A DNA stretch of 64,000 bases from an uncultured Ruminococcus sp. (GTDB lineage Bacteria; Bacillota; Clostridia; Oscillospirales; CAG-272): contig CACYWW010000004.1 of assembly GCA_902778145.1 (NCBI GenBank), forward strand, positions 45,611-109,610, given 5' to 3'. This document shows, piece after piece, positions 1-64,000 of the stretch (the first letter of the stretch is position 1; the number at the start of each line of letters is the position of its first letter). Position numbers and translations under genes: made by a program. The notes beneath the pieces are model-generated. The model was not told where the DNA came from, made no database searches, and saw nothing but the letters and a program-made list of their open reading frames with translations.

Positions 1-2
1 CG

Positions 3-1784
3 GATATAACAGCGGTCAATACAGGCGAGTTTGATGTTAAGTTCGAGCTGACAGATCAGTCCGCGCTCTATAAAATGACCGTGAAGAACAACACAAAACC
101 CGATCCGGAACACGATATCTTCGCAAAGCCGAAGGACGAAAGCTTCGAGATCCACGTTAACGTCGAAGGCGAGAAGGAGCCCGTCAGGGGTTACGTAACG
201 GTGAAGCTGTATCCGGAGGGCATCACAGTATCGTCCCGCGACGAGGGAAAGAAGAACAACGTAAAATACGTCCGCGTTCAGGCGTACGAAAAGGATCACG
301 TCGGCGACCTTGACAGAAAATGGCAGGTCTCCGAGATGCAGTTCACGCTTGCCGTCAAGGGCGAGGACAAAGCGATCATCGACCCGGACGAGGCGAAATA
401 CAAATTCGAGAAGCTCAAGGGCTCGGGCGGTCTCGGTATGCGTGCCGACAAGGAGCAGTGTCTTGCCGAAAAGTACGAGTACAAAGGATCGTGGGGCGAC
501 TGGAACGATAAATTCACCTATACGTTTGAGCCGAACGCCGACCTCGCAGAGCCGGGTGACGGCACGTTCATGATGGTCGTTTTGCCGGCGTCCTGCGAAT
601 ACGACGGCAAGACTTATGAAGTTGAGATACCGCTCAGACTTCGCGGCAAGGATCCGGATCCGATGGGAGACTGGGAGAAGGAATATAAGGAGCTTCAGCG
701 CCGCATCCTTCAGTACTCACTGCCGGAAAACATGGATCACTGGATCGCACAGCTGAAGAAATGCGCGACGGAACCGCGCGCTTCGGTCGAGGAGATGCGT
801 CTCGTCGGCAAGTGGATCCTGCGCGAGTACATGGCATACTGGACGACGCAGCAGAAGAGGGATCAGACCGAAGCGACGATGTATAACGTCATCGTCAACG
901 TGCTGGAGTGGACGAAATTCGCCGGAGACTGCGCGTTCTCATTCCTTGTCAACGCGTACGCCGGTCCCGTCGCCGACGCACTGATCTCTCCCGCCAAGGA
1001 CTTCATCACAGGCGCGATCGGCGAGGTGATCGCCGCGCGTAATTTCGGCGAAGAAATAGACGTGGACAAATTCGAGTTCTCCAAAAACCTCGCGGCGGCG
1101 GGCGACAATCTCGTCTCCAACAGCATAGATCTGAAGGACTGGCGAAAGGCGGCGGCTACTCTCGGAGGTTACTTCTGCTACTGCGCCGTCAAGAACTATC
1201 TGCTCAAGCTCAGGGAAAAGAACGAATCGGATATCTGGGGTGCGCTGTGTGAAGCTTTCAAGGATATGACGGCGGCGGCGCTGAAGTCTAAAGCCGGCGA
1301 TCTTATCGGCAAGTGGCTCAAGGAAAGCAAAAAATTCCAGGAGAAGATCGGGCCGTTCATCGCCAAATACTTCAAGGAGTCGAATTTCGACACGCTCCAG
1401 AAAAAACTCAACGATTCGCTCGGACTTGAAGGGGAGCTGCGCAAGCTTGCGGGCTACGCGAACGACAAGGTCTTTGAGACAAAGGTCGCCGACGTTGTGG
1501 AAAAATATATAAGCGGTCTTGCCGGAGCGGGCTTTGACAAGCTGCGCGAGGTGTACGACGGATCGAAATTCGTGATCGAGGGCGGATACGTTTACTATTG
1601 CTTCAATATCGATCTGTTTGACGCCTTCCACTACGGCATCAGGCTCAATCTTACAAGGACCCTGCAGGCGATGAGCGGGGATTTCTTCGGATGGTTCTAT
1701 GACTTCTTCTTCGCGGGCGTTCCCGCCGCGGAGAGCGTTATCGAAAAGCCCAAGGATCCGCCGCTTCCGCCGGCAAAAAACTAA
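3..1784 (+). CDS. 5'-truncated large protein of unknown function (upstream part of a frameshifted gene)
   Basis: The reading frame is already open at the first bases of the window (codons from position 3 run without a stop into the ATG at 75), so the true start lies upstream and the ATG at 75 is internal. About 590 residues are visible. The first ~200 are beta-rich and Ig-like, with several aromatic and charged strands; a Pro-Asp-Pro stretch leads into a largely helical half containing hydrophobic helices around the WTKFAGDCAFSFLVNAYAG stretch and the LGGYFCYCAVKNYL stretch. I do not recognise a family. It ends at TAA 1782-1784, directly after an A6 run, and the coding sense appears to continue in the +1 frame (next entry). 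Probably the C-terminal part of a long, possibly exported, multidomain protein. Confidence 0.7.
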   Translation, partial: DITAVNTGEFDVKFELTDQSALYKMTVKNNTKPDPEHDIFAKPKDESFEIHVNVEGEKEPVRGYVTVKLYPEGITVSSRDEGKKNNVKYVRVQAYEKDHVGDLDRKWQVSEMQFTLAVKGEDKAIIDPDEAKYKFEKLKGSGGLGMRADKEQCLAEKYEYKGSWGDWNDKFTYTFEPNADLAEPGDGTFMMVVLPASCEYDGKTYEVEIPLRLRGKDPDPMGDWEKEYKELQRRILQYSLPENMDHWIAQLKKCATEPRASVEEMRLVGKWILREYMAYWTTQQKRDQTEATMYNVIVNVLEWTKFAGDCAFSFLVNAYAGPVADALISPAKDFITGAIGEVIAARNFGEEIDVDKFEFSKNLAAAGDNLVSNSIDLKDWRKAAATLGGYFCYCAVKNYLLKLREKNESDIWGALCEAFKDMTAAALKSKAGDLIGKWLKESKKFQEKIGPFIAKYFKESNFDTLQKKLNDSLGLEGELRKLAGYANDKVFETKVADVVEKYISGLAGAGFDKLREVYDGSKFVIEGGYVYYCFNIDLFDAFHYGIRLNLTRTLQAMSGDFFGWFYDFFFAGVPAAESVIEKPKDPPLPPAKN

Positions 1785-2202
1785 CGGGATCACAGTCGAC
1801 GGCGACTTTGACCCGATCACGAAGACCGGGACCGGCACGTTCACCGTAAACGCGACCTATTCTCACGATTACGGCAAGGAGGCGGAGATCCGCGAAATGG
1901 TCTCGGGAGGGATGCTGCCGTCGGTCATGCCGCAATCCTGCTATGACGTTACGCTGAGCCTTTCCTTCAATGTGGAGATCAAGCCGAATCCCAACGGCGG
2001 AGGCGTCCTGTTCATCCTCAACGGCGGCGGATCGGTATCCTACGTCGGTGAGGTAGTCGGCAGTATATCCGGTATCAAAATAAATGAAGACAGGAAGACG
2101 GTTTTTGAGGACGAGGAAGGACTCGTCATCACAATGAAGCCGTTCTCCGGCAGTTACAACGTCACATATAATGACGTGACGTATCTGTTCGGCGTGAAAT
2201 GA
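1699..2202 (+). CDS. C-terminal continuation of the preceding gene in the +1 frame
   Basis: This frame can open at an ATG at 1699, but residues before about 1783 are arginine-rich and look like an out-of-frame reading of the previous gene. From 1783 on it reads as a normal beta-rich domain (NGITVDGDFDPITKTGTG, then alternating strands to a final DVTYLFGVK). Removing one A from the A6 run at 1775-1780 joins the two frames seamlessly, with no residues lost. The simplest view is one gene interrupted by a single-base indel, either a real mutation, a sequencing or assembly error, or a recoding site. Function unknown. Confidence 0.55.
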   Translation: MTSSSRAFPPRRALSKSPRIRRFRRQKTNGITVDGDFDPITKTGTGTFTVNATYSHDYGKEAEIREMVSGGMLPSVMPQSCYDVTLSLSFNVEIKPNPNGGGVLFILNGGGSVSYVGEVVGSISGIKINEDRKTVFEDEEGLVITMKPFSGSYNVTYNDVTYLFGVK

Positions 2203-2230
2203 GCGCGGCGCACGTAATGAAAGGCGGATC

Positions 2231-2533
2231 ATGGAATACGGATATTCGATACTGATGGGGATCTTCGCCGGGGCGATCCTGGTCTACGCCGGAATTATGG
2301 CGCTGACCGGTGACTACAACATTCTGCCGGTCAGGGCGCGGCAGTCGGTCAAACCGAAGGACCCGAAAAAGTATACGGTAAGACTTGCTAAGGTGATCGC
2401 GCTCGTCGCGCTGTCTCCCGCGCTGAGCGCCCTTGCCGGACTGTGGAACATGCATGCAGCGCTCGTCGTCCTTTTCGTTACGATGGCCGTATTCATATGG
2501 CTCGGAACACGGATCATGAAAGGCGCTGAATAG
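2231..2533 (+). CDS. small membrane protein, three predicted TM segments
   Basis: 100 residues. A hydrophobic helix lies at about residues 6-26, a basic loop with VRARQSVKPKDPKKYTVRL follows, and two further hydrophobic segments occupy about residues 51-67 and 74-92. It resembles the DUF3784-type small membrane proteins of Clostridia in size and pattern, but this is a loose resemblance. GGCGG upstream of the ATG is a weak ribosome-binding site. It follows the frameshifted gene by 28 bases and may share its transcript. No function can be assigned. Confidence 0.6.
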   Translation: MEYGYSILMGIFAGAILVYAGIMALTGDYNILPVRARQSVKPKDPKKYTVRLAKVIALVALSPALSALAGLWNMHAALVVLFVTMAVFIWLGTRIMKGAE

Positions 2534-2561
2534 CTTCGCGTCCACGGCGATACGATCATAG

Positions 2562-2593
2562 AAAAAGCGCGGCCATCTGCAGATGACCGCGCT
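2562..2593 (-). terminator. terminator of the rpiB-like gene
   Basis: Stem AGCGCGG/CCGCGCT (2566-2593) with an inner CATCTGCAGATG palindrome. On the minus strand the stem is followed by a T run (A run at 2562-2566 on plus). It lies between two convergent genes. Confidence 0.7.
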
Positions 2594-2605
2594 GACTGTT
2601 CATGT

Positions 2606-3196
2606 TTATTTTCCTGACGCCTCGTCCTTTTTGTCAAAGTCGAGCGTAAGCTCGTAGTCGCCGAGATGTTTCATTTTGAAGCCGTTCTTTTTGTATTCCT
2701 CGTAGTTGAATGCTTCAAGCTCGTCTATCGCAAGCTTGTGGAATTCGTAGAAGTTGTGCCACCATTCCCAGCCGGAGCCGAGGGAGTTGGAAAGATAAGA
2801 GTCGGCTATGTCACACGCCATCTGCGGAGCCACGTAGAACGCGCCCATCGCAAGGACGTTGACGCCGTTGCCGGTTATCGCTCTTGTCGCCGCGGGAAGG
2901 CTTTCAACGACGCCCGCGTGGACGTGCGGGCATTTGCTCGCCGCTATATGGATGCCCATTCCGGTGCCGCAGAAGAGAAGAGCGCGCTCGAAATTGCCCT
3001 CCGATATCTGCGCTCCGACGCGAAGACCGACGCGATGGAACATATTTTCGGTATCGTTCGGGTCGCTGTCCTTGGTAACGCCCAGGTCTGTTATCTTCCA
3101 GCCCTTTTTGGTAAGATGCTCGACGACGACTTCCTTGAGCGGAAAGCCGGCAAAGTCGGCGCCGACAACGAGATACTTGTCTTTGATCGTTTTCAT
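2606..3196 (-). CDS. rpiB: RpiB/LacA/LacB family sugar-phosphate isomerase
   Basis: 196 residues if started at the ATG at 3196, which has GGAGG seven bases upstream; a longer in-frame extension upstream crosses the promoter and is unlikely. The protein opens VVGADFAGFPLKE, the metal-independent ribose-5-phosphate isomerase B fold, and carries the active-site LLFCGTGMGIHIAASK loop with the catalytic cysteine. It is longer than typical RpiB (~150 residues) because of a C-terminal extension rich in aromatic and acidic residues (WEWWHNFYEF). It probably interconverts aldose and ketose phosphates in the cytoplasm. Galactose-6-phosphate isomerase or another aldose-ketose isomerase of the family remains possible. 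A single-gene unit with its own promoter and terminator. Confidence 0.85.
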   Translation of the reverse strand: MKTIKDKYLVVGADFAGFPLKEVVVEHLTKKGWKITDLGVTKDSDPNDTENMFHRVGLRVGAQISEGNFERALLFCGTGMGIHIAASKCPHVHAGVVESLPAATRAITGNGVNVLAMGAFYVAPQMACDIADSYLSNSLGSGWEWWHNFYEFHKLAIDELEAFNYEEYKKNGFKMKHLGDYELTLDFDKKDEASGK

Positions 3197-3227
3197 GATA
3201 TGCCTCCGTATCATTATTTCTGATATA

Positions 3228-3256
3228 AGAGTACCACAAAGCGTACGATTTGTCAA
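3228..3256 (-). promoter_or_regulatory. promoter of the rpiB-like gene
   Basis: On the minus strand TTGACA (3251-3256), 17-base spacer, TACTCT (3228-3233). The -10 is only a partial match. Confidence 0.5.
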
Positions 3257-3358
3257 CGGCTGAGAGCAAAAAAATCGGGCTGACGACCACCTTGTACGGG
3301 GATGCTCGTACGGTAAAACGGACGCCTTAAACAAAATTATTTTTTTTCGGAAAACCCC

Positions 3359-3387
3359 TTGACAAAACCGCTTTTTTTTGCTATAAT
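3359..3387 (+). promoter_or_regulatory. promoter of tRNA-Gln
   Basis: TTGACA (3359-3364), 17-base spacer, TATAAT (3382-3387); consensus sigma-A promoter 19 bases before the tRNA. Confidence 0.85.
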
Positions 3388-3406
3388 AGCGCACGCAATC
3401 GAACAT

Positions 3407-3482
3407 TGCGGCATCGCCAAGCGGTAAGGCAACGGACTCTGACTCCGTCATTACCTAGGTTCGAATCCTAGTGCCGCAGCCA
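3407..3482 (+). tRNA. tRNA-Gln (CTG anticodon)
   Basis: 76 nt cloverleaf with the 3' CCA encoded. Acceptor TGCGGCA pairs with TGCCGCA, discriminator G. Anticodon stem ACGGA/TCCGT encloses loop CTCTGAC, giving anticodon CTG. T arm CTAGG TTCGAAT CCTAG is perfect. Confidence 0.95.
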
Positions 3483-3483
3483 G

Positions 3484-3511
3484 AAAAAACCTCGCGTAAG
3501 CGAGGTTTTTT
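3484..3511 (+). terminator. terminator of tRNA-Gln
   Basis: Perfect 12-bp stem AAAAAACCTCGC/GCGAGGTTTTTT with a GTAA loop, starting 2 bases after the tRNA CCA. Confidence 0.9.
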
Positions 3512-3516
3512 CAACT

Positions 3517-3646
3517 AAATCCGTCCTTCGGACGGGATAAATCCACTTCGTGGATGAAATCGCTGCGCGATGAAATCCGCACTGACGTGCGGGATACAGA
3601 GGACGGATTTGATTTCATCGTGAGCGAAGCGAACGATTTCATCCGA
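3517..3646 (+). repeat. cluster of modular small palindromes
   Basis: Successive short hairpins joined by GAAAT-type linkers: CCGTCC-TTC-GGACGG (3521-3535), ATCCAC-TTC-GTGGAT (3541-3555), ATCGC-TGC-GCGAT (3559-3571) and CCGCAC-TGAC-GTGCGG (3577-3592). An outer pair AAATCCGTCC (3517-3526)/GGACGGATTT (3601-3610) can close over all of them; a further imperfect palindrome follows around 3618-3640. No open frame of note. Looks like a dispersed intergenic palindromic element. Confidence 0.6.
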
Positions 3647-3679
3647 GCCCGCCTCACCGCAAACATCACTTTTGACGGA

Positions 3680-3708
3680 TTGACTTTTTCACAATTCTGC
3701 GATATAAT
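3680..3708 (+). promoter_or_regulatory. promoter of the AT-rich orphan gene
   Basis: TTGACT (3680-3685), 17-base spacer, TATAAT (3703-3708). Confidence 0.7.
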
Positions 3709-3757
3709 GAAGAAAAAAACGTATTAGAAATGTTAACAAATAATAATCGGTGAAAAT

Positions 3758-4072
3758 ATGAAAATGAAATTTTTCGTTTCCGGTATATCGGAGCCGGATG
3801 CTGTACGCAAAACGCGAGGTTCATTATCTGAAATCATAGATGAGAAATATTTTAGAGTTGTTGAATCCGAAAAATATTGGAAGATAGAAGATGTTTATAT
3901 TGTTTTAATAACGATTTCTGATATGAATAGCGATATAGAAAAGCTCCTTAATCATTACTCTGACAGCTGGTTAAGCTTTGGTGATCCCATCAAAGAATTT
4001 CTCGCATCCGATCATAACAAAGAATGCCATTTTATGCGAGAAGATTTCATGATGATTCAGTTGTTCTTGTAA
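3758..4072 (+). CDS. hypothetical protein, AT-rich orphan gene
   Basis: 104 residues, no signal peptide or membrane segment. Its base and codon use is clearly more AT-rich than the surrounding genes (many AAA, ATT and TTT codons), which suggests acquisition from elsewhere. The GGTGAAAAT in front of the ATG is a weak ribosome-binding site, but a good promoter precedes it and a terminator follows, so it is probably a real single-gene unit. The sequence (KMKFFVSGISEPDAVRKTRG) matches nothing I know. Immunity-type proteins often look like this, but there is no partner gene to support that. Confidence 0.6.
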   Translation: MKMKFFVSGISEPDAVRKTRGSLSEIIDEKYFRVVESEKYWKIEDVYIVLITISDMNSDIEKLLNHYSDSWLSFGDPIKEFLASDHNKECHFMREDFMMIQLFL

Positions 4073-4110
4073 AAAAAGCGATCCGTCCCGACGTCAAAGC
4101 TCGTATACAC

Positions 4111-4137
4111 CGCACGTCAAAACGGCGTGCGCTTTTT
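4111..4137 (+). terminator. terminator after the AT-rich orphan gene
   Basis: Stem CGCACG (4111-4116)/CGTGCG (4126-4131) followed by CTTTTTATTT. Confidence 0.65.
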
Positions 4138-4152
4138 ATTTACATATACGTC

Positions 4153-4181
4153 TTGAATATGTTCGAAATATTTGTTATAAT
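4153..4181 (+). promoter_or_regulatory. promoter of the DUF3737-patB operon
   Basis: TTGAAT (4153-4158), 17-base spacer, TATAAT (4176-4181), 32 bases before the ATG at 4213. Confidence 0.7.
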
Positions 4182-4212
4182 CGAGTGAAATAATGCAAAA
4201 AGGCAGTCTACT

Positions 4213-5091
4213 ATGAATATTTATAAACAAGGCAGATTCAAAGGTGAAAGAGCGCTTTACGGCAAGACCGGCGTGCGCGTTGAGGACAGCGTTTTCGACG
4301 ACGGCGAATCCCCGTTGAAAGAATGCAAAAACGTTGAGCTTTCCTGCTGTCTGTTCCGCTGGAAATATCCGCTCTGGTACTGCGAGGGCGTCAAAGCCGA
4401 GCGCTGCACGTGGTTCGAGATGGCGCGCGCGGGAGTCTGGTACTCAAAGGATCTCGATATCAGAAACGCGGTGATCGAGGCGCCGAAGAATTTCAGACGC
4501 TGCAAAAACTTGTCGCTTACCGACGTGACCTTCCACAACGCGGAAGAGACTCTCTGGCACTGCGACGGTGTCAGACTGAAAAACGTGACGGCGGCGAAGG
4601 ACCCTTATTTCTGCATGAACAGCAGGAACATGGAGATCGACGGGCTCACGCTCGACGGGAACTATTCGTTTGACGGCACGGAAAACGTCGTTATAACGAA
4701 TTCCCGCCTGCTCACGAAGGACGCCTTCTGGAACAGCAGGAACGTGACGGTGAAGGATTCCTTCATCTCGGGCGAATATCTCGGCTGGAACGCGAAGGAC
4801 CTTACGCTTATAAACTGCACGATCGAAAGTCTGCAGGGGATGTGCTACGTCGACAACCTCAAAATGATCGACTGCAAGCTCATAAACACAACGCTCGCGT
4901 TTGAATATTCCGACGTCGACGCGAAAATAACCGGCGTCGCGGACAGCGTCTTCAACCCGAGGAGCGGAAGAATAGAGGCGGAGCATATAGGCGAGCTGAT
5001 AATAGAGCGCGACCGCGTAGACCCGTCGAAGACGGTCATCGTCTGCGACAGCGTCGATAAAAGATCGGACAAACCGGAGTGGATAAAATGA
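4213..5091 (+). CDS. DUF3737 family protein, right-handed beta-helix
   Basis: 292 residues made of short repeats of the type 'K-N-V-hydrophobic-D-C-hydrophobic' (CKNVELSCC, CKNLSLTDV, SRNMEIDGL, TENVVITNS, SRNVTVKDS, AKDLTLINC), the signature of the DUF3737 pectate-lyase-like beta-helix. No signal peptide, so cytoplasmic. Aromatic-rich positions in the middle repeats (LFRWKYPLWYCEG) may form a binding face. Its stop overlaps the ATG of the next gene (ATGA), so the two are translationally coupled. DUF3737 genes commonly sit beside PatB-type aminotransferases, but the biochemical role is not known to me. Confidence 0.8.
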   Translation: MNIYKQGRFKGERALYGKTGVRVEDSVFDDGESPLKECKNVELSCCLFRWKYPLWYCEGVKAERCTWFEMARAGVWYSKDLDIRNAVIEAPKNFRRCKNLSLTDVTFHNAEETLWHCDGVRLKNVTAAKDPYFCMNSRNMEIDGLTLDGNYSFDGTENVVITNSRLLTKDAFWNSRNVTVKDSFISGEYLGWNAKDLTLINCTIESLQGMCYVDNLKMIDCKLINTTLAFEYSDVDAKITGVADSVFNPRSGRIEAEHIGELIIERDRVDPSKTVIVCDSVDKRSDKPEWIK

Positions 5092-6260
5092 GATACGATT
5101 TCGATACCGTCGTCGACAGAAGAAAAACGGACTGCTCGAAATGGTCCGTCGGCGAAGGCGAGCTTCCGATGTGGGTCGCCGATATGGATTTCAGGACAGC
5201 ACCGGAGGTGATCGAAGCGCTTCGGGAGCGCGTCGACCACGGCGTGTTCGGTTATACCGAAATAAAAGACGAATGGTATGACGCATATATAAACTGGTGG
5301 CGCGAAAGGCACGGCTTTACGATGGAGCGCGAAGGGCTCATGTTCTGCACCGGCGTCGTCGCCGCTATATCGAGCATAGTCAGAAAGCTCACGACGCCGA
5401 ACGAAAACGTCCTTCTGCTTACTCCCGTATACAACATCTTTTACAACAGTACGGTGAACAACGGCTGCCGCGTGCTCGAATGTCCGCTCGTTTATGAAAA
5501 CGGCGCGTATTCGATAGATTTTGACGATCTTGAGAAAAAGCTGTCCGATCCGCAGACGACTCTGATGATACTCTGCAATCCGCACAACCCCGTCGGCAAG
5601 ATCTGGGACAGGGAAACGCTTCGCAGGATCGGCGCGCTCTGCAAAAAGCACCACGTAACCGTCATATCGGACGAGATCCATTGCGATCTGACCGATCCGG
5701 GGACCGGATACGTTCCGTTCTGCTCCGTCGACGACGATTGCAGAAGCAACGCGATCATGTGTATGGCGCCGACGAAGACGTTCAACCTCGCCGGACTTCA
5801 GACAGCGGCGATATACGTCGCGGATCCCGTGCTGAGACACAAGGTCTGCCGCGGGATCAACACGGACGAGGTGGCGGAGCCCAACGCTTTTGCGACCGTC
5901 GGAGCGATCGCGGCGTTCACGAAGGGCGGAGAATGGCTCGATCAGCTGAGAGGATATATCGCCGAAAACAAAAAGATCCTTTACAGGTACGTTGAAGAGA
6001 ATATCCCGGGCGTCAGTGTTGTCCGCGGAGAGGCGACGTATTTATGCTGGATCGACATATCCGCGATCGGACCGAGCAGGGAAGTCGCCGCTTTTATCAG
6101 GAAAGCAACGGGGTTGTATATCACCGCCGGCGCCGTGTACGGAAAAGGCGGGGATGGCTTCCTTCGCATCAATATCGCCTGCCCGAGACAGACGCTTCTT
6201 GACGGTCTGCAGAGACTGAAACAAGGGATCGACGCCTATATGGCAGGAAAAAACAGATGA
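5088..6260 (+). CDS. patB: PatB/MalY family PLP-dependent C-S lyase (aminotransferase class I/II)
   Basis: 390 residues. The start is the ATG at 5088, inside the ATGA overlap and eight bases after GGAG; a GTG three codons upstream is also in frame. Fold-type I PLP enzyme: LPMWVADMDF at the N-terminus is typical of the MalY/PatB group, LCNPHNPVGKIW is the aminotransferase Asn-Pro-His-Asn-Pro motif, SDEIHCDL holds the PLP-binding Asp, and MAPTKTFNLAGLQ contains the Schiff-base lysine (about Lys230). The C-terminal FLRINIACPR carries the carboxylate-binding arginine. Likely cystathionine beta-lyase or cysteine desulfhydrase activity in methionine/cysteine metabolism; regulatory roles as in MalY are possible. 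Confidence 0.9.
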   Translation: MRYDFDTVVDRRKTDCSKWSVGEGELPMWVADMDFRTAPEVIEALRERVDHGVFGYTEIKDEWYDAYINWWRERHGFTMEREGLMFCTGVVAAISSIVRKLTTPNENVLLLTPVYNIFYNSTVNNGCRVLECPLVYENGAYSIDFDDLEKKLSDPQTTLMILCNPHNPVGKIWDRETLRRIGALCKKHHVTVISDEIHCDLTDPGTGYVPFCSVDDDCRSNAIMCMAPTKTFNLAGLQTAAIYVADPVLRHKVCRGINTDEVAEPNAFATVGAIAAFTKGGEWLDQLRGYIAENKKILYRYVEENIPGVSVVRGEATYLCWIDISAIGPSREVAAFIRKATGLYITAGAVYGKGGDGFLRINIACPRQTLLDGLQRLKQGIDAYMAGKNR

Positions 6261-6282
6261 TACAGCCCTCACCGGGAAAATG

Positions 6283-6320
6283 AAAAAGCCCTTTTGTCTT
6301 TTTGCAAAAGGACTTTTTTT
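6283..6320 (+). terminator. terminator of the DUF3737-patB operon
   Basis: Stem AAAAAGcCCTTTTG/CAAAAGGaCTTTTTT with a short loop and a T7 tail. Confidence 0.8.
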
Positions 6321-6371
6321 CACTATTCGTTACCTCTTACCTTCCGAAAATCCCGTGCGGGAGAAAGCGAA

Positions 6372-6406
6372 AGTGAAAAGTGAATAGTGAATAGTGAATA
6401 GTGAAT
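6372..6406 (+). repeat. 7-bp tandem repeat (AGTGAAT)
   Basis: One AGTGAAA unit followed by four exact AGTGAAT units, located between a patB terminator and a tRNA terminator. No coding role is credible; minus-strand translation gives a repetitive YSLFTIH reading. Confidence 0.85.
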
Positions 6407-6410
6407 AAGG

Positions 6411-6440
6411 AAAAATCCTGCGCTTGCGCACAGGATTTTT
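6411..6440 (-). terminator. terminator of the tRNA-Met/tRNA-Glu operon
   Basis: AAAAATCCTG/CAGGATTTTT stem closing over a CGCTTGCGCA loop segment; the T run follows the stem on the minus strand immediately after the tRNA-Glu CCA. Confidence 0.85.
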
Positions 6441-6514
6441 GGTGACCCGTAGGAGATTCGAACTCCTGTTACCGCCGTGAAAGGGCGGTGTCTTAGCCCC
6501 TTGACCAACGGGCC
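6440..6514 (-). tRNA. tRNA-Glu (TTC anticodon)
   Basis: 75 nt with encoded CCA. Acceptor GGCCCGT/ACGGGTC (one G-U pair), discriminator A. Anticodon stem CCGCC/GGCGG encloses CTTTCAC, anticodon TTC. T arm AGGAG TTCGAAT CTCCT. Confidence 0.95.
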
Positions 6515-6516
6515 GT

Positions 6517-6593
6517 TGGTAGCGGAAGTTGGACTTGAACCCACGACCTACCGGGTATGAACCGGTTGCTCTAGCCAACTGAGCTATTCCGCC
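6517..6593 (-). tRNA. tRNA-Met (CAT anticodon, elongator type)
   Basis: 77 nt with encoded CCA. Acceptor stem begins GGCGGAA; anticodon stem ACCGG/CCGGT encloses TTCATAC, anticodon CAT. First acceptor pair is G-C, which argues against initiator tRNA; the anticodon arm matches elongator Met rather than lysidine-modified Ile. Two bases separate it from tRNA-Glu, with which it shares promoter and terminator. Confidence 0.92.
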
Positions 6594-6624
6594 ATAGCCA
6601 CAGTTTCTTGCGGACTGCTTTGGC

Positions 6625-6653
6625 ATTATATCACAACATATCATATTTGTCAA
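6625..6653 (-). promoter_or_regulatory. promoter of the tRNA-Met/tRNA-Glu operon
   Basis: On the minus strand TTGACA (6648-6653), 17-base spacer, TATAAT (6625-6630). Confidence 0.85.
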
Positions 6654-6736
6654 GCCCTTTTTTCAAAAAAATGCATTTTGTTTTTCCGAGTTTATTAAGG
6701 CAAAGTAAACACTTTTGGATCAATCAAAGAAAAAAG

Positions 6737-6765
6737 TTGACAAACCGGATTCTTTGAGTTATAAT
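6737..6765 (+). promoter_or_regulatory. promoter of the yicC-rsgA housekeeping operon
   Basis: TTGACA (6737-6742), 17-base spacer, TATAAT (6760-6765). A transcription start near 6772 excludes the earlier in-frame start codon at 6715 for yicC. Confidence 0.85.
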
Positions 6766-6804
6766 ATAATCTGTATTATTATGGAAAACAGGAACGTAAT
6801 GCAT

Positions 6805-7692
6805 ATGCTCAAAAGTATGACAGGTTACGGCAGAGCCCGTGAAAGGATCGATAACTACGATATAACCGTAGAAATAAAGTCTGTGAACAACAGAACGCTT
6901 GATGTTTCCGTCAAGCTCCCACGCGCCTATACCTTTGCGGAGGAGAGGATCAAGCCGCTTCTTCTGTCGCTTGGGATAAACAGGGGAAAGATCGACGTTT
7001 TCGTTTCCGTGGAAGCGCCGGCAAACGACGGCGCGAAGCTCGAGCTTGACGAAGGTTACGCCGCTCAGTATATCGACGCGCTGAAAAAGCTGCGCGACAT
7101 GTATGCTCTTCCGGATGATATATCCGTGATGAAAGTCGCGGAAAACAGGGATGTGTTCACGGTGACAAAGCCGGAGGACGATCTTGAGGCCGATTGGGAG
7201 CGTATCAGGACCGTGCTTTCAACCGCGGCGGAAAGATTCGACGGTGCGAGGAAAGCCGAGGGCGAAAGGCTCGTCGCCGACGTCAGAACGAAGCTTGAGA
7301 CGGTGTCGTCGATCGTTGATGATATAGAAGCGCGTGCGGGAGACGCCGTCGCCGAATATCAGGCCAGACTTATGAAAAAGATCAAAGAGGCGATAGCCGA
7401 GACCGGAGCCGCAGTCGACGAGAGCCGTGTTGTGACCGAATGCGCGATCTTTGCCGACAGAGTCGCGACGGATGAGGAGACCGTGCGTCTGCGTTCGCAT
7501 ATAAAAGCGTTTTACGATACGCTTGACGGGGATGGGCCCGCCGGCAGGAATCTTGACTTCTGGTGTCAGGAGATGAACCGCGAGGCGAATACGACCGGCT
7601 CCAAAGCGCAGAACGCCGCTATAACGGCTGACGTCGTCGCGATCAAATGCGAGCTTGAGAAAATAAGAGAACAAATACAGAACATCGAGTGA
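6805..7692 (+). CDS. yicC: YicC family protein (YloC), RNA-associated endoribonuclease-like
   Basis: 295 residues from the ATG at 6805, giving the family N-terminus MLKSMTGYGRA; an ATG two codons upstream (6799) is better spaced from AGGA at 6790-6793 and is also possible. The YicC N-terminal domain (residues 1-155) is followed by the conserved C-terminal DUF1732 region ending RNLDFWCQEMNREANTTGSK, the family's most conserved block. In E. coli YicC promotes degradation of the small RNA RyhB and has been described as a ribonuclease family. First gene of the operon; remA starts 7 bases downstream. Confidence 0.93.
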   Translation: MLKSMTGYGRARERIDNYDITVEIKSVNNRTLDVSVKLPRAYTFAEERIKPLLLSLGINRGKIDVFVSVEAPANDGAKLELDEGYAAQYIDALKKLRDMYALPDDISVMKVAENRDVFTVTKPEDDLEADWERIRTVLSTAAERFDGARKAEGERLVADVRTKLETVSSIVDDIEARAGDAVAEYQARLMKKIKEAIAETGAAVDESRVVTECAIFADRVATDEETVRLRSHIKAFYDTLDGDGPAGRNLDFWCQEMNREANTTGSKAQNAAITADVVAIKCELEKIREQIQNIE

Positions 7693-7699
7693 GGATCAA

Positions 7700-7948
7700 A
7701 TGAGATTTATCGGTATCGGATACGGCAGCATGGTTTCGGGCGACAGGATAATCGCAGTTTGTTCGCCCGAGTCGGCGCCCGTAAAGCGAATGATCAGCGA
7801 CGCCAAGGATAACGGAAGGCTTATTGACGTGACGTGCGGCAAAAAAACAAAAGCGGTCATAGTGACGGACAGCGATCATATAATCCTTTCCGCACTCACC
7901 GCGGAATCGCTTTCGGAAAAGCTTGACGGAACGGAGGCGGAAAAATGA
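7700..7948 (+). CDS. remA: RemA family protein (DUF370), extracellular matrix regulator homologue
   Basis: 82 residues, begins MRFIGIGYGSMVSGDRIIAV, the near-invariant start of the DUF370/RemA family, with the conserved SPESAPVKRM and AVIVTDSDHIILSAL stretches. In B. subtilis RemA is a DNA-binding activator of biofilm matrix genes; in other Bacillota the role is less defined. Always located between yicC and gmk, as here. It overlaps gmk by 4 bases (ATGA), so translation is coupled. Confidence 0.92.
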   Translation: MRFIGIGYGSMVSGDRIIAVCSPESAPVKRMISDAKDNGRLIDVTCGKKTKAVIVTDSDHIILSALTAESLSEKLDGTEAEK

Positions 7949-8556
7949 AAAAAGGGACCGTGTTCGTGCTTTCAGGACCCGCCGGATCCGGCAAAAGCAC
8001 CGTGCGCGAAAGGCTGATGAGCAAGGGCTTGAATTTCCATTACTCGATATCTGATACGACCAGAAAGCCGCGCGCGGGTGAACGCGACGGTGTGGATTAC
8101 GGCTTTGTCACGCGTGAGAAATTCGAGGAGGGCATCAAAAACGGCGCCTACTACGAGCACGCGTACTACGCGGGAGAATACTACGGCACACCCGTCTCAC
8201 AGCTATTGCCGTATATCGAATCCGGCGTCAACGTGATCCTCGAAATTGAGGTCGACGGCGCGATGCAGGTAAGGGAAAAGGACAGGGACGCCGTTCTCGT
8301 TATGCTTCTGCCGCCGTCGTACAGTGAGCTCGAGGCACGCTTGAGAGGACGAGGTACCGAGTCCGAGGACAAGATACAGAAGAGACTGAGCCGCGCACGC
8401 GACGAGGTCCTGCTTTACCCGAAATACGACTATTTTCTGCTCAATGAGAGCGGCAGGATAGATGAATGCGTCAGACAGCTTGAGGTGATCGCCGAGGCGC
8501 AAACGTACAGAACGAAGAACACGCCGGATTTCCCGGAGGAGTTTTTTAAAATATAA
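7945..8556 (+). CDS. gmk: guanylate kinase
   Basis: 203 residues. P-loop GPAGSGKSTVRERL at residues 10-23, then SDTTRKPRAGERDGVDYGFV, the GMP-binding segment typical of Gmk. The lid and the RLSRARDEVLLYPKYDY segment are all present. Phosphorylates GMP to GDP with ATP in the cytoplasm. Length matches the family. Overlaps remA by ATGA and is followed by rpoZ after 12 bases. Confidence 0.97.
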   Translation: MKKGTVFVLSGPAGSGKSTVRERLMSKGLNFHYSISDTTRKPRAGERDGVDYGFVTREKFEEGIKNGAYYEHAYYAGEYYGTPVSQLLPYIESGVNVILEIEVDGAMQVREKDRDAVLVMLLPPSYSELEARLRGRGTESEDKIQKRLSRARDEVLLYPKYDYFLLNESGRIDECVRQLEVIAEAQTYRTKNTPDFPEEFFKI

Positions 8557-8568
8557 GGAGACAGAGAA

Positions 8569-8841
8569 ATGATAAAACCTTCGATCGAAGAGCTTACAAA
8601 GGACAACAAATACAACCGCTACGAGCTCGTTATAGCCACTTCCAAATGCGCTCACATCGTCACGGACGAATATGTTAAGCAGAGAGAAGAGGCGGAGAGA
8701 AAGATCACGGCGAAGGAGACGGATAAGCCCCTCGCGTCGATGATCGACGCCGATCTGCGTGACGAAAAAGCCGTAAAGAACGCCATAAAAATGCTTTACG
8801 ACGGGGAATACGGGATCGTTGAGGAGACAAGACCCAAATAA
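8569..8841 (+). CDS. rpoZ: DNA-directed RNA polymerase omega subunit
   Basis: 90 residues beginning MIKPSIEELTKDNKYNRYEL and continuing VIATSKCAHIVTDEYV, the conserved first helix region of omega (R-Y-x-L-V-x-x-x-x-x-R/K-A). Helps assemble and stabilise RNA polymerase. Position after gmk is the usual one in Bacillota. Its TAA overlaps the priA ATG by one base; coaBC, which follows rpoZ in B. subtilis, is missing here. Confidence 0.92.
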   Translation: MIKPSIEELTKDNKYNRYELVIATSKCAHIVTDEYVKQREEAERKITAKETDKPLASMIDADLRDEKAVKNAIKMLYDGEYGIVEETRPK

Positions 8842-11249
8842 TGAGGATCGCCTCCGTCAGGCTGCTTTCACTGCCGTACGACTGTGAAAGCTGCTACAGC
8901 TATCTCGCGGATGACAGCGCCTTCACGGGTGCTTTTGTCAACGTGCCTTTCGGCGCGGGCAACCGTGTCGCGCTCGGTGTGATAACCGATATCACGGAAG
9001 AGGCGGAGCCGGAGATAGCATACAAAAGCATAGAGCATGTATACAGCCGGGAGTACTCGCTTACCGGTGAAATGCTTGAGCTCGCTTATTATATCGCAGA
9101 TCATACGTTCTGCTCTTTCGGCGACGCGGTGAGAGCGGTGTTCCCGGTATCGATCCTGGGAACGACGGACGAGATATATGAGACGACCGGAAAACCGATC
9201 CCCGATCTGAACATAAAGGTGACCGCGGTATATATCGCGGTCTCTTCAGGCGCCATGAATACGCGCAAAAGGCTTGTGAAGGAATACGGAGCGCCGGTCT
9301 GCGACGCGCTTAATTACCTATGCAGGAACGGATATCTGACGAGAAGGACGGTTTTGCGCGAATCCGCGAACAACTCTTATCAGTTTTATTATGAGTTCAA
9401 AGCCGATGTCGCGACAAAAAGCGAAACGATGCGGCGCACGCTCGAATATCTGAAGAAAAACGGAAAGACCGAGAGATCGGAGCTCACGGAGAAGACCGGC
9501 GTGAACGCGGCGCAGCTCAAGGCGCTGTGTGATAAAGGCGCCGTAACGCTCGAGCGGGTGCAGAGATACAGACGGCCGTTTGAAATAAACGGAGACGCTG
9601 TCGAGGTCAGTCTGACCGATGAGCAGCAAGAGGCGTCAGACAGGCTGATCTCACTCGCCGGATCCGGAAAGCCCGAGGCGGCGCTGCTTTACGGGATCAC
9701 GGGATCGGGCAAGACGCACGTGATCCGATCTGTCTGTGACGCGGTGATAAGATCCGGCAGACAGGTCATTATGCTCGTGCCGGAAATAGCGCTGACGCCG
9801 CAGTCACTGCTCGTTTTCAGCTCCTATTACGGAGACAGGATCACGGTGCTTCATTCGTCGCTTTCCGAGGGAGAACGTCTTGACGCCTGGAGAAAGATCA
9901 GGAACGGCGAGATAGATATGGTGATAGGGACGAGATCCGCGTCTTTCGCGCCCGTCCCGGATCTCGGGCTTTTCGTTATAGACGAGGAGCAGGAGACGAC
10001 GTATAAATCGGAATCGTCGCCGAGATATCACGCGCGTGACGTCGCACGGTTCAGGTGCGCAAAAAACAACGCCCTCATGCTCCTGTCGTCCGCCACGCCG
10101 TCTGTCGAAAGCTTTTACAAGGCGCGGACCGGAAAGTATGAGCTGATAAGGCTCAACTCACGCTACGGCAAGGCGAAGCTTCCCGAGGTCCTGACGGCTG
10201 ATCTGCGCCGCGATTACGCGGACGGTATCACCGATCCGATCGGAACGGAGCTTTGCTCCATGCTGAACAAAAGACTTTCGGACAACGAGCAGAGCATATT
10301 ATTCCTCAACCGCCGCGGATACAGCAATTACGTCAGCTGTAAGATGTGCGGCGAGGTCATCATGTGTCCGAACTGCGACGTGTCGCTTACGTATCACAAG
10401 CAGAAAAACGCGGAAAAAGGCTTTCTGATGTGCCATTACTGCGGTTACAGGATAAATGAACCCGACGTTTGCCCGAAATGCGGATCGCCGCACATAGGCA
10501 GGATCGGTTACGGGACCCAGAAGATAGACGAGCAGCTCGAACGCGCCGTTCCGGGCGCAAGGGTGCTCCGCATGGACGCGGATACGACGTCGACGAAAAA
10601 CGCGTACGACAGGATCCTTTCGGATTTCCGCGCACACAAGGCGGATATCCTGCTCGGAACACAGATGGTGACAAAAGGCCACGATTTCAGCGACGTGACG
10701 CTTGTCGGAGTCGTTATGGCGGACAATTCGCTTTATCTTGACGATTATCACGCTCAGGAACGCGCTTTCTCGCTTCTTACGCAGGTCATAGGACGCGCGG
10801 GACGCGGAGACAAGCCGGGAACGGCGCTGATCCAGACGTTCAATCCCGATCACGAGATCATAGCTCTCGCAAAAGCGCAGGATTATGACGGCTTCTTTGA
10901 AGGCGAGATAAAGATGAGAAGATCGCTTCTGTTCCCGCCGTTTTGCGATATTCTGCTGTTTTCTCTTCAGTCCGACGACGAAACGCTTGTGCGCCGTTCC
11001 GCGGACGAGCTGAAACGCGCGATAGAGGGCAGGATAGCGGGAGCTTACAGCGACGTGAAAATGCTTATATATGGACCGTGCGAGATGCAGATATTCCGCG
11101 TCAGCTCCGTGTGCCGTATGCAGCTGTTATGTAAATTGCGGATGGGAAAGCGCGAACGCGCTCTCGTGTCCGATGTATTAAAAGGTTTTATGAAAAAATA
11201 TCCGCGGAAAGTCAGTATTTCCGCCGATATCAATCCGAATCAGATGTAG
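8841..11249 (+). CDS. priA: primosomal protein N' (replication restart helicase PriA)
   Basis: 802 residues. N-terminal DNA-binding domain about 1-250; Walker A GITGSGKTH at about 288-296; helicase motif II reads IDEEQETTYK (family normally DEEH); motif III SSATPSVES. A paired zinc-binding insertion with eight cysteines (CKMCGEVIMCPNCD, then CHYCGY and CPKCGS) lies around 500-555, followed by the RecG-like C-terminal helicase lobe (GTQMVTKGHDF, QVIGRAGRG). Recognises abandoned forks and D-loops and unwinds DNA to load the replicative helicase. Length and domain order are normal; only the DEEQ variant is unusual. Confidence 0.96.
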   Translation: MRIASVRLLSLPYDCESCYSYLADDSAFTGAFVNVPFGAGNRVALGVITDITEEAEPEIAYKSIEHVYSREYSLTGEMLELAYYIADHTFCSFGDAVRAVFPVSILGTTDEIYETTGKPIPDLNIKVTAVYIAVSSGAMNTRKRLVKEYGAPVCDALNYLCRNGYLTRRTVLRESANNSYQFYYEFKADVATKSETMRRTLEYLKKNGKTERSELTEKTGVNAAQLKALCDKGAVTLERVQRYRRPFEINGDAVEVSLTDEQQEASDRLISLAGSGKPEAALLYGITGSGKTHVIRSVCDAVIRSGRQVIMLVPEIALTPQSLLVFSSYYGDRITVLHSSLSEGERLDAWRKIRNGEIDMVIGTRSASFAPVPDLGLFVIDEEQETTYKSESSPRYHARDVARFRCAKNNALMLLSSATPSVESFYKARTGKYELIRLNSRYGKAKLPEVLTADLRRDYADGITDPIGTELCSMLNKRLSDNEQSILFLNRRGYSNYVSCKMCGEVIMCPNCDVSLTYHKQKNAEKGFLMCHYCGYRINEPDVCPKCGSPHIGRIGYGTQKIDEQLERAVPGARVLRMDADTTSTKNAYDRILSDFRAHKADILLGTQMVTKGHDFSDVTLVGVVMADNSLYLDDYHAQERAFSLLTQVIGRAGRGDKPGTALIQTFNPDHEIIALAKAQDYDGFFEGEIKMRRSLLFPPFCDILLFSLQSDDETLVRRSADELKRAIEGRIAGAYSDVKMLIYGPCEMQIFRVSSVCRMQLLCKLRMGKRERALVSDVLKGFMKKYPRKVSISADINPNQM

Positions 11250-11257
11250 GAGGATCT

Positions 11258-11731
11258 ATGGCAATACTTAATATAGTAAAGGACGGAGACGAGATACTGC
11301 GCAAGGTCTGCAGACCCGTACCGAGAGTAACTCCGAGAACGATAAGGCTGCTTGACGATATGGCGGCGACGCTCCATAAAGCGAACGGCGTCGGTCTTGC
11401 CGCGCCGCAGGTCGGCGTGCTTCGCCGCATCTGTATAGTCGAATGCGAGCCCGGAGACAAGATCGAACTGATCAACCCCGAAATAATAGAAATGCGAGGC
11501 GAACAGGAAGAAGCCGAAGGGTGCCTTTCGGTCCCCGGCGTGTGGGGGATAACGAAACGTCCGGAATGGGTCAAAGTCAGAGCGATCGACCGCGATAACA
11601 ATACCTTCACGGTCGAGGGGGAAGGGCTCCTTGCCCGTGCTTTATGTCACGAGATAGATCATCTCGACGGGGTGATATTCTACGATAAATGCGTGAGGAT
11701 GCTCTCACCTGACGAAATAAACGCCGAATGA
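11258..11731 (+). CDS. def: peptide deformylase
   Basis: 157 residues with all three metal-site motifs: GVGLAAPQVG (motif I), EGCLSVPG (motif II, cysteine ligand) and HEIDHLDG (motif III, two histidine ligands and the catalytic glutamate). Removes the formyl group from nascent proteins at the ribosome exit. AGGAGG stands 6 bases before the ATG. Partner of fmt two genes downstream. Its stop overlaps the next start (ATGATG). Confidence 0.97.
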   Translation: MAILNIVKDGDEILRKVCRPVPRVTPRTIRLLDDMAATLHKANGVGLAAPQVGVLRRICIVECEPGDKIELINPEIIEMRGEQEEAEGCLSVPGVWGITKRPEWVKVRAIDRDNNTFTVEGEGLLARALCHEIDHLDGVIFYDKCVRMLSPDEINAE

Positions 11732-12237
11732 TGCCGAAGGTCGGTCTGATCCTCGGATGCTTTTACGCTTTTTCTCTGACAGCGCTCGTATCGATCCTGA
11801 TAGTCATACTCGTAACGATACGCAAAAAGGCTTTGCTGCGCAGCATGTATGAACTCATATTCTGCTTCTGCCATGTTCTGATCCTTGCAATGTCTTTCCT
11901 TTTCAATCTTTTTGCCGCTGTCGCAATATTTGTTCCGCTTTCCGTGCTTTTGCTGATCGGTCATTTCAGGACCGTATCCGGAAAAGATAAGACTCTGCGG
12001 CGTGAAGAAAAAGCCGGAAGGATCCGCGCGTCGTTCAACGAAGAGGGCAGATACGACCTTAAGGTCAAGACGATGACTGAAGAGCAAAGGGAGATATGGT
12101 ATAAGGATTTCAACGAACGGAACAAAATGAAAGATCCGCTCCTGCCTTTCGCGATCTCGCTGTCGGTCTTCGTCATTGTGTTCGTGCTTGTGCTGTCCGC
12201 CCCGGATTTCGGCGGATGGTTCGCCGCATTTGATTGA
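11728..12237 (+). CDS. membrane protein of unknown function between def and fmt
   Basis: 169 residues with three hydrophobic segments: about residues 5-30, 42-72 (two close or one long re-entrant stretch with a cysteine-rich FCFCHVL) and 138-162. A charged cytoplasmic-type loop (residues 80-130; LRREEKAGRIRASFNEEGRYD) lies between. The start overlaps the def stop (ATG at 11728 or 11731). It ends 13 bases before fmt, with GGAGG for fmt in the gap. B. subtilis has def directly followed by fmt, so this gene is an insertion into the conserved order. I do not recognise the family. Confidence 0.7.
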   Translation: MMPKVGLILGCFYAFSLTALVSILIVILVTIRKKALLRSMYELIFCFCHVLILAMSFLFNLFAAVAIFVPLSVLLLIGHFRTVSGKDKTLRREEKAGRIRASFNEEGRYDLKVKTMTEEQREIWYKDFNERNKMKDPLLPFAISLSVFVIVFVLVLSAPDFGGWFAAFD

Positions 12238-12250
12238 CAATGGAGGAAAA

Positions 12251-13207
12251 ATGAAGAACGGGAGAATAATATTCTTCGGTACGCCGGAATTCGCGGTCAG
12301 TATACTCGACGCTTTGATTACGTCGGAGTATGACGTGACAGCGGTTTTCACACAGACCGACAAGCCGAAGGGCAGGGGAAACAAGGTACAGATGCCGCCC
12401 GTAAAGGAATACGCGCTTGAACACGGCATACCCGTATATCAGCCCCGCACACTGCGTGACGACGCGGTGCTTGATGAAATTGAAGCCATGGCGCCGGATA
12501 TGATAGTCGTCGCCGCTTACGGCAAGATATTCCCGAAGAGGCTGCTTGATATACCCGCGTACGGCTGTATAAACGTACACGGCTCGCTTCTGCCGTCATA
12601 CCGAGGTGCCGCGCCCGTGCAGCGCAGCATCATAAACGGCGAGACCTTGACCGGCGTGACGATCATGCGGATGGACGAGGGCTGTGACACGGGCGACATG
12701 ATTGCGAAAACCGGAATACCGATACCGGAGGATATGGATTGCGGCGGACTGTTTGAAATTATGGGTCAGGTCGGATCAAAGCTTCTTGTCGATACTCTTC
12801 CGTCGATATTCGACGGCACTGCCGTGTATGAAAAGCAGGATCCTGCGCTCGCCACGATGAGCCAGAAGATAGAAAAAACAGAGCTTGCGCTCGATTTCAG
12901 CCGCCCCGCGAAGGAGCTGCACGATATGATCCGCGGCGTTTACCCGCTGCTCGTATGCGGCTGCGTACAGAATTCCGGAAAAGGAAAGAGAAATCTCAGG
13001 ATCGCAAAGGCAGAGGTGACCGAGGGCGAAGGCGTTCCCGGTACCGTCATCAGAGCCGACGCGAAAAACGGCGTGCTTACGGTCGCGTGCGGTGAAGGCG
13101 CGCTCAACATAAAAGAACTGATACCGGAAGGTAAGCAGAAGATGTCGTGCGCGGACTATATCCGCGGCAGACAGATAAATGAGGGAGATATACTGAGCCT
13201 GCAGTGA
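12251..13207 (+). CDS. fmt: methionyl-tRNA formyltransferase
   Basis: 318 residues from the ATG at 12251, which has a perfect GGAGG four bases earlier; the in-frame start at 12176 lies inside the upstream gene and is rejected. IIFFGTPEFAV opens the Rossmann-like formyltransferase domain, and HGSLLPSYRGAAPVQRSI carries the catalytic Asn/His region and folate-site residues (with NVHGSLLP). The C-terminal OB-like tRNA-binding domain covers about 210-318. Formylates Met-tRNA(fMet) using 10-formyl-THF. Overlaps rsmB by one base. Confidence 0.96.
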   Translation: MKNGRIIFFGTPEFAVSILDALITSEYDVTAVFTQTDKPKGRGNKVQMPPVKEYALEHGIPVYQPRTLRDDAVLDEIEAMAPDMIVVAAYGKIFPKRLLDIPAYGCINVHGSLLPSYRGAAPVQRSIINGETLTGVTIMRMDEGCDTGDMIAKTGIPIPEDMDCGGLFEIMGQVGSKLLVDTLPSIFDGTAVYEKQDPALATMSQKIEKTELALDFSRPAKELHDMIRGVYPLLVCGCVQNSGKGKRNLRIAKAEVTEGEGVPGTVIRADAKNGVLTVACGEGALNIKELIPEGKQKMSCADYIRGRQINEGDILSLQ

Positions 13208-14538
13208 TGGCGCAACAAATGGAAACAAAAAAAGGTTATTCCGCGCGTGAGCTTGCGGTGCTGTCGCTATGCCGGCTCGAGCGCGAAGGAAAATTCGGTT
13301 CGCTCGAGGCTGACTCGGCCATAAAAAAATTCAGGCTCGAGGGAGCGGAGAGGGCGCTTTATACAAAGCTTTTCTATGGCGTAACCGAAAGAAGACTGAC
13401 GCTCGACCACGTGATCGCCGTGTACTCCGACAAAAGGCCGGAGGAACTGAGCCTTGAAATGAAGAACATACTCAGGGTGTCCGTATATCAGATCCTGTAT
13501 CTTGACCGGGTACCCGACTATTCCGCCGTGAACGAGGGCGCCGAGCTTGCGAAAAAGTATGTCAGAAAGTCCGCCGCCTCGTTCGTGAACGCCGTGCTCC
13601 GCCGCGTCTGCCGCGACGGTATGCCGGAGATACACGACGACGGAGACGCCGCCGCGTATTGTTCCGTCAAATATTCCGTATCGCCGGATATATGCCGCGC
13701 GTTCATAGCGGAATTCGGAAAAGATGAGACGGAGAAGCTTCTTTCGGCGCTGTTCAGACCGCAGTATATCACGCTGAGGGTCAACACGCTCAGATGCGGA
13801 AGGGAAGAGCTCATCTCTCTTCTCGCGGACAATGGCATCACAGCCGTACCGACCGAGAAAAGTCCGTTCGGCGTGAGACTTTGCGAACACGTTGACACAA
13901 CGACGCTCCTCGGGATCGTGAACGGGCTCGCTTATATTGAAGACGAGGCGAGCCAGATCGCCGTCGCCTTGCTTGCGCCGCGTCCCGGAGAGGTCGTGGC
14001 GGACGTCTGCGCGGCGCCGGGCGGAAAGACGGTCTCAGCGGCTATAATGATGGAAAACAAAGGCGTCATCTACGCCTCCGACATACACGAAAGCAAGCTT
14101 AAGCTGATAGAAAAAACTGCCCGGCTTTGCGGCACGGACATCATCCGCGTCAGCTGTCGTGACGGCAGAGAGACAGATCCCGCGCTTATCAACAAATGCG
14201 ACAGGGTCTTATGCGACGTCCCGTGCTCCGGGCTCGGGGTCCTCGCGAAGAAGCCGGATATGAGATATAAGGAATACGGCGACGACGAAAGGCTTATCGC
14301 CACACAGAGGGCGATACTCAGGGCGTCGGCGCGATACGTGAAGGCTGGCGGCACGCTCGTTTATTCGACGTGCACGGTCGTTTCCCGAGAGAACGGGGAA
14401 AACGTTTCCGATTTCCTTGCGCAGAACGGTGATTTCACGCTTGTCGGGAGCACGACGCTGCTTCCTCACAGAGACGGCACCGACGGGTTTTACGTCGCCG
14501 TTATGAAAAAAGACAGTCAGATCGAAGGTAACGAATGA
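13207..14538 (+). CDS. rsmB: 16S rRNA m5C967 methyltransferase RsmB (Sun/NOL1 family)
   Basis: 443 residues from the ATG at 13207, which overlaps the fmt stop (TGATG); a GTG at 13204 and an ATG at 13219 are alternatives. N-terminal NusB-like domain (residues about 10-140), then the NOL1/NOP2/Sun methyltransferase core: DVCAAPGGKT for SAM binding, CDVPCSGLGVLAKKPD with the motif IV cysteine, and VYSTCTVVSRENGE with the catalytic motif VI cysteine. Methylates C967 of 16S rRNA. No clear ribosome-binding site, so it probably relies on coupling with fmt. Overlaps rlmN by ATGA. Confidence 0.95.
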   Translation: MAQQMETKKGYSARELAVLSLCRLEREGKFGSLEADSAIKKFRLEGAERALYTKLFYGVTERRLTLDHVIAVYSDKRPEELSLEMKNILRVSVYQILYLDRVPDYSAVNEGAELAKKYVRKSAASFVNAVLRRVCRDGMPEIHDDGDAAAYCSVKYSVSPDICRAFIAEFGKDETEKLLSALFRPQYITLRVNTLRCGREELISLLADNGITAVPTEKSPFGVRLCEHVDTTTLLGIVNGLAYIEDEASQIAVALLAPRPGEVVADVCAAPGGKTVSAAIMMENKGVIYASDIHESKLKLIEKTARLCGTDIIRVSCRDGRETDPALINKCDRVLCDVPCSGLGVLAKKPDMRYKEYGDDERLIATQRAILRASARYVKAGGTLVYSTCTVVSRENGENVSDFLAQNGDFTLVGSTTLLPHRDGTDGFYVAVMKKDSQIEGNE

Positions 14539-15572
14539 AACCTGATATTTTATCGATGTATGAAAACGAGCTGTGCGAATACGTTCTCTCGATAGGAGAG
14601 CAGAAATACAGATCGGCGCAGCTATTCAAGTGGCTCCACTCCGGCACGGGGCTTGACGGTATGAGCAATATTCCGAAAAAAATGCGCGAGAAGCTCGCTG
14701 AAAACGCGCTCATCCCTTCCGTTGAGATCGAGGAAAAGCACGTTTCGGAGGACGGAACGGTCAAGTATCTTTTCCGCTGCCATGACGGAGAATTCATAGA
14801 ATCCGTGTTCATGACACACGAATACGGCAACACCGTCTGCGTTTCAAGCCAGGTCGGCTGCCGTATGGGCTGCCGTTTCTGCGCGTCGACTCTGAACGGG
14901 CTGAAAAGGAGCCTTGCCGCGTCCGAGATGCTTTCGCAGGTCTATACGGCGCAGAACGATACGGGAAAAAAGGTGTCGCACATCGTCATTATGGGGATGG
15001 GAGAGCCGTTCGACAATTATGACAACGTGGTGCGTTTCATCAGACTGCTGAACAGTGAGAACGGGATGAATCTCTCGTGCCGTCATATCTCACTTTCCAC
15101 ATGCGGACTGACCGAAGGGATAAAACGCTTCGCAGATGAGGGGCTCCCCGTCACGCTTTCCGTTTCCCTCCACGCGCCGACAGACGATCAGAGAGACGCC
15201 GTGATGCCGGTCAACCGCCGTTATCCCATAAAAGAGCTCCTTGCCGCGTGCCGCGGATATTTTGAGAAGACCGGAAGGCGCATCAGCTTCGAATACGCCC
15301 TGATCGACGGCAAGAACAATTCTCAGGAGGACGCGGCGACACTTGCGAGGCTGCTCAAGTCTGAGCTTCCCGGCATGCCCGTCCACGTTAACCTGATACC
15401 GGTAAATCCGATCAAAGAACGCGATTTCAAGCGCGGAGACAGGCAGGCGACGGAAAAATTCGTCGCGGAGCTTGAAAAACGCGGCGTCAACGCGACCGTC
15501 AGACGCAGGCTCGGCGCTGACATAAACGCCTCCTGCGGACAGCTCAGAGCGAAAAAACTTGAGCAAAACTGA
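14535..15572 (+). CDS. rlmN: dual-specificity rRNA/tRNA m2A methyltransferase RlmN (radical SAM)
   Basis: 345 residues. Radical-SAM cluster motif GCRMGCRFCAST (CxxxCxxC) at about residues 113-123; VIMGMGEPFDNYDN is the conserved SAM-binding segment; NASCGQLRAKKL near the C-terminus contains the second catalytic cysteine that carries the methylcysteine intermediate. Methylates A2503 of 23S rRNA and A37 of some tRNAs. Translationally coupled to rsmB. Last gene before a 128-base gap. Confidence 0.96.
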   Translation: MKPDILSMYENELCEYVLSIGEQKYRSAQLFKWLHSGTGLDGMSNIPKKMREKLAENALIPSVEIEEKHVSEDGTVKYLFRCHDGEFIESVFMTHEYGNTVCVSSQVGCRMGCRFCASTLNGLKRSLAASEMLSQVYTAQNDTGKKVSHIVIMGMGEPFDNYDNVVRFIRLLNSENGMNLSCRHISLSTCGLTEGIKRFADEGLPVTLSVSLHAPTDDQRDAVMPVNRRYPIKELLAACRGYFEKTGRRISFEYALIDGKNNSQEDAATLARLLKSELPGMPVHVNLIPVNPIKERDFKRGDRQATEKFVAELEKRGVNATVRRRLGADINASCGQLRAKKLEQN

Positions 15573-15674
15573 CACGCACAAAAATTTAATAAAAATTCAT
15601 ACTGTATATTTTTTGTTGTATTATAATGTAATTTACGGTCTGAACCGGGAAGAATTTATTCACCAGAAAGGACT

Positions 15675-15690
15675 GTGCGGCGAGCCGCAC
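15675..15690 (+). promoter_or_regulatory. hairpin between ribosome-binding site and start codon of prpC
   Basis: Perfect inverted repeat GTGCGGC/GCCGCAC. The purine-rich AGAAAGGA (15665-15672) is 28 bases before the ATG, too far for direct use. Folding the 16-base hairpin would bring it to about 12 bases. A TATAAT-like element at about 15620-15625 suggests a promoter in the same gap. Confidence 0.5.
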
Positions 15691-15700
15691 TGTTTGGATT

Positions 15701-16450
15701 ATGAGGCTATTCGGAAAAAGCGATACCGGAATGCGTCGCTCCGTAAATCAGGACAGGTTCCTGATCAGGGATTTCGGGGGCGGCTATGCTCTTTGCGCCG
15801 TGTTTGACGGTATGGGAGGCGCCAACGGAGGAGAAGAGGCAAGCTCCGCCGCGCTGCACGCGTTCGACGGCTGTATAACCGGCGATGTATTGAACGCCAT
15901 GCACGACGGCGAGCCGATAACAAGGTCTTATGCCGAAAAGCTGCTTTGCCGCGCCGCGGAAAAAGCCAACGCCGAGATATTCAGGCAGGGCGCCGCGCCT
16001 GAGCTTGAGGGCATGGGTACGACGGTGATAGCGGCGTTCATACTCCCGGACGAGGTGATCGCGCTTAATATCGGAGACAGCCGTCTGTACGGCGAGAGCA
16101 TGGGAGCGCTCCGGCAGATAAGTAAGGACAACTCGTACGTCCAGTATCTCATCGATATCGGGCGGATAACAAAAGAAGAAGCGGTCAACCACCCGCAGAA
16201 GAACATAATCACCAAGTGTCTCGGTACGGAGGAAACGGTGGAACCCGATACTTACAGGATCGGTGAGGTCCCGGAAAAACTTCTCCTGTGCTCCGACGGA
16301 CTTACCAACGCGCTGACCGAGGAATACATTTCCGAGGTGATAAGCGACGATTCGCACGGTGCGGAGGACAAGGTAAAGACCCTTGTGGACGCCGCGAACG
16401 AAGCCGGCGGACCCGATAACATAACCGTTATACTTGTTGAGATCGACTGA
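15701..16450 (+). CDS. prpC: PP2C-type serine/threonine protein phosphatase
   Basis: 249 residues with the PP2C metal-site motifs: SVNQDRFLI (motif 1), AVFDGMGGANGGEEAS (motif 2, DGMGG), GTTVIAAF, NIGDSRLY, and GGPDNITVILVEI at the end (DN motif). Two-metal-dependent phosphatase that opposes the PASTA kinase encoded 15 bases downstream. No in-frame alternative start exists upstream, so the ATG at 15701 stands despite the lack of a close ribosome-binding site. Soluble and cytoplasmic. Confidence 0.95.
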   Translation: MRLFGKSDTGMRRSVNQDRFLIRDFGGGYALCAVFDGMGGANGGEEASSAALHAFDGCITGDVLNAMHDGEPITRSYAEKLLCRAAEKANAEIFRQGAAPELEGMGTTVIAAFILPDEVIALNIGDSRLYGESMGALRQISKDNSYVQYLIDIGRITKEEAVNHPQKNIITKCLGTEETVEPDTYRIGEVPEKLLLCSDGLTNALTEEYISEVISDDSHGAEDKVKTLVDAANEAGGPDNITVILVEID

Positions 16451-16465
16451 GTTGAGAGGTAAATA

Positions 16466-18325
16466 ATGGACGCATTCGATAAATATATTGGCAGAGTCTT
16501 TGACAAACGCTATAGAATAGAAAAAGTGATCGGCGTCGGCGGTATGGCGATAGTCTTCAAGGCCGAAGACATCCTTATGAACCGCACCGTCGCCATCAAA
16601 ATGCTCAAAAACGATATAGCGGGTGACTCCGAAGCGCTCAGACGCTTCATCAACGAATCAAAAGCCGTTGCCATGCTTTCGCACGAGAACATCGTCAACA
16701 TATACGACGTTTCCGTCAAGGGCAACACGAAATACATCGTAATGGAATATATAGAAGGGATAACGCTCAAGGCGTTCCTCAAGCACAAGGGCGGATCCCT
16801 TTCATGGCGCGAGACGCTGAACATTACGGAGCAGATCCTTCACGCGCTCGAACACGCGCACAGCAAGGGCGTCATCCACCGCGATATAAAGCCCCAGAAC
16901 ATAATGCTTCTGAAAAACGGGCTCATCAAGGTCGCCGACTTCGGTATAGCGAAGCTGCCGGACACCGATACGTTCACGGTCACCGATAAAGCGATCGGGA
17001 CGGTAAACTATATATCTCCCGAGCAGGCGACGAACGAGGAACCGATCGACGAGCGCTCTGATCTTTATTCCGTCGGTGTGCTGATGTATGAGCTTTCGTG
17101 CGGCGAGCTTCCTTTCACGGGAGACACTCCGGTCGCCGTCGCTTACAAACATGTGAACGACACACCGAAGCATCCGCGCGAGCTGAAGCCGGATATGCCG
17201 CAGGGACTTGATCAGATCATCATGCGGGCGATGGAAAAATCTCCGGATATGAGGTATCAGTCCGCAAAGCAGATGCTTGCGCACATACAGGCTTTGAAGA
17301 AGAATCCCGGCATCAAATTCAGGACCGCGGCTGAAGCCGAAGCCCTCAGATCCGGTCAGAAAAAGAAGACGAAGAAAGAAAAAGAGAAGAAGCCGAAGAA
17401 AGAAAAGACCGAGCGCGAACGCGGCGGACTCGTTTTGCCGATAATCCTCGCGGTTCTTTCTGCCCTTCTCATAGTGGTGACTGTGCTTGTGTTCATCGCC
17501 TGGAAGAGCCTTTCGGATCAGTACAACCCTTCGGAGAAAAACGATGTCAAGATCAAGAATTACGTCGGCACCGTTTACAGCGAGGAACTGAGGGACGAGC
17601 TGAAGCAGCTCGGCTTCAGGGTAACTCTGAAACCCGGCGCAAACGGAACGCGCATAAACGAAATAGTCAAGCAGATGCCGGAGGCGGGCGAGGAAAAGAA
17701 GATAACGTCAGACCTTGAGCTCGTGCTTTACGTTTATACCGGCGCGACCACGTCGATCTTGCCTGACCTTTCATATCGCAGCTATTCAAACGTACGCGCC
17801 GAATACATGGGCGTTTATGAGCTTGACGCCGTAAGGGTCGAGGATCAGAACGTCCCCGGCGAATACGTCATACGCACCGATCCGCCCGCGGGAAGCGAGG
17901 TGGAAGCCGGACAGAAAATAACGGTATATGTTTCGCGCGGAGCGAATGTCGCGCGTGAGCAGGTGCCGAACGTATGCGGGATCTCCGCCGTCGCCGCGCG
18001 TCAGCGGCTGCTTGAAAGCGGATTCGTTCTCGGAAACGTTCAGTATGTCGAATCGGATATGCCGGAGGGAACGGTCGTGTTCCAGAGCGTGACCGCGTTC
18101 ACCGAAGCGCCCGTAAATACCGAAGTCAACATATCGATCTCACTCGGACCGCCTGAGACAGAGCCGCCGGAGACGGAGCCCGAAACGGAGACCGAGACCG
18201 ACCCCGGCGCGGAGACGGAGCCCGGAGAGGAGACGGAACCCGGAGAGGAAACAGAGCCCCAGGAGACCGAAACCGAAACCGAGCCGGAGGAGATCGGACC
18301 GGAGCCGGCCGACGGTAATGGATGA
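16466..18325 (+). CDS. prkC: PASTA-domain serine/threonine protein kinase (PrkC/PknB/Stk family)
   Basis: 619 residues. Kinase domain about 15-275: glycine loop GVGGMAIVFKA, Lys45, catalytic HRDIKPQN, DFGIAK, SPEQA activation-segment end. A basic Lys/Glu juxtamembrane stretch (about 292-315) precedes one TM helix (about 323-347). Three extracellular PASTA repeats follow (about 365-560), then an acidic Thr/Glu/Pro-rich tail (about 560-619; TETEPE-like repeats). Hanks-type kinase that senses muropeptides or lipid II through the PASTA domains and controls growth, division and dormancy. Its end overlaps rsgA by 8 bases. The TEP tail is longer than usual and could span cell wall. Confidence 0.95.
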   Translation: MDAFDKYIGRVFDKRYRIEKVIGVGGMAIVFKAEDILMNRTVAIKMLKNDIAGDSEALRRFINESKAVAMLSHENIVNIYDVSVKGNTKYIVMEYIEGITLKAFLKHKGGSLSWRETLNITEQILHALEHAHSKGVIHRDIKPQNIMLLKNGLIKVADFGIAKLPDTDTFTVTDKAIGTVNYISPEQATNEEPIDERSDLYSVGVLMYELSCGELPFTGDTPVAVAYKHVNDTPKHPRELKPDMPQGLDQIIMRAMEKSPDMRYQSAKQMLAHIQALKKNPGIKFRTAAEAEALRSGQKKKTKKEKEKKPKKEKTERERGGLVLPIILAVLSALLIVVTVLVFIAWKSLSDQYNPSEKNDVKIKNYVGTVYSEELRDELKQLGFRVTLKPGANGTRINEIVKQMPEAGEEKKITSDLELVLYVYTGATTSILPDLSYRSYSNVRAEYMGVYELDAVRVEDQNVPGEYVIRTDPPAGSEVEAGQKITVYVSRGANVAREQVPNVCGISAVAARQRLLESGFVLGNVQYVESDMPEGTVVFQSVTAFTEAPVNTEVNISISLGPPETEPPETEPETETETDPGAETEPGEETEPGEETEPQETETETEPEEIGPEPADGNG

Positions 18326-19235
18326 CGGCAAAACCGTTACCGCGAGGATAATCTCGTGCATCGGCGGACGTTACACCGTAGACACGGACGGCGGAGAAAG
18401 GATATCGAATATCGCCGCGAAGGGGACCTTCAGACATGAAAAGCTGAAGCCGCTTCCCGGCGATACCGCCGAGCTCCGCCATGACGGTAACGGATATTTC
18501 ATAACGGGGATACGTGAAAGACGCAACAGCCTGATCCGACCGGCTTTGGCGAATCTCGATATCCTTTTCGTTCTGCAGTCGTGCAGGACGCCCGACCCCG
18601 TCCCTGGATTCATCGATAAGATCACAGTTATCTGCGAGAAGAACGGGATCAAGCCCGTCATCGTAATAACGAAATCCGAACTTGACAGGGAAACGGCGGA
18701 CGGGATCTCCCGCGTGTATGAAAAATGCGGATATGACAGCTTTGCCGTATCGGCGGAAACATGTGAAGGCGTTGACACGCTGAGACGGTACATAAGGTCG
18801 GAGAAAAACGTGATCTGTGCTTTCTGCGGCGCGTCCGGCGTAGGTAAATCGACGCTTCTGAACGCGCTTTATCCCGATATGCGGTTTGACTGCGAGGTCG
18901 GAGATATAAGCCGCAAGACCGAACGCGGCAAAAACACCACGCGCGCGGTCACGCTGTACGCAGCAGAAAACGGTTCTTATATCGCCGATACGCCCGGATT
19001 CAGCCTTCTCGATTTTGAGAAGTTCGATCTGTGCGGCAAAGACGAACTTCCTTTTATGTTCCCGGAGTTTTCCGTGTATCTCGGAAAATGCAGATATACG
19101 AAATGCTCACATACCAAGGAAGACGGATGCGCGATCAGAAACGCGGTCTCAGACGGCGATATACCGGAATCGAGATATGAGTCGTATCTGTCTTTATATG
19201 AAAACGTGAAAAACAAAAAGGAGTGGGATAAATGA
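18318..19235 (+). CDS. rsgA: ribosome small subunit-dependent GTPase A
   Basis: 305 residues. OB-fold domain 1-70, then a circularly permuted GTPase (order G4-G5-G1-G2-G3): VITKSELD (G4), GASGVGKSTLLNALYP (G1), IADTPGFSL (G3, DTPG). The C-terminal zinc site reads CRYTKCSHTKEDGC. Checks late maturation of the 30S subunit. Overlaps prkC by 8 bases. In B. subtilis rpe and thiN follow; here the operon ends and a convergent gene lies 2 bases away. Confidence 0.96.
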   Translation: MDDGKTVTARIISCIGGRYTVDTDGGERISNIAAKGTFRHEKLKPLPGDTAELRHDGNGYFITGIRERRNSLIRPALANLDILFVLQSCRTPDPVPGFIDKITVICEKNGIKPVIVITKSELDRETADGISRVYEKCGYDSFAVSAETCEGVDTLRRYIRSEKNVICAFCGASGVGKSTLLNALYPDMRFDCEVGDISRKTERGKNTTRAVTLYAAENGSYIADTPGFSLLDFEKFDLCGKDELPFMFPEFSVYLGKCRYTKCSHTKEDGCAIRNAVSDGDIPESRYESYLSLYENVKNKKEWDK

Positions 19236-19237
19236 TC

Positions 19238-19873
19238 TCACTCCGATATGCTTTTAACGGCGTCAAGCGGATCTCTGAACACCGTCCGCAGATGCGCAAG
19301 CTTTTCCGCGTTCATGTGTCCGCATGATACGAGCAGGCAGTCGATACCGACTGACGCCGCGACCTCCGAATCGTGGTCACTGTCACCGATAAGAACAGCC
19401 CTGCCCGGCCTTTCGCGTTTTATCCATTCCGCCGCTATTCCGGCTTTTCCGTAGGCGTGTATGTTGTCCACACCTACTATCTCATCAAAGTATCCGCCTA
19501 TCCCGAGCTCGGAAAGCTGCGCTTTCACCATATCGACGGACGACGCCGTAAGTATAAGCTGATGTAGTCCGCGCTCTTTCAGATACACAAGCGCCTTTTC
19601 CGCGTTCGGACACAGCTTCAGCGGGCGGTTGTATTCATTATACAGCTTCACCCATTCGACCGCGAGCTCGTCGTAGCTTGTTTTATCGAAATCAAAACCG
19701 ATCCTTTTGTAATAGTCGATTATCGGAAAGCCGAACACACTCTGATACTGCGCGAGGCTTGTGAGTTTTTCAAGTCCGTGGCGCTCAAGAAGCTCGTTTA
19801 TGCTGTTTATGCACGGCTCAACGTCATCTAACAGCGTCCCGTTGAAATCCCATAAAACGTGTGTGTATTTCAT
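19238..19873 (-). CDS. HAD superfamily hydrolase (phosphoglycolate phosphatase-like)
   Basis: 211 residues. Motif I reads LWDFNGTLLDD: the nucleophile Asp is present, but the acid/base position two residues on is Asn instead of Asp, a variant seen in some HAD proteins. Motif II LTASS, motif III lysine in AYGKAGIA, motif IV IGDSDHDSEVA. Subfamily I cap domain at residues 15-85. Probably a small-molecule phosphatase; substrate not predictable. Starts inside the mntP stop (ATGA overlap), so the two are an operon on the minus strand. It ends 2 bases from the convergent rsgA stop, with no visible terminator between them. Confidence 0.85.
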   Translation of the reverse strand: MKYTHVLWDFNGTLLDDVEPCINSINELLERHGLEKLTSLAQYQSVFGFPIIDYYKRIGFDFDKTSYDELAVEWVKLYNEYNRPLKLCPNAEKALVYLKERGLHQLILTASSVDMVKAQLSELGIGGYFDEIVGVDNIHAYGKAGIAAEWIKRERPGRAVLIGDSDHDSEVAASVGIDCLLVSCGHMNAEKLAHLRTVFRDPLDAVKSISE

Positions 19874-20433
19874 AAAACACCTATCCCTTCAAGCATGATC
19901 TTCAATCCTGTCAGTATCAGCACGCAGCCTCCTGCGACCGCGGCGGGCTTTCCGAGTTTGTCTCCGAAGAAGCGGCCCGTCGGAACGCCGGCAAAACACA
20001 GCAGGAACGTGACGGCACCGATCACCGCCGCCGATACGAATATGTTTGTCTGAGGATCTATCGCAAGCGTCACTCCGACCGCGAGCGCGTCAAGGCTCGT
20101 CGCTATCGCGAGCAGCGTAAGCTCACGCAGGTCCTGTTTGTCCGATATGTTGTCGTCGCCGCCCTTCAGCGCGTCCGCGATCATTTTTATCCCGATCACG
20201 GCAAGAATTCCGAAGGCGACATAGTGGTCGAATTTTTCTATGTATTTTATCAGCCGGTGGCTCAGAAGCCATCCGGCGAGCGGCATTACCGCCTGTGCGA
20301 TACCGAAAAAAGCGGCGATCACGGCGGCGCTGCCCAGCACGCTGCCCTTTGTTTTCATCCCCTTGCAGAGCGAGACGGAGAATGCGTCCATCGCAAGAGA
20401 TACGGACAGCAAAAGAAGTTCTGATATTTTCAT
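19870..20433 (-). CDS. mntP: MntP family manganese efflux pump
   Basis: 187 residues, six predicted TM helices. The paired family motifs are present: SLAMDAFSVSLCKGM in the first helix and ATSLDALAVGVTLA in the fourth, each with the metal-binding Asp. Exports Mn(II) from the cytoplasm. Translation is coupled to the downstream HAD gene. The start lies only 20 bases from the divergent Nudix gene, so no room remains for a yybP-ykoY type manganese riboswitch; promoter elements must lie inside the neighbouring gene. Confidence 0.93.
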   Translation of the reverse strand: MKISELLLLSVSLAMDAFSVSLCKGMKTKGSVLGSAAVIAAFFGIAQAVMPLAGWLLSHRLIKYIEKFDHYVAFGILAVIGIKMIADALKGGDDNISDKQDLRELTLLAIATSLDALAVGVTLAIDPQTNIFVSAAVIGAVTFLLCFAGVPTGRFFGDKLGKPAAVAGGCVLILTGLKIMLEGIGVL

Positions 20434-20453
20434 TTCAAACCCCGGAGGTCAGT

Positions 20454-20975
20454 ATGCTTAATAAGATCATAACCGATTCTGATTTCTATGACTGCGAAAC
20501 GGAGTATCTGCCGAGCGTCAACAGATACGCGTCGAAAGCGGTGTTCATTGACGAAAACGGTAGAGTCGCTCTCATGTATATGAGTCGCATCAACTGTTAC
20601 AAGCTTCCGGGCGGAGGTATCGAAAAAGGCGAGACCGAGGCGGAAGCCCTTATACGCGAGCTGAGGGAGGAGACCGGCCGCGGAAGCAACGTCGTATGCA
20701 AGATCGGCGAGGTGACCGAGCATAAGAACAGGAAGCGTTACTGTCAGAGAACGGCCGCTTTCATCGCCTACGCGACGCAGGAGAGATTCAAGCCGTCGCT
20801 TTCTCCGTCGGAAAAACGGCTCGGCTTCAGACTCAGGTTCATGGATCCGCACACGGCTATCAGGATCCTGCAGGACGATCTTGATACGACAGATGAATAC
20901 GGCAAGAAATTCATGTTCAGCCGTGATCTGTCGATCCTCAGATATGCGGTGAAGAACTTTCCCCATTTACTGTAA
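20454..20975 (+). CDS. Nudix hydrolase
   Basis: 173 residues from the ATG at 20454 (GGAGG at 20444-20448); longer in-frame starts lie inside mntP antisense and are rejected. Complete Nudix box around residues 61-83: PGGGIEKGETEAEALIREL then REETGRG, with the metal-binding REEtG core. The RKRYCQRTAAFIAYA segment is reminiscent of NUDIX proteins acting on nucleoside diphosphate derivatives, but substrate is open. Monocistronic; followed by an AT-rich gap with the next promoter. Confidence 0.88.
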   Translation: MLNKIITDSDFYDCETEYLPSVNRYASKAVFIDENGRVALMYMSRINCYKLPGGGIEKGETEAEALIRELREETGRGSNVVCKIGEVTEHKNRKRYCQRTAAFIAYATQERFKPSLSPSEKRLGFRLRFMDPHTAIRILQDDLDTTDEYGKKFMFSRDLSILRYAVKNFPHLL

Positions 20976-21055
20976 CTTTGACGCGTTCAACGGTATTAAT
21001 ATAACATATAAAAGCAGTCATGTCAATATAAAATATATTTTCAGGTGTTTGTAAT

Positions 21056-22738
21056 ATGAAGAAAAATTACCCGTTGAACGAAGTAAAGAAATTCTACGAT
21101 TTCAAAGAAATGATGGATATGGCGGTCAAGGAAGCCGGCGATCATCCGGCGCTGAGATACAAGAGCAGGGGCGTCGTAAAAGACGTTACGTATTCCGAGC
21201 TCGAGGAGAGAACGGATAAGCTCGGCACGGCGCTTTCGTCGCTCGGCTTTACCGACTGCCATTTTGCGATTATATCGGAAAACAGCTATAAATGGATAGT
21301 TACTTATATAACCGTCCTGAAGGGATCCGGCGCGCTTGTCCCGATAGATAAAGATCTTTCGGACGACGAGGCACTCAATCTCGTGAACGTAAGCGATTCA
21401 TCCGTACTGTTTTTCTCAAACGCGAAGAAGAAATTCGTGGAGGAGAACCGCGGCGAGATGAAAAACGTCCGTTTATTCGTCAATCTCGACGATCACGCGG
21501 ACGGCGAATGGTACAGATCGTTTTACCGTCTGACGGAGCTCGGCGGAAAAGAGCTTGAAGCGGGCAATAACGGATATATCCACGCCTCGAACCGCCGTGA
21601 CGACCTTAAGATGATAGTTTATACTTCCGGAACGACCGGCATGGCGAAGGGCGTTATGCTGTCGCTGCGCAACATGACGTCGATGGTCTATTACGGTCTT
21701 CAGATGATTACCGTTTTTACCGTCGGGCTTTCGGTCCTTCCGTATCATCATACGTACGAGGCGATCTGTGATATCCTTCCGTCTCTTCATAAGCACTGTA
21801 CGATCTGCGTAAACGAAAACCTCCGGATGGTGTCAGAAAATCTGAAGCTTTACAAGCCGGATTACATTATGCTTGTACCCGTTTTCGTCGAGTTCTTTTA
21901 TAACGCGGTATGGAAAAAGGCGGAAAAGGCGGGAAAAGCCGAAGCGCTGAAGAAGCTGATCAAAACGAGCAACGCGCTGCGCCGCGCCGGGATCGATATG
22001 AGGGGCAGGCTGTTTGCGAAGATCCGCGAGGGCTTCGGCGGAAATCTGAAGATGATAGTCACGGGCGGCGCCCCGATCAGAGAGGAGCTCGGCGAGTTTT
22101 TCGACGCGATAGGGATCGACCTCATGAACGGATACGGTATAACAGAGTGCTCGCCCATGCTCGCCGTGAACCGTAATTATTACAGCGACTACCGCACGGT
22201 CGGACTTCCCGTTCCGTGCACCGAAGTTAAAATATACGATCCGGACGAGAACGGAGACGGTGAAGTCGTGGCAAAAGGCGATACCGTCATGCTCGGATAT
22301 TATAAAGCGCCCGGGGCTACCGCGAGCGTTATGAAGGACGGCTGGTTCCACACGGGCGACATAGGTCATTTCAACAGCGACGGAAGACTTGTCATAACAG
22401 GCAGAAAAAAGAATCTTATCGTCCTCAAAAACGGAAAAAACGTTTATCCCGAGGAGATCGAGGAATACCTTATGTCGTCTGATTATATATCGGAGGTCGT
22501 CGTGTACGGTATCAAGGATGAAGCCGGCCAGGAAAACGGGCTGCTCGCCGAGATATATCCCGATCAGGATCGCGTCGCCGGAATGACGGAGGAGGAGATA
22601 AGATCCACGCTTTCAAACGAAGTCAAGCGGATAATGGAAAAGCACGCGTCGTATAAGCATATAACCGAGATCGAGCTGCGTGACAGGGAGTTCGATAAAA
22701 CCACGTCGAAGAAGATCAAAAGAGATTACAACAGATGA
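21056..22738 (+). CDS. AMP-dependent long-chain acyl-CoA synthetase
   Basis: 560 residues, class I adenylate-forming enzyme. A3 motif IVYTSGTTGMAKGVMLS, A5 motif GYGITECSPMLAVN, A7 FHTGDIGHFNSDGRL, A8 ITGRKKNLIVLKNGKNVYPEEIE, and the A10 lysine in FDKTTSKKIKRD at the C-terminus. The arrangement fits FadD/FACL-type fatty acid:CoA ligases. Activates fatty acids for lipid remodelling. No signal peptide; membrane-peripheral. A strong terminator follows. Confidence 0.9.
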   Translation: MKKNYPLNEVKKFYDFKEMMDMAVKEAGDHPALRYKSRGVVKDVTYSELEERTDKLGTALSSLGFTDCHFAIISENSYKWIVTYITVLKGSGALVPIDKDLSDDEALNLVNVSDSSVLFFSNAKKKFVEENRGEMKNVRLFVNLDDHADGEWYRSFYRLTELGGKELEAGNNGYIHASNRRDDLKMIVYTSGTTGMAKGVMLSLRNMTSMVYYGLQMITVFTVGLSVLPYHHTYEAICDILPSLHKHCTICVNENLRMVSENLKLYKPDYIMLVPVFVEFFYNAVWKKAEKAGKAEALKKLIKTSNALRRAGIDMRGRLFAKIREGFGGNLKMIVTGGAPIREELGEFFDAIGIDLMNGYGITECSPMLAVNRNYYSDYRTVGLPVPCTEVKIYDPDENGDGEVVAKGDTVMLGYYKAPGATASVMKDGWFHTGDIGHFNSDGRLVITGRKKNLIVLKNGKNVYPEEIEEYLMSSDYISEVVVYGIKDEAGQENGLLAEIYPDQDRVAGMTEEEIRSTLSNEVKRIMEKHASYKHITEIELRDREFDKTTSKKIKRDYNR

Positions 22739-22742
22739 CATC

Positions 22743-22774
22743 CCGCCGCGCCGTGACGGTGCGGCGGTTTTTTT
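22743..22774 (+). terminator. terminator of the acyl-CoA synthetase gene
   Basis: Stem CCGCCGC (22743-22749)/GCGGCGG (22761-22767) followed by T7. Confidence 0.9.
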
Positions 22775-22872
22775 ATCTTTTTTTCGGTGAAAAAAAGTAA
22801 AAAACCGAAAAATCGTGTATATTATAAAGGAAACCGGCAAGAACGGATATATCGGGAAAAGGAGGGACGGAT

Positions 22873-24627
22873 ATGGCATACCCGGCTGAATTTCTTGAAG
22901 AACTGAAAAAAAGAAGCAGCATAACGGACGTTATAAATTCATACGTGCCGCTGAAGCGCGCGGGAAATCTGTATAAGGCGTGCTGTCCGTTCCATAATGA
23001 AAAGACGCCCTCCTTCGTTGTCTATTCGAACGGCACCGGAAACGATGAGCATTTTTACTGCTACGGCTGCGGAGCCGGAGGAGACGTGATAACGTTTGTC
23101 ATGAAGGCGGACAACCTTGACTATGCGTCAGCCGTGGAAGCGCTGGCAAAACGCGCCGGGCTCTCCGTACCTGCCGACAGCTACAATAAAGAAGCCGCCG
23201 ACAAGCGCAGGAGGCTGCTTGAGATCAACCGGGAAGCGGCAAGGTTTTTCAGCACTCAGCTCCTCTCCGGAAAATATCCTCAGGCGTCGGAGTATATCAG
23301 GGAACGCGGACTTGACAAGGCGGCAAAGCATTTCGGGCTCGGGTACTGCCCGCCCGGCAGAAAGCTGTTTTCGTATCTGACGGATCTCGGATACCGTCCG
23401 CAGGAGCTTCAGGACGCGTTCCTCTGCAACCGCGGCAATTACGATATTTTCGAGAACAGGATCACTTTCCCCGTGATCGATGTGTCGGGAAACGTCATAG
23501 CGTTCAGCGCGAGATCGATGGAAGCGAAGCCGGCCGACGGAAGAAAATATATAAACACGAACGATACGGCGGCATATAACAAGCGAAAAAATCTGTTCGC
23601 GCTCAATTTTGCCAAGAACAGCCGCGAGGATTTCTTCATCCTCTGCGAGGGTCAGATAGACGTGATAACGCTGCATATGGCGGGATTCACCAACGCGCTC
23701 GCTTCACTCGGCACGGCGTTCTCCGAAGAGATGGCTTCGCTTTTGCACAGGTATAAAAATAAGGTAGTCGTCTGCTATGACGGAGACTCCGCCGGAATAT
23801 CAAAGACCGAGACTGTCATCAGGATACTGACCTCCGCCGGTATAGAGACAAAAGTCGTGACGCTGCCGGGTGGCTGCGATCCGGATGAATACATAAAAAA
23901 ATACGGAAAGGACAAATTCTCGGTCCTTCTCAGCGACAGCATAGGTCATGTGGAATACAGCTGCGGTCAGGTTTTATCTTCGTATAATCTGGAGCTGTCC
24001 GATCAAAAAGCAATTGCTATTGATAAACTTGCTGAGTTTATCGCGCATCTACACACAAAAGTAGAACGAGAATTATATGCAAACAAGTATTCAAAAACGC
24101 TTGATATTCGTACAGACAGTTTTCTGTCGTTAATTGAGGGTAAAGCGAAAAAAATCGGCAGTATCGATAGAAACAATTATGAAAAGAAGATTATTCAACA
24201 AAACTCCGGATACAATGACCGCGTTAATCCGGACAAGCTGCGTATGCCGCGGGCGGCTTTCGCGGAGGAGGCGATACTCGGAATAGCTCAGATCAATCCG
24301 GATTATCTGACCAGATCCGCGGACGATTCGTCGCTGTGCGCGGATGATTTCAAGACATCGCTGAACAAGCGCATATACACGGCGATGTTCGAATGCGTCA
24401 AAGAAAACGGAAGATTCGATATTTCATTGATCGCAGACCGCTTCACTCCGGACGAGATCGGAAGGATCACGAGGATGAAGGTGGCGCGCGAAGAGTTGTC
24501 GGATAACAGCTACGAGGTCTTCTGTCAGAACGCGGCGGCGCTGCGTGCGGCGCCCGGAGCAAAACAGACAGGCGACGCGTCATTCGACGATATACAGGCG
24601 ATCATAAATAAAAAGAAGAAGCAATAA
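22873..24627 (+). CDS. dnaG: DNA primase
   Basis: 584 residues. N-terminal zinc-binding domain CCPFHNEKTPSFVVY ... FYCYGCGAGGDV (CHC2 type) in residues 38-70; RNA polymerase domain with TOPRIM motifs LCEGQIDVITLHMAG and VVCYDGDSAGISKT around 255-320; C-terminal helicase-interacting region. Makes RNA primers at the fork. GGAG at 22860s precedes the ATG. About 225 bases (24001-24225, residues 377-450) are strikingly AT-rich with different codon use, while the frame stays open. rpoD follows after 18 bases, the classic dnaG-rpoD pair. Confidence 0.96.
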   Translation: MAYPAEFLEELKKRSSITDVINSYVPLKRAGNLYKACCPFHNEKTPSFVVYSNGTGNDEHFYCYGCGAGGDVITFVMKADNLDYASAVEALAKRAGLSVPADSYNKEAADKRRRLLEINREAARFFSTQLLSGKYPQASEYIRERGLDKAAKHFGLGYCPPGRKLFSYLTDLGYRPQELQDAFLCNRGNYDIFENRITFPVIDVSGNVIAFSARSMEAKPADGRKYINTNDTAAYNKRKNLFALNFAKNSREDFFILCEGQIDVITLHMAGFTNALASLGTAFSEEMASLLHRYKNKVVVCYDGDSAGISKTETVIRILTSAGIETKVVTLPGGCDPDEYIKKYGKDKFSVLLSDSIGHVEYSCGQVLSSYNLELSDQKAIAIDKLAEFIAHLHTKVERELYANKYSKTLDIRTDSFLSLIEGKAKKIGSIDRNNYEKKIIQQNSGYNDRVNPDKLRMPRAAFAEEAILGIAQINPDYLTRSADDSSLCADDFKTSLNKRIYTAMFECVKENGRFDISLIADRFTPDEIGRITRMKVAREELSDNSYEVFCQNAAALRAAPGAKQTGDASFDDIQAIINKKKKQ

Positions 24628-24645
24628 ACGAAAGGAAGAACATAA

Positions 24646-25746
24646 ATGGAAACGAACGATAAGAAAGCAATGATCAAATCTCTGATCGACACCGGCAAAG
24701 CAAAGGGAACGCTTTCGAACAACGAGATCATGGAGGCTCTCGACGAGCTTGATATGAGTCTTGAACAGATCGAAAAGTTTTACGAAAAGCTTCAGTCCGA
24801 GGGCATCGAGGTAGTCGGATTTCTCGACGACACCGCGGATATCGAGGGTATCGAGCGCGAGATCGAGAAATACGAAAGCGCCGAGGAAATGGAGAAGATG
24901 CTCACTCAGGAGGGCCTCAATATCGACGACCCGGTAAGAGTGTATCTCCGTGATATCGGTAAATACAATCTTCTCGATCAGGAGCGCGAGCTCGAGCTTG
25001 CGGAGCGTATGGCGTACGGTGACAGAAACGCGAAGAAGGAGCTCGTGAACGCGAACCTCAGACTCGTCGTCAGCATAGCGAAGAGATACGTTTCCCGCGG
25101 GATGTTCTTCCTCGATCTTATCCAGGAGGGCAACCTCGGACTTATGAAAGCGGTCGAGAAATTCGACTATACGAAGGGCTATAAATTCTCGACGTACGCG
25201 ACGTGGTGGATCAGACAGGCGATAACGCGCGCCATAGCTGACCAGGCGAGAACCATCAGGATCCCCGTCCACATGGTGGAGACCATACATAAGGTCTCAA
25301 AGATACAGAGACAGCTGATACAGGACAACGGCAGGGAACCGACGGCGGAGGAGATCGCCTCTGAGCTCAACATGAGCGTTGAGAAGGTACGCGATATAAT
25401 GAAGATAGCGCAGGATCCCGTTTCGCTCGAAACGCCTATCGGCGAGGAAGAGGACACTCATCTCGGCGATTTCATACCGGACAACGACTCCCCGGCTCCG
25501 GCGGATGCCGCGTCGCAGACGCTTCTGCGCGAGCAGCTCAACGACGTGCTCAACACTCTGACCCCGCGTGAAGCGCAGGTCCTGCGTCTGCGTTTCGGAC
25601 TTGAGGACGGCCAGACCCGTACGCTTGAAGAGGTCGGCAAGCAGTTCAACATAACGAGAGAGCGTATCAGACAGATCGAGGCGAAGGCTCTTCGCAAGAT
25701 CCGCCACCCGAGCCGCTCGAAGCGTCTCAAGGATTTCCTTGAATGA
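24646..25746 (+). CDS. rpoD: RNA polymerase primary sigma factor (sigma-A)
   Basis: 366 residues. Region 1.2 [17 protein letters not shown], region 2 [11 protein letters not shown] ... [21 protein letters not shown] and [20 protein letters not shown] (core binding and -10 recognition), region 3, region 4 with the helix-turn-helix [16 protein letters not shown] for -35 recognition. The acidic region 1.1 is partly present (residues 1-80). Directs transcription from the TTGACA/TATAAT promoters seen throughout this window. Second gene after dnaG. Confidence 0.97.
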
Positions 25747-25858
25747 TGTGGTAAATTTGCACAATATTTCAGACCGGCGTTTGTTGAAATGGCAGAAAAT
25801 TTTGTGACATGCTCTGAAATTGAAAGCTGCTTTCAGTGTATTTTGCACAACGAAAAGC

Positions 25859-25877
25859 GACGGCAAAGCCGTCTTTT
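25859..25877 (+). terminator. possible terminator after rpoD
   Basis: GACGGC-AAA-GCCGTC hairpin followed by TTTT; short, but correctly placed about 110 bases after rpoD. The rest of the 25747-25997 gap holds only this and the next promoter. Confidence 0.45.
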
Positions 25878-25909
25878 GCCGCGTTAAACTTAAATTTATA
25901 TTTTAATAC

Positions 25910-25938
25910 TTGACAATACGCGCGAATTATTGTAAAAT
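25910..25938 (+). promoter_or_regulatory. promoter of the coiled-coil lipoprotein gene
   Basis: TTGACA (25910-25915), 17-base spacer, TAAAAT (25933-25938); AGGAGG precedes the ATG at 25998. Confidence 0.75.
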
Positions 25939-25997
25939 AAACATAAATTATAATGAGCTTTATGTGAGCGAGCCATTTTAGGAGGTTTTGTAACCAG

Positions 25998-28900
25998 ATG
26001 AAAAAGAGAATTGCGGCTTTGGTACTGCTGTTTGTCATGCTTTGCAGCGTCGTTCTGACGAGCTGCAACAAGCAGACCGAGATCGACCCCGAGGAGCCGA
26101 GGCGTGCCCGCACGATCACGCTTTACTGCATAACGGGCGAAGAGACGACACAGGAAGCCATCAAGAGAGTTGAGGAAGCTCTCAACAGAATAACAAAGAA
26201 GCGTTATTCGACCCAGATCGTTCTCCGTTTCTTCACGAAGGACAAATATGATCAGGTCATCGACGATCTCGTCGCCGATATAGCGCTTGAGCAGAAGCAG
26301 CTTGCGGACTATGAATCCGAATCCGCGGCGCAAGCCAAGGAATCGAAGAGGATAGCGGCTATAGATAAGCTGATAAGCATCGATAAAGCCGAAGTGACGA
26401 CCAGAAAGCTCATTATCTGGTCGACCGAGACGGAAGAAGATGAGAATGACGAAGAAGAAGAGACGTTCGAGACTGAGAAGAACATATTCGACGAGGACGT
26501 TGAAAAATATCCGGACGTAACGGATACTCAGCTTGATATCTTCCTTATCTGCGGAACGGAAAACCTCAACAAGTACGTTTCCGAGGAGCCTTATGCTTCC
26601 GACGGCGAATCGTTCCTCGTACCTATGGATGAAGCGCTCACACTCAAATCAAAATCCATAAAACAGTATGTGAACCAGAACATACTCCTCGCCGGCAAGA
26701 TCGGAAACGTTCAGTATGCGATCCCGACGAACAAGCGTATGGCGGGCGACTCCACTTATCTCGTGCTCGACAAGGAGCTGCTCGGTAAATACGGCTTCAA
26801 GGAAGAAGACATAAGAAGCCTTACAAGTGAAAATTTCGCCGCGTATCTCGCCGCGATCAAGGAAAACGAACCGGACGTCGTCCCGTTCCGTTCCGCTCCT
26901 GACGCTCCCGGCGTCGTATCGCTGTTCGGTGAAAAATCGATATTCGGCACGTACGTCGCCAATACCGCCGTCACAGGCTTCAAGGCTGTGCCGAAGAACC
27001 TTCTCAGCGCGTATCAGTACACAGACCACGTCATATACATGGAGCAGTACAAACGCAACGGATACATCCCCGAGACGGTCGATGAGAACGCAAGATGGGG
27101 CGCTGCCGTCGTAAAAGCGTCTGACAGTGATATCGAAGATCTTTATGATCCCGATAAATATGCCGTAAAGGTCCTGAGCAAGGGCATGGCTACGACCGAA
27201 ACGATCGGCGAGTATATGTTCGGTATCAGTAAATATACGAAAGACGTCGAAAGGTGCATGGAGGTCATAACCCTCATCAACACCAACCCCGAGATCCGCA
27301 ACCTTCTCCAGTACGGTGTCGGCGGCTACAACTATAGGATCGATCCCGACACGGGCAAGCTCGTCCGTCTTAACCACGAATACATGATGGACATCTTCTC
27401 CACGGGCAACACCTTCATCGCGTATCCTGAAGAGGATATGGAACTTGACGAGTGGGAAAAGGCGAAGGCCGCAAACCAGAACGCCATCGTTTCTCCGTAT
27501 CTCGGATTCCTCTTTGAAAAGGAGAATAACGCCGAGCTCATAGAGAAGATGAAGACGCTCTCCGAATCCGTTCTTCAGCAGGTCAAGGATTTCAACGTTG
27601 AGCAGCAGCGTCTTGATCAGATCGCGAAGCTCGAGGAGCAGAAGGCCGGATACCAGAAGGAAGCCGACGAATATAAAGCAAGTCTCGACCTCATCGCCGC
27701 GGATGCGGAAAACTACATATCGCGCATAAACGCCGCGGAGGAGGCTCTCGCACCGTATACCGAAGCGCTCAACAAAGCGAAATCAGCGCTTCAGCCTTAC
27801 GACAAGGAGATAGATAATCTCAACAACAGGATCAAATCACTGCAGAGTCAGATCACGGCCGAAGAAAAGGTAAAACCGACTGAAGAAAAACCCGATCTCG
27901 CACCCGATCAGGCGAAGATCGACGATCTGAAGAAACAGATCGAGGAGCTTCAGACGGAGATCAGAGCGCAGAGAGGCTACTCCTACGAGATCAGAAAAGA
28001 GTACAACGCGGCCCAGGCGGCGTATGATGAAAAGAATAAGGTCCTGACCGATCTTCAGGCTGAATACAAGAGCATATATCTGCTGGATGACGAAGGCAAC
28101 CCGACGAAGATACTGCTCCAGACAGCTTATGACGCAAGACGTGTCAACTATGAGAGCAGAATGGCGGACGTTGAGAAGACCCAGTCCGATATCGATGCGC
28201 TCATGCTCAAGGATCAGGCCGATCTTGACACTCAGTACGCCGAGCTTACGGAGACGGTCCGTGAATACACGGAAAAGGTCGACGCGCTCAACGAAGAACT
28301 GAAGCAGCTCAACATTGACGCAGTGCCCTTCAAGGAAGCGATAACTGCGGCTGACGAAGCCGTTACGGAAGCAAAAGCAAAAGTAGACCAGGCTCTCGAA
28401 GCGTACCAGACCTACAGAGCAGCAAGCGCTGTCGCGCTCTCCTACGTCGAGGATAAAGAGAAGGAAGTCTCAACGGCTGACGGTAAGGTCAAGGCGAAGG
28501 AAGCCGAGATCGCAAACAGAAAAGACGACTCCAACCTTGAAAAGCTCAACACAGAGCTTGATACGCTGAAGGCTGATCTCGATAAGCTCAACACCGAGCT
28601 CGCGTCACTCAAGAACGACTACGAAAAGACGTTTGAGAACGGTAAATCCGAGAAAGCGGCTTATGACGCCGCCGTCGCAGATCTCGAAGCCAAGACAGCC
28701 GCGGCTGAGGCTGCCAGAAACGCAGACGTACTGAAGCAGATCAGTGAAAAGGAATCCGCGAAGAGCGAAGCGAACGTAACGCTCAAGAACGCTTCTTCAG
28801 CACTTGACTCCTTCATGAGAACGTCGTTACAGCATTACGATGAAATAGCCAAAAAGCTTTACAATGATTTCTTCAAGAGCATTGTTACGGATCTTGAAAA

Positions 28901-29012
28901 GAACAACCCCGATTATCAGCAGTTCATGAATATCGGCGAAGAGCAGGCAGATAACGAAAACGGTATAGTAGCGATCTATAACGACTGGTATTCTGCGACG
29001 TATGGCGAATAA
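25998..29012 (+). CDS. extracellular solute-binding lipoprotein with a ~400-residue coiled-coil insertion
   Basis: 1004 residues. Signal peptide with lipobox VVLTSC (Cys23). Residues about 38-510 look like a sugar-type (family 1) ABC solute-binding protein; VMELIN-like helix text such as CMEVITLINTNPEIRNLLQYG and IVSPYLGFLFEKENN is typical of that fold. Residues about 510-940 form an almost uninterrupted heptad-rich coiled coil with helical hairpins (glutamate, lysine, leucine, alanine; many 'KLNTELDTLK'-type repeats). The last ~65 residues (HYDEIAKKLYNDFFKSIVTD ... IYNDWYSATYGE) return to a globular solute-binding-protein style C-terminus. No permease or ATPase gene is adjacent. Could present a ligand-binding head far from the membrane, or organise the cell surface. 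Transport role is inferred from fold only. Confidence 0.75.
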   Translation: MKKRIAALVLLFVMLCSVVLTSCNKQTEIDPEEPRRARTITLYCITGEETTQEAIKRVEEALNRITKKRYSTQIVLRFFTKDKYDQVIDDLVADIALEQKQLADYESESAAQAKESKRIAAIDKLISIDKAEVTTRKLIIWSTETEEDENDEEEETFETEKNIFDEDVEKYPDVTDTQLDIFLICGTENLNKYVSEEPYASDGESFLVPMDEALTLKSKSIKQYVNQNILLAGKIGNVQYAIPTNKRMAGDSTYLVLDKELLGKYGFKEEDIRSLTSENFAAYLAAIKENEPDVVPFRSAPDAPGVVSLFGEKSIFGTYVANTAVTGFKAVPKNLLSAYQYTDHVIYMEQYKRNGYIPETVDENARWGAAVVKASDSDIEDLYDPDKYAVKVLSKGMATTETIGEYMFGISKYTKDVERCMEVITLINTNPEIRNLLQYGVGGYNYRIDPDTGKLVRLNHEYMMDIFSTGNTFIAYPEEDMELDEWEKAKAANQNAIVSPYLGFLFEKENNAELIEKMKTLSESVLQQVKDFNVEQQRLDQIAKLEEQKAGYQKEADEYKASLDLIAADAENYISRINAAEEALAPYTEALNKAKSALQPYDKEIDNLNNRIKSLQSQITAEEKVKPTEEKPDLAPDQAKIDDLKKQIEELQTEIRAQRGYSYEIRKEYNAAQAAYDEKNKVLTDLQAEYKSIYLLDDEGNPTKILLQTAYDARRVNYESRMADVEKTQSDIDALMLKDQADLDTQYAELTETVREYTEKVDALNEELKQLNIDAVPFKEAITAADEAVTEAKAKVDQALEAYQTYRAASAVALSYVEDKEKEVSTADGKVKAKEAEIANRKDDSNLEKLNTELDTLKADLDKLNTELASLKNDYEKTFENGKSEKAAYDAAVADLEAKTAAAEAARNADVLKQISEKESAKSEANVTLKNASSALDSFMRTSLQHYDEIAKKLYNDFFKSIVTDLEKNNPDYQQFMNIGEEQADNENGIVAIYNDWYSATYGE

Positions 29013-29022
29013 AGAATAAGAC

Positions 29023-29055
29023 AAATGCTCCGCGCGACTACACGCGGAGCATTTT
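29023..29055 (+). terminator. terminator of the coiled-coil lipoprotein gene
   Basis: 12-bp stem AAATGCTCCGCG/CGCGGAGCATTT with an 8-base loop; short T tail. Confidence 0.65.
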
Positions 29056-29090
29056 GTAATAAAAGAAAAAAAAGAAAGGCTTATCGGTAT

Positions 29091-29981
29091 ATGAACAAAG
29101 TCAAGAAAAGCACACTGATCAGGCTCGCGGTATGTGTCGGCATAATTGCCATAGCCATACCTATAGCATACGCCACCGGAGTATTTCAGGGCTCGTTGTT
29201 CAAGAACGTAAAGATCAACGGTCAGGCTATCGTCAAGCTGATCGTCATGGTTGCCGGCGTTCTTGCGGTCGAAGCCACCGCCACGTTCATCCTCGGTCTG
29301 CTTGAACCGAAGAACCACAGAATAAGATCCATAATTTCCATTGTCAGCAGTCTTTTGAAATATATTGCCGTCATCGTTATCCTCTGCTGGGGTCTTACGA
29401 TCATCGGCGTCAATGTTTCTACCATAGTCGCGAGCGTGGGGATCGTCGCTCTGATCGTCGGGTTCAGCGCGGAAAGCCTGATCGCGGACGTAGTGACCGG
29501 CGCGTTCATGATATTCGAAAATCAGTATAACGTCGGTGATATCGTTGAAGTCGACGGATTCCGCGGCACGGTCACGAGCATCGGTATAAGAACGACGTGT
29601 ATCACCGATCCCGGGGACAACGTCAAGATTGTCAACAACTCTGCAATGAAGAACATTCTCAACAGATCGGACAAGGTCTCGAGGAGCGTCAGCCAGATAA
29701 GCATACCGTACGGTACCGATATAGAAAAGCTTGAGGAGAGAATACCGGGTATGATGACCGAGATCTATGAGAACCATCGTGACGTGATGAAAAAAGAGCC
29801 GGTTTACCTCGGGGTGCAGGAGCTTGCCGACAGCGCCGTAGTTTTGCGTTTCGTCGTCAACGTGGACGAAAAAGACATTTACTCCGGCACAAGGATACTG
29901 AATCATGATCTTCTGCTTCAGTTCAGACGCGCGGGTGTCGAATGCCCGTTCCCGCAGCTCGATGTTCACACTGACAAATAA
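29091..29981 (+). CDS. small-conductance mechanosensitive channel (MscS family)
   Basis: 296 residues from the ATG at 29091; an earlier in-frame ATG at 29025 sits inside the terminator hairpin and is rejected. Three TM helices: about 10-30, 44-68, 84-125, the last being the pore-lining TM3 (IVASVGIVALIVGFSAESLIADV). The beta domain follows with FENQYNVGDIVEVDGFRGTV, the most conserved MscS segment. Opens on membrane tension to release solutes in hypo-osmotic shock. Followed 11 bases later by a GTG-started gene, likely co-transcribed. One of two MscS-type genes in the window. Confidence 0.88.
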   Translation: MNKVKKSTLIRLAVCVGIIAIAIPIAYATGVFQGSLFKNVKINGQAIVKLIVMVAGVLAVEATATFILGLLEPKNHRIRSIISIVSSLLKYIAVIVILCWGLTIIGVNVSTIVASVGIVALIVGFSAESLIADVVTGAFMIFENQYNVGDIVEVDGFRGTVTSIGIRTTCITDPGDNVKIVNNSAMKNILNRSDKVSRSVSQISIPYGTDIEKLEERIPGMMTEIYENHRDVMKKEPVYLGVQELADSAVVLRFVVNVDEKDIYSGTRILNHDLLLQFRRAGVECPFPQLDVHTDK

Positions 29982-29992
29982 GGCGGTATAAC

Positions 29993-31216
29993 GTGGAAAC
30001 AGATCGTATCCCGGAAGAATATACGAGTCCGCCGGAAGAGTTTCAATTACCGGAGGAGACATATTATACCGGTGAGGAATACAGTTACAAAGCGCAGTCT
30101 GATACGGACAACGGATCCGAAAAAAGGCACGAGAGACTGAAAAAGATGCTGCTGATACCGGTCGCGGCAAGTGTTTCCGCTGTATCCATACTGTTTTCGT
30201 CAATAGGCTTCGACCCGCTCGGAGAGGATATCTTCAATTCTGACGAATACTCTCATCACCACGCACACGAATATGATATAGAACCGTGGGACATCGTTCA
30301 CGACTATTACCGCGTGACGTATCTTCCTACGGGCGACACGTTTGAGTCCGAAAGTGAAGGCGATGCCGGATATGAGGAGATGTGCAGCTGGGTCGAGGAG
30401 CGCGGAGGCGTAAGGGACAGCATCAGGGTGACCGGCTTTGACATCGTACTCATTGAGACGATGTACAGTGAAGATTATATCGGAGTCGGCGATCCGGATG
30501 ATCCGGATGATATTTACGTAGCGCAGGGAAGACAGATCAAGGTCTATAAAAGAATAAATATATGCGAGGCAAGCGATAAGGATCAGTTCGGCGAATACGG
30601 AGACCCGGAATTCCCGCTTTTATCAAATACCGAACCGAACGGATATGCCGAAGGCTTCGGCGTCCTTGACGAAGAATACATAATATATAACGATGGTGAA
30701 GAAAAATATATCGTCGCCGGCAGCGCGCTTGGACGGGAAACGTCTCAGGCCGACGGTATAAGATACGACGCCGGCACGAACTCACTCATCCTTTCCGGTG
30801 TCGACGGAGGATCTCTCAACGTCAATCTGATGGGGAACGGATTCAGGATCGTGGTCGAGGGAGATAACCGGATAGACTCGCTGCTCGTGTGGGGATTCCA
30901 TTACGGCGGAAGCGTCACGATAACCGGAAGCGGAAGCCTCACGATAAACGGCGATATGATACAAGAGTGCGGTATCTATCTTAAGGCCGAAGAGAGTGAA
31001 AGCTGTATAATGATCGACCGCGGCGTACGGCTTGACGTATACGGCTCCGTTACGGCTGTGTTCGTTGAGGATACAAAGCTTGAGAAAAGCATTTATTTCC
31101 TTGAGCCGCTGTATCTCGATGAAGGAGTCAGAGCGTATGATGAAAAGGACGGACTGTTTGCGGGGTATATTGCCGACAGAACCGGTGCTTTTGCAAAACA
31201 CGCCGTTTTTCGTTAA
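29993..31216 (+). CDS. membrane-anchored protein with His-rich linker and beta-helix-like C-terminal domain
   Basis: 407 residues from GTG 29993, with AAGG nine bases upstream. Acidic, Tyr/Pro-rich N-terminal cytoplasmic tail (about 1-48), one TM segment (about 52-70), a His-rich HHHAHEYD stretch (about 82-90), then an extracytoplasmic domain. The last ~150 residues contain repeating strands such as GTNSLILSG, GGSVTITGSGSLTING and IMIDRGVRLDVYGSV, similar in style to the parallel beta-helix of Cthe_2159-type carbohydrate-binding proteins. I do not recognise the middle region. Probably in one transcript with the MscS gene. Confidence 0.65.
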   Translation: METDRIPEEYTSPPEEFQLPEETYYTGEEYSYKAQSDTDNGSEKRHERLKKMLLIPVAASVSAVSILFSSIGFDPLGEDIFNSDEYSHHHAHEYDIEPWDIVHDYYRVTYLPTGDTFESESEGDAGYEEMCSWVEERGGVRDSIRVTGFDIVLIETMYSEDYIGVGDPDDPDDIYVAQGRQIKVYKRINICEASDKDQFGEYGDPEFPLLSNTEPNGYAEGFGVLDEEYIIYNDGEEKYIVAGSALGRETSQADGIRYDAGTNSLILSGVDGGSLNVNLMGNGFRIVVEGDNRIDSLLVWGFHYGGSVTITGSGSLTINGDMIQECGIYLKAEESESCIMIDRGVRLDVYGSVTAVFVEDTKLEKSIYFLEPLYLDEGVRAYDEKDGLFAGYIADRTGAFAKHAVFR

Positions 31217-31263
31217 ATAATTCTTATTTTTGAAAAAAACATATATAAAAACTCGAAAAACGA

Positions 31264-31292
31264 TTGACAAATGGGATTCTGTATAGTATAAT
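31264..31292 (+). promoter_or_regulatory. promoter of the HU gene
   Basis: TTGACA (31264-31269), 17-base spacer, TATAAT (31287-31292). Confidence 0.85.
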
Positions 31293-31339
31293 GAATACAG
31301 TAACCGAAACTATGTATTTCATATTCAGGAGGAATAGAT

Positions 31340-31633
31340 ATGAATAAAACCGAATTTACAAAAAAGGTCGCTGAAAAAGCAGGGATCGAAGTAAAGGCTG
31401 CAGACGCAAGCGTAAAAGCCGCGATAGCCGTGATCGAAGAAGCTCTCAGAAACGGTGAAAAAGTTCAGATAACCGGATTCGGCACGTTTGACGTTCGCAA
31501 GCGTCCGGCAAGAAAGGGCAAAAACCCCAGGACCGGTGAAGAGATAAAGATCAAAGCCAGCAAGAGCCCTGTATTCAAAGCAGGTCAGGCCCTCAAGAAC
31601 GAAGCCAACAAGAGAGCGACCAAGAAGAAATAA
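31340..31633 (+). CDS. hup: HU family DNA-binding protein
   Basis: 97 residues. Begins MNKTEFTKKVAEKAGIEVKA; carries the HU signature GFGTFDVRKRPARKGKNPRTG in the DNA-binding arm and a lysine-rich tail (NEANKRATKKK). Histone-like dimer that bends and compacts DNA. GGAGG nine bases before the ATG. Slightly longer than the usual 90 residues because of the basic tail. Own promoter and terminator. Confidence 0.95.
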   Translation: MNKTEFTKKVAEKAGIEVKAADASVKAAIAVIEEALRNGEKVQITGFGTFDVRKRPARKGKNPRTGEEIKIKASKSPVFKAGQALKNEANKRATKKK

Positions 31634-31641
31634 GACCGATC

Positions 31642-31672
31642 AAAGATCGCGCGATCCGCGCGATCTTTTTTT
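31642..31672 (+). terminator. terminator of the HU gene
   Basis: Stem AAAGATCGCGCG/CGCGCGATCTTT with an ATC loop and T7 tail. Confidence 0.9.
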
Positions 31673-31682
31673 ATAAAAGGGG

Positions 31683-31731
31683 TTGACAAAACGGGAATTA
31701 TGTGATAACATATGAGCAAATGAACATATGA
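31683..31731 (+). promoter_or_regulatory. promoter and probable ArsR-family operator of the metal resistance operon
   Basis: TTGACA (31683-31688), 17-base spacer, TAACAT (31706-31711). Immediately over the -10 and start lies AACATATGAGC-AAATG-AACATATGA: two CATATG units in an imperfect palindrome resembling SmtB/CadC operators (ATATGA...TCATAT type). Also readable as a direct AACATATGA repeat. Confidence 0.6.
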
Positions 31732-31752
31732 TAATACGAAAGAGAGGAACAA

Positions 31753-32085
31753 ATGAAAGGTCACGATCATACAAAGCTGCTTTATGACGTCAACAGTCAG
31801 ATGCCTAAGGATGAAGTGCTTGCCGGGCTTTCGGAGCTTTTTGCCGTATTCGGAGACAGTACGCGTATAAAGATCCTTTGGGCGCTGTTCGAATCGGAAA
31901 TGTGCGTATGCGCGATCGCGGAGCTGCTTCACATGACGCAGTCGGCGATCTCACATCAGCTCAAGCTTCTGAAGCATGCGAAGCTGGTGGGCTGCCGCCG
32001 CGAAGGAAAGACCGTTTATTATTATCTTGCGGACGACCATGTAAGAAGTATTATAGATCAGGGAATGGAGCATATATCCGAATAA
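31753..32085 (+). CDS. ArsR/SmtB family metal-sensing repressor (CadC-like)
   Basis: 110 residues. Winged helix with FGDSTRIKILWAL and recognition helix MTQSAISHQLKLLKHAKLV. The CVC metal motif sits in the alpha3 region (EMCVCAIAELL), as in CadC/ArsR sensors. C-terminal helix HVRSIIDQGMEHISE could hold alpha5 ligands. Metal binding releases the operator and derepresses the efflux ATPase that starts one base after its stop. Cd/Zn/Pb sensing is more likely than arsenic because of the partner gene. Confidence 0.92.
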   Translation: MKGHDHTKLLYDVNSQMPKDEVLAGLSELFAVFGDSTRIKILWALFESEMCVCAIAELLHMTQSAISHQLKLLKHAKLVGCRREGKTVYYYLADDHVRSIIDQGMEHISE

Positions 32086-32086
32086 T

Positions 32087-33994
32087 ATGAAACACGAACA
32101 CGAACATAACGTCCCGGGGTGCGGATGCGGACATTGCCGCCACGCGGAGGACGAACACGAACATGAGCACGTAGAAGGCGAAAACAGAAAGCTTCAGGTA
32201 ATAAAGCTTATAGTCGCCGCGGTCATCTTCATTGCGGCGCTTTTATGCGAGCACGTTATCGGAACGGACCTTGTTGTTTACCTGATACTGTATATCGCCG
32301 CTTTCATTGCCGCGGGATACGACGTTGTGATAAACGCGATCAAAGGGATCATCAGGCTCGATCCGCTTGACGAATGCTTTTTGATGACGGTCGCGTCTGT
32401 CGGCGCGTTCTGCATAGGAGAATTTGCTGAAGCCGGCGCTGTTATGATCCTCTACAGCCTCGGTGAATTCCTGCAGGATCTCGCCGTCGATAAGAGCAGG
32501 GAATCCATATCGGAGCTCATTGACTTTGCGCCGAAGACCGCTATCGTTTTGCGCGAAGGTGAATATACCGAAATCGACGCGGACGACGTTGAGATCGGCG
32601 ACACGGTCGTAGTCAAAGCCGGAGCAGGAGTGCCGGTAGACGGTACCGTGACGGAGGGGAACACGTCTGTTGACACCTCGGCACTCACGGGCGAATCGAT
32701 GCCGAAGGATATTACCGTCGGAGACAAAGTCATGAGCGGTTATCTCAACCAGACAGGTGAGATAAAGATACGCGCTGAGGCGTTGTTCAGCAATTCCGCG
32801 GCGTCCCGTATCAAAGGGCTGATAGAGGGCGCGGAGGCTAAAAAGGCGAAGACGGAGTCGTTTATATCAAAATTCGCAAAGGTGTACACTCCCGTCGTCG
32901 TCATCATCGCCGTGATCCTCGCTATCGTACCTCCGCTCTTTGATCGGAACTGGACCGAATGGATACACAGGGCGCTCACGTTCCTTGTAGTATCGTGCCC
33001 GTGCGCGCTTGTAATATCCGTGCCGCTGACGTTTTTTGCGGGGCTCGGATCGGCGTCGCGTAAAGGGATCCTGGTCAAGGGCGCAGAGCACCTGGAAAGA
33101 CTTTCAAAAACAGAGATCTTTGCGTTCGATAAGACAGGTACTCTTACAAAAGGCGTGATCACCGTAACGGCTTTTCGTCCTACGGACGATGAAAAGCTCC
33201 TGAAGGACGTTATCTGCAGCGTTGAAGCGCATTCAGATCATCCGATAGCAAGGGCGTTTCACGGGATGAGCTATGATAAAAAGAACGTGACGGAAATAAA
33301 AGAGATCACGGGAGAAGGTGTTACTTGTCTGGTTGACGGCGCCGTATGCGCCGTCGGCAACGAAAAACTGATGAAACGCTTCGGGATCACAGCCCCGACA
33401 GGCGGCGTGACTCTTGTCCATGCGTACCTTGACGGAAAGCATCTCGGTTACGCCGAGCTGTCGGATACGGTAAAGGAAGAGGCGTCGGGCGCGATTGCGC
33501 GGCTCAAGGCTCTCGGAGTGAACAAGACTGTGATGCTGACGGGAGACACGAAGACATCAGCCGAAAAAACAGCCGCCGCGCTTGAGCTTTCCGATGTCAA
33601 AGCGTCGCTTTTGCCGGAGGACAAGGTGAGCTCGGTCGAGGAGCTTCTGAAGGAAGGGAATACCGCGTACGTCGGCGACGGTATAAACGACGCCGCCGTG
33701 CTCGTCAGAGCCGACACCGGGATCGCCATGGGCACTCTCGGATCGGATATAGCCATCGAAGCGGCGGACGTGGTCATAACAGACGACGATCTGACAAAGC
33801 TTCCTGAGGCAGTAAGAATATCAAAAAAGACAGTCAGGATCGCGTGGCAGAACATTGTATTCGCGATCGCGGTGAAGCTCACCGTGCTTATACTGAGTGC
33901 GCTCGGCATCGCAGATATGATGTGGATTGCCGTTTTTGCCGATACTGGCGTCGCGCTTCTGTGCGCCGCCAACGCAATGAGGGCGATGAGATGA
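32087..33994 (+). CDS. heavy-metal translocating P1B-type ATPase (CadA/ZntA-like)
   Basis: 635 residues. The N-terminus has no HMA fold but a His/Cys-rich segment (HEHEHNVPGCGCGHCRHAEDEHEHEHVEG spans residues 3-31). Core motifs: TGES in the actuator domain, intramembrane SCPCALVISVP (CPC) of Zn/Cd-type pumps, DKTGTL phosphorylation site, HP motif SDHPIARAF, and GDGINDAAVL hinge. Eight TM helices expected. Exports Zn, Cd or Pb. ATG follows the arsR stop by one base; stop overlaps the DUF1284 start. Confidence 0.94.
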   Translation: MKHEHEHNVPGCGCGHCRHAEDEHEHEHVEGENRKLQVIKLIVAAVIFIAALLCEHVIGTDLVVYLILYIAAFIAAGYDVVINAIKGIIRLDPLDECFLMTVASVGAFCIGEFAEAGAVMILYSLGEFLQDLAVDKSRESISELIDFAPKTAIVLREGEYTEIDADDVEIGDTVVVKAGAGVPVDGTVTEGNTSVDTSALTGESMPKDITVGDKVMSGYLNQTGEIKIRAEALFSNSAASRIKGLIEGAEAKKAKTESFISKFAKVYTPVVVIIAVILAIVPPLFDRNWTEWIHRALTFLVVSCPCALVISVPLTFFAGLGSASRKGILVKGAEHLERLSKTEIFAFDKTGTLTKGVITVTAFRPTDDEKLLKDVICSVEAHSDHPIARAFHGMSYDKKNVTEIKEITGEGVTCLVDGAVCAVGNEKLMKRFGITAPTGGVTLVHAYLDGKHLGYAELSDTVKEEASGAIARLKALGVNKTVMLTGDTKTSAEKTAAALELSDVKASLLPEDKVSSVEELLKEGNTAYVGDGINDAAVLVRADTGIAMGTLGSDIAIEAADVVITDDDLTKLPEAVRISKKTVRIAWQNIVFAIAVKLTVLILSALGIADMMWIAVFADTGVALLCAANAMRAMR

Positions 33995-34380
33995 GAATAA
34001 GACCGCACCACCTCCTGTGCATGGGCAATTACATAGGAAAAGGATACAGCCGCGAATTTGAGATTAATATGAGCCGCGTAATAGCTGAGCTCAAAAACAG
34101 ATCCGTTTTAACGCCGGTCGAAGGAGCGGACGACATCTGCGCCGCCTGCCCCTTCGATCATCACGGCGTCTGTGAGACGGAGGAGAAGGTAAGAAGATAC
34201 GATCGCGAGGCCGCGGACCGGCTCGGGCTCGTTTACGGGGCGGAGTATGAATATGAAGAGCTTGCCCGCCGCGTCGCGGATGAGATTTACATGACCGGTG
34301 ATCTGACCTCGATCTGCGGTGATTGCGAATGGCATTCGCTTTGCCTTGATGTGATAAAAAATAATCGGAAAAATCAGTGA
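33991..34380 (+). CDS. DUF1284 domain protein
   Basis: 129 residues from the ATG at 33991, overlapping the ATPase stop by ATGA; longer starts lie inside the ATPase gene. Begins IRPHHLLCMGNYIGKGYS, the DUF1284 signature, with cysteine motifs ICAACPFDHHGVC and SICGDCEWHSLC. Six to seven cysteines suggest an Fe-S cluster or zinc site. Function unknown in the family. Co-translation with a metal pump suggests a metal-related role here. Confidence 0.85.
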   Translation: MRIRPHHLLCMGNYIGKGYSREFEINMSRVIAELKNRSVLTPVEGADDICAACPFDHHGVCETEEKVRRYDREAADRLGLVYGAEYEYEELARRVADEIYMTGDLTSICGDCEWHSLCLDVIKNNRKNQ

Positions 34381-34398
34381 AAAATTTCGAAAAAGGTA

Positions 34399-34427
34399 TT
34401 GACAACAGCCACGATTTTTGATATAAT
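34399..34427 (+). promoter_or_regulatory. promoter of tRNA-Thr
   Basis: TTGACA (34399-34404), 17-base spacer, TATAAT (34422-34427). Confidence 0.85.
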
Positions 34428-34446
34428 ACACGCGTTAACGCAAAGC

Positions 34447-34521
<75 letters not shown>

Positions 34522-34522
<1 letters not shown>

Positions 34523-34551
34523 AAAAAATCCTGCAAACGCAGGATTTTTTT
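34522..34551 (+). terminator. bidirectional terminator after tRNA-Thr
   Basis: AAAAAAATCCTGC-AAAC-GCAGGATTTTTTT, a symmetric A-stem-T hairpin serving tRNA-Thr and possibly the convergent ABC permease gene. Confidence 0.85.
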
Positions 34552-34581
34552 GTTTATTGTTGAACGGACATCACGCGTTTC

Positions 34582-35334
34582 TCAATCCGCCTTCATCTTT
34601 TTTCTGAAGACGATGACAGCCGAGATGAACGATATGGCTGTATACGCAAGGATAATAAGAAGGGGTATCATGATATCTTTTTTGATGTCGTCGGTCCCGT
34701 TTAGCGAGCTTTGCAGCAGCGTTACGGCGTTCTTGAAAGGCAGGCAATTCATTAGCGTCACCATGCCTCCGCCGAGCCCTTCGGTCGGAAACCACATGCC
34801 GCTCAGAAGCGACTGTGCGGTTATGATGACAGACGTCACGCCGCCGATGCTTTTTTCGCTGCAGAGCGATCCGAAAAGGATCCCGAGACTGATGAAGAGG
34901 ACAGAGATAAGCACCGAGAAAAGAAGACACGGTATGAGTCTGACCGAGAAGAGCGACGGTTCGATCACGCAGCCTGCAAGCAGGAAAACAAGCGATTGCA
35001 CCGATACGACCGGCAAAAACGGAACGATGTAACCGATTATGAATTCGTGCGCTCTCGCGCCTGTTACATACAGTCTCGTCAGAAAAGACGTGCTTCTGTC
35101 GACCGCGATGAGCAATCCTGCGAAAAGCGTGGTAAACGAGCATGAGAAGACGGCGATCCCGGGCGCCAGGTATTTCATGCTGAACTGTGACGTAAGCTTG
35201 TGGAACAGAAAATAGAACAACACCTCCATTGCAAGCGGCAGCGCGAGCATGAGCAGCAGAGAAAGCGGATCACGCAGCATTTCAACGGCGTTCCTTTTTG
35301 AAAGCGCCCCGATCCTTTTGAACGATCTATTCAT
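34582..35334 (-). CDS. ABC-2 type transporter permease
   Basis: 250 residues from the ATG at 35334, which overlaps the ATPase stop by 8 bases and has GGGAGG eight bases upstream; an earlier in-frame start at 35379 lacks a ribosome-binding site. Six hydrophobic helices: about 20-42, 56-78, 95-120, 130-155, 163-185, 223-245. ABC-2 fold with the usual Gly-rich last loop (SGMWFPTEGLGGGMVTLMN). Forms an exporter with the adjacent ATPase; substrate (drug, bacteriocin or lipid) unknown. Confidence 0.88.
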   Translation of the reverse strand: MNRSFKRIGALSKRNAVEMLRDPLSLLLMLALPLAMEVLFYFLFHKLTSQFSMKYLAPGIAVFSCSFTTLFAGLLIAVDRSTSFLTRLYVTGARAHEFIIGYIVPFLPVVSVQSLVFLLAGCVIEPSLFSVRLIPCLLFSVLISVLFISLGILFGSLCSEKSIGGVTSVIITAQSLLSGMWFPTEGLGGGMVTLMNCLPFKNAVTLLQSSLNGTDDIKKDIMIPLLIILAYTAISFISAVIVFRKKMKAD

Positions 35335-36064
35335 TATCCTGACCTCCCGTAACGACGCTGATAAAACCTTCTTCCACACTGTTTTTTCGGGTCAGGGAGA
35401 ACAGCTCTTCCTTTGTACCCGTGAAAAGAAGTCTGCCGTCCTTCATGATCCCTATCCTGTCTGACAGCGCCTCGGCCTCCTCCATATAATGGGTCGTGAG
35501 TATTACCGTCATTTTGCCTTTCAGTGATCCGATCGTCTTCCAGAGCTCACGCCTTGAGATCACGTCGAGCCCGAGCGTCGGCTCGTCGAGGAACAGCAGC
35601 TTCGGCTTCGAGATCAGAGCGAGAGCGATCGAAAGCTTACGCTGCCAGCCGCCCGAAAGCTTGTCGGCACGCTTGTTTTTTACGCTGTCAAGCCCGAAGG
35701 CGGAGTATACGTATTCCTTCATCCGAGACGCCTCTTCGCCTTCAAGACAGTTCAGCGCCGTGTAAAAGTCAATGTTCTCGCCGACGGTAAGCTTTCTCGC
35801 AATGGAAGTCTCCTGGGTAGATATATCGATAAGCTCCTTTACTTTGTCACCCTCTTTCGTCACCGGGTGGCCGAAGATATACGCCTCGCCTCCCGTGGGT
35901 GCGGTAAGAGTAGAGAGCATTTTAATCGTTGTCGTTTTTCCGGCGCCGTTTACGCCGAGAAGGGAAAAGAGCTCGCCTTCGTATACTTCAAGATCAAGCC
36001 CGGCAACGGCGACCGTATCCTTGTATTCCTTCCGCAATTCAACCGTTTTTATTGCCGCCGTCAT
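35327..36064 (-). CDS. ABC transporter ATP-binding protein (ABC-2 exporter type)
   Basis: 245 residues. Walker A GVNGAGKTTTIK, Q-loop in ISTQETSIARKLTV, signature LSGGWQRKLSIA (LSGGW instead of LSGGQ, common in this exporter group), Walker B LLFLDEPTLGLD, H-loop TTHYMEEAE. The DrrA/CcmA-type exporter ATPase. Its first 26 bases overlap the abrB-like gene in another frame, and its end overlaps the permease; a compact three-gene operon. Confidence 0.92.
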   Translation of the reverse strand: MTAAIKTVELRKEYKDTVAVAGLDLEVYEGELFSLLGVNGAGKTTTIKMLSTLTAPTGGEAYIFGHPVTKEGDKVKELIDISTQETSIARKLTVGENIDFYTALNCLEGEEASRMKEYVYSAFGLDSVKNKRADKLSGGWQRKLSIALALISKPKLLFLDEPTLGLDVISRRELWKTIGSLKGKMTVILTTHYMEEAEALSDRIGIMKDGRLLFTGTKEELFSLTRKNSVEEGFISVVTGGQDNE

Positions 36065-36266
36065 TTATTATGCCCTCCATTATTCCGTAGATCTGATCAG
36101 CCTTCACAAGCGCGATTCCCCTTTCACGGTCGCCCATCACCATGAGAGTTTCCCCCTCTTTTATATCGAACATTTTGCGCGCCTCAGCGGGGATCGTTAT
36201 CTGTCCCTTCGGACCGACCTTGACCGATATGATGAAACGGTCCTTATCGATTTTTTTCAATATCAT
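36039..36266 (-). CDS. AbrB/MazE/SpoVT family DNA-binding protein
   Basis: 75 residues. Swapped-hairpin AbrB fold: VKVGPKGQITIPAEARKMFDIKEGE, then TLMVMGDRERGIALVK. GGAGG lies eight bases before the ATG. Likely the autoregulator of the downstream exporter genes. The 26-base overlap with the ATPase gene is unusually long. Four 9-bp repeats immediately upstream are candidate operators. With no toxin gene next to it, an antitoxin role is unlikely. Confidence 0.88.
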   Translation of the reverse strand: MILKKIDKDRFIISVKVGPKGQITIPAEARKMFDIKEGETLMVMGDRERGIALVKADQIYGIMEGIINDGGNKNG

Positions 36267-36273
36267 CTCCTCC

Positions 36274-36309
36274 TTACAATTCTTACTATTCTTACAATAC
36301 TTACACTAT
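36274..36309 (-). repeat. four tandem 9-bp repeats in the leader of the AbrB-ABC operon
   Basis: TTACAATTC, TTACTATTC, TTACAATAC, TTACACTAT on the plus strand, TTAC starting at 36274, 36283, 36292 and 36301 (exact 9-base period). In the sense of the operon the last copy runs into the GGAGG ribosome-binding site. Candidate operator array for the AbrB-type protein. Confidence 0.7.
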
Positions 36310-36354
36310 ATCAGGCAAATGATACGTGCGTATGAATACAAAGTGACAAAAATG

Positions 36355-36389
36355 AAAAAGCATCCGACGATCACGACGGATGCTTTTTT
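36355..36389 (-). terminator. terminator of the GH99-like gene
   Basis: AAAAAGCATCCG/CGGATGCTTTTTT stem; T run on the minus strand just after the GH99-like stop (36398); symmetric, so it may also stop plus-strand transcription. Confidence 0.8.
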
Positions 36390-36397
36390 CAATATGT

Positions 36398-38965
36398 TTA
36401 TTTTTTCTTCTTTCCGCGTACAACGAGAGCCGCTGCAACGCCCGCGACGATCACAACAGCCGCACAAACCGCGATTATGACGGGAGCGCTGCTCGTGCTC
36501 TTCTGATTGTCAACGGGCTCCGTGCTGTTATCCGTTGCGGGAGCGGATGAGTTATCGGTATCCGGAGCGTTCGTTCCGGTCGCTTCATCGGTGACGTATC
36601 CGTTCTTAGGTGCGGTCGAGATAAAAGCGTATTTGAATCTTCCGCCGGGAGCCACATCGCCGGTCCTGTAGAAGTCGAGTATCTCTCCCTTGAATTCGCC
36701 GGAGCCGTCCTCATCCTGCACGTTGTCCGTCCACTTGAAGCAGATCTTGTATTCCTCGCCGCTTATGCCGAGCGCCGATTTCGGTATCTCTATCGTCAGG
36801 GTGTCGTTGTCAACGCTGTATTTCAGCTCACAGACGTCCGTGCGATCATATCCTGTGCCGGTGAATTTCTGCAGGTACGCCGCCGATCCTGCAGCGGGCT
36901 TTGCGCCTACCACGTAATCGAAGGACTCCCAGCCCCATTCGTCAGCGCAGTCGATGTAGAGGTTCATCCAGTTCTTGTCGGAGAACGGGGTGATCTTATC
37001 GGCGCATTTTACCATGAAGTAAACGTTGTCGGGACTCTTTGCGATCTTTGCGTCGGTTATGTCGTTTCTGCCGCTGTTGTCTTTATAATAGTACGATCCG
37101 TAGCCCTTCGCGTCGCGGTCAAAGGTGTTGTTCGGATAAGCGATATATCCCGCGGGAACGCTTTCCCACTGAGAGGCTCCGCCGTTCACGTCTATCGTGT
37201 TGTATTCGGAGTAAACGGGCTGTTCCTCGCATCCTTTATATTTTCTGATATATGAAACGAGCTGGTAATAATAGTTGTCGCGGAGACGGCCCTTGGTAGG
37301 CTCAAGGTCACGGGAGAATTCATCGTTGAATTCATCCGGAAAAGCGTTTTCAACTACCGCGCCCGAATCAGGCCACTGCTTGTATCTTCCGGCGATCCAT
37401 TCATTCCATCCGGTGATGAATATGACCTTCGGGTCTACCTCAAGCGCGTAGTCAAACTGTTCGGCAAAGTTCGCACCGTATTTCACGGCGTCCTCGCGCG
37501 TGTCTATACCCTTTGAGGTGTATGTCCTTCCGATGACGTTTTCACCGTTCATGGCAGTTAACTGATGCGTCTTGTAGTTGTGGTTCACGGCAACGCCGAC
37601 CGTGATCTCTTCCACGTTTTCCTTATCCTTCTTTGATTTATACGTAGCCTGAGGATAAGTCGACAGCCAGCCCCATGTGTCAGGAGAGGTGTTTTCCACA
37701 AGATAACCGGGCTGTCCTCCTCTGAAAGTGAAGTAGCCTCTCAATTCCTTGGCGATATCCGAGCTGCCCGTGATGGCGTTCTTGTGCGCCATGACCATGG
37801 GCTTTCCGTCCCAGTAGAACCAGAGCTTCTGATATTTCTCACGGAGATAAATATCCTGATAGATCATGCTGAGCTGAGTCATCGTGCTGCTCTGATCGCC
37901 GAACGGGAGCAGGAAAGAGATCTTCGGTACGTTCACACCGTCTTCAAGCGCTTTTGTGAACGTCTCGTATATCGGGATATAACTGTCTCTCCACGTGAAT
38001 GTGCCGTTCGTGTTGTCAAAGAACAGTACGTCGACTCCCGCGTCAGCAAGCAGTTCGGCGTGACGGCGGAGCACCCAGATATCGTTCGTCTTGTAGAAGC
38101 CGTAGATCGATTCGTTCCAGAAATGGACGGTGGCTTTTTTCGGCCAGACACTGTTGTTATAGTCATGTATCGCCTCGGGATGCTCATCCATTACCTTTTG
38201 AACGTTCAGCGGTTCGCCGCTGTCCTGAGAGACATGCCACGACCAGTAGAACAGAGCGACGGTCTTGTCCTCGCGCGGGCCGCCCGTTTCGGCGTATGTA
38301 GGCAGCGTTCTGCCGAGTTCGTCTGTCGCCTCCCACGTGGTGGGGTGTGACGCGCGGACAACGACCGCGCTGTCAGACTCGGGCACGTATTCCGCCGGCG
38401 CAGTGTTTTTGCCGGTCACCGCGGATGAAGACTGAACGGCTGAGAACGGTTCGTCTGTTTTTTCGGTAAACGAGACCGTTATGTTTATATCTGCTTTTTT
38501 CTCGGCTCCGTCCGCGTACAGCAGACCTTTGCCGACGGTGTTCGAATCCCACACCCAGATGCAGAGCTGGGAATTATCGTTCCTCACGGTGACCAGATAC
38601 TCGCCGGCGGGCTGAGCGTCGAATTTGACGTCATGCTTCAGATTGTCTCTGACGGGATCGAACTGCTTTGAAGCGACGGGATCCGCTTTGAGCGTTTCTT
38701 CAAAGTCTTCGCTCCATTTGTAAACGGATACCGTTGATATGGTATCGGTTTTGACATAGGTGCTCAGACGGACCGAGACGCCGTTGAAGGGAGCGTTCAT
38801 TTTGAGCCTGATCCCGAACGTCGAATTAAGAGATATCGTCGTTGGCGATCCTTCACCCTGATTACTGTAGGCGTTTACGTTATAAGCTTCTTCAGCCGCT
38901 GCCGAGAGCGATACAGCCGAGAGCAGCATCAACGCCGCGATTACAATACAGATCAACTTTTTCAT
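36398..38965 (-). CDS. secreted GH99/GH71-like (WNEW-motif) protein with CBM9/DOMON-like domain and C-terminal membrane anchor
   Basis: 855 residues from the ATG at 38965 (GGAGG eight bases upstream). Signal peptide MKKLICIVIAALMLLSAVSL. Region about 30-190 is a beta-sandwich; about 215-610 is a TIM-barrel-type domain (VALFYWSWHV, ATVHFWNESIYGFY, DVLFFDNTNG, FLLPFGDQ, FITGWNEWIAGR), as in GH99/GH71-like or WbsX-type glycosidases; about 625-810 is a CBM9/DOMON-like domain starting IDVNGGASQWE. After a Thr/Asp/Ser linker comes a C-terminal TM helix and KKKK, a membrane anchor without sortase motif. Probably acts on polysaccharide at the cell surface. Homologous to the gene at 43872 over barrel and beta domains. 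Specificity not predictable. Confidence 0.8.
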   Translation of the reverse strand: MKKLICIVIAALMLLSAVSLSAAAEEAYNVNAYSNQGEGSPTTISLNSTFGIRLKMNAPFNGVSVRLSTYVKTDTISTVSVYKWSEDFEETLKADPVASKQFDPVRDNLKHDVKFDAQPAGEYLVTVRNDNSQLCIWVWDSNTVGKGLLYADGAEKKADINITVSFTEKTDEPFSAVQSSSAVTGKNTAPAEYVPESDSAVVVRASHPTTWEATDELGRTLPTYAETGGPREDKTVALFYWSWHVSQDSGEPLNVQKVMDEHPEAIHDYNNSVWPKKATVHFWNESIYGFYKTNDIWVLRRHAELLADAGVDVLFFDNTNGTFTWRDSYIPIYETFTKALEDGVNVPKISFLLPFGDQSSTMTQLSMIYQDIYLREKYQKLWFYWDGKPMVMAHKNAITGSSDIAKELRGYFTFRGGQPGYLVENTSPDTWGWLSTYPQATYKSKKDKENVEEITVGVAVNHNYKTHQLTAMNGENVIGRTYTSKGIDTREDAVKYGANFAEQFDYALEVDPKVIFITGWNEWIAGRYKQWPDSGAVVENAFPDEFNDEFSRDLEPTKGRLRDNYYYQLVSYIRKYKGCEEQPVYSEYNTIDVNGGASQWESVPAGYIAYPNNTFDRDAKGYGSYYYKDNSGRNDITDAKIAKSPDNVYFMVKCADKITPFSDKNWMNLYIDCADEWGWESFDYVVGAKPAAGSAAYLQKFTGTGYDRTDVCELKYSVDNDTLTIEIPKSALGISGEEYKICFKWTDNVQDEDGSGEFKGEILDFYRTGDVAPGGRFKYAFISTAPKNGYVTDEATGTNAPDTDNSSAPATDNSTEPVDNQKSTSSAPVIIAVCAAVVIVAGVAAALVVRGKKKK

Positions 38966-39028
38966 ATTATATCCTCCGGGTTGTGTTGGCAATATTATAC
39001 ACCTCAAACCCCCGGTATGTCAAGATAT

Positions 39029-39472
39029 TTATATGATTTTACAAATATAATATATGATTCCGTAGATCGTGCTCGCAAAAGAGCCGTAAACGATGACGGG
39101 ACCCGCGACTGTGAAGAGCTTTGCGCCGACTCCCTGTATGAGACCTTCGCTTTTCGCGTCGATCGCCTGTGATACCATGGCGTTCGCGAATCCCGTGACC
39201 GGAACGAGTGTACCCGCTCCCGCGTGTTTTGCGATGACGTCGAACACGCCGAGCCCAGTAAGCGCCGCCGCGATCGCGATGAGAGTGCACGTGACGTACA
39301 CGGGCGCCGTCTCGTTTCCTGAGCCGAGCGCTTTGAAAAGATCGGAACAAAGCTCGCCCGCGCAGCAGATGATACCGCCCGAAACGAACGCTTTTATACA
39401 GCAAAGCAGTGTGCCGCTTTTCTTTGCGTGCGCCTTTATATACTTCCCGTATGCCTGCGGATCGTTCATCAT
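39029..39472 (-). CDS. spoVAC: stage V sporulation protein AC (SpoVAC/SpoVAE family)
   Basis: 147 residues from the ATG at 39472 with GGAGG five bases upstream (39469 also possible). Four hydrophobic segments and the family's conserved GLGVFDVIAKHAGAGTLVPVTGFANAM block, followed by EGLIQGVGAKLFTVAGPVIVYG. In spore-formers SpoVAC with SpoVAD and SpoVAE moves dipicolinic acid into the spore core and acts as a mechanosensitive channel. Here it stands alone with no spoVAD or spoVAE next to it. Assignment to SpoVAC versus SpoVAEb is by recall of the sequence pattern. Confidence 0.85.
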   Translation of the reverse strand: MMNDPQAYGKYIKAHAKKSGTLLCCIKAFVSGGIICCAGELCSDLFKALGSGNETAPVYVTCTLIAIAAALTGLGVFDVIAKHAGAGTLVPVTGFANAMVSQAIDAKSEGLIQGVGAKLFTVAGPVIVYGSFASTIYGIIYYICKII

Positions 39473-39520
39473 GATCACCTCCCTTTTTATTATCAACACA
39501 TTAAAACGAAATATTCACTC

Positions 39521-39549
39521 TTGACACGCGCACAAAGACGTGATAGAAT
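39521..39549 (+). promoter_or_regulatory. promoter of rsuA, predicted to give a leaderless mRNA
   Basis: TTGACA (39521-39526), 17-base spacer, TAGAAT (39544-39549). A start 6-7 bases after the -10 coincides with the ATG at 39556, and there is no ribosome-binding site in the 6 bases between. Confidence 0.65.
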
Positions 39550-39555
39550 AACGGT

Positions 39556-40275
39556 ATGAGGATTGATAAATTTTTTACGACAGTCGGACTTCTTACAAGA
39601 AGTCAGTGTGCTAAAGCGGCTAAAGCCGGCATGATATCGGTGAACGGCAAAACAGTCCGTGACCCGGCATATCAGACAGACCCCGCGCGTGACGCGGTTT
39701 TTTACAGAGGCGAAAGGATCATATATTCCGAGTTCGTCTATATCGTCATGAACAAACCGCTCGGCTGCGTCTGCTCAAACGACGAGCCGGGAGAGAGGAT
39801 CGTTTTCGACCTGCTGGGAGACGCAAAGCGTCCGGATCTGTTCACCGTCGGCAGACTTGATAAGGAGACCTCCGGGCTGATAATAATAACGAACGACGGA
39901 AAGACGGCGCACACCGTTCTTTCCCCGAAGCATCACGTCAAAAAGACATACGCGTACTGTCTTGCCGACCCGCTTTCCGAAGAAGACAGAAGGACCGTGG
40001 AGTCGGGAGTGGAGCTGAGGGACGGATATACTACCATGCCGTGCGAGATAACGCCGGCGGACGACAGAAGCGGAACGATCACGATATGCGAGGGAAAATA
40101 TCATCAGATCAGGCGGATGTTCGCGTCTGTTTCAAACCGCGTCACGTCTCTTTGCCGAATATCGTTCGGTGATATCACACTTGATCCGTCGCTTGCGCCG
40201 GGAGAGTGGCGGTATATGACGGACAGTGAGATCGCGTCGTTCGGATCATTGCAAAACTTGAAAGAGATGAGATAA
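39556..40275 (+). CDS. RsuA-family pseudouridine synthase
   Basis: 239 residues. N-terminal S4 RNA-binding domain (residues 1-50, RIDKFFTTVGLLTRSQ ... GMISVNGKTV), then the RsuA/RluB/E/F catalytic domain with GRLDKETSGLIIITNDG (catalytic Asp in GRLD) and C-terminal EGKYHQIRRMFA motif. Isomerises a specific uridine in rRNA; member of the 16S (U516) branch by overall size, but RluB/RluE branches cannot be excluded. No ribosome-binding site; predicted leaderless. Terminator overlaps its last codons. Confidence 0.92.
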   Translation: MRIDKFFTTVGLLTRSQCAKAAKAGMISVNGKTVRDPAYQTDPARDAVFYRGERIIYSEFVYIVMNKPLGCVCSNDEPGERIVFDLLGDAKRPDLFTVGRLDKETSGLIIITNDGKTAHTVLSPKHHVKKTYAYCLADPLSEEDRRTVESGVELRDGYTTMPCEITPADDRSGTITICEGKYHQIRRMFASVSNRVTSLCRISFGDITLDPSLAPGEWRYMTDSEIASFGSLQNLKEMR

Positions 40276-40291
40276 AAAATCATCTCTTTTT
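40261..40291 (+). terminator. terminator overlapping the rsuA stop codon
   Basis: Stem AAAGAGATGA/TCATCTCTTT followed by T; the 5' arm contains the final codons of the gene. Confidence 0.75.
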
Positions 40292-40293
40292 AC

Positions 40294-40322
40294 TTGACAT
40301 ATAAAGAAAAATATTATATAAT
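40294..40322 (+). promoter_or_regulatory. promoter of tex
   Basis: TTGACA (40294-40299), 17-base spacer, TATAAT (40317-40322). Confidence 0.85.
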
Positions 40323-40354
40323 ACTTAAAAACACGATTTCAAAGGACAGGACCC

Positions 40355-42508
40355 ATGGATATTTTAAAGAAGCTCGCGGAAGAGCTCGATCTCAAAGAAG
40401 AACAGGTAAAGAACACGGTCGCGCTGATCGATGACGGTAATACGATCCCTTTTATCGCGCGATACAGAAAAGAAGTCACCGGAAGCCTTGACGACACCGT
40501 TTTGAGGAACCTTTTTGACAGGCTGACGTATCTGCGCAATCTCGAGGCGAGAAAGGAAGAGGTCAGGGCAGCGATCGAAGGGCAGGGAAAACTGACCGAC
40601 GAGATAGTCGCTGCGCTTGAAGCCGCGAAAACACTGACCGAGGTGGAGGACGTTTACCGTCCTTATAAGCAGAAAAAGAAAACGAGAGCGTCAGTCGCGC
40701 GTGAGAAGGGGCTTGAGCCTCTCGCCGCTCTTATAACGGAGCAGCGCACCTCATACGACAGGAGCATCGATGTCATCGCCGCGGATTTCATCGATGAGGA
40801 AAAAGGCGTCGCGTCGGCGGAGGAAGCGCTCGCCGGAGCGTGCGATATAATCGCTGAGGACGTTTCGGACAGCGCGGAGGTCAGAAAAGAGATCCGTAAG
40901 ACAACGTATGAATACGGTATTCTGAGATCGAAGCAGAACAAGGAAGAGGACTCCGTGTATTCGATGTATTACGAATATGAGGAGAAGCTCGACAAGATCC
41001 CGGATCACAGGATCCTTGCGATAAACCGCGGCGAAAAGGAAGAATTCATAAAGGTATCGATCGACGCGCCGAAGGATATGATCCTCAACTACATGTTTGA
41101 CAAGTTCATAACCGAATACAACAGCCCGGCGAGAAAATATATCGAAGGCGCCGTGCTTGACGCGTACGACAGGCTTATCGCACCGTCGATCGAGCGCGAG
41201 ATCAGATCGGATATGTTTGACCGGGCGAGCGAGGGCGCGATAGTCCTTTTCTCGGACAACCTGCGCCATCTGCTGCTCACTCCGCCGCTCAAAGGAAAGA
41301 CCGTTCTCGGGCTCGACCCCGGTTACAGGACCGGATGTAAGCTCGCCGTCGTCGACAAGACCGGAAAAGTCCTTGACACCGCCGTCATTTACCCGACGAT
41401 GAAACAGGAATACAAGATCGAGGAAGCAAAGGTCACGGTCAAACGCCTTATAAAGAAATGGGGAGTGAACGTCGTAGCCATAGGCAACGGTACGGCGTCA
41501 AAGGAAAGTGAAATCTTCATAGCCGACGTACTCAAGGAGCTTGACAACGGCTGTAAATATATCATGGTGAGTGAGGCGGGAGCTTCCGTTTACTCCGCGT
41601 CGAAGCTCGCGGCGGACGAATTCCCGGATTTTGACGTAACGCAGAGATCCGCCGTGTCGATAGCGCGCCGTCTGCAGGATCCGCTGGCGGAGCTCGTCAA
41701 AATAGATCCGAAGTCGATAGGCGTCGGACAGTATCAGCATGATATGAAACAGAACAGACTTGACGAGGCTCTGACCGGCGTTGTTGAAGATTGCGTCAAC
41801 TCCGTTGGGGTCGACGTCAACACGGCGTCGCATTCGCTTCTTTCGTATATTTCCGGTATCAACGCGGCGTCCGCTAAGAATATCGTGAAATACAGAGAGG
41901 AAAACGGCGAATTCAAATCGCGCGCGGAGCTTCTGAAGGTGCCGAGAATAGGTGCCAAGGCGTTCGAACAGTGCGCCGGATTCCTGAGAGTCCCGAACGG
42001 TGAAAACGTTCTCGACAACACCGGCGTACACCCGGAATCGTATGCCGCGGCGGAAGCCCTGCTCGATCATTTCGGGATCACTGACGCGGACGTTTCGGCG
42101 GGACACGCGTCGGATCTTCCGGAGCTCGTAAAGGAGGAGGGAAGCAAGAAGCTGTGTGAAAAGCTCGGCATCGGAGCCCCGACTCTCACGGATATAATCA
42201 AGGAGCTCGTAAAGCCCGGACGCGACCTTCGCGATGATTTTGCGCCGCCGGTCCTCCGTGACGATATAATGGACATGAACGATCTGAAGGAAGGTATGGA
42301 ACTGACCGGCGTCGTCCGCAACGTGATCGATTTCGGCGCGTTCGTCGATATCGGCGTCCATCAGGACGGTCTCGTACATATTTCGCAGATGTCACACAAG
42401 TATATAAAGCATCCGTCGGAGGTCGTATCCGTCGGCGACGTTGTCAAGGTCAAGGTCATTTCCGTGGATACCGCAAAAAAGCGTATCGGTCTGTCGATGA
42501 AGCTCTGA
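40355..42508 (+). CDS. tex: Tex family RNA-binding transcription accessory protein
   Basis: 717 residues, normal Tex length. N-terminal helical region with PFIARYRKEVTGSLDD, YqgF/RNase H-like domain VLGLDPGYRTGCKLAVVD (about 323-340), helix-hairpin-helix repeats (LLSYISGINAASAKNIVKY), and a C-terminal S1 domain (about 643-717; LTGVVRNVIDFGAFVDIGVH). Binds nucleic acids and influences transcription and gene expression; also linked to stress. Single gene with its own promoter. Confidence 0.95.
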   Translation: MDILKKLAEELDLKEEQVKNTVALIDDGNTIPFIARYRKEVTGSLDDTVLRNLFDRLTYLRNLEARKEEVRAAIEGQGKLTDEIVAALEAAKTLTEVEDVYRPYKQKKKTRASVAREKGLEPLAALITEQRTSYDRSIDVIAADFIDEEKGVASAEEALAGACDIIAEDVSDSAEVRKEIRKTTYEYGILRSKQNKEEDSVYSMYYEYEEKLDKIPDHRILAINRGEKEEFIKVSIDAPKDMILNYMFDKFITEYNSPARKYIEGAVLDAYDRLIAPSIEREIRSDMFDRASEGAIVLFSDNLRHLLLTPPLKGKTVLGLDPGYRTGCKLAVVDKTGKVLDTAVIYPTMKQEYKIEEAKVTVKRLIKKWGVNVVAIGNGTASKESEIFIADVLKELDNGCKYIMVSEAGASVYSASKLAADEFPDFDVTQRSAVSIARRLQDPLAELVKIDPKSIGVGQYQHDMKQNRLDEALTGVVEDCVNSVGVDVNTASHSLLSYISGINAASAKNIVKYREENGEFKSRAELLKVPRIGAKAFEQCAGFLRVPNGENVLDNTGVHPESYAAAEALLDHFGITDADVSAGHASDLPELVKEEGSKKLCEKLGIGAPTLTDIIKELVKPGRDLRDDFAPPVLRDDIMDMNDLKEGMELTGVVRNVIDFGAFVDIGVHQDGLVHISQMSHKYIKHPSEVVSVGDVVKVKVISVDTAKKRIGLSMKL

Positions 42509-42524
42509 TTTAATAAATTAAAAA

Positions 42525-42549
42525 TTCCGACGCTTTTAAAACGTCGGAA
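42525..42549 (-). terminator. terminator-like hairpin pointing against the flanking genes
   Basis: Stem TTCCGACG/CGTCGGAA. On plus it is followed by AAAAAG, on minus by TTTTTAATTT, so it should terminate minus-strand transcription although tex and msmX are both on plus. Confidence 0.5.
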
Positions 42550-42571
42550 AAAGACGCTCCGACTCTCTGAT

Positions 42572-42588
42572 TTGTGCAATATGCACAA
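42572..42588 (+). promoter_or_regulatory. palindrome upstream of the msmX-like gene
   Basis: TTGTGCA-ATA-TGCACAA, a perfect 7-bp inverted repeat with 3-base centre, about 60 bases before a TATAAT (near 42645-42650). Possible operator. Confidence 0.45.
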
Positions 42589-42681
42589 TTACTGAGCTCA
42601 AATTTTGGAGAATAAACATCTTTAAAAATTCAAATTTATCTGTTATAATATAAGGCGTTGATAAATACTCAGGAGGAAATT

Positions 42682-43803
42682 ATGGCAAGCTTATCTTTAA
42701 AGCACATTTACAAGAAATACCCCGGCGGTGTCGTAGCCGTTTCGGATTTCTGCCTCGAGATCAAGGATAAGGAATTCATCGTTTTCGTCGGTCCTTCCGG
42801 CTGCGGTAAATCCACCACTCTCCGTATGATCGCGGGTCTTGAAGAGATCACCGAGGGCGAACTCTTCATCGGCGACAAGCTCGTTAACGACGTAGCGCCG
42901 AAGGACAGAGACATAGCGATGGTGTTCCAGAACTACGCTCTGTATCCCCATATGACTGTTTTTGAGAATATGGCATTCGGTCTGAAGCTCCGCAAGACTC
43001 CGAAGGAAGAGATCAAGCGCAGAGTTGAAGAGGCTGCCCGTATACTCGATATAAACCACCTGCTTGAAAGACGCCCGAAGGCTCTGTCCGGCGGTCAGAA
43101 ACAGCGTGTCGCGCTGGGCCGCGCGATAGTCCGTAACCCGAAGGTCTTCTTGCTTGACGAGCCTCTGTCAAACCTTGACGCAAAGCTCCGTGCAACGATG
43201 AGAACCGAGCTCACGCTTCTTCACAAGAGACTCGGCACCACGTTCGTATACGTTACCCACGACCAGGTCGAGGCTATGACGATGGCTTCGCGTATAGTCG
43301 TTATGAAAGACGGTAAGATCCAGCAGGTCGATACTCCTCAGAACCTGTACGACCAGCCGAACAAGATATTCGTCGCGGGCTTCATCGGAACGCCTCAGAT
43401 GAACTTCATCGACTGCTCCATCAAGGAAAAGGGCGAGGATCTGTACGTCGTATTCGGCGAGAACGAGCTCAAGCTCCCGAAGGAAAAATCCACCAATCCC
43501 GCGCTGCGTGAGTACATCGGCAAGGAAGTCATCGCCGGCATCCGTCCCGAATGCATCCATGACGAGCCCATGTTCATCTCCCAGTTCCCGGATACCTGCA
43601 TAGACGCGTATGTCGAGGTCACCGAGCTTATGGGTGCTGAGATCTATCTGTATCTGTCCGCGGTAGGAGCCGAGGACGTCAAGCTGACAGGCCGTGTTTC
43701 TTCCCGTTCCACCGCAAGAGCGGGCGATACCGTCAAGATCGCGCTCGATATATCCAGAATGCACATATTCGATAAAGATACCGAAGAGTGCGTCTGCCAC
43801 TGA
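42682..43803 (+). CDS. msmX: MsmX/UgpC/MalK-type sugar ABC transporter ATP-binding protein
   Basis: 373 residues from the ATG at 42682 (AGGAGG six bases upstream); the earlier ATG at 42658 lacks a ribosome-binding site. Walker [18 protein letters not shown]-loop [12 protein letters not shown], signature [14 protein letters not shown], Walker [17 protein letters not shown]-loop [13 protein letters not shown]-terminal TOBE/OB regulatory domain (about 240-373). ATPases of this type energise several sugar importers in Bacillota, and here no permease or binding-protein gene is adjacent, consistent with a shared ATPase. It may serve the binding protein at 25998, but that is inference. Confidence 0.93.
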
Positions 43804-43820
43804 TAACGTATCTGCAAAAG

Positions 43821-43847
43821 AACAGCGGAGCTGATGCTCCGCTGTTT
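43821..43847 (+). terminator. hairpin between msmX and the GH99-like lipoprotein gene
   Basis: AACAGCGGAG/CTCCGCTGTT with a 6-base loop and only TTT after it; a partial terminator, so some read-through into the next gene is likely. Confidence 0.55.
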
Positions 43848-43871
43848 GAATACTCTGAAAGGCTATTTCAA

Positions 43872-45857
43872 ATGAAGAAAGTATTATCATCGATCATCGC
43901 CGCTCTGTTCATCGTCACGGCGTTTTGCGCGTGTACGGGATCGGGTGCCGGAACAACGTCGCCCGTTACCGATCCGGAAACGACGGCTTCACAGACAACC
44001 GACGGGAGTACCGAAACAGAAAAAACGTATCCGTCCGAGGACGATAATTACGCGGGTACCCCCGCGTACACCTTGGACGGAGAAAACATAATCGTAGACG
44101 GTATTGCCTACCCGAATACGAACAACATGAAGAACGGCAACCTGTACGCCGTCGACGATCTCGGACGTGAGGTCGCGCTCAACGGAGAGACGTACATTGC
44201 TGACGGCACAAGGAACGTAGGTATATTCTACTTTCTGTGGCACGGCGAGCACGGCGACAGCGGCATCTTAGATATGACGAAGATCGCCGAGGAAGGCGGC
44301 AAGGACGCCCTTAAGGGCAATTACAACGGTTGGGGCCCCGTCGGCGCCATGCACTTCTGGGGCGAGCCTCTTTACGGTTACTATTACGCTAGCGACAAGT
44401 GGGTACAGAGGCGTCACATGGATGAGCTCACCCTTGCGAACGTTGACTTTATCTATATAGACGCGACGAACGGCTATCCGTATCTGTCCAGCGCCCACAG
44501 CGTTATGAAAATAATGCACGAGCTCAATGAACAGGGCTTCAAAGCGCCTCAGATAGTGTTTTATACACATTCGAACTGCGCGTTCACCGTAAGTCAGATA
44601 TACAATTCAATTTACAAAAAAGATGTATATCCCGATACGTGGCTCAAAATCGACGGCAAACCCGTTATAATCGCATATGAAAACGAATGCAAGAAAGCGC
44701 TTCCCGCGGATGCGTACGAATGCTTCACCTTCCGTGAGCCTCAGTGGCCGACCGAGGGACAGAAGAGAAACGGCTGGCCATGGATGGATTTCTCCTATCC
44801 CGCACGTATTTTCAAGAACAGAAACGGTGAAAAGGAAGCCATAAGCGTATCCGTAGCGCAGCACGCCGGTACCGTATGCTTCTCCGACTCCGCTTTCTAC
44901 GGCGACAGAACTAACCGCGGCAGAAGCTGGCACGATAAAAAATATGAAGAGGGCGAGGACGCAACGCTGTACGGCTATAACTTCCAGGATCAGTGGGACA
45001 GAGCGATAAAGACCGGCGTTCCTTACGTACTCGTCACCGGCTGGAACGAATGGGTCGCTCAGAGACAGGATCCGAACCTTGCCGGCAGAAGGAATCAGGT
45101 CGTATTCGTCGATACGGCGTCGATGGAATTCTCGCGTGATATCGAGCCCATGAGAGGCGGATATTTCGACAACTACTATATGCAGCTGATCGATAATATC
45201 AGAAAATACAAGGGCGTCGCTCCCACACTCGTTCAGAATACGCGCAAGGTCATAGATATGGACGGCGGGTTCGATCAGTGGGACGACATACTCGTCGCAT
45301 ACACAGACCCGACGGGCGACACCGTGAACAGACGGAACCTCGGCTTCGGAAGCACTAAGATGACCGATGAAAGCGGCAATAATGATATCAGATACGCCAA
45401 AATCACGCACGACACAAAGTATCTGTACTTCTACGTTGACGTTCCCGAAAAGGATGGAGAGGATGACAACTATATAACTTCCTTTACGGCTGATACGTCA
45501 TGGATGCAGCTTTTCATTAACGTTGACATGGACGCGACGACAGGCTTCTACGGTTTTGATTACATCGTCAATAATACCGTCAAGGATCAGACGACATCGA
45601 CGCTTGCCAAAGCCACGGCAAACGGCAAGGAATTCGCGTTCGAGGATACGGCTGACGTCACTTACAGGATCACCGACAATAAGATGATGGTAAGAGTAGC
45701 TCTGTCGGATCTCGGCATAACCGATCCCGCAATGATCAGGTTTGCTTTCAAGTGGGTAGACAGCGATACCAAGATCACCACGATGGAGCAGATGTATACG
45801 GAAGGTGACTGCGCGCCTCACGGCAGACTGAGTTATATTTTCCAAAACTACAAATGA
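43872..45857 (+). CDS. secreted GH99/GH71-like (WNEW-motif) lipoprotein with CBM9/DOMON-like domain
   Basis: 661 residues from the ATG at 43872 (AAAGG upstream); longer starts overlap msmX and the hairpin. Signal sequence with a lipobox-like FCAC around residue 20, then a Thr/Ser-rich linker. TIM-barrel-type domain about 100-450: VGIFYFLWHG, AMHFWGEPLYGYYY, VDFIYIDATNG, VTGWNEWVAQR, then EFSRDIEPMRGGYFDNYYMQL. CBM9/DOMON-like domain about 465-661 beginning IDMDGGFDQWD. Shares barrel and C-terminal domain with the gene at 36398 but has a lipid anchor instead of a TM anchor. Probably a surface glycosidase; catalytic residues not established. Lies just downstream of the sugar-ABC ATPase. Confidence 0.8.
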   Translation: MKKVLSSIIAALFIVTAFCACTGSGAGTTSPVTDPETTASQTTDGSTETEKTYPSEDDNYAGTPAYTLDGENIIVDGIAYPNTNNMKNGNLYAVDDLGREVALNGETYIADGTRNVGIFYFLWHGEHGDSGILDMTKIAEEGGKDALKGNYNGWGPVGAMHFWGEPLYGYYYASDKWVQRRHMDELTLANVDFIYIDATNGYPYLSSAHSVMKIMHELNEQGFKAPQIVFYTHSNCAFTVSQIYNSIYKKDVYPDTWLKIDGKPVIIAYENECKKALPADAYECFTFREPQWPTEGQKRNGWPWMDFSYPARIFKNRNGEKEAISVSVAQHAGTVCFSDSAFYGDRTNRGRSWHDKKYEEGEDATLYGYNFQDQWDRAIKTGVPYVLVTGWNEWVAQRQDPNLAGRRNQVVFVDTASMEFSRDIEPMRGGYFDNYYMQLIDNIRKYKGVAPTLVQNTRKVIDMDGGFDQWDDILVAYTDPTGDTVNRRNLGFGSTKMTDESGNNDIRYAKITHDTKYLYFYVDVPEKDGEDDNYITSFTADTSWMQLFINVDMDATTGFYGFDYIVNNTVKDQTTSTLAKATANGKEFAFEDTADVTYRITDNKMMVRVALSDLGITDPAMIRFAFKWVDSDTKITTMEQMYTEGDCAPHGRLSYIFQNYK

Positions 45858-45858
45858 T

Positions 45859-45894
45859 AAAAAAAGAAGCCTGCCGACGCGGGCTTCTTTTTTT
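45859..45894 (+). terminator. bidirectional terminator between convergent genes
   Basis: AAAAAAAGAAGCC/GGCTTCTTTTTTT with a TGCCGACGCG loop; serves the GH99-like lipoprotein gene and glnQ. Confidence 0.9.
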
Positions 45895-46637
45895 CAGAGC
45901 ACTTTGTTGAGGAACGATTTGAGACGGTCGCTTTGCGGTGCGCCGAAGATCAATTCCGGCGTATTCTGCTCTATAATCTTTCCTTCGTCCATGAAAATGA
46001 CTCTCGTACCGACTTCGCGCGCAAATCCCATTTCATGCGTGACCACGACCATCGTCATCCCGGCTGCGGCGAGCGCTTTCATGACGTCAAGGACTTCACC
46101 GACCATCTCCGGGTCAAGCGCGGACGTCGGCTCGTCGAACAGCATCACCTCGGGCTCCATGCAGAGCGCGCGTACTATCGCGATACGCTGTTTCTGACCG
46201 CCCGAAAGCTGTGAGGGATAAGCGTCCGCCCTGTCCGTCAACCCAACCTTGCCGAGAAGCGTCATAGCCTTTTCGTTCGCCTCTTCCTTCGTTTTCTTAA
46301 GAAGCTTTCTCGGTGCAGCCGTCATATTCTCAAGAACTGTCATATGCGGAAACAGATTGAAGTGCTGGAACACCATCCCCATTTTTCTTCTGTGAAGATT
46401 TATATCTGTCTTCGGATCCGTTATATCAACTCCGTCGAATATTATCTTACCTGAAGTCGGCAGCTCAAGCAGATCGAGAGAGCGGAGAAAAGTGGACTTT
46501 CCGCTTCCGGAAGGTCCGATCACAACAACGACCTCGCCCTTGTGAATATCGGTGGTGATGCCGTCAAGCGCCTTGACTTTACCGTTGTTATAGTATTTTT
46601 TCAGCCCCTGTACGCTGATAAGCACATCATCTTTCAT
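45894..46637 (-). CDS. glnQ: polar amino acid ABC transporter ATP-binding protein (GlnQ-like)
   Basis: 247 residues. Walker [20 protein letters not shown]-loop [14 protein letters not shown], signature [15 protein letters not shown], Walker [18 protein letters not shown]-loop [12 protein letters not shown]: all typical of the PAAT family ATPase. Last gene of the three-gene importer operon. Its start overlaps the permease stop by 11 bases. Confidence 0.95.
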
Positions 46638-47355
46638 TTTTACGCAGTTTCCTTTCTATGACAGAGACGAGCTTCGTCAGTATCATCACGATGAGAAGAT
46701 ATATCAGCGCGATCGCGGTGAGCGGCATGAACGACGAGTACGTGACGCCGCGTATCGTGTCGCCCGCCTTTGTCAGATCCATGATCCCGACGTATCCGGC
46801 GACCGACGTCTCCTTCAGAAGAGCTATGAATTCGTTGAGAAGCGCCGGGAGTATGTTTTTGAACGCCTGAGGAATGATGATATACGTCATTGTTTTGATA
46901 TATCCGAACCCGAGTGAACGGCCCGCCTCGAACTGCCCGTTGTCTATGGACATGATACCGGCGCGGATGATCTCGGCAACATATGCGCCGGAGTTGATAC
47001 CGAACGCGAGCACCGCGACAAGGAGGTCGTTTCTCGACGACGCGAGAATGATGAAGTACAGGATCATAAGCTGAACGACGACCGGCGTTCCGCGGATGAC
47101 TGTTATGTATACTTTACAGATCCCGTTGAAAACGCTGAGTATGAAGTAACCGAAGCCGCCGCGCCTTTTGAGCGTCTCCTGCTCCTTGTCGAACGTCGAA
47201 CGGACGGATGCGACGACAATGCCTATGGCAACGCCGAGCAGAACGGCGAACAGGGTTATCAGCATCGTATTGCCGAGACCTTCAACAAGATATTTCCAAC
47301 GCTGCTTTTCAACGAAATTGAGGATGAAAAGCTCCTTCAGTTTTTCAAAACTCAT
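46627..47355 (-). CDS. glnP: polar amino acid ABC transporter permease (GlnP-like)
   Basis: 242 residues from the ATG at 47355, preceded by GAGGG; an earlier in-frame ATG at 47415 has no ribosome-binding site and falls in an intergenic hairpin. HisMQ-type permease: [23 protein letters not shown] loop region [24 protein letters not shown], five TM helices. It pairs with itself as the translocation channel. Sits between the binding-protein and ATPase genes. Confidence 0.94.
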
Positions 47356-47379
47356 GGTTTTGCCCTCTCTCAAAGATCT

Positions 47380-47410
47380 GCCGATGCGGGCGATAGCGCC
47401 GCGCACCGGC
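47380..47410 (-). other. stable intercistronic hairpin between binding-protein and permease genes
   Basis: Nearly perfect stem: GCCG/CGGC, TGCG/CGCA and GGCG/CGCC around an ATAG loop, one mismatch and one bulge. No T run, so not a simple terminator. May protect the upstream mRNA and lower permease expression, as known for other importer operons. Confidence 0.55.
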
Positions 47411-47430
47411 ATCATTTTTTATTTTACGGA

Positions 47431-48183
47431 TCAGTTTGCGTTTATGTACTTGTCGACGATCTTCTTTACGGTGCCGTCCTTGATCAGCTTATCAAGCGCT
47501 TCGTTTACTTTTTTGAGCAGTTCTTCGTTTTCTTTGGATATGGCTATCGCGTAATCCTCGATCGCGTATTCAGTGTCAAGTATCTTCAGACCTTCGTTTA
47601 CCTTGACGTAGGCTTTCGCCGGTTCGTTGTCAATGATGACGCAGTCAACCTTGCCGGCTTTAAGAGCCTCGACTGCTGCCGCGCCGTTCGCGTAGCTTGT
47701 AACGCGGCTGTCGCCGTAATCATCGCGGCAGTAAATGTCGCCCGTGGTCTGCTCCTGAACGCCTATTCTGTACGTCGCGCCTTCAGCGCCGAGATCGTCG
47801 ACCGAGGTGATGGGGGATCCTTCTGCAACGATTATCGACTGTATACCTGTCGCGTAAGAGGTGGAGAAGTTGACGCTCTTGAGACGTGTTTCGGTGACGG
47901 TCATGCCCGCCATGCCGATATCGAATTTTCCGGATTCGACTCCGGGAACGATCGACTTGAACTCAACGTCCTTTATCTCGAGCTCAAGTCCGAGCTCTTT
48001 GGCGATCAGAGCGGCGATCTCGGCGTCAATACCGACTATCTTACCGTCTTCCTTGTATTCGTATGGCGGGAACGAAGCGTTCGTCGCCATCACGAGTTTT
48101 TTGCCCGACTTTCCGCAGGAAGTAAGCGATACGGCTGCGAGAAGCATAACTGCCGCGAGTATCAAAGATATTGTCTTTTTCAT
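47431..48183 (-). CDS. amino acid ABC transporter substrate-binding lipoprotein
   Basis: 250 residues. Signal peptide with lipobox VSLTSC (Cys22). Periplasmic-binding-protein type 2, cluster 3 (polar amino acid): NASFPPYEYKEDGKIVGIDAEI at the N-terminal lobe, FDIGMAGMTVTETRLKSVNFS hinge, and C-terminal DGTVKKIVDKY. It captures an amino acid outside the cell for GlnPQ. A putative ARG box lies upstream, which would fit arginine or a related basic amino acid, but binding-site residues do not settle specificity. Confidence 0.93.
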   Translation of the reverse strand: MKKTISLILAAVMLLAAVSLTSCGKSGKKLVMATNASFPPYEYKEDGKIVGIDAEIAALIAKELGLELEIKDVEFKSIVPGVESGKFDIGMAGMTVTETRLKSVNFSTSYATGIQSIIVAEGSPITSVDDLGAEGATYRIGVQEQTTGDIYCRDDYGDSRVTSYANGAAAVEALKAGKVDCVIIDNEPAKAYVKVNEGLKILDTEYAIEDYAIAISKENEELLKKVNEALDKLIKDGTVKKIVDKYINAN

Positions 48184-48215
48184 TTTTATTCACCTTTCTT
48201 TCAGTTGATGGCGCT

Positions 48216-48244
48216 ATTATACAACGAATATTCAGTTTTGTCAA
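48216..48244 (-). promoter_or_regulatory. promoter of the amino acid importer operon
   Basis: On the minus strand TTGACA (48239-48244), 17-base spacer containing GAATATTC, TATAAT (48216-48221). Confidence 0.85.
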
Positions 48245-48261
48245 GAGGGTTTTCAAAAAAA

Positions 48262-48277
48262 GTGCATAAATATGCAC
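48262..48277 (-). promoter_or_regulatory. possible ArgR operator (ARG box)
   Basis: GTGCATAAATATGCAC, a 7-bp perfect inverted repeat around AA; its core TGCATAAATATGCA fits the ARG-box pattern TGnATwwwwATnCA. It lies about 20 bases upstream of the -35. Confidence 0.45.
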
Positions 48278-48294
48278 GATTTGTGAGATTTAAA

Positions 48295-48326
48295 CAAAAC
48301 TGCGGAGAGTTCGGGACTCTCCGCAG
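48295..48326 (-). terminator. terminator of the abrB-tdk operon
   Basis: 11-bp stem CTGCGGAGAGT/ACTCTCCGCAG with a TCGGG loop; on minus followed by TTTTGTTT. Confidence 0.85.
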
Positions 48327-48350
48327 TGCATTTATGCAATTAGTACCGGC

Positions 48351-48938
48351 TCATTTACCGGATTGGAGCCTTATCAGCTTCTGCATACACTTGTAACACA
48401 TTGCCTTATACGTTTCATTACCGCCGATGACGATCTGCTCGCCCTCGGTCGCGACACGTCCATCCGGCAAAAACCTTACGTTGACGGTAGCCTTGCTCCC
48501 GCATTCACATATCGTTTTTATCTCCGTTATCGATTCGGCAAGCTCAAGGAGCCTTCTCGAACCGGGAAACAGTCTGAGCATGAAATCGGTCCTCAGACCG
48601 AAACAGAGTACCGGGATATCCTCCCATACGGCGATCTCATGCAGCTGATCGATCTGATCCGGCGTAAAGAACTGCGCCTCATCGGCTATGATCACATCGG
48701 TGATTCCTTTTTGTTCCTTTTCATAGATCAAAGAGATGTCGTCTGCCTCGAGTATGTTCCTCGCGTCGGCGGACAGCCCGATGCGTGAACTAACCTTGTT
48801 ATCACCGTCGCGCGTGTCCTTCGACGGTTTTATGAGCCACACCCTCATTCCCATCTCTATGTAATTGAATCTCGTTATCAGCGCCTGGGCTGTCTTCGAC
48901 GATCCCATGGCTCCGTATTTGAAGTAAAGTTTAGCCAT
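48351..48938 (-). CDS. tdk: thymidine kinase (type II)
   Basis: 195 residues. P-loop KYGAMGSSKTAQAL, the characteristic Tdk variant; IIADEAQFFTPDQIDQL (Walker B and active-site region); lasso loop with zinc cysteines CECGSKATVN and CYKCMQK. Salvages thymidine to dTMP. Its start overlaps the stop of the upstream AbrB-type gene by 8 bases, an uncommon pairing that implies coupled control. Confidence 0.95.
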   Translation of the reverse strand: MAKLYFKYGAMGSSKTAQALITRFNYIEMGMRVWLIKPSKDTRDGDNKVSSRIGLSADARNILEADDISLIYEKEQKGITDVIIADEAQFFTPDQIDQLHEIAVWEDIPVLCFGLRTDFMLRLFPGSRRLLELAESITEIKTICECGSKATVNVRFLPDGRVATEGEQIVIGGNETYKAMCYKCMQKLIRLQSGK

Positions 48939-49236
48939 TGTTCCCGGTGCCTTCCGCCGCGAAGGAACTGTCCGCCTCTGCGTTTTCGGTGTTGAACTGC
49001 TCAGTCAGCTCCCGTATGCAATCTACACAGAGCAGCTTTTTTTTGAATTCTTTTATATTTTCCGTTTTTCCGCAGAACACGCAAGTCGGCTGATACTTCC
49101 TGAGTACGATCGTATCACCTTCCGTAAAGATCTCAACGGAATCCTTTTTGTCGATCCCGAGCGTGGACCGTAATTCCACGGGCAATACTATCCTGCCGAC
49201 TTCGTCGATCTGTCTTACGATACCGGTAGCCTTCAT
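48931..49236 (-). CDS. AbrB/SpoVT family regulator with C-terminal zinc ribbon
   Basis: 101 residues. N-terminal AbrB swapped hairpin: IVRQIDEVGRIVLPVELRST and KKDSVEIFTEGDTIVLRKY. Then a treble-clef type zinc ribbon CVFCGKTENIKEFKKKLLCVDC (positions about 53-74), the arrangement of AbrB-like global regulators of Clostridia (for example the transition-state regulator Abh/AbrB group). GGAGA ribosome-binding site. Probably a DNA-binding tetramer or dimer; overlaps tdk. Confidence 0.9.
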   Translation of the reverse strand: MKATGIVRQIDEVGRIVLPVELRSTLGIDKKDSVEIFTEGDTIVLRKYQPTCVFCGKTENIKEFKKKLLCVDCIRELTEQFNTENAEADSSFAAEGTGNNG

Positions 49237-49386
49237 GAAAACGGTCTCCTTCCCGAAAATTCTCTTTTATGACATTATAGAATATAAAAGACGTCGAAAA
49301 ATGTCTTTATTTGAAAATTTGTGGCAATATTGAGGAAAGTTATTGTAAATTAGGCGGATAAGAAACGCGGCGGATCAATCTTCTTA

Positions 49387-49415
49387 TTGACAAAAGAAAA
49401 AACTGATGATAAAAT
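49387..49415 (+). promoter_or_regulatory. promoter of the GH20-LUD-cysK-lipase operon
   Basis: TTGACA (49387-49392), 17-base spacer, TAAAAT (49410-49415). Confidence 0.75.
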
Positions 49416-49448
49416 ATAAAAAGAGAAACCGGAAAGGATATATATAAT

Positions 49449-51371
49449 ATGATCAACGTAATACCAAGACCGAAAAAGGTAACGGAAAGAGACGGTAAGT
49501 GCGTTCCCGGGTATGTAACCTGCGACCCGAGGTTCAGCTCCGCGGCGCAGGCCTTCGACGTTTACAGAGAAGAGCTCGGTATCGGAACGGGTGACGCCGG
49601 CATAACCGCGTCATACGCGGATAACATTGAGCCCGGCGGATATGTCCTCTCGTGTACATCCGGGGGGATATCTCTCATAGCGTCGGATCTGCAGGGCGCG
49701 AACAACGGATTTTCGACCCTGCTTCAGCTTTTGTTCGCGGGCGGCGGAGAAGTACAGGCGGTCGATATCGAGGATGCTCCCGACTGTGAGTACAGAGGGC
49801 TTATGATCGACGCTGCGCGTATATGGCATCCGTTCGAATATCTTCTGAAATACGTGGATCTCTGCAGATATTACAAATTCTCATATCTGCATCTGCATTT
49901 CACCGACACACAGAGCTACACGCTTCCGTGCGCGGATTATCCGCTTTTGCCGACCGAGGGCAGGCACTATTCTTATGAACAGATAAAACAGCTCAACGAG
50001 TACGCGAACGCGCGCGGAATAAAAATAATGCCCGAGATCGACGTTCCCGGGCACTGCGATCCTTTTCTGAAGGCGTATCCCGACCTTTTCGGGCATAACG
50101 GCATCATCGGTTTCCATAAAGAGGTATTTGAAGCGTTCGAGAAGATATTAGGCGAGCTCTGTGATATGTTCCCGTTCTCGGACAGGATACACATCGGCGG
50201 AGACGAGGCTGATATCAGGCAATGGCTCAACTGCGAAAAATGCAGGGAATACGCAAAGGAGTGCGGGATCCCGGTCGACGCGGACGAGAGGATGTCGTCG
50301 GAGCGTATACTCGCGTCGTTCGTCGCAAAGCTTTCCGATATCGTTATAAGACACGGTAAGATTCCGGTCGTCTGGGAGGGCTTCTGCCGCGGCGTGAATT
50401 ATCTCGTGCCTCATACGACGGAGGTCTTCTCCTGGGAAAACTTCTATCAGACGACGCCTGAGCTCATCGAAGAAGGATATACGCTCATAAACGGCTCGTG
50501 GAGCCCGAACTATATCGTATCACCGGGCGTCATGTGGAGCGTAAAGGACTGCTTCGACTGGGATATATTCACGTTCAGACCGGTACATCCGCAGTCGCCG
50601 TATATCGGATCGACGCTCAAGGTGCCCCCGTATGATAAAATGATCGGAGGACAGCTGCTTTCCTGGGGCGACTTCGGAGCGAGATCCGAACACCCGAAGC
50701 GACATATCATCGTTGAGTTCAATAACGTCGCGCAGCGCGCCGCGGCGACCGCCGAAAACACGTGGAACAGGGAAAAGATCGTTTCGTTCGATGAATTCTC
50801 CGTTTCTCACGGCATCCACACATCAGCCGCCGCCCGTCTTTTCAACTACAGAAGGATGAGAACGGATCACGTCGTATTGAGACCGTTCAAAGCGTCGGAC
50901 AAAGCCGACGCCAAAGAGTACTGCGTGTCTTTGAAGGACGAGGCTTTTGAGGCATTTGATGAAGAGAAGAGCGACGCGTTCGTTGACGCCTGTATCGCGA
51001 ATACGGCAAAGGTACAGTCGAATAATTACAATTTCGCTGTCGTTCTCAATAATAAGGTAATAGGCGGATGCAACATATCCGTGTCCGACGACGGCCTTGA
51101 GGGCGACCTCGGATGGTTCATACATAAGGATCATCAGAACAAAGGATACGCGACGGAGGCCGGCAGAAAGCTTCTTGAATTCGGATTTGATCATCTCGGA
51201 CTTCACAGGATCACGGCGCACTGCCATGTCGACAACGCGCGGTCGATCAAGGTGATGGAGAAGCTTGGTATGAGACGCGAGGGAAGGCTTGTAAAGGATC
51301 ACAGATACAAAGGCGGCGTATGGGGCGACTCGTACGTATACGCAATACTTGACGAGGAGTATATAAGATGA
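49449..51371 (+). CDS. GH20 beta-N-acetylhexosaminidase-GNAT acetyltransferase fusion protein
   Basis: 640 residues, no signal peptide. Residues 1-105: GH20b-type N-terminal domain (INVIPRPKKV, the usual opening). Residues 115-460: GH20 TIM barrel with GLMIDAARIWHP, MPEIDVPGHCDPF, IHIGGDEAD holding the catalytic Asp252-Glu253 pair, and LSWGDFG. Residues about 472-640: complete GNAT domain (DHVVLRPFKASDK, GWFIHKDHQNKGYATEAGRKLLEF as acetyl-CoA site, HCHVDNARSIKVMEKLGMRREG), RimJ/RimL-like. A cytoplasmic enzyme that might trim N-acetylhexosamine from imported glycans or muropeptides while the GNAT half acetylates a sugar amine or protein. The stop overlaps the LUD gene start by 4 bases. Confidence 0.88.
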   Translation: MINVIPRPKKVTERDGKCVPGYVTCDPRFSSAAQAFDVYREELGIGTGDAGITASYADNIEPGGYVLSCTSGGISLIASDLQGANNGFSTLLQLLFAGGGEVQAVDIEDAPDCEYRGLMIDAARIWHPFEYLLKYVDLCRYYKFSYLHLHFTDTQSYTLPCADYPLLPTEGRHYSYEQIKQLNEYANARGIKIMPEIDVPGHCDPFLKAYPDLFGHNGIIGFHKEVFEAFEKILGELCDMFPFSDRIHIGGDEADIRQWLNCEKCREYAKECGIPVDADERMSSERILASFVAKLSDIVIRHGKIPVVWEGFCRGVNYLVPHTTEVFSWENFYQTTPELIEEGYTLINGSWSPNYIVSPGVMWSVKDCFDWDIFTFRPVHPQSPYIGSTLKVPPYDKMIGGQLLSWGDFGARSEHPKRHIIVEFNNVAQRAAATAENTWNREKIVSFDEFSVSHGIHTSAAARLFNYRRMRTDHVVLRPFKASDKADAKEYCVSLKDEAFEAFDEEKSDAFVDACIANTAKVQSNNYNFAVVLNNKVIGGCNISVSDDGLEGDLGWFIHKDHQNKGYATEAGRKLLEFGFDHLGLHRITAHCHVDNARSIKVMEKLGMRREGRLVKDHRYKGGVWGDSYVYAILDEEYIR

Positions 51372-51997
51372 ACGAGAATGTTATAAAAAGAAACGCGCTT
51401 TTGGCGGAGAGGACCATAGCGGGGCTTCAATCGCGGAATATGAGCGGATATTACGCCGGCGATAAAGAGGAGGCGCTCCGTATAGCGCTCGGACTGATAC
51501 CGGAGGAAAGCTCGGTGACGATGGGCGGCTGCATGTCAGCTCGCGAAATAGGTCTCGTGGACGCGCTCAAAAGCGGCAATTATGATTTCATCGACCGCGA
51601 CGCGTACAATGACAAACGTGCGGCGATGCTCAAAGCGTATGACGCGGACGTGTTCCTCACCAGCGCGAACGCCATGACCGACGACGGCGTCATGATAAAC
51701 ATCGACGGCAACGCAAACAGAGTCTCCGCGATAGCTCAGGGACCGAAAAAGGTGATATTCATTGTCGGTATGAACAAGGTTTGCCCCGATACGGATACCG
51801 CGATGAAACGCGCGAGAAACGTCGCCGCGCCGATCAACGCACAGAGATTCGGACTCAAAACGCCGTGCTCAAAGACCGGCAAATGCTTTGACTGCAAATC
51901 TCCCGATACGATATGCTGTCAGTTCCTTATAACGAGATTTTCGCGTCACAAGGACAGGATCCACGTTATCCTCGTCGGCGAAGATCTCGGGTTCTGA
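51368..51997 (+). CDS. LUD domain protein (LutC/YkgG-like, DUF162)
   Basis: 209 residues. RNALLAERTIAGLQSRNMSG opens the LUD fold, VTMGGCMSAREIGL matches the 'G-G-S-x-S-x-x-E-x-G' core, and LTSANAMTDDGVMINIDG is the family's most conserved segment. C-terminal cysteines CSKTGKCFDCKSPDTICC resemble a metal-cluster site. LUD proteins support lactate utilisation in LutABC, but the lone LUD protein here has no LutA/B partner, so its role is open. Coupled upstream to the GH20 fusion; cysK follows after 13 bases. Confidence 0.88.
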   Translation: MNENVIKRNALLAERTIAGLQSRNMSGYYAGDKEEALRIALGLIPEESSVTMGGCMSAREIGLVDALKSGNYDFIDRDAYNDKRAAMLKAYDADVFLTSANAMTDDGVMINIDGNANRVSAIAQGPKKVIFIVGMNKVCPDTDTAMKRARNVAAPINAQRFGLKTPCSKTGKCFDCKSPDTICCQFLITRFSRHKDRIHVILVGEDLGF

Positions 51998-52010
51998 GAG
52001 GCGGCGGAAA

Positions 52011-52952
52011 ATGGCTGTTTACGGATCGATAGAGGAGCTGATCGGAAACACCCCGCTTCTGAGGCTTTCAGCGGTAGAGCGGGAATACGGAACGAAAGCA
52101 AAGCTTTACGGAAAGCTCGAATACCTGAATCCCGCGGGATCCGTCAAGGACAGAGCCGCGCTCGGGATGATAGACCGTGCGGAGGCGGAGGGAAAACTCG
52201 TCCCCGGCTCAGTCATCATTGAGCCCACGTCCGGCAATACCGGCATAGGTCTTGCGGCGATCGCCGCGGTAAGAGGATACCGTACCGTGATCGTCATGCC
52301 CGAGACGATGTCTGAGGAGCGCCGTGTACTCATGAAGGCGTACGGCGCGGAGCTTGTACTGACAGACGGCTCGAAGGGTATGCGCGGCGCGATCGAAAAA
52401 GCGGAAGAGCTGGCGGCGAATACTGAGAATTCATTTATCCCGTCGCAGTTCACCAATGAGGCGAACGCCGAAGCTCATTTCAAAACCACAGGCCCCGAGA
52501 TATGGGCTGATACGTACGGGTCGGTCGATATTTTCGTCGCCGGCGTCGGGACCGGCGGAACGCTGACTGGAGTCGGAAAATATCTCAAATCAAAAAGGAA
52601 GGAAATAAAGATCGTCGCGGTAGAACCGTCTGATTCCCCGGTCCTTTCCGGCGGCGCGCCGGGACCGCACGGGATCCAGGGGATCGGCGCCGGATTCGTA
52701 CCAGAGGTGCTCGATACGGATGTGATCGACATGACATTCACTGTCTCGCTTGATGACGCGTACGAAGCCGGAAGGATCATGGGCAGACGCGAGGGCGTGC
52801 TTGTCGGGATTTCATCGGGTGCGGCGCTTTACGCAGCGGTACAGCTGGCGAAGCTTGACGAAAACGCCGGCAAGACGATAGTCGCTCTGCTGCCCGATAC
52901 GGGCGACAGATATCTGTCAACGGATATGTTCAGAACGGAGGATGCAGAATGA
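52011..52952 (+). CDS. cysK: cysteine synthase (O-acetylserine sulfhydrylase)
   Basis: 313 residues, PLP fold type II. Schiff-base lysine in NPAGSVKDRAALGM (about Lys42), phosphate loop PTSGNTGIG, substrate loop GVGTGGTLTG, and GISSGAALYAA near the C-terminus. Makes L-cysteine from O-acetylserine and sulfide. No serine acetyltransferase gene is next to it. Overlaps the lipase gene by 4 bases. Confidence 0.95.
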   Translation: MAVYGSIEELIGNTPLLRLSAVEREYGTKAKLYGKLEYLNPAGSVKDRAALGMIDRAEAEGKLVPGSVIIEPTSGNTGIGLAAIAAVRGYRTVIVMPETMSEERRVLMKAYGAELVLTDGSKGMRGAIEKAEELAANTENSFIPSQFTNEANAEAHFKTTGPEIWADTYGSVDIFVAGVGTGGTLTGVGKYLKSKRKEIKIVAVEPSDSPVLSGGAPGPHGIQGIGAGFVPEVLDTDVIDMTFTVSLDDAYEAGRIMGRREGVLVGISSGAALYAAVQLAKLDENAGKTIVALLPDTGDRYLSTDMFRTEDAE

Positions 52953-54178
52953 AGATAAGGATCGTTTCCATGATTTTATCCGTCATCATTGTCGTTTCAC
53001 TGTCGGTATCATGCGGAAAAAACGGGGCAGGGGAGGAAAGCACCGTACCTGAGACTACGGTCAACGCTGACTTGACAACTGAAGCCCCGGATACGGAGCC
53101 TCAGACGGAAACCGAGCCGGAGACGGAAACGGAGCCTTTGACCGAACCCTCGACCGAAACGGAACCGGAAACGACCGATGAGGAGACCGTGCCTGTACCG
53201 GAGGATACCGGTATAACGGCGCTTTTACCCGAAAACAGCTCCGAGATCTCATATGATCTCGCGAAGGAGCTTCTGACGGTATGCACCGGCGGAGGTAAAT
53301 CACAGACCGTGTCCCTGCTAAACGAACGCGGCTTTGAACTCATCCTTGCGAAAAATTATGAAAAAGCGTATTCCGACAGGTCGCACACCTGCGCCTATAC
53401 GGTTTCACGCAAAGAAACCGACGGAAAACGGTTGTATCTTATAACGATAAGAGGGACGAGCGGAGGCGAATGGTATTCTAACATGGATATAGCGCCGTCA
53501 CATAAAAACGACACGCAGTATGCTGAAAACTTCATGCTCTGCGCGCAGGATATATATCTGTCCGTAAAGGATACGATCGACTCTGACGAAAACAGCTCCG
53601 TTATAGTATGCGGACACAGCCGCGGAGCCGCGGCGGCAAACCTGTTAGGCGTTCTTTTTGACGAGGTATACGACAGATCGCGCGTTTACGTTTACACGTT
53701 CGCAACGCCTGCGACGGTCCGCGGAGATGCGGCGGAAAAGGAATATGAGAATATATTCAATTTCATAAACGACAACGACATGGTGACTCATCTGCCGCCC
53801 GTTGAATACGGCTTCAGCCGCGCCGGAAAAGATATCATGCTCCCGGTCGATAAGACGGAGATCAAGCTGCTTGAATTCATGTCAGCGCTTTTCACGCTCG
53901 CGCCGGATATCGATTCTTATTATAATAAAAAGTATTCTCTGACCTCTCAGGGAACCGGTGACGACGGATTGTCTGTATTCGATATAATGTCGATGCTCGC
54001 CGGATCTCTTTCGGGGGGCGCCGCTCAGCTCGCCTCGCTTAAAGACATAGCGCCTGAAAGCGACCTTTTCAAGGCAGCCGCGGCGATCGGCGGTCTTTCG
54101 GCGGGACTCGCCGCTAATATGGGACTCGAGCACATGCCTTCAAGATATATGACGCTGATAGATCAGCTCGAAGGATAA
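52949..54178 (+). CDS. class 3 lipase-like lipoprotein
   Basis: 409 residues. Lipobox SLSVSC (Cys22), then a Thr/Glu/Pro-rich linker (about 30-80, ETEPETETEP-type repeats), then an alpha/beta-hydrolase domain. The nucleophile elbow VCGHSRGAAAANL holds Ser224; the Asp and His partners are plausibly in NFINDNDMVTHLPP. Strong match in style to lipase class 3 (Mbeg1-like DUF2974). Probably a surface esterase or phospholipase. Last gene of the operon starting at GH20. The TEP linker is similar to the tail of the PASTA kinase. Confidence 0.85.
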   Translation: MKIRIVSMILSVIIVVSLSVSCGKNGAGEESTVPETTVNADLTTEAPDTEPQTETEPETETEPLTEPSTETEPETTDEETVPVPEDTGITALLPENSSEISYDLAKELLTVCTGGGKSQTVSLLNERGFELILAKNYEKAYSDRSHTCAYTVSRKETDGKRLYLITIRGTSGGEWYSNMDIAPSHKNDTQYAENFMLCAQDIYLSVKDTIDSDENSSVIVCGHSRGAAAANLLGVLFDEVYDRSRVYVYTFATPATVRGDAAEKEYENIFNFINDNDMVTHLPPVEYGFSRAGKDIMLPVDKTEIKLLEFMSALFTLAPDIDSYYNKKYSLTSQGTGDDGLSVFDIMSMLAGSLSGGAAQLASLKDIAPESDLFKAAAAIGGLSAGLAANMGLEHMPSRYMTLIDQLEG

Positions 54179-54185
54179 AACAAAG

Positions 54186-54216
54186 AACAGACCGATAGAA
54201 GAACGGTCTGTTTTTT
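54186..54216 (+). terminator. terminator of the GH20-LUD-cysK-lipase operon
   Basis: Stem AACAGACCG/CGGTCTGTT followed by T6. Confidence 0.9.
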
Positions 54217-54234
54217 ACATCGAAGAGCGTTAAG

Positions 54235-54255
54235 AGTTATTAGTTATTAGTTATC
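54235..54255 (+). repeat. 7-bp tandem repeat (AGTTATT)
   Basis: AGTTATT twice plus AGTTATC, directly after the operon terminator; same period and similar composition as the array at 6372. Confidence 0.75.
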
Positions 54256-54261
54256 AACTGA

Positions 54262-54402
54262 CGCTTCATTCACTCCCGACCCGTTCGAGCTTTTTTACAC
54301 GATGATGAAGTGGGGGGGCTCGGTCTCGCGCCTCGACGGCGCTCGGTCAGGGTCGGCTCTGAAGCGCCCCCGGCGCTTCATTCACTCCCGACCCGTTCGA
54401 GC
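54262..54402 (+). repeat. 29-bp direct repeat pair with nested inverted repeats
   Basis: The 29-base sequence from CGCTTCATTC to CGTTCGAGC occurs identically at 54262-54290 and 54374-54402. The 83-base interval and second copy fold extensively: GCGCC/GGCGC, GAAGCGCC-CCC-GGCGCTTC (54361-54379), GGGTCGG/CCGACCC and outer GGGGCTCG/CGAGCCCC. Each repeat ends in a tRNA T-loop-like GTTCGAGC. Confidence 0.75.
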
Positions 54403-54416
54403 CCCTTCTTTTTTTG

Positions 54417-54460
54417 CACCATAACCAAAAGACGCCATATGGCGTCTTTTGGTTATGGTG
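54417..54460 (-). terminator. 44-bp perfect palindrome, terminator region of tRNA-Val
   Basis: CACCATAACC-AAAAGACGCC-AT and its exact complement in reverse. The core AAAAGACGCCATATGGCGTCTTTT is a bidirectional terminator; the right arm includes the CCA end and discriminator of tRNA-Val, so the left arm is an inverted copy of the tRNA 3' end. Confidence 0.8.
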
Positions 54461-54532
54461 GAGACGAGGGGGCTCGAACCCTTGACCTCTCGGATGTGAA
54501 CCGAACGCTCTGACCAACTGAGCTACGCCTCC
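54456..54532 (-). tRNA. tRNA-Val (CAC anticodon)
   Basis: 77 nt with encoded CCA. Acceptor GGAGGCG/CGTCTCC, discriminator A. Anticodon stem TTCGG/CCGAG encloses TTCACAT, anticodon CAC. T arm AAGGG TTCGAGC CCCCT has a G-rich imperfect stem. Confidence 0.92.
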
Positions 54533-54542
54533 GTGCTTGATT

Positions 54543-54570
54543 ATTATACCAGTTTTTTCGGATTTGTCAA
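54543..54570 (-). promoter_or_regulatory. promoter of tRNA-Val
   Basis: On minus TTGACA (54565-54570), 16-base spacer, TATAAT (54543-54548). Confidence 0.8.
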
Positions 54571-54633
54571 GACCCTTTTTATACTTTTATTTTATTTTAT
54601 CCGGTCTGCATCCGCCTATCGTGTCGAATTTTA

Positions 54634-54662
54634 TTGACAAGTTCACATTTGCATGCTAAAAT
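54634..54662 (+). promoter_or_regulatory. promoter of the second MscS gene
   Basis: TTGACA (54634-54639), 17-base spacer, TAAAAT (54657-54662). Confidence 0.75.
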
Positions 54663-54691
54663 CTGTATTATAAAAGCAAGCGGAGGCTGAT

Positions 54692-55516
54692 ATGGAAGAA
54701 TTCAAAAAGAAAGCTATAGAAATGCTGAGCTCATACGGCGGCAAGATACTGCTCGCGATCGCCGTGCTCGTAGTCGGACTTCTTGTTATAAAGCTTTTGA
54801 AGCGCGTTGTAAAAAAACTGCTTGAAAAGTCAAAGCTTGACGGCACCGTCAAAAGCGTGATCCGTAATATAGTGAAGATACTCCTGTATCTCGTGCTTAT
54901 CGTCGGCATAATCGAGATACTCGGTGTATCCATGTCAAGCGTTGTTGCCGTCATCGCATCATGCGGGCTTGCCGTCGGTCTTGCGCTACAGGGAGCGCTC
55001 GGAAATCTCGCGGGCGGTCTTATGATACTGATATTCAAGCCGTTCAAGGTTGGCGACTTCATAGAATCGACCGGAGCCGAAGGTACGGTAAAGGATATAA
55101 GCATATTCTACACCACGATAATGACGATAGACAACAAGCAGATATTCGTACCGAACGGAGATCTGATGAACGCGAATGTCACTAATTTCTCTGTCGCGGA
55201 GAAACGCAGAGTTGATCAGGATTATAAGATAACGAACGATATCGACGCGGAGCTCGTCAAATCCGTTCTGCTTGACGCGGCGTCAAAAACGGAAGGCGTC
55301 TTATCAGATCCTAGACCGTTTGCGCGTATGACCGCGGTGGACGACGATACATATATTTTCACGGTCAGGGCGTGGTGTGACACTCCGAGATACTGGGACG
55401 TATACTTCGATCTTATCGAGAATTGCAGTAAAGCTCTTGCCGACAACGGTATCGACGATCCCGAGGAGAGGATAGCTGTAAGACTCGTAAAAGAAGACCG
55501 GGATGAAGAAGGATAA
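54692..55516 (+). CDS. mscS: small-conductance mechanosensitive channel (MscS family)
   Basis: 274 residues, close to E. coli MscS in length. TM helices about 18-36, 58-80 and pore TM3 84-112 with the Gly/Ala-rich VIASCGLAVGLALQGALGNLAGG. Beta domain IFKPFKVGDFIESTGAEGTVKDISIF, then the vestibule alpha/beta domain. GGAGG upstream of the ATG. Closer to canonical MscS than the gene at 29091, to which it is only distantly related. Tension-gated solute release. Confidence 0.93.
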   Translation: MEEFKKKAIEMLSSYGGKILLAIAVLVVGLLVIKLLKRVVKKLLEKSKLDGTVKSVIRNIVKILLYLVLIVGIIEILGVSMSSVVAVIASCGLAVGLALQGALGNLAGGLMILIFKPFKVGDFIESTGAEGTVKDISIFYTTIMTIDNKQIFVPNGDLMNANVTNFSVAEKRRVDQDYKITNDIDAELVKSVLLDAASKTEGVLSDPRPFARMTAVDDDTYIFTVRAWCDTPRYWDVYFDLIENCSKALADNGIDDPEERIAVRLVKEDRDEEG

Positions 55517-55607
55517 ATGAAAACGTCTTTTTCCCCCCTGATTTAAGTTTTTTTCAGTTTTTCATTTATAATATGATAAGAAAAGAAAAGACGTAAAGGG
55601 GTATTTT

Positions 55608-56009
55608 ATGCAGATCCTGATAGCCGAGGACGAAAGACCGCTCGCAAAAGCCGTAAAGAAGATCCTTGAACAAAAAGGATATTTTGTCGACGCTGTGTAT
55701 GACGGTACGGACGCCGTTGAATACGCAAAAAGCGTCGATTACGATCTCATCATACTCGACGTCATGATGCCCGGATACGACGGATTTGAGGTCGTCAGGA
55801 TCCTGCGTGAAAAAGGCGTAGGTACTCCGGTCCTTATGCTGACGGCGCGATCCGCAGTATCCGACAAGGTGACGGGACTGAATACAGGCGCGGACGACTA
55901 TATGACTAAGCCGTTTGACACGGAGGAGCTTCTCGCAAGAGTAGCGGCGCTCACGCGCCGCAGAGGAAAGGAAGGTGAATTATTTGAAATTACTTTTCAC
56001 CGCGTTTGA
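55608..56009 (+). CDS. stand-alone response regulator receiver domain protein
   Basis: 133 residues. Intact receiver: acidic pocket Glu7-Asp8, phosphoacceptor Asp51 (IILDVMMPGYDG), Thr79 and Lys101 (DDYMTKPFD). The sequence is of the OmpR branch up to the linker ALTRRRGKEG, then ends after a few residues with no DNA-binding domain. A TATAAT at 55567-55572 and GGGG before the ATG start the operon. Its last 35 bases overlap the next gene in another frame. It could be phosphorylated by another kinase or small phosphodonor and act by protein contact. Confidence 0.85.
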   Translation: MQILIAEDERPLAKAVKKILEQKGYFVDAVYDGTDAVEYAKSVDYDLIILDVMMPGYDGFEVVRILREKGVGTPVLMLTARSAVSDKVTGLNTGADDYMTKPFDTEELLARVAALTRRRGKEGELFEITFHRV

Positions 56010-56574
56010 CAGGGATCTGCTCACGGGCTGTGCCGCGTGTCTGCGCGCTCGCGGCTATGAAGTGACAGAAGCGTTCGACTGCCCGTCAGCCGTCGAGCTT
56101 GCGTCGTCGGAACGCTTTGACGCCGCGATAGTCGATATCAGCCGGCGTGATCGGGACGTTTCCGGACTGCAGCGTCTTCTGCTTGATTCGGATGTGCCGG
56201 TGATAGCGCTCACGGAAAAGGAAGACAGCGTCAAAAGGCTTACGAGCGCCCCTGTTGCGTGTTCGTATCTTTGCCATCCGTTCACCCCCGATGAGCTCGC
56301 CTTCAGGCTTGAGGCTACGCTCGATAAAGCGGGCAGGGAAACGAGGATCGGAGGAGATGGCTCCGGGATCCTGATACGCGGATTCACTTTAAACAATAAA
56401 GTAAGGGTAACGGGTGAGGAGATAGATCTTCTGACGGGAAAAGCCGATAACAACGGTCGGGATCCGTATGTATACGTGTTATCGCTTGAGCGCAAGCTGC
56501 GTTCGATCGGGTCTTCGCTCCGTATAACGTATGAAAAAAACGAAGGGTACAGATTGGTGGATGACAATGAGTAA
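55975..56574 (+). CDS. degenerate response regulator (pseudo-receiver plus shortened winged helix)
   Basis: 199 residues from GTG 55975 (TTG 55984 is an alternative; both have AGGA/AAGG upstream). Residues 4-115 follow receiver topology: Asp54 and Thr80 are present but the invariant Lys is His101 (YLCHPFTPDEL), and the acidic pair is reduced to Asp12/Asp14. Residues about 127-199 resemble an OmpR C-terminal domain with the middle deleted: ILIRGFTLNNKVRVTGEEIDLL, then YVYVLSLERKLRSIGSSL and ITYEKNEGYRLV, matching the end of a winged helix. DNA binding may be altered or lost. Overlaps both neighbours. Confidence 0.75.
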   Translation: MNYLKLLFTAFDRDLLTGCAACLRARGYEVTEAFDCPSAVELASSERFDAAIVDISRRDRDVSGLQRLLLDSDVPVIALTEKEDSVKRLTSAPVACSYLCHPFTPDELAFRLEATLDKAGRETRIGGDGSGILIRGFTLNNKVRVTGEEIDLLTGKADNNGRDPYVYVLSLERKLRSIGSSLRITYEKNEGYRLVDDNE

Positions 56575-57763
56575 AGCGAGAAAAAAATTCGTAATATACG
56601 CCGCCGTGTCGCTGTTTGTCCTGATCGCCGTGCTTTTGTTCGTCATAAACATGATGGGTTTCACGATGGCTGCTCAGGACGCGGACAGGATAACCTCGAT
56701 GATCGCTTCGGGCAACGGAGAATTCGCGGCGCGTGAATCCTCTGAATTCAAACCGGAAAAGCGCGGTCCGATGGGCGTTGACTCACCGGAGATCAGATCC
56801 AGCGTGAGATATTACACGTTTCGCTTCGATAAAAAGGGCAACGGCGAAAAGATAGCGTTCAATATTTCCGCCGTGTCGGAGGAGCAGGCGAAAACCGTCG
56901 CCGCGTCTCTGCTCGGTGAAAATACCGGCTGGGTCAACACGACGTACAGGTACAGAGTATACCGTCACGACGGATTCGATTACGTGACGGTCATAGATTA
57001 CGGAAGAGAATTGCTGCAGGCTTACAGAACGCTGACAGTATCGGTCATAGGCGCGCTCATCTGTATAGCGGTTAGCGTCGTATTCCTGACGGCCGTCGGA
57101 AAGAAGCTCTTCAAACCGCTTGAAGAAGCCGACAGAAAGCAGAAGAATTTCATTAAGGAAGCCGAACGCAGTCTGAAGGTGCCGCTTACGGTGATCAGCA
57201 GCGATACCGAGCTTATCGAGCGCGAATTCGGATCCGGGGAGAGAACTCAGTCTATCAACCGCCAGATCAAAAAACTGACGGAAATAACAAAGCAGCTCCA
57301 CTCTCTCTCGATCCTCGACGAGACAGGAGAAAACAAAGAAAAGTGCGATCTGTCAATGCTGCTCCTTTCGGCGACGGACAGGAAAAAGAACGCGTTTCAG
57401 GAAAAGGGGATCGCTCTTGAGGTGACAGCCGATACCGGCGTTACGGTCAGCGGCGATGCTGCCGCACTTAACGGGATGATACAGGAGATCGTTGAAAACG
57501 CGCTGAAATTCTCACTGACCCGCGCTTCGTTCGAGCTGAAAAACGAAAACGGACTTGTCAGATTCACCTCGTCTAACGATACCGACCTGAAGACGGGCTC
57601 GACCGATCAGATCTTCGACAGATTCACGAGACTTGAAAACGCAAAGGGAAAAGCCGGGAACGGACTCGGCCTGTCATACGTAAAAGACGCTGTGAAGGCT
57701 CATAACGGAAGGATGAGCGCCGGCGTCGCGGACGGCGTATTCACGCTCAGGATAACGCTTTGA
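56567..57763 (+). CDS. sensor histidine kinase homologue lacking the phospho-accepting histidine
   Basis: 398 residues from the ATG at 56567 (TGGTGG upstream; overlaps previous stop); ATGs at 56531 and 56561 are alternatives. TM1 about 9-30, extracytoplasmic domain 31-152, TM2 155-177. The H-box region reads FIKEAERSLKVPLTVISSD where F-x-x-x-x-S-H-E-L-R-T-P-L-T is expected: the His is Arg201 (codon 57167-57169) and the Glu is Ser202. The ATPase domain keeps the N-box (EIVENALKFS), F-box (IFDRFTRLE) and G2 box (GNGLGLSYVKDAVKAHNG); the G1 box is of the weak clostridial type. Likely a pseudokinase or ATP-dependent conformational switch. Confidence 0.85.
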   Translation: MSKARKKFVIYAAVSLFVLIAVLLFVINMMGFTMAAQDADRITSMIASGNGEFAARESSEFKPEKRGPMGVDSPEIRSSVRYYTFRFDKKGNGEKIAFNISAVSEEQAKTVAASLLGENTGWVNTTYRYRVYRHDGFDYVTVIDYGRELLQAYRTLTVSVIGALICIAVSVVFLTAVGKKLFKPLEEADRKQKNFIKEAERSLKVPLTVISSDTELIEREFGSGERTQSINRQIKKLTEITKQLHSLSILDETGENKEKCDLSMLLLSATDRKKNAFQEKGIALEVTADTGVTVSGDAAALNGMIQEIVENALKFSLTRASFELKNENGLVRFTSSNDTDLKTGSTDQIFDRFTRLENAKGKAGNGLGLSYVKDAVKAHNGRMSAGVADGVFTLRITL

Positions 57764-57777
57764 CGGAGGCGAATCAA

Positions 57778-58512
57778 GTGGATAAGAACAATAATCCCGT
57801 CATAGTCGAAAATCCCGTCGTCGTTATGAAGCGCTACGAGCTGAAATACATCATCAGCCGCGAGCAGGAGCTTTTCTTCAGGGAAAGCATAAAGGATCAT
57901 ATGCAGCCGGACAGCTTCGGGCTGACTTCGATCGGTACGCTGTATTACGACACGCCGGATTACAGACTCATCAACGCGTCGATAGAGAAGCCGCTTTTCA
58001 AGGAAAAGCTCAGACTCAGATCATACGGGCTCGCGACGGACGAAACACCGGTTTTCCTTGAGCTGAAGCGCAAGGCGTACGGTATAGTATACAAACGCCG
58101 CGTACAGTCGACGATACCTCTTGTCAAAAAATTTCTTGACGGTGAGGGCGATATCTGCGCCGGAGGCCAGATAAACCGCGAGATCACGTATTTCAGGGAC
58201 CATTACGGCGCGCTTGCGCCTACCTGCCTTATAATCTACGACAGAACGGCGTTTTTTGAGCCGGGAGGAGATCTGAGGTTCACGATCGACAACGATCCCA
58301 GATATCGTGTGGACGATCTTGATCTGCGTGTATCTATGAAAGGAACGTCTCTTCTGCCGCCCGGATATTCCGTACTCGAGATAAAGGTACAGGAAGCGAT
58401 GCCGCTGTGGCTCGCTCATATCCTTGACAGCGGCAAAATTTACAAAGCGTCTTTTTCCAAATACGGAGAAGCATATAAAAAACAGATCCTTCAATCAAAA
58501 GCGATCATATAA
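57778..58512 (+). CDS. VTC domain protein (polyphosphate polymerase-like tunnel fold)
   Basis: 244 residues from GTG 57778, which has GGAGG eight bases upstream; TTG 57760 overlaps the kinase stop but lacks one. Tunnel-fold residues of the VTC family all visible: MKRYELKYII (ExK), LYYDTPDYRL, KEKLRLRSYG, FLELKRK, YKRR, IYDRTAF, FTIDND, SVLEIKVQEAMPLWL. Yeast Vtc4 makes polyphosphate from ATP with this fold; bacterial VTC-domain proteins in such operons are not well characterised. No TM or signal peptide. DUF4956 gene follows after 13 bases and is its usual partner. Confidence 0.88.
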   Translation: MDKNNNPVIVENPVVVMKRYELKYIISREQELFFRESIKDHMQPDSFGLTSIGTLYYDTPDYRLINASIEKPLFKEKLRLRSYGLATDETPVFLELKRKAYGIVYKRRVQSTIPLVKKFLDGEGDICAGGQINREITYFRDHYGALAPTCLIIYDRTAFFEPGGDLRFTIDNDPRYRVDDLDLRVSMKGTSLLPPGYSVLEIKVQEAMPLWLAHILDSGKIYKASFSKYGEAYKKQILQSKAII

Positions 58513-58525
58513 CGGAGGTTTTTAA

Positions 58526-59197
58526 ATGTTTGACTCGATCTACACATCTGCGGTAACGGTCTCGCAGTTCTTTATCATGGCGGGCGTCGCGCTCGTCTCC
58601 GGTCTGCTTTATTCATGGCTCATGTCGTTCCGTATCAGATCGACCAAGAGATTCTTTATCGTCGTCGGTCTCATACCTTTCATCGTTTCCGCGGTGATAA
58701 CGTTCGTCAACGGCAACATAGGCGCGGGCGTTGCGATCGGCGGCGCGTTCAGCCTTATAAGATTCCGTTCCGCTCAGGGTACAGCCGACGAGATCGCGGC
58801 GATTCTGATAGCGATGGGCGCCGGCATCCCGTTCGGCATGGGATACATAGCGTACGGCGTGATCATCCTTGCCGCTCTTGCCGTTATATATTTCCTCGTT
58901 TCGATGCTTCCCGTGTTCGAGCACAAAAGCATGACGGCCGATAAGCTGTTAAGGATCACCATACCGGAATCGCTTGAGTATCACGATGTATTCGACGATA
59001 CGTTCGCGCATTATCTCAGATCATACGAGAGCGTCGGCGTAAAGACCACGGGCATGGGCTCCATGTTCCGTCTTTCCTTCAAAATACAGATGAAGGACAG
59101 CCGCGAAGAAAAAGCGTTCATAGATGAACTCCGCACAAAGAACGGCAATCTTGAGATCGCCATCACGCCTTACGTTGATGTTCAGAATCAGCTTTAA
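58526..59197 (+). CDS. DUF4956 membrane protein
   Basis: 223 residues. TM segments about 12-32, 40-60, a glycine-rich GAGVAIGGAFSLIRFRSAQGTADEIAAI region, and two more about 92-130. The SLIRFRSAQGT motif is the DUF4956 hallmark. C-terminal ~95 residues soluble (ITIPESLEYHDVFDD ...) with an ACT/ferredoxin-like pattern. GGAGG before the ATG. Found repeatedly next to VTC-domain genes, suggesting a membrane partner or channel for the VTC protein product. Confidence 0.88.
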   Translation: MFDSIYTSAVTVSQFFIMAGVALVSGLLYSWLMSFRIRSTKRFFIVVGLIPFIVSAVITFVNGNIGAGVAIGGAFSLIRFRSAQGTADEIAAILIAMGAGIPFGMGYIAYGVIILAALAVIYFLVSMLPVFEHKSMTADKLLRITIPESLEYHDVFDDTFAHYLRSYESVGVKTTGMGSMFRLSFKIQMKDSREEKAFIDELRTKNGNLEIAITPYVDVQNQL

Positions 59198-59209
59198 GGA
59201 GAATTTTGT

Positions 59210-60931
59210 ATGATAAAAAAGGTGATAGCCCTGCTTCTTTCCGCGATCACGGCGTTCGTTTTCGCGTCGTGCAAAGGCTCCGGCGGATCCTCGTCTTCCG
59301 CCGGGAACGCCTCGGCTGCCGATGAAGAAGCGGAACAGATAATAACCGCGGAATACTTTTCCGACGGCGACTTCAAAGACGTTGCATCCGAGACGGAAAA
59401 CGCCGTGATAACGCTTGACGGATCATCGGGTACCATATCCGATACGTCGAGAGGCAGCTCCGGATCGAACGTCACCATAACGTCGAAGGGGATATACAGG
59501 ATAACCGGCTCATCCGAAAACGTTTCCGTCGTGGTGAACGAGAAGAACAGATCCGGCAACATATATCTGATACTCGACGGCGTAACGATGGAAAATTCCA
59601 ACTATTCGTGTATAAGCGTAGAGGCGGCGGATAAAGTCATAATACAGCTCGAGGGAGAGAACCGTCTAACGTATTCAACAGCATCGTCCGATTACGACGG
59701 CGCAATATATTCAGAGGATGATATAACGGTAAACGGTGAAGGCTCGCTCAGCATTATCTCGTCACTGCACGGTATCGTATGCAAAAACGACGTTAAGCTT
59801 ACGGGCGGCACGGTCAGCATCGAATCCGGATCCATCGGCATCAAAGCGAACGATTCAGTGCGTGTCGGCGGCGCCGACTTAACGGTAAAAGCAGGACACG
59901 ACGGAGTTCAGATCAATAATTCCGACGGCGACTCGTTCTTCCACATGGAAAAAGGCAGCGTGAACATAACCGCCGGATATGACGGGATAGACGTCGGGAC
60001 CGCGTCGGATAAGATGAGCGGTTTCGTCAGTCTTACCGGCGGCACCATTACCGTTACCGCCGGCGGCGGATCCGGTAATTCAAAAAGCTCCGAAACGTCA
60101 CAAAAAGGCATAAAGTGCGACGGAAAAATAATACTGAGCGGCGCCGACCTGACGGTCAGCTCCGCGGACGACGCGCTCAACAGCGCGGCCGAGATCAATA
60201 TAATGAACGGAAGCGCCTCGCTTTCGTCAAGCGACGACGGTATCCACGCGGATAATATCCTCAGTATAAGCGGAGGAGAAGTCACTGTATCGAAGTCATA
60301 CGAAGGGCTTGAGGCGTATGAGGTAATCATATCCGGCGGAAACGTCAGCGTCGTCTCGTCGGACGACGGCATAAACGCCGCCGGCGGCTCGGATACGCAG
60401 TCGTCGGAAACTTCTCCGGACAGATGGAGCGCGGGGTCGACGGGCGGAAAAGTCACCGTTACGGGCGGCACGCTTTACGTCAACTCCTCGGGTGACGGGA
60501 TCGATTCCAACGGCTCGATCTATATAACCGGCGGACTCATCATAGTTGAAGGGCCCGAAAACGACGGAAACGGCGCTCTGGATACGGGCGACGGAAACGG
60601 CTGCGTAGCCGAGATAACCGGAGGGACCGTTCTCGCAACGGGGTCAGCCGGCATGGCCTTCAATTTCAACAGCGGCACACAGTGCTCGGCGCTCCTCGGC
60701 GTATCCGGCTCAGCCGGCGATGTGATAACCGTCGACGACGGATCCGGCTTCACATGCACGGCGACAAAGAGCTTTGAATGCCTTGTGTACTCGTCTCCTT
60801 CCATGACAAAGGGAAGCACGTATACCGTGACCGCAGGCACGTCGTCCGCGTCGGCTGATTTCTCATCGGGCCTTTACTGCTCGAACGTTCAGTCGAACGG
60901 ACCGGGCGGCGGCCCCGGCGGAAAAAGATAA
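59210..60931 (+). CDS. Cthe_2159-type carbohydrate-binding beta-helix lipoprotein
   Basis: 573 residues. Lipobox FVFASC (Cys20), then Gly/Ser-rich linker. From about residue 65 a long parallel beta-helix with repeats such as VIIQLEGENRLTYS, DDITVNGEGSLSIIS, KNDVKLTGGTVSIES, and several DDGI(N/H)A turns, as in the Cthe_2159 polygalacturonate-binding family. Ends in a Gly/Pro-rich tail (GPGGGPGGKR). Surface-exposed glycan-binding protein; last gene of the operon. Confidence 0.85.
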   Translation: MIKKVIALLLSAITAFVFASCKGSGGSSSSAGNASAADEEAEQIITAEYFSDGDFKDVASETENAVITLDGSSGTISDTSRGSSGSNVTITSKGIYRITGSSENVSVVVNEKNRSGNIYLILDGVTMENSNYSCISVEAADKVIIQLEGENRLTYSTASSDYDGAIYSEDDITVNGEGSLSIISSLHGIVCKNDVKLTGGTVSIESGSIGIKANDSVRVGGADLTVKAGHDGVQINNSDGDSFFHMEKGSVNITAGYDGIDVGTASDKMSGFVSLTGGTITVTAGGGSGNSKSSETSQKGIKCDGKIILSGADLTVSSADDALNSAAEINIMNGSASLSSSDDGIHADNILSISGGEVTVSKSYEGLEAYEVIISGGNVSVVSSDDGINAAGGSDTQSSETSPDRWSAGSTGGKVTVTGGTLYVNSSGDGIDSNGSIYITGGLIIVEGPENDGNGALDTGDGNGCVAEITGGTVLATGSAGMAFNFNSGTQCSALLGVSGSAGDVITVDDGSGFTCTATKSFECLVYSSPSMTKGSTYTVTAGTSSASADFSSGLYCSNVQSNGPGGGPGGKR

Positions 60932-60933
60932 AT

Positions 60934-60958
60934 AAAAGGGAGCATTTCGCTCCCTTTT
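60934..60958 (+). terminator. bidirectional terminator after the VTC operon
   Basis: AAAAGGGAGC-ATTTC-GCTCCCTTTT; A-stem-T hairpin between convergent operons. Confidence 0.9.
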
Positions 60959-60959
60959 G

Positions 60960-61199
60960 TTATTCAGACCATTCGACGAACCACTTCATATCCTCGCAGA
61001 AGAGGTAAATATCCTTTGCACCGATCGAGCATAAATAACGCGTGCCCTGACCGCCCGCCTTGAGTGAAGCGGCGCGGACGGCGTTTTTAACTTTTTTGAT
61101 CCTGATATCGCGCCCGTCTTCAAGGTGAATCATCGACGGCCGCATGTTCCCGTCGGTGTCGAATTCCGCGGAAACGGAGACGTAAAGCTTTTTTATCAT
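60960..61199 (-). CDS. small conserved-looking protein downstream of dinB
   Basis: 79 residues. Start overlaps the dinB stop by 4 bases, so it is co-translated with dinB and under the same SOS control. The text KLYVSVSAEFDTDGNMRPSM and LCSIGAKDIYLFCEDMKWFVE suggests a small beta-rich fold. I do not recognise it with confidence. Could assist or regulate the polymerase. Confidence 0.7.
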   Translation of the reverse strand: MIKKLYVSVSAEFDTDGNMRPSMIHLEDGRDIRIKKVKNAVRAASLKAGGQGTRYLCSIGAKDIYLFCEDMKWFVEWSE

Positions 61200-62425
61200 A
61201 TATATGCCTCGAATCTGTCCGGCGCGACAACTCTGTCATCCGACGGCGTGAAGGATGACAGATCCCTGTCTGCCATAGTTATCCCGTGAACGACGGAACG
61301 CGGGCCGAATCTTGAATTTATACTGTCCTCCGCCGCGGAAAGCGCTTCCCGCCTTTGCTTCGCCTCGTCGTCGTAAAACGTGAGCTGCATCCCGATAAGA
61401 GGACACAGGGAAGAAGCCCGTACGCCGAGCGAACGTATCCTCATTCCGGGACGTCTGTTCGTACGGTGAAGCTCCATCGCGGCGGAAAACAGCTCTTCCG
61501 CCGTGCATACGGGCGAGAGAAGACGCTTTTGCCTCGTGAAAACGAAAAGCTCGCTGTCGCGTACGTCAATACTCACCGTGCCGCATTTGAGCGCGTGCTT
61601 CCTCAGCCTCGCGGCGACGCTTTCGCAAAGCACCATATACGTGACGCGGACGTCGTCCTCGGTCAGAAGATCGCGGGGAGCGGTCGTGGAGTTGCCGATG
61701 CTCTTCAGCGGCGGCCCCTCGGTTATTGCCGATACCTCCGAATCATCCATGCCGTTCGCGAACCTGTACAGCATCAGCCCGTTTTTTCCGAGAAGCCGGG
61801 CGAGAAGGGAGGGGTCGCATTTCGCAAGGTCGCCGATCGTATCGATCCCGTACAGCCTGAGGCGGCTTTCGGTCGCCCTGCCGACGAACATCATATCGGA
61901 CACGGGAAGACGCCAGAGGAGCGCTTTGTAGTTGTCGGCTGTTATCTCGGTCGTTGCGTCCGGCTTTTTATAGTCGCTGCCCATCTTTGCGAATATCTTG
62001 TTGTAAGATACGCCGACGGACGCGGTAACGCCGAGCTCGCGCTTGATGCGCCGTCTGATCTCGTTTGCTGCCGCAACGCCGTCCGCTTCCGTGCCGAGAT
62101 CAAGCCAGCATTCGTCTATGCCGAAGCTCTCCACCTTATCCGTATATTCGCTGTATATGCCTTTTGCCATGGCGGAATATCTCATATATCTGTCCATGTG
62201 CGGAGGAACGCATACGAGCCCGGGACAGGCGCGCTTTGCGTCCGCTATCGTATACCCGGTCTTCACGCCGGCTGCCTTTGCTATGTAATTTTTTGCGAGG
62301 ACTATCCCGTGACGAAGCTCGATATCGCCGCATACGGCGACGGGGAGTCCGCGTATCGAAGGATCGTACATGCATTCGACCGACGCGTAGAAATTGTTAA
62401 GATCAACGTGAAGAATAGTTTTCAT
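61196..62425 (-). CDS. dinB: Y-family DNA polymerase IV (DinB)
   Basis: 409 residues from the ATG at 62425; earlier in-frame ATGs lie inside the LexA boxes and promoter. Catalytic motifs HVDLNNFYASVE (first Asp), SFGIDECWLDL (Asp-Glu), and the TASVGVSYNKIFAKMGSDYKKPD motif; helix-hairpin-helix IDTIGDLAKCDPSLLARLLG; little-finger domain from about 240. No obvious C-terminal beta-clamp peptide was picked out. Translesion synthesis in the SOS response. Two LexA boxes upstream. Confidence 0.93.
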   Translation of the reverse strand: MKTILHVDLNNFYASVECMYDPSIRGLPVAVCGDIELRHGIVLAKNYIAKAAGVKTGYTIADAKRACPGLVCVPPHMDRYMRYSAMAKGIYSEYTDKVESFGIDECWLDLGTEADGVAAANEIRRRIKRELGVTASVGVSYNKIFAKMGSDYKKPDATTEITADNYKALLWRLPVSDMMFVGRATESRLRLYGIDTIGDLAKCDPSLLARLLGKNGLMLYRFANGMDDSEVSAITEGPPLKSIGNSTTAPRDLLTEDDVRVTYMVLCESVAARLRKHALKCGTVSIDVRDSELFVFTRQKRLLSPVCTAEELFSAAMELHRTNRRPGMRIRSLGVRASSLCPLIGMQLTFYDDEAKQRREALSAAEDSINSRFGPRSVVHGITMADRDLSSFTPSDDRVVAPDRFEAYI

Positions 62426-62433
62426 ATTCACCC

Positions 62434-62482
62434 CGAACAAATGTTCTATATGCATTATAGCAAACAAATGTTCGATTGTCAA
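62434..62482 (-). promoter_or_regulatory. SOS promoter of dinB with two LexA (DinR) boxes
   Basis: On minus TTGACA (62477-62482), 17-base spacer, TATAAT (62454-62459). LexA boxes of the CGAACATATGTTCG type: CGAACAAATGTTCT (62434-62447) just after the start, and CAAACAAATGTTCG (62461-62474) inside the spacer; centres 27 bases apart. Confidence 0.85.
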
Positions 62483-62548
62483 TACCCCGGATAAAAAAAT
62501 GCGGCTTTTTTATCAGGTATTTTTTACCGCTGAAGATCCCGATGATAC

Positions 62549-62577
62549 TTGACATTTCGGGCGCCTGATATTATAAT
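62549..62577 (+). promoter_or_regulatory. promoter of the GNAT-oxidase operon
   Basis: TTGACA (62549-62554), 17-base spacer, TATAAT (62572-62577). Confidence 0.85.
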
Positions 62578-62605
62578 TATCAAAGAAGGGAGGCTGCGGG
62601 ACTGT

Positions 62606-63049
62606 ATGACGCACGGTATTTCATTTGAACCCGCCGATCTGTCGGATCTTGACGCGATAAAAGAACTGTTCCGCGAAACCGTGGAAAAACACGAGGACGC
62701 GGAAAGCATAAGCTTCGATGAGATATACGCGTGGTTTGACCGCAAGCTGCAAAAACACGTCCGTGATTTTGAGCGGATCAGATCTGACGGCCGTTTATGC
62801 GGATACATATATATTCACGAATACGAAGACGGCCTTGAGCTTGACGACTTTTATCTTCTGAAGGAGTACAGAGGACGCGGCATAGGGACAGAGGTGATTT
62901 CGGCGCGTATTTCAACGCTCGAGATCCCCGTTTATCTCTACGTTTTCAAATGCAACGAAGCCGCGTTTCACCTTTACCGAAAATTCGGCTTTGAGGTGAT
63001 AAAGGATCTCGGAACAAGATACATAATGAAAAGGAGCCGTATCGTATGA
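62606..63049 (+). CDS. GNAT family N-acetyltransferase
   Basis: 147 residues from the ATG at 62606; an in-frame start at 62549 lies on the promoter -35 and is rejected. Acetyl-CoA pyrophosphate loop YRGRGIGTEVISARI (about 89-103) and C-terminal NEAAFHLYRKFGFEVI typical of GNAT. Substrate unknown. Ends overlapping the next ORF by ATGA. Confidence 0.88.
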   Translation: MTHGISFEPADLSDLDAIKELFRETVEKHEDAESISFDEIYAWFDRKLQKHVRDFERIRSDGRLCGYIYIHEYEDGLELDDFYLLKEYRGRGIGTEVISARISTLEIPVYLYVFKCNEAAFHLYRKFGFEVIKDLGTRYIMKRSRIV

Positions 63050-63528
63050 ATAACAGAGGCTTTCGTGAGCTGACAAGAAAAAAGCAGGCTTTGAGCGACG
63101 GCGAGTGCGTCGAAATACTGAAAAAAGAACCGCGCGGCGTGCTCGCCGTCCTGGGCGACGACGGATATCCGTACGCGCTGCCGATAAACCATTATTACGA
63201 AGACGGGATACTGTATTTCCACAGCGGAAAGACCGGGCACAAGATAGACGCGATAATGCGGTGTGACAAGGCGTCGTACTGCGTATACGATCAGGGCTTC
63301 AGACGCCCCGGCGAATGGGCGCTGAATATAAAAAGCGTTATCGTGTTCGGCAGGATAAAGCTCATAGAAGATCATGGCGAGGCGATTGAGATATCACGCC
63401 GCCTGAGTTACAAATACACAAACGACGCGGAATATATAGAAAACGAAATAAAAAGATCCGGCGCGGGCGTGCTTTGCTTCAAGCTCATACCGGAGCATAT
63501 GACGGGCAAGCTCGTCAACGAATCTTAG
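63046..63528 (+). CDS. pyridoxamine 5'-phosphate oxidase family / NimA-like FMN-binding protein
   Basis: 160 residues. Split-barrel flavin fold: MTKKRQALSD-like opening (here LTRKKQALSDGECVEIL), GVLAVLGDDGYPYALPINHYYEDGILYFHSG and KIDAIMRCDKASYCVYDQG, matching the NimA/YhbF-type group that binds FMN. A redox or nitro-reductase-like role is plausible but not proven. Part of the GNAT operon. Confidence 0.88.
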   Translation: MNNRGFRELTRKKQALSDGECVEILKKEPRGVLAVLGDDGYPYALPINHYYEDGILYFHSGKTGHKIDAIMRCDKASYCVYDQGFRRPGEWALNIKSVIVFGRIKLIEDHGEAIEISRRLSYKYTNDAEYIENEIKRSGAGVLCFKLIPEHMTGKLVNES

Positions 63529-63536
63529 GAGGAAAC

Positions 63537-63878
63537 ATGAAAACTACCGACGTATACGAAAGATATTTTGAAGGCGAATGCGAGTATAACGGCAGAACTC
63601 GCCGCGCGGCGGCTGTCAAGCTGACGGCTGAAAGCGACAGCGGAACGATAAAATATACCGTTTCCGTGAACTTCTTCCCGCACGATTCGGCGGATGATTA
63701 CGCCATATCGTACGACGCGTATTTTGAAGACGTTATCTTTGAGGGCAAAGGCCGCAGATCGAAGAAAAAAGAAGAGAAGTATCTCGCGGATATGACCGAG
63801 GCGGCGGACGGCATCGCGCGCGAACACGGCGGGCTGATCTTCTGGGACAAGCCTCTGATCGACGAAAGGCGCGGATGA
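63537..63878 (+). CDS. hypothetical protein
   Basis: 113 residues from the ATG at 63537 (AGGAGG six bases upstream); an earlier frame opening inside the oxidase gene is rejected. No TM or signal peptide; mixed strand and charged-helix pattern (KYTVSVNFFPHDSADDYAISYDAYFED). Probably co-transcribed with the oxidase gene 8 bases away. Not recognised. Confidence 0.65.
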   Translation: MKTTDVYERYFEGECEYNGRTRRAAAVKLTAESDSGTIKYTVSVNFFPHDSADDYAISYDAYFEDVIFEGKGRRSKKKEEKYLADMTEAADGIAREHGGLIFWDKPLIDERRG

Positions 63879-63930
63879 AAACAAAAAAAGATCCCACGGA
63901 TCGTTCGGCGCGGCGTGATAAGGAAGTATT

Positions 63931-64000
63931 ATGTATAAACTTTGCCGCGCCGAAAATGAAGACGCCCGCAAGCGGGCTAATGAAGAAATGAAGACGCTTC
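63931..64000 (+). CDS. start of a gene running off the window
   Basis: ATG with AAGGA six bases upstream and an open frame to the end (MYKLCRAENEDARKRANEEM). It lies inside the right half of an inverted repeat CGGCGCGGC (63907-63915)/GCCGCGCCG. Too short to name. Confidence 0.45.
   Translation, partial: MYKLCRAENEDARKRANEEMKTL

Follow-up and report, generated by a model that had tools for sequence, protein, structure and literature searches.

An altered two-component pair in a conserved operon with VTC and DUF4956 genes of gut Clostridia

Genes of the operon and the remnant at its upstream end

The window, i.e., the whole stretch of 64,000 nucleotides analysed from contig CACYWW010000004.1 of an uncultured Ruminococcus sp., contained six open reading frames on the + strand whose coordinates and Pfam matches agreed with those in the initial annotation. 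With the likely starts read from the DNA, adjacent genes overlapped or were separated by no more than 15 bases, which confirmed the six-gene operon in one direction. The features were as follows:

55608..56009, + strand: RR1 remnant of 133 aa, with the OmpR-type receiver intact and the output domain lost (Pfam; canonical residues present)
55975..56574, + strand: RR2, pseudo-receiver with a winged helix lacking helix 2; start TTG 55984 or GTG 55975
56567..57763, + strand: HK2, putative membrane pseudo-histidine kinase, with His replaced by Arg and the ATP-site motifs retained; likely start ATG 56567
57778..58512, + strand: VTC-domain protein, presumed polyphosphate polymerase; likely start GTG 57778 after GGAGG, earliest possible start TTG 57760
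58526..59197, + strand: DUF4956 membrane protein (Pfam PF16316)
59210..60931, + strand: Cthe_2159-type beta-helix lipoprotein (PF14262), outside the minimal unit

The VTC protein consisted of the VTC domain alone (136.3 bits, Pfam). The DUF4956 protein was assigned to PF16316 with 35.1 bits against the curated cut-off of 30.6, and the lipoprotein to PF14262 (Cthe_2159) with 215.5 bits in Pfam and a match to the solved structure 4peu at E 2.5e-19. None of these three proteins matched an NCBIfam model at E <= 0.01.

RR1 gave a Response_reg match of 111.2 bits with nothing C-terminal to it, and the canonical receiver residues were present. In a same-genus relative (L035/L075), the gene order was MscS, RR1, HK1b, RR2, HK2, VTC, DUF4956 and Cthe_2159, with an RR1 of 223 aa of the full OmpR type and an HK1b with intact His. 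When the junction was read against L075, a deletion in the window was found to join the RR1 receiver directly to RR2. Thus, RR1 looks like what a deletion left of a distinct canonical pair, with the kinase HK1b missing here. The initial annotation had counted this receiver without output domain among the degenerate members; its anatomy was confirmed, but that membership was rejected because of the full RR1 and HK1b at the same place in L075. It had also named relatives with an intact H-box kinase and a full OmpR regulator at this locus as grounds for refutation. Such genes did occur in relatives, in part agreement with that refuting condition, but they stood beside the degenerate pair and did not replace it. 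Relocation of HK1b within the genome (88% complete) was rejected, since the best-scoring match there had 27% identity and none exceeded 32%. The idea that the MscS neighbour senses tension on behalf of the unit was dropped, as this gene was found in 2 of 80 loci.

Loss of the relay residues and retention of the ATP site

In Pfam, the HATPase_c match of the window HK2 was 39.1 bits (cut-off 26.4), and the HisKA match of 16.9 bits was below the cut-off of 26.9. Arg occupied the phospho-His position (ERSLKVPLT). Across the loci, this His was missing in 79 of 81 HK2 and present in two, and the site had an entropy of 2.80 bits, at the 88th percentile of 398 positions and thus among the most variable. 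The phosphatase Thr was likewise found in 2/81. A replacement His was sought in the DHp of HK2 and none was found; the sole column with more than 30% His was near the C-terminus. The canonical kinases within the same loci had the His in 24 of 24 cases. Moreover, the N-box Asn and the G2 glycines were present in all 81 HK2, as expected of an ATP-binding N/G2 box. The canonical RFYR lid was rebuilt, its Arg being retained in 23/81, and a clade-specific ATP-lid motif with Leu and Asn in 81/81 stood in its place. General kinase models of NCBIfam matched HK2, with none of the best 25 near its cut-off.

The structure model of HK2 reached a pTM of only 0.45. Its fold matches in the PDB included DivL (4q20, rank 15) and NifL-NifA (9qq6, rank 46); because most of the matches were active kinases, these two provide a precedent and not a function. 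With the phospho-His missing and the histidine-kinase fold retained, HK2 is probably a pseudo-histidine kinase, and autokinase activity is predicted to be absent.

Some GHKL kinases phosphorylate Ser/Thr. If HK2 phosphorylated another residue or protein (e.g., on Ser/Thr or Tyr), it might thereby control VTC, DUF4956 or RR2, and the ATP-site residues retained throughout the 81 HK2 would fit. However, the rebuilt lid and the lack of a conserved replacement acceptor at the His site make this improbable.

The Response_reg match of the window RR2 was 26.4 bits, below the cut-off of 30.2 (Pfam); its acidic pair and Lys were lost, and Asp and Thr were retained. In the RR2 set, the active-site Lys and the Asp of the second acidic residue were each found in 0/75, and the phospho-Asp in 36/75. 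A pseudo-receiver or atypical response regulator is defined in a recent review (PMC12632262) as one with at least one of the five conserved residues missing. RR2 is a pseudo-receiver by this definition, with 0-2 of the five residues in all 72 scored sequences (3 of the 75 had gaps). The winged helix was shortened in 57/75 and absent in 18/75, so RR2 lacked a complete winged-helix output. The model of the window RR2, comprising the receiver and the shortened winged helix, had a mean pLDDT of 92.4, with helix 2 missing.

RR2 could also bind DNA and regulate the operon independently of phosphorylation, being sequestered or released by HK2 at the membrane, with VTC-DUF4956 only as the transcriptional target. 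The 57 long-form RR2 had conserved residues within the recognition-helix region of the winged-helix remnant, and the fold matches of RR2 were OmpR-type DNA-binding regulators. However, helix 2 is missing from the window model, and the 18 RR2 without any output domain occur with the remainder of the unit unchanged. We consider this explanation quite unlikely.

The altered pair was in agreement with the initial annotation, which had described a kinase without the phospho-accepting His and a regulator with an altered receiver and a shortened winged helix; the same deviation of the kinase recurred in dozens of loci, and the losses in the regulator also recurred across loci. Its view that the two do not work by His-Asp relay also held, as the relay residues were gone from both proteins and the ATP-site residues were retained. 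These residue patterns support the conclusion that an ordinary His-Asp relay between HK2 and RR2 would be impossible.

Conservation and linkage of the four-gene unit

Among 167 relatives found, 80 loci were examined. RR2-HK2-VTC-DUF4956 is a conserved four-gene operon of gut Clostridia, flanked by differing genes. Its order and strand were unbroken in 80/80 loci for the genes found, and all four genes were present in 70; in 74 of 74 junctions, RR2 and HK2 overlapped or were no more than 3 bases apart. Any other gene family occurred in at most 7 of 80 loci. A frameshift or local error behind the altered kinase and regulator was rejected, since the same kinds of change were present in other loci. 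In L103 and L107, RR2-HK2-VTC occurred without DUF4956, though the contig continued for ~1.1 and ~4.7 kb, and in L141 no RR2 was found beside HK2-VTC-DUF4956. Neither HK2 nor RR2 was found fused to VTC or DUF4956, and none of the 3 multi-domain ORFs among 756 contained VTC.

The HK2 sequences grouped in a single clade (100/100), recovered in 100% of 200 bootstrap trees with 37 of the 81 sequences used, and this clade occurred in several Clostridia families. The dN/dS values were 0.07-0.28 for HK2 (7 of 8 close pairs yielded a value) and 0.10-0.23 for RR2 (6 pairs), indicating purifying selection on both. Of 395 family genomes, 27 had HK2 and 33 had a close VTC, with both present in 26. In 7 of these 33 genomes of close relatives, VTC-DUF4956 stood without the pair, as it also did in L042, L044, L176, L177 and L178. 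The pair might thus be read as non-functional relics carried with VTC-DUF4956, in view of its absence beside some close VTC genes and the fast divergence of RR2 (26-41% identity to the window RR2). However, dN/dS was far below 1 in close pairs, the ATP-site residues and the new lid motif were invariant, and open frames and gene order were retained in 80 loci, which makes relics very improbable. Simple decay of HK2-RR2 was rejected because of the recurrent residue pattern, the dN/dS values and the single clade. The earlier judgement that the pair does not represent simple decay is thus well founded, since the link of the pair to VTC-DUF4956 extends over genera and families and its ATP-site residues are kept.

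Of the 49 loci with sufficient sequence upstream, 16 had a canonical RR-HK pair within reach on that side, so cross-talk with a functional relay could occur. HK2 might heterodimerise with a canonical kinase or compete for its regulator, and RR2 might be a decoy or heterodimer partner, both modulating a genuine relay. Such models are laid out in section 19 of PMC12632262 and suggested there for CmrT in CmrRST, and the outside domains of HK1 and HK2 were alignable. However, 33 of the 49 loci had no upstream pair in reach, five of which (L083, L101, L106, L119 and L138) had one elsewhere in the locus; the neighbouring kinases came from at least three lineages (HK1, HK1b and the L078 type); and the canonical kinase of the window was deleted, with no close match in its own genome. 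Modulation of a genuine relay is therefore unlikely, although a kinase encoded elsewhere might be the partner.

Possible control of VTC-DUF4956 by protein contact

The charged residues invariant in 29/29 VTC proteins were all present in the window VTC, as the initial annotation had stated for this protein, and it gave a profile match to Vtc4. Which of these positions are tunnel residues is mostly our own presumption. The protein is presumed to be a polyphosphate polymerase.

On the sequence evidence, we somewhat favour the reading in which the RR2-HK2 pseudo-two-component pair forms the control part of a polymer machine in the envelope and acts by protein contact. HK2 would be a membrane receptor that senses a signal from the envelope with its small outside domain. 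The shape of its DHp and ATP-binding domains would change with the signal and the bound nucleotide, with no His autophosphorylation. RR2 may dock on the DHp of HK2 and be released or reoriented without phosphorylation. The complex would contact VTC or DUF4956 and switch production of the VTC product, which is probably polyphosphate, and possibly also its passage through the membrane, resembling the control exerted by NifL holding NifA or by SPX gating of yeast VTC. Against this reading count the VTC-DUF4956 genes without the pair in close relatives, the loci lacking DUF4956 or RR2, the canonical pairs beside 16 of 49 loci, the two HK2 with His, the absence of fusions with VTC, the fast divergence of RR2 and the low pTM of the HK2 model. 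The more specific proposal that HK2 reads both the envelope signal and the nucleotide state, and opens or closes VTC-DUF4956 directly via a pseudo-receiver adaptor, is only tentative.

Several known systems share parts of this arrangement. In NifL, the GHKL domain binds ATP/ADP but does not hydrolyse it, and the protein acts on its partner through direct contact (PMC9866876). The NifL-NifA system of Azotobacter resembles HK2 in its histidine-kinase scaffold, NifL being one of the fold matches. However, NifL has PAS domains, retains the conserved His and targets a transcription activator, whereas HK2 is a predicted membrane-spanning protein encoded next to a VTC enzyme. In DivL of Caulobacter, like in HK2, the phospho-His is replaced and the other boxes are retained, and DivL binds a receiver and has no autokinase activity (PMC4211667). 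The site holds Tyr in DivL (Ala in one homologue) and no preferred residue in HK2; the partner of DivL is the functional receiver DivK~P, whereas the paired RR2 is a pseudo-receiver. In CmrRST of Clostridioides difficile, a pseudo-receiver regulator likewise stands among two-component genes (PMC12632262, section 19), but the same section treats CmrS and CmrR as a pair that is normal in other respects, whereas here the kinase is degenerate as well. In the yeast VTC polyphosphate polymerase, a signal-sensing domain gates the polymerase (PMC9911596). The window VTC shares the VTC/TTM catalytic domain with its charged residues, but has neither an SPX nor a TM domain (Pfam), and its activity is presumed from similarity.

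According to the review PMC12632262, the switching mechanisms of bacterial pseudo-receivers are still a mystery, the His is missing in 0.9% of HisKA domains, and only two among 20 atypical regulators described were non-orphan cases. Here, a pseudo-kinase is matched with a pseudo-receiver in an operon that many species have in fixed form and that links the two to a single enzyme module; some of these loci also contain canonical paralogues, which serve as natural controls. This suggests a bacterial signal switch working without phosphate transfer, and raises the testable question of whether a two-component pair can signal by nucleotide-bound shape alone. If the more specific proposal above is true, both proteins of a two-component pair would have been recruited as regulatory subunits by an enzyme that consumes ATP, in a bacterial parallel to the SPX gating of yeast VTC. 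The pair would also offer a means to study how bacterial VTC-DUF4956 systems are regulated. No description of the pseudo-pair with VTC-DUF4956 was found in titles and abstract openings of mostly non-subscription papers, and likewise no paper, in mostly non-subscription literature, that settles the product and purpose of bacterial VTC-DUF4956 systems.

Among the 80 loci, no other conserved neighbours hinting at the polymer were found, the largest cluster occurring in 7. The clusters of cotH, polyphosphate polymerase and DUF4956 genes beside pel in Streptococcus and Clostridia (PMC7112168) likewise combine a VTC-type gene with DUF4956. The window operon differs from these in having no CotH or pel and a pseudo-two-component pair as the proposed regulator. 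A CotH kinase gene was absent from the six operon genes and present at the second VTC locus of the genome.

The operon and the sample of relatives

Six ORFs were found at 55608 to 60931 on the + strand, and the Pfam search agreed with their assignment as RR1 (an OmpR-type receiver-only gene), RR2 (a regulator), HK2 (a kinase), VTC, DUF4956 (a membrane protein) and a Cthe_2159 beta-helix lipoprotein. The source assembly was a draft genome of 2.4 Mb in 84 contigs with a completeness of 88%. Given the likely starts, neighbouring genes among the six overlap or are separated by no more than 15 bases.

Likely starts in the operon and the adjoining channel gene
54692-55516, +, MscS-type channel gene, directly upstream of RR1
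55984 or 55975, +, likely start of RR2
56567, +, likely start of HK2
57778, +, likely start of VTC

An MscS-type gene also adjoined the unit in the related loci L074 and L075. Elsewhere in the window, 52949-54178 (+) encoded a probable lipoprotein that carries a class 3 lipase domain (PF01764) and a stalk rich in Thr, Glu and Pro, and 49449-51371 (+) was a single 640-aa ORF in which a GH20 hexosaminidase catalytic domain (114-441) was fused to a C-terminal GNAT acetyltransferase (475-609).

The VTC protein was queried against 59 genomes, its own included, with matches in 41, and 40 stretches were fetched. In several fetched loci the genes all pointed the same way, in the order canonical OmpR regulator (RR1), its intact-His kinase (HK1), Cthe_2159, a regulator and kinase of the degenerate type, VTC and DUF4956. 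An alignment of 12 degenerate-type kinases was the basis of a contig scan for HK2 relatives with the patterns TVID[QY]GRE and [DE]Q[IVA]FDRFT. A pattern match was obtained in 243 stretches, 167 of which encoded relatives, and the best 80 of the 167 were kept as loci. The patterns lie outside the His region, so the sample was not selected for His loss; FDRFT biases it toward the HK2 lid. The record titles indicated uncultured Clostridia-type lineages, and the animal source, where stated, was ruminants.

Residues, models and descent of HK2 and RR2

The phospho-His position of HK2 (n = 81, the best 80 of 167 relatives plus the window) was occupied by K in 24, N in 14, R in 11, S in 11, Q in 9, T in 5, A in 3, H in 2, M in 1 and G in 1; its entropy was 2.80 bits, which is at the 88th percentile among 398 positions. 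The phosphatase Thr was present in 2/81; canonical kinases from the same loci kept both residues (24/24). Seven additional HK2 outside this set also had no His at the site. The two His-bearing members, L137 and L146, were nested in the HK2 clade, and their RR2 partners had no active-site Lys. Kinase action of HK2 directed at other residues is a rival reading. No alternative His column was found in the DHp of the 81 aligned proteins. Entropy was 0 at the DHp Pro and Gln, N-box Asn, F-box Phe, lid Leu and Asn (81/81) and G2 glycines. The lid Tyr of HK1 (24/24) was Thr in 76/81 HK2, and the Arg after the lid Leu and Asn was present in 23/24 HK1 versus 23/81 HK2. The G1 Asp was replaced by Asn in both HK2 (80/81) and HK1 (23/24), and thus is not a sign of lost function. 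Judged from these alignments, HK2 is a pseudo-kinase with an ATP lid rebuilt relative to HK1.

In RR2 (n = 75, 74 loci plus the window), the active-site Lys was replaced by L, Y, F or H in 75/75, the second acidic residue was Asp in 0/75 and the phospho-Asp was Asp in 36/75. All 72 gap-free RR2 retained 0-2 of the five canonical residues; the canonical regulators of the loci kept Asp and Lys in 27/27, the window's RR1 included. By its predicted active site, RR2 is a pseudo-receiver. RR2 might alternatively act by DNA binding; a winged-helix remnant of at least 50 residues was present in 57/75 and not in the other 18. When modelled with AlphaFold, the window's RR2 (mean pLDDT 92.4, pTM 0.89) had two helices rather than three in the output domain; its top PDB matches, PrrA among them, were regulators of the OmpR type.

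Four parts were visible in the HK2 model (mean pLDDT 81.7, pTM 0.45): a long first helix, an alpha/beta domain on the outside, another long helix that continues into the DHp, and the ATP-binding domain. Its PDB matches included CpxA, HK853, DivL and NifL-NifA, with TM-scores of about 0.3 over the whole query, which are low, as expected of a bent multi-domain model.

HK2 formed a single clade on a long stem (37 sequences, support 100/100, 100% of 200 bootstrap trees), which grouped with six canonical kinases at 94/89, not a firm branch. A rival view is that HK2 and RR2 are relics. Among 8 close pairs, dN/dS was 0.07-0.28 in HK2 (finite in 7), 0.10-0.23 in RR2 (6 pairs, dS saturated in one) and 0.02-0.09 in VTC (all 8 pairs); in DUF4956, where 6 values were finite, it was 0.01-0.18. 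Synonymous sites were near saturation when the window was compared with its genus relatives, so dN/dS is less informative there.

The initial annotation had described a dismantled two-component system coupled to the VTC cassette. In the aligned pairs the relay residues are gone and the ATP-site residues are retained; HK2 and RR2 are probably regulatory subunits. The nearest mechanism is that of NifL, in which, according to PMC9866876, a GHKL domain binds ADP/ATP and NifA is held by contact. PMC4211667 describes DivL as a His-less kinase scaffold that can act as a receiver-binding sensor. Pseudo-kinases and pseudo-receivers have each been described already, according to PMC12632262. A literature search of titles and abstract starts gave no conserved pseudo-kinase/pseudo-receiver operon pair tied to one enzyme module.

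Conservation of the unit and its dependence on VTC

The order RR2, HK2, VTC, DUF4956 on a single strand was kept, for the genes present, in all of the best 80 of 167 relatives, and the set was complete in 70. VTC was absent from L077 and L136, whose contigs end 35 and 122 bases past HK2. RR2 was unscored in six loci, five of which (L073, L081, L103, L145, L150) start at a contig edge, with a partial RR2 visible in the first three; in the sixth, L141, RR2 was looked for and none was found. DUF4956 was absent from L077, L136 and L108 (contig end), and from L103 and L107, where no match was found in about 1.1 and 4.7 kb of contig beyond the VTC of RR2-HK2-VTC. In L109, a frameshift or assembly error has split the DUF4956 downstream of VTC into two ORFs (105 and 127 aa). 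RR2 and HK2 overlapped or were at most 3 bases apart in 74/74 loci; spacing was at most 30 bases for HK2-VTC in 75/78 and for VTC-DUF4956 in 65/75. Cthe_2159 was present in 47/80 loci; it was the immediate downstream neighbour in 22 and the immediate upstream one in 21. With Cthe_2159 and the canonical pairs set aside, 7/80 loci was the most in which any further gene family recurred, and many direct neighbours were housekeeping-like ORFs (judged by eye from N-termini), which indicates that RR2-HK2-VTC-DUF4956 is a unit on its own.

Among 395 family genomes, HK2 (E <= 1e-60) was found in 27, close VTC (E <= 1e-80) in 33 and both in 26 (table 26/1/7/361, p = 3e-33, kinship between genomes uncorrected). 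In the sole genome with HK2 and no close VTC (G154), HK2 lay 106 bases from the contig edge. HK2 occurred in 15/394 genomes at the order level (families f1, f10, f17, f20 and f23) and in 2/291 at the class level, one being the window's own. Where comparable, HK2 accompanied VTC proteins at least 64% identical to the window's, and none stood beside those at most 46% identical; between 58 and 68%, some had no HK2. Contig edges excepted, no RR2-HK2 pair was found away from VTC. This one-way dependence of HK2 on VTC suits a VTC regulator. Four close VTC-DUF4956 relatives (L042, L044, L176, L178) had Cthe_2159 directly upstream and no RR2-HK2, the first two in the order RR1-HK1-CBD-VTC-DUF4956, and are natural controls for the contribution of the pseudo pair. 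A second, distant VTC-DUF4956 pair (VTC 25% identical) was observed in the window's own genome (L072, contig C5, 6735-8137). The next gene encodes a 1053-aa protein in which LTD and CotH domains were recognised, and scoring gave no two-component genes alongside.

The window's VTC is a presumed polyphosphate polymerase. All 29 aligned VTC proteins kept R20, E22, K24, R80, R82, E96, K98, K100, K107, R109, R157, R168, E202 and K204 (residue 1 at window 57775). Most of these charged positions would line the tunnel. The VTC profile search found yeast Vtc4 (E 1.7e-14), in which R264, R266 and E426 are inactivating positions according to PMC9911596. Genes for CotH, polyphosphate polymerase and DUF4956 are described as adjoining pel clusters (PMC7112168), a Clostridium perfringens locus as holding VTC and CotH genes (PMC2879425), and Cthe_2159 proteins as binding cellulose and polygalacturonic acid (PMC6712302).

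RR1 and the canonical pair

In the same genus, L075 (also L035) had the order MscS-RR1-HK1b-RR2-HK2-VTC-DUF4956-Cthe_2159, with a full-length RR1 (223 aa) and a kinase, HK1b, with intact His. The window sequence tracked RR1 up to the receiver end (GCGCTCACGCGCCGCAGAGG) and then passed into the start of RR2, a junction known from a single draft assembly. HK1b had no match above 32% identity in the window's own genome (draft 88% complete), and L074 was missing both RR1 and HK1b. The canonical pair is thus variable in the genus and RR2-HK2 constant; interplay of HK2-RR2 with a canonical relay is a further rival reading. The window's RR1 receiver was intact, with 76% identity to that of L075 and a dN/dS of 0.07 (dS saturated), a low value that mostly reflects pre-deletion time. 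The receiver may keep residual function.
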